NCBI GenBank assembly: GCA_019308645.1 | Contig: JAFDHR010000165.1 | Coordinates: 1 to 5,728, forward strand | Length of the DNA: 5,728 bases | Source of the DNA: Deltaproteobacteria bacterium | GTDB lineage: Bacteria > Desulfobacterota > DSM-4660 > Desulfatiglandales > B25-G16 | Direction: 5' to 3' | Part shown: positions 1-5,728 of the stretch, piece by piece | Layout: every line of letters starts with the position of its first letter | Position numbering within the stretch: the stretch's first letter is position 1 | The notes under the pieces: model-generated | Databases searched by the model: none | Told to the model about the DNA's origin: nothing | What the model saw: the letters and a program-made list of their open reading frames with translations, nothing else | Program-made: the position numbers and the translations under genes

Positions 1-44
1 TCATCTTGTAAGATGAAAATAACGTTTTCACGGTCTGTTATCTT

Positions 45-67
45 TGATGCTTTCATAAAAAGCATCA
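45..67. repeat. Perfect 9-bp hairpin over the cassette C stop codon
   Basis: TGATGCTTT and AAAGCATCA pair perfectly around a 5-base loop and include the TGA stop of the AlbA_2 gene. On the minus strand no T-run follows, so it is not a canonical terminator for that gene. It could limit 3' RNA decay or be part of a degenerate cassette end. Confidence 0.5.
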
Positions 68-892
68 TAACATATATTTTTTAATTGCGCAATTAATTAT
101 GACGTTCAGTATAGCTGTAAATTTCACATTGAATGCGCTCCAGACTGCCCAATTGTTGCTGTCAAGAGGTTGAACAGATAATGAGCATCCTCCACTAACG
201 GTAGATAACACAATAATGTTCATGAAAATATCACTAGCAATGCCCCGACCACCATTCGATAATTGCAAGCCTAATTTCAAATTTAACTGTGGTGGGTTCC
301 CATTTACAAATTGGGGGATAGATATGCCAAACATGTGGAACACAGAAGGTTCTGGTCGTCTTCCAAACATGCCTGAAAGTACTGCGTGGGGAGTTGGGCT
401 AAAATTTGAACCTGTTCTGATATAATAATGATACTGCCCTTTCCCGGAGGAAATAACTTGGTGAGGAGCGTGGTTACTTTTGGGGATTAAAGTAATTACA
501 TAACCCTGAGGTTTATCTTCTGAATAGATAGAATGATTTTTCACTTCAGTATGTTGCGGAATAGTACAACTTGAAATTGCGCCTTCAAGCCAACTCTCGA
601 ATTTTTTTGCATCCTCTAAAGGGAATTTGGCCTGAGCAACATCTGCATAATCTACTCCGTCTCTACAATCTACTCCCCAAACAATTACACCCCCTTCAGA
701 GTTACCGAATCCTGAAATAGCTTTTGCTAGATTTTTTCTGTCATCTGGATCAAGTTTTCTTCCTGATCCCTCTCGAGTAGACCGCTTAAAATCTAAAAAT
801 AATGATTCAGTTTCACGGTTATCTATAAACTCATCAATTGCAGCCTCACCTTTTTCAATAATTTGTTCAAATATTTCTTCTGCATGGCCCAT
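65..892 (-). CDS. AlbA_2 (Schlafen-type) domain protein, integron cassette C
   Basis: A 275-residue soluble protein. Residues about 26-165 match the AlbA_2 / divergent AAA-4 family (PF04326), the fold shared with Schlafen proteins: ESLFLDFK at 29-36, a helix leading into AKAISGFGNSEGGVIVWGVD at about 56-75, and YYIRTGSNFSP at 156-166. The acidic/Lys set E29, D34 and K36 resembles the Schlafen nuclease pocket, but nuclease activity is inference. Residues 185-275 look like a beta-rich second domain (LSNGGRGIASDIFMNI at 211-226) that ends abruptly in IKKYML, so the C-terminus may be shortened. The ATG is supported by GAGG seven bases upstream. The start lies only 19 bases beyond the attC core at 911-917, as in a typical cassette. 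Bacterial AlbA_2 proteins are annotated as DNA-binding regulators or as parts of defence systems; the exact role here is unknown. The family call is firm, the function is not. Confidence 0.85.
   Translation of the reverse strand: MGHAEEIFEQIIEKGEAAIDEFIDNRETESLFLDFKRSTREGSGRKLDPDDRKNLAKAISGFGNSEGGVIVWGVDCRDGVDYADVAQAKFPLEDAKKFESWLEGAISSCTIPQHTEVKNHSIYSEDKPQGYVITLIPKSNHAPHQVISSGKGQYHYYIRTGSNFSPTPHAVLSGMFGRRPEPSVFHMFGISIPQFVNGNPPQLNLKLGLQLSNGGRGIASDIFMNIIVLSTVSGGCSLSVQPLDSNNWAVWSAFNVKFTAILNVIINCAIKKYML
81..96. repeat. 16-bp perfect palindrome TTAATTGCGCAATTAA
   Basis: The palindrome lies inside the last codons of the AlbA_2 gene and is followed on the minus strand by GTTATGA (71-65), a heptamer similar to the array's core sites. 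It could be a dimeric protein-binding site or a remnant of a recombination site. No function is shown. Confidence 0.4.
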
Positions 893-910
893 ATGATGTC
901 CTCATTTGAG

Positions 911-983
911 GTATAACGCCCACAATCACCTGTTCAGCGGAAGCCGCAGGCTGTAGCTAATCAGGTGCATTGTGATGTTATAT
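911..983 (-). other. Integron attC site between cassettes B and C
   Basis: Read on the minus strand, this 73-base site runs from core box ATATAAC (983-977) to core box GTTATAC (917-911). The arms CACAAT-G-CACCTG (974-962) and CAGGTG-ATTGTG (932-921) pair over 6+6 bases and leave a single extrahelical G at 968. Short unpaired spacers (two bases and three bases) separate the arms from the core boxes. The 29-base loop forms a variable terminal structure. One imperfect palindrome, an extra base on one arm and AAC...GTT ends are the hallmarks by which an integron integrase recognises a folded attC bottom strand. Recombination is expected between G and TT at 917/916. The site follows the cassette B stop by 29 bases. 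Confidence 0.88.
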
Positions 984-1012
984 TTTAAGTTCTCATAGAT
1001 TTCAAAATTGCT

Positions 1013-1528
1013 TTAAGTTGAAGAATGTAACTGAATCCAATCAGAATAACCCTCATTATTTTTTACTGTTTTAAAACGATATTGTTCTTCAAACTTAACC
1101 GGAATTAGATAGAGTTTAAATCGAAATTTTATCATTATCTCAGCGCTTGTTGGAATGCCCTTTGGAATGATGTTTTCATTGATAAATACTGTTGTAGTTT
1201 CTCCCGCCTTTAATTTAGGGATGTGATTGTTTTTTGGCCTAAAAGTCCCTCCCCGAAATTTCACATTAAATATTTTCATTTCTATAAAAAAGCATTCAAA
1301 CTCCAGATCCTTTACAGGAAGGAACCCATTATTTGTGATCGTAAAGGACGTATTGAAAGGGTTATGCGGACTAATGATCAAACCTGGTGCAACAATGACT
1401 TTTGGCATAAAAGCATAGATGCTGAATAAAAGAGATACACCACCAAGGATTGCGAAAATCTTTTTCCAAGACCACCTTACACCCTCAACAGCCTTTTGTA
1501 TTTTCGTTTTTTCAAAGTCATTTTGCAT
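1013..1528 (-). CDS. Single-pass membrane protein with exported beta domain, cassette B
   Basis: A 171-residue protein of no family I recognise. After a charged N-terminus (residues 1-22) comes one hydrophobic segment at about 24-43 (KIFAILGGVSLLFSIYAF). A beta-rich domain of about 125 residues follows (for example TSFTITNNGFLPVKDLEFEC at 59-78), with alternating hydrophobic residues and NNG turns reminiscent of an immunoglobulin-like fold. By the positive-inside rule the N-terminus (RWSWKK) is cytoplasmic and the beta domain faces the periplasm or exterior. No Shine-Dalgarno sequence precedes the ATG, which lies only 14 bases from the upstream attC, so initiation may depend on upstream translation or an attC-linked signal. 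It is the sole gene of a 631-bp cassette bounded by two attC sites. Its role is unknown. Confidence 0.8.
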   Translation of the reverse strand: MQNDFEKTKIQKAVEGVRWSWKKIFAILGGVSLLFSIYAFMPKVIVAPGLIISPHNPFNTSFTITNNGFLPVKDLEFECFFIEMKIFNVKFRGGTFRPKNNHIPKLKAGETTTVFINENIIPKGIPTSAEIMIKFRFKLYLIPVKFEEQYRFKTVKNNEGYSDWIQLHSST

Positions 1529-1541
1529 GAGATCAGTTTAA

Positions 1542-1596
1542 ATATAACCCCAAATCAGCGGCATGGTAGCATGTCCGCTGCATTTGGATGTTATGA
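1542..1596 (-). other. Integron attC site between cassettes A and B
   Basis: Read on the minus strand, this compact 55-base site runs from TCATAAC (1596-1590) to GTTATAT (1548-1542). The arms CCAAAT-G-CAGCGG (1587-1575) and CCGCTG-ATTTGG (1561-1550) pair over 6+6 bases with one extrahelical G at 1581. The spacer next to the outer box is AT, exactly as in the other attC. The loop is only 13 bases and contains CATG-gtag-CATG, a tiny hairpin. The stems differ in sequence from the other site while the architecture is identical, which is what attC recognition by structure predicts. The TAA stop of the upstream cassette gene (1593-1591) lies inside the outer box. Confidence 0.9.
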
Positions 1597-2019
1597 TTTT
1601 TTAGCAGCTTTTTCTTGAGTAATCTCATGCTCTTCAATTAATTCAGATTGAAGCCTTTTAACGATTTCTTTAACTTCACGTTTATCCTTAAAAGAAGAAA
1701 TATCTTTAAAGTTTAAAGGTTTCGTCTCTAACAGCATCGCCAGATTTTGCAACTCCATAATTATCTTATAGTATTTATTTGATTTTTCATGGAGATTACG
1801 AATTTCTTCTAAATAACTCTCATAAATTTTTTCCGCCGGGGCAGTTGGAATATCGTTTTCGTAAAATGTCTGAATGGCAAATTTTAAATCATTTTCAAAA
1901 AAATCATATGTAGTACCAACAAAAGCAAATAATAACTGTGTAGATTCCCAAAAGATATCTTCTCCAACAAGACTTTTTATTTTGTAAAATGGAGAGATAA
2001 GAAAAATTTTTTTTATCAT
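1591..2019 (-). CDS. C-terminal part of frameshifted cassette A protein
   Basis: This 142-residue frame is probably not an independent gene. Its N-terminal MIKKIF is the in-frame continuation of the 5' fragment (1904-2320) if one base is removed from the A8 run at 2014-2007, giving a single 242-residue product. What can be seen is a helix-rich, charged cytoplasmic region. VGEDIFWESTQLLFAFVGTT (18-37) is amphipathic, about residues 65-100 could form a coiled coil, and the tail EEHEITQEKAAKKS is strongly charged. The stop codon is embedded in the downstream attC, which is common for integron cassettes. No Shine-Dalgarno sequence is evident before this ATG, which supports a frameshifted fragment over a separate start. 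I recognise no family, and the function is unknown. Confidence 0.65.
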   Translation of the reverse strand: MIKKIFLISPFYKIKSLVGEDIFWESTQLLFAFVGTTYDFFENDLKFAIQTFYENDIPTAPAEKIYESYLEEIRNLHEKSNKYYKIIMELQNLAMLLETKPLNFKDISSFKDKREVKEIVKRLQSELIEEHEITQEKAAKKS

Positions 2020-2320
2020 ACATTAAAAATTTTCTGTCTAATGATTCTTTTCGCATCGGAATATTTACTTTATTAGAACCTTTAAACTCTTTGAGTAGCC
2101 TTAGGCTTAAAGCCCAATTCTCCCTGAAAATTTCTAAAGCATGATCAACATTGGACGAGATTAAATCCACTCCTTGTTCTAGGTATCGTTTAATTATTTG
2201 TTCATGTTCTCTTTTTTGAAAATATGTTAATAGCCCTAGCCTGTAACCTAACCAAATAGAGACTAAAACAGGAAGCAATGAGAACAAAATCGGTTTTATC
2301 TCGGATAGAAATTCAATCAT
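1904..2320 (-). CDS. N-terminal part of frameshifted cassette A membrane protein
   Basis: A 138-residue frame whose first 104 residues look genuine and whose tail (105-138, rich in Cys, Trp and Tyr) looks like out-of-frame translation. A hydrophobic segment at about 10-31 (ILFSLLPVLVSIWLGYRLGL) predicts one membrane pass. It is followed by basic FQKREHEQIIKRY and a long helical region with probable coiled-coil character (ALEIFRENWALSLRLLKEF at about 61-79). At residues 102-104 (DKK) the gene meets an A8 run; one A fewer joins it to the frame at 1591-2019. An in-frame stop lies about 25 bases upstream with no other ATG between, so the ATG at 2320 is the likely start, though no Shine-Dalgarno sequence is seen. 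The whole would be a membrane-anchored helical protein of unknown function. Confidence 0.6.
   Translation of the reverse strand: MIEFLSEIKPILFSLLPVLVSIWLGYRLGLLTYFQKREHEQIIKRYLEQGVDLISSNVDHALEIFRENWALSLRLLKEFKGSNKVNIPMRKESLDRKFLMYDKKNFSYLSILQNKKSCWRRYLLGIYTVIICFCWYYI
2002..2014 (-). other. A8T5 slippery tract at a frame break
   Basis: On the minus strand eight A's are followed by five T's. Both cassette A fragments read through this tract in different frames, and loss of one A would restore a single 242-codon gene. The cause may be a real mutation, a homopolymer sequencing error, or transcriptional slippage that yields a mixture of products. Confidence 0.6.
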
Positions 2321-2377
2321 AATAGAGATAAAAGAATAAGTGTTGAGTTAAAAATGCTTATACTTTTATATTTCGAA

Positions 2378-2384
2378 TCATAAC
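2378..2384 (-). other. Candidate outer core site of cassette A (possible attI end)
   Basis: GTTATGA on the minus strand resembles the core boxes of the two attC sites (GTTATAC, GTTATAT) and lies 58 bases before the first gene of the array. No attC-type complementary arms are found upstream of it, as would be expected if it belonged to an unstructured attI or were a chance match. A heptamer in AT-rich DNA is weak evidence. Confidence 0.25.
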
Positions 2385-2522
2385 ATAATACCAGACGTTT
2401 TATAATGCGTAATATTCTACGCGATTATTTCGCGAATATGTTAAAATTCTGTTATTTCAGTGTATTACATATAATTAGTATTATATAGAGTAAATAAATA
2501 CGCCTTTATGTTTTTCGATGTA

Positions 2523-2573
2523 GCTCTTTTAAGCGGAAATCACGTGCCTGATAGGAGAAGGGCACAAAAGAGC
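2523..2573 (+). other. Nested hairpin, possible structured RNA
   Basis: GCTCTTTT (2523-2530) pairs with AAAAGAGC (2566-2573), and inside it GTGCC (2544-2548) pairs with GGCAC (2561-2565). The two stems abut on the right side, while the left side carries a 13-base bulge. AGCGGAAA occurs both in the bulge region and just after the outer stem. I do not recognise an RNA family. Confidence 0.35.
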
Positions 2574-2735
2574 GGAAAGCTTGTGGAGGTGAACAGTAAA
2601 ATTAAAAACAACTGGAACAGGAACTATTGTTGTAACGAGTAGATATCTGGAACTTTCTCGTATCCAGCACGTATTTCATTCCTACACCCCAGAAAATGTT
2701 TATGTCAATATATTTCGTAACTACGCAGGTTGTCA

Positions 2736-2835
2736 GGTTCAAGGTTCAAGGTTCACGGTTGGTTGCCTTATCTTCATGCTGGTTTCTGTTCATAGTTTTC
2801 TAACCTTGACCTGTGAACCACTGAACTTTGAACCT
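2736..2835. repeat. GGTTCAA inverted repeat, MITE-like
   Basis: Three tandem 7-base units GGTTCAA, GGTTCAA, GGTTCAC (2736-2756) face an imperfect inverted copy ending in CTGTGAACCACTGAAC...TTTGAACC (about 2811-2834), with about 55 bases between the arms. The form suggests a dispersed, non-autonomous repeat. Copy number cannot be judged from one window. Confidence 0.55.
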
Positions 2836-2887
2836 CCTAAGAAACTAAATTTAAAATTAGGAATTAGCAATAAAAAAAGTTGCTTAT

Positions 2888-2914
2888 GAAACTCTTATGT
2901 AACTTATAAGTTTC
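2888..2914. repeat. Hairpin GAAACT-TTAT / ATAAGTTTC
   Basis: GAAACTCTTAT pairs with ATAAGTTTC with one bulged C and a 7-base loop. It overlaps a short direct repeat, CTTATGAAACT / CTTATGTAACT. It lies about 195 bases before the queuosine salvage gene and is not followed by a T-run. Confidence 0.35.
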
Positions 2915-3015
2915 TCCCATTTATAACCTTGAAGCGAGGCGTCAGGGTCATTTGCTGAGTAGTAACTATATTTGTTGAAATTCTAATACAGGTGTTTTCC
3001 GGATAGGTAACCTTG

Positions 3016-3045
3016 TTTACAAAGATTGGTAGACTCTGATATGTA
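3016..3045 (+). promoter_or_regulatory. Possible sigma-70-like promoter of the qng1 gene
   Basis: TTTACA (3016-3021) and TATGTA (3040-3045) are separated by 18 bases and lie about 63 bases before the start codon. Each box departs from consensus, so this is only the best match in the leader. Confidence 0.25.
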
Positions 3046-3107
3046 TACGGGTAAAATGATTTCTTTGAGCAAAAAAAGTATCATGATTTTTCAATAGGGT
3101 TAAAACT

Positions 3108-4070
3108 ATGAACCAGGTTCTTGAAACAACCCGGCATGTAACCAAGAGGAGCCAGCAGGTAACGATTGATAAACAGGCCCTTGCTGATTTCTCAAAGAAA
3201 TTGATTAAGGATGGAATTGAAATTCCCCCCTGGAATTATGACTATCACTTTTTCGATGGCGGTCACAAAACGGTTGCCTACCTCCTTGTGCTGGATAGCA
3301 TCAATTTCTGCTTCTGGCCGGCACCGGGTGAGGTTAAATTGGAAGTCCAGTATAAATCAGAAACACTCTCAGGGTATTATGCCCTTGCAGCATGTCTGAA
3401 AAAGGCACTCGATTCAGGAGTTCCAATCACCAGGGCTAAGTATTTAGCTGAACTATCTTTAGATAAATTCAGACAGATCTTGGGTGGAAAAGGAGAATTG
3501 CAGCTCATGGAAGCCCGCGCTCACATCCTGAATGAACTGGGAGCGTTTCTTATTACCAAATATAATGGAGAGGCGAACAGGCTCGTGGAGTCCGCTGGAA
3601 ACTCGGCGCTAAACTTGGTCGGGTTGCTTGTTGAAAACCTGCCCTCTTTCAGGGATGTTGCAAAATACCATGGAAAGAAGATATATTTCTATAAGCGGGC
3701 GCAGATATTTGTCGCGGATCTCTATGCGGCATTTGGCGGTAAAGGCTGGGGGTATTTTAAAGATATTGATTATTTAACTGCCTTTGCCGATTACAAACTA
3801 CCCCAGGTGCTGCGACATGTTGGCATATTTCAATATAGTCCCTCTATGGAGCATAAGGTGGATCAGGGTATCTTTCTTGAGGCAGGAAGCCCTGAGGAGA
3901 TTGAGATCAGGGCCAACACCATCTGGGCGGTTGAGCTGATTCGTCAGGAATTGAGGCGACTTGGAAAAGATATAAGGGCCTTTGAGATAGATTGGATCCT
4001 GTGGAATCTGGGCCAGGAAAGCCAGTTCAAGGCAAAACCCTATCATCGGACAGTAACCATTTATTACTGA
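3108..4070 (+). CDS. qng1: Queuosine-5'-phosphate N-glycosidase/hydrolase, Qng1 (DUF2419) family
   Basis: A 320-residue soluble enzyme, full length for the queuosine salvage family (PF10343, human QNG1/C9orf64). The family hydrolyses queuosine 5'-monophosphate to free queuine, a base that Tgt can reuse. Conserved blocks recognised: SINFCFWP at 64-71, YFYKRAQIFVADLYAAFGGK at 193-212, FADYKLPQVLRHVGI at 226-240, EIEIRANTIWAVELI at 264-278, IDWILWNLGQ at 294-303, and the C-terminal PYHRTVTIYY at 311-320. No signal peptide or membrane segment is present, so it acts in the cytoplasm. AGGG eight bases before the ATG supports the start. The gene lies upstream of tgt on the same strand, which fits a salvage pair, although the 369-base spacer may separate the transcripts. 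Its base composition is clearly less AT-rich than that of the cassettes. Confidence 0.93.
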   Translation: MNQVLETTRHVTKRSQQVTIDKQALADFSKKLIKDGIEIPPWNYDYHFFDGGHKTVAYLLVLDSINFCFWPAPGEVKLEVQYKSETLSGYYALAACLKKALDSGVPITRAKYLAELSLDKFRQILGGKGELQLMEARAHILNELGAFLITKYNGEANRLVESAGNSALNLVGLLVENLPSFRDVAKYHGKKIYFYKRAQIFVADLYAAFGGKGWGYFKDIDYLTAFADYKLPQVLRHVGIFQYSPSMEHKVDQGIFLEAGSPEEIEIRANTIWAVELIRQELRRLGKDIRAFEIDWILWNLGQESQFKAKPYHRTVTIYY

Positions 4071-4103
4071 TTTTGTAGAAATGATCAATTGAAACTTTTA
4101 TCT

Positions 4104-4121
4104 CTCACAGAGTGCACAGAG
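4104..4121. repeat. Left arm of 18-bp inverted repeat
   Basis: CTCACAGAGTGCACAGAG matches the reverse complement of 4356-4373 at 16 of 18 positions. The pair encloses most of the qng1-tgt spacer and could mark the ends of an inserted element. Confidence 0.5.
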
Positions 4122-4134
4122 ACACTGAACTTAG

Positions 4135-4161
4135 ACAGGATTTACATGATTTGCAGGATTC
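4135..4161 (+). repeat. Three 9-base ACAGGATTT-type units
   Basis: ACAGGATTT, ACATGATTT and GCAGGATTC follow each other without gaps, about 65 bases after the qng1 stop. The same 3 x 9 arrangement recurs after tgt at 5681-5707. Confidence 0.55.
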
Positions 4162-4200
4162 TTTTTCTCAGTTTTCAGTGGCTATAATTACACGTTAGTC

Positions 4201-4335
4201 AAAGAATCGCTTAAAATCTACATGGGAAGCCCAATGGGAATAATAAGCTTGCTTATTTTTCCCAAAAGCCCTTCCCATTGCTCCCAATGTGAAGACATTG
4301 GGAATCCCGCAAAGCAGAACTTTAAGCGATTCCTT
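4201..4335. repeat. Nested palindromic element with 12-bp perfect terminal inverted repeats
   Basis: GAATCGCTTAAA (4204-4215) and TTTAAGCGATTC (4321-4332) are perfect inverted ends; counting three further positions on each side gives 14 of 15 matches. Inside are a long hairpin (4236-4263: a 13-base stem with one mismatch and a TT loop) and a perfect 8-bp hairpin CCCAATGT-gaag-ACATTGGG (4283-4302). ATGGGAAG (4222-4229) can pair with CTTCCCAT (4271-4278), while CAATGGGAA (4232-4240) competes for the same bases (TTCCCATTG, 4272-4280). The element could be a MITE or a structured RNA in the tgt leader. It has no coding character. Confidence 0.6.
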
Positions 4336-4355
4336 ATGTCCGGTTCAAATTGCTT

Positions 4356-4373
4356 CTCAGAGCACTCTGTGAG
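4356..4373. repeat. Right arm of 18-bp inverted repeat
   Basis: CTCAGAGCACTCTGTGAG is the inverted partner of 4104-4121 and ends 66 bases before the tgt start codon. Confidence 0.5.
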
Positions 4374-4439
4374 CTCGAGCGATTTCCGCAGGGTGGAAAG
4401 AGCAGGCGTGAGAATCTCTTAACTATGTAATAAGATACG

Positions 4440-5639
4440 ATGTTTTCATTTAAGCTTTTAGCAAAGGATAAGGCGGCACGGGCAGGTGAAATTGTTACTC
4501 CTCATGGCGCTATCCAAACACCCTCATTTATCCCTGTGGGGACTCTGGCAACGGTAAAGGGTCTATCAGTAGAGGATCTTCGCCGAATTGGGAGCCAGGT
4601 CATTATTGCCAACACCTATCATCTGCATCTGCAACCAGGAGAAGATCTCATAGAGAAAATGGGAGGGCTTCATCAATTTATGGGCTGGGAAGGTCCGCTC
4701 ATAACCGACTCTGGTGGTTTTCAGATTTTTAGCCTTGGTGCAGCTAAAGAACACGGGGTGGGGAAAATCGTATCCATCTTTCCCTATGGGAAAAATCACG
4801 GTGGGCACATAAGTTCGAAAAAAGGGAAACCCCTGGTAAATGTTGATGAAGATGGAGTGGAATTTATCTCATACCGGAATGGCACACAACATCGGTTCAC
4901 ACCTGAGCGGGTAATAGAGATAGAAAGGAAACTCGGTGCAGATATTATACTTGTATTGGATGAGTGTACCTCCCCCCTTCATGATTACGAATACACTACA
5001 AAGGCAATGGACAGAACCCACCGCTGGGCCATCAGGGCACTGAAGGAATTTAAGCGCACTTCCTTTAAGAGTCAGGCGCTTTTTGGAATCGTTCAGGGTG
5101 GAGCGTATCAAGATTTGAGGGAGAGGAGTGCTCGATTTATTTCGGGGCAAGACTTTGATGGCTATGCCATTGGTGGCTCTCTTGGAAAATCTACAGAAGA
5201 GATGCACCAGGTCTTGGAATGGACAATCCCTTCCCTTCCCCAGGATAAGCCGCGGCATCTTTTAGGGATCGGTGAGATAGGGGATATATTTGAAGTAGTA
5301 AAGCGAGGGGTAGATCTCTTTGACTGTGTGTTACCCACACGGTTGGCACGCACCGGCACGCTTTTTACAAAAGAAGCGGAGAGGTTTCGGATGCATATCC
5401 GTAATGCACAATATACAAATGATCCCCGCCCGATCGAAAATGGATGCGATTGCTATACGTGTCGCAATTTTTCAAGGGCGTATCTCCGACACCTGTTTAT
5501 GGCCAAAGAGCTTTTGGCAATACAACTGGCAAGCATCCACAATCTGTATTTTCTGGAATCACTGATGCGCCAAATACGCACTGCGATAAAAGAAAAAAGG
5601 CTTGCGGAACTGAAAAAAGAATGGTTTTCTACAACATAA
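4440..5639 (+). CDS. tgt: tRNA-guanine(34) transglycosylase (Tgt), probable queuine-accepting type
   Basis: Exchanges guanine-34 in the anticodon of tRNAs with GUN anticodons (Asp, Asn, His, Tyr) for a 7-deazaguanine base. The 399-residue protein carries the full catalytic set: general acid D90 in TDSGGFQ, DECTS at 174-178, FGIVQGG at 215-221, nucleophile D295 in FDCVLPTRLARTG, and zinc ligands C336, C338, C341 and H367. Two features differ from preQ1-using bacterial enzymes. The substrate loop reads GGSLGKS (245-251) instead of GGLAVGEG, removing the bulky Val and the Glu that contacts preQ1. An insertion of about 30 residues lies at about 101-135, making the protein longer than the usual 370-385. 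Both recall, from memory, chlamydial Tgt, which uses queuine. An in-frame stop two codons upstream fixes the ATG; its Shine-Dalgarno sequence is weak. The adjacent qng1 supports queuine salvage. Confidence 0.96.
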   Translation: MFSFKLLAKDKAARAGEIVTPHGAIQTPSFIPVGTLATVKGLSVEDLRRIGSQVIIANTYHLHLQPGEDLIEKMGGLHQFMGWEGPLITDSGGFQIFSLGAAKEHGVGKIVSIFPYGKNHGGHISSKKGKPLVNVDEDGVEFISYRNGTQHRFTPERVIEIERKLGADIILVLDECTSPLHDYEYTTKAMDRTHRWAIRALKEFKRTSFKSQALFGIVQGGAYQDLRERSARFISGQDFDGYAIGGSLGKSTEEMHQVLEWTIPSLPQDKPRHLLGIGEIGDIFEVVKRGVDLFDCVLPTRLARTGTLFTKEAERFRMHIRNAQYTNDPRPIENGCDCYTCRNFSRAYLRHLFMAKELLAIQLASIHNLYFLESLMRQIRTAIKEKRLAELKKEWFSTT

Positions 5640-5654
5640 TCAAGCTGAACTTAG

Positions 5655-5678
5655 CCCCGACATGTCGGGGAACTTTTT
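5655..5678 (+). terminator. Intrinsic terminator after tgt
   Basis: CCCCGACATGTCGGGG is a perfect 16-base palindrome that folds as a 6-bp GC-rich stem with a CATG loop. Three bases later comes TTTTT. It lies 15 bases after the tgt stop. Confidence 0.65.
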
Positions 5679-5680
5679 CG

Positions 5681-5707
5681 ACAGGATTCACAGGATTAAC
5701 CGGATTA
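5681..5707 (+). repeat. Three 9-base ACAGGATTN units after tgt
   Basis: ACAGGATTC, ACAGGATTA and ACCGGATTA are contiguous and directly follow the terminator. They match the triplet array at 4135-4161 in unit length, copy number and sequence. Confidence 0.55.
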
Positions 5708-5728
5708 AATAAATATTGAACATTCACC

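What the first reader, a model, noticed from the sequence alone, without database searches (positions are those of the whole stretch)
911..2384. An integron cassette array with two architecturally identical attC sites
The sequence shows two imperfect palindromes (911-983, 1542-1596) with the same plan: GTTAT-type outer boxes, an AT spacer, 6 bp + one extrahelical G + 6 bp, and unrelated loops. They separate three unrelated small minus-strand genes. By established knowledge this pattern is diagnostic of attC sites recognised by structure. The shared G and AT positions suggest one integrase lineage made both. Cassette functions are mostly unknown, so these three are candidates for undescribed accessory traits.
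Basis: partly seen in the sequence, partly recalled or inferred. Interest (0 to 1): 0.8.

Follow-up and report, generated by a model that had tools for sequence, protein, structure and literature searches.

The report
Integron gene cassettes without their integrase
Two hairpin-forming DNA sites in a desulfobacteria-like genome fragment are genuine integron recombination sites separating swappable small genes, an ordinary kind of gene-shuffling array in which no integrase gene is seen nearby.

Summary
Confirmed. Window 911-983 and 1542-1596 are attC sites of integron gene cassettes on the minus strand. A covariance model built only from four attC candidates of other genomes finds both, on the minus strand, at E = 8.7e-8 and 8.6e-7; it finds nothing in 478 kb of other loci. 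Each cassette's R'' box complements its own cassette's 5' end over 9 bases, against 5-6 for the R' it faces in the linear array, as excision as a circle predicts. Relatives of genes 1 and 2 lie next to attC sites in other genomes, gene 1's beside an integrase gene, though not in every genome. No integrase is detectable in the window, so this is best read as a CALIN (attC cluster lacking an integrase) or a stranded piece of an integron. Gene 1 is truncated and gene 3 split between frames; a fourth cassette probably starts at 71. New member of a known kind. Mildly unusual: sampled attC sites of this lineage often carry C, not the usual G, as bottom-strand extrahelical base.

The parts
1542..1596 (-). 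attC site of the gene 3 cassette (top strand = minus; recombining bottom strand = plus)
   Evidence: 29.5 bits, E 8.6e-7, minus strand; fold z about -6
911..983 (-). attC site of the gene 2 cassette
   Evidence: 33.0 bits, E 8.7e-8, minus strand; fold z about -4
2378..2384 (-). R' box GTTATGA, right edge of the array and 5' end of the gene 3 cassette
   Evidence: 9 contiguous bases complementary to that cassette's R''; only GTT on this strand between 2445 and 2320
1549..2384 (-). Gene 3 cassette, 836 bp
   Evidence: Boundaries at G/TT
1904..2320 (-). Gene 3, first frame (138 aa); 76-81% of it matches the best relatives
   Evidence: relatives of about 235 aa
1591..2019 (-). Gene 3, second frame (142 aa ORF; its first codons lie before the frame change), like the second half of the relatives
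   Evidence: by inspection of frame 2 beside P0129
918..1548 (-). Gene 2 cassette, 631 bp
   Evidence: Boundaries at G/TT
1013..1528 (-). Gene 2, 171 aa, predicted N-terminal helices plus beta-sandwich, unknown function
   Evidence: Six close relatives; no Pfam family over its cut-off; weak model
65..892 (-). Gene 1, SLFN_AlbA_2 domain, truncated after residue 261
   Evidence: Pfam PF04326 E 1.6e-9; alignment to P0007 stops at 261 of 362
65..71 (-). R' box GTTATGA, probable start of a fourth cassette with an open frame from 68 or 56 to the window's end

Best explanation
The stretch 71-2384 is an array of integron gene cassettes read on the minus strand: gene 3 - attC - gene 2 - attC - gene 1 remnant - probable next cassette. 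Each attC works when its bottom strand (the window's plus strand) becomes single-stranded and folds; an integron integrase recognises the hairpin by its unpaired central spacer and extrahelical base and cuts at the G/TT of R'. A cassette leaves as a circle, in which its own 5' end becomes the R' partner of its R''. With no integrase in the window, the array is a CALIN or a piece cut off from an integron, and if it still moves it depends on an integrase elsewhere in the cell. Shown: architecture, polarity, boundaries, attC beside relatives of genes 1 and 2 elsewhere. Inferred: recombination itself, origin of the array, absence of an integrase from the genome.
For: Independent model hits on the gene strand only (33.0 and 29.5 bits on minus, 5.2 and 7.0 on plus; next best 9.6), none in 478,249 bases of 38 other loci at E up to 10. 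Own-end complementarity 9 and 9 bases against 5 and 6 in the linear array. Gene 1 relative flanked on both sides by attC hits beside an integrase gene in G271. Gene 2 relative starts directly after an attC in G252. Integrase over the family cut-off in 38 of 85 genomes of the order, attC hits in 22 of 85.
Against: No integrase or attI found in the window. The nearest relative, G001, has no attC hit and no strong integrase match, only short pieces such as two near contig ends. The second gene 1 relative (G051) and two of three gene 2 relatives had no attC hit. Gene 3 was found in no searched genome. The four model sites were chosen by eye from scan hits.
Confidence: 0.94

Rival explanations
1. 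The array is the far part of a complete integron of the same genome, parted from its integrase by a rearrangement or by assembly, rather than cassettes inserted one by one into a stray site by an integrase acting in trans.
For: Integrases are common in the order (38 of 85 genomes over the cut-off). A gene 1 relative sits beside an integrase in G271. The window's genome is not held.
Against: Upstream of the array edge, where intI would be expected, lie 61 bp and then a 26-base block (2446-2471) and a 71-base block (2986-3056) shared with the nearest relative, then the salvage gene. The 26-base block is short, so this is modest evidence.
Confidence: 0.4
2. The palindromes are ordinary hairpins (intergenic terminators or repeats) between unrelated genes.
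For: They lie between co-directional genes and fold well on both strands.
Against: Strand-specific model hits, none in 38 other loci, 0 of 300 shuffles with an equal score, and 9-base complementarity between R'' and cassette ends 600-800 bp away, which a terminator does not predict. Rfam gives no match.
Confidence: 0.02

Closest known systems
Integron attC site (T-N6-G type bottom strand, the type most easily excised by IntI1, PMC3053210 passages)
   Same: R''/R' boxes, unpaired central spacer, 6 bp on either side of one extrahelical base, base in L'', top strand equal to gene strand
   Different: Extrahelical base is C, not G, on the bottom strand; PMC3053210 names dfrA1 (A-N7-8-C) and blaVIM-2 as sites with C
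CALIN (cluster of attC sites lacking an integrase; PMC9024848 and PMC8618304, passages)
   Same: Two attC sites, no integrase in the window, decaying genes
   Different: The genome outside the window is unseen, so absence of an integrase is not established
Integron of genome G271 (L142)
   Same: attC plan, and a gene 1 relative (59% identity to P0007) as a cassette
   Different: Has an integrase gene beside its cassettes; its gene 1 relative is full-length (367-aa ORF)

Membership tests
attC site | R'' (..TAAC) and R' (GTTA..) outer boxes | tested here: met
attC site | Inner L boxes with an extrahelical base in L'' and an unpaired spacer | tested here: met
   base is G on top, C on bottom
attC site | Match to an attC covariance model | tested here: met
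   own model R1; the published IntegronFinder and HattCI models were not available
attC site | R'' complementary to the 5' end of its own cassette | tested here: met
   9 and 9 bases
attC site | Recombination by an integron integrase | not testable with these tools
   Needs an assay
Complete integron | Integrase gene intI next to the array | tested here: not met
   Pfam on six ORFs; tblastn with the L142 integrase gives one E 1.8 hit while finding L069, L070 and L120; valid for the window only
Complete integron | attI site and Pc promoter | not tested
   No model of attI for this lineage; no promoter scan was run
CALIN | At least two attC sites, no integrase in the vicinity | tested here: inconclusive
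   Met within the window; DNA beyond position 1 is unseen

The most novel reading that the evidence does not exclude
The integrons of this desulfobacterial lineage use an attC subtype with a nearly fixed core (T, extrahelical base, CA; TGA on the other arm) in which the extrahelical base is relaxed and most often C on the bottom strand, so that their integrases read the position rather than a G. Genes 2 and 3 would be undescribed membrane-anchored cassette families.
Probability: 0.35. Interest if true: 0.45.

Novelty: new member of a known kind. Interest (0 to 1): 0.3.

Why it matters
It adds a well-supported cassette array in a desulfobacterial lineage, with three cassette genes of unknown function (genes 2 and 3 match no Pfam family over its cut-off; none of eight proteins matched a defence model; gene 1 has only an AlbA_2 domain). 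The own-end complementarity test needs no model and could separate real cassettes from chance palindromes in raw sequence. The mixed extrahelical base in this lineage is a natural experiment on how integrases choose a strand.

Tried and rejected
Rfam at gathering threshold: no match. Conserved gene 3 to gene 2 order: the cassette before the gene 2 relative in L137 shows no significant similarity to a gene 3 relative, so a two-cassette unit was dropped. Defence models: no match for eight proteins. Structures: the gene 2 model is weak (pLDDT 61), with best PDB hits to Kir channels (E 4e-4, TM about 0.4) and a pilus chaperone-subunit complex (E 1e-3); the gene 3 family model (P0129, pLDDT 73) is helical with no hit at E up to 0.001; neither supports a function. 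Gene 3 family in plasmids: one 28% relative in Nitrosococcus, without an attC hit at E up to 0.01. In viral contigs: none confirmed. Window 65-2400 in plasmids by DNA: none. The short palindrome at 65-102 was considered as a decayed attC; it is short, the model does not report it, and its outer box does not fit gene 1's 5' end, so it is only noted. In one search I first placed the array-edge R' one base off (2385) and got a false mismatch; corrected.

Full report
What is in the window. The right half holds a queuosine salvage gene (3108-4070) and tgt (4440-5639) on the plus strand. The closest genome by the salvage protein is a deltaproteobacterial MAG (L001, B33_G16, 79% identity); the next are Desulfobacterales and related MAGs. 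The left part holds three minus-strand genes with palindromes between them at 911-983 and 1542-1596.

The palindromes are more than chance. As single-stranded DNA they fold about 4 and 6 standard deviations better than dinucleotide shuffles, on either strand. A structural scan of the window gave exactly these two at its main setting; 300 shuffled windows gave 15 hits, the best at 8.9 against 9.7 and 10.9.

They are attC sites by an independent model. I chose by eye four attC candidates outside the window: two on an intI contig of G023 (L070), one on an intI contig of G002 (L072) and one beside a distant gene 2 relative in G252 (L137); they are four of the nine hits of the scan, the other five being left out as unlike attC. 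A covariance model made from these four only scores the window sites at 33.0 and 29.5 bits (E 8.7e-8 and 8.6e-7) on the minus strand and at 5.2 and 7.0 bits on the plus strand; the next best match in the window has 9.6 bits (filters off). With default filters in 46 sources (383,633 bases) both are found again at E 5.9e-6 and 5.7e-5. In the 38 loci (478,249 bases, not all from desulfobacteria) it finds nothing at E up to 10 with default filters. In 85 genomes of the order of G001 it finds matches at E up to 0.001 in 22; G001 itself has none.

Cassette boundaries. In a cassette the R'' box at the 3' end must pair, in the excised circle, with the cassette's own first bases. Gene 3: 5' end GTTATGATT from 2384, own R'' AATCATAAC ending inside the attC at 1542-1596, 9 contiguous bases; the linear partner matches 5. 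Gene 2: GTTATATTT from 1548, own R'' AAATATAAC, 9 bases; linear 6. The GTT at 2384 is the only one on that strand between 2445 and 2320, so the rule predicted the right place. In the four further cassettes examined, one in L137 and three in L142, own ends match over 8, 9, 8 and 8 bases against 4-5 for the linear partner. For the L137 cassette and the first two of L142 I chose the 5' end partly because it matched; for both window cassettes and the gene 1 relative in L142 it was fixed beforehand or unique.

Relatives of the genes sit in cassettes elsewhere, but not always. P0007, the closest gene 1 relative, matches 2 of 395 genomes of the phylum at E up to 1e-40. In G271 (59% identity) the gene lies between attC hits at 8760-8814 and 9959-10014 of L142, on a contig with an integrase gene at 6799-7836 (Phage_integrase and SAM-like domains; 50-55% identical to intI genes of L069, L070 and L120). 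The other, G051 (44%), had no attC hit at E up to 0.05 in the 16 kb searched. Gene 2 has six close relatives in the protein collection and three distant ones (26-32% identity) in 395 genomes. The best of these starts directly after an attC (L137); the other two (L138, L139) had no attC hit at E up to 5. Gene 3 has 14 relatives in the protein collection but none in 85 or 395 genomes, so its status elsewhere is untested. Gene 1 itself was absent from the 85 genomes of the order at E up to 1e-30.

No integrase, and signs of decay. No ORF of six tested matches an integrase. The tblastn search with the L142 integrase gives one 21-residue hit at E 1.8, while it finds intI in three control loci. Homology to L001 covers the salvage gene and continues upstream only in two short blocks, 2986-3056 and 2446-2471, and then stops; L001 has there two small genes that look like a mazEF pair (recalled likeness, not tested). 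The array edge at 2384 is thus 61 bp from that last short block. Gene 3 is split between two frames. Gene 1 stops matching P0007 at residue 261 (position 110), where P0007 goes on for 101 residues; 111 of the 120 listed gene 1 relatives are 340 aa or longer. An R' box at 65-71 followed by an open frame to the window's end looks like a fourth cassette.

Polarity and the extrahelical base. In seven contigs with an integrase gene (L070, L072, L120, L126, L127, L130, L142) all 13 attC hits at E up to 0.05 lie on the integrase's upstream side and read away from it, as in known integrons (positions). In 26 aligned sites from 18 sources (17 with hits; L144 had none; two rows lack the R boxes) the top-strand extrahelical base is G in 14, C in 6, T in 4 and A in 2; without the window G is 12 of 24. 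Among the 13 integrase-linked sites it is G 5, C 4, T 2, A 2. Top-strand G means C on the recombining bottom strand. PMC3053210 (abstract and passages) states that most attC sites have G there, names dfrA1 and blaVIM-2 as sites with C, and reports that C is accepted or favoured by several integrases. The window sites thus depart from the common form but not from their lineage. The model was built with two G, one C and one T, so the tally leans to G. In the alignment the T and A beside the base are fixed in 26 of 26, while the arms vary with compensating changes: 82 two-sided cells against 31 in shuffles. That alignment is fitted to the model, so this is supportive only.

Comparison with what is known. 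Integrons in Desulfobacterota are already reported, and cassettes of chromosomal integrons are mostly of unknown function (PMC8618304, passages). CALINs are about as common as complete integrons, 2961 against 2760 (PMC9024848, passages). A search for integron, cassettes, Desulfobacterota and attC gave four papers (listing); of these I read passages of PMC8618304 only. I found no paper on an extrahelical-base preference in this lineage with the searches (listings; passages read of PMC3053210 and PMC8946536), which is weak evidence because most subscription journals are not held. Searches were seen as listings only, apart from PMC9024848.

Verdict. It is a genuine, partly decayed cassette array with no integrase in view: a new member of a known kind.

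Noticed in passing
window 1-71: An R' box (GTTATGA, 65-71) is followed on the minus strand by an open frame from 68 or 56 to the window's end, probably a fourth cassette.
   Followed up: partly
window 65-110: Gene 1 loses homology at 110; just beyond lies a short palindrome (65-102) with attC-like outer boxes, perhaps a remnant of a lost attC.
   Followed up: partly
window 2472-2985: About 514 bases with no counterpart at that place in L001, including short repeats (TTCAAGGTTCA type) of which one piece recurs elsewhere in L001 (858-897).
   Followed up: no
L001 924-1513: Two small minus-strand genes resembling a mazEF toxin-antitoxin pair (recalled likeness) lie where the window has the cassettes.
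   Followed up: no
L144 2953-3624: A distant gene 3 relative (28%) on Nitrosococcus halophilus plasmid pNHAL01 lies near two annotated tyrosine recombinase genes, with no attC hit.
   Followed up: partly
L001 3127-3549: The tgt gene of L001 appears to lack its middle part compared with the window's tgt: a 140-aa ORF against 399 aa.
   Followed up: no
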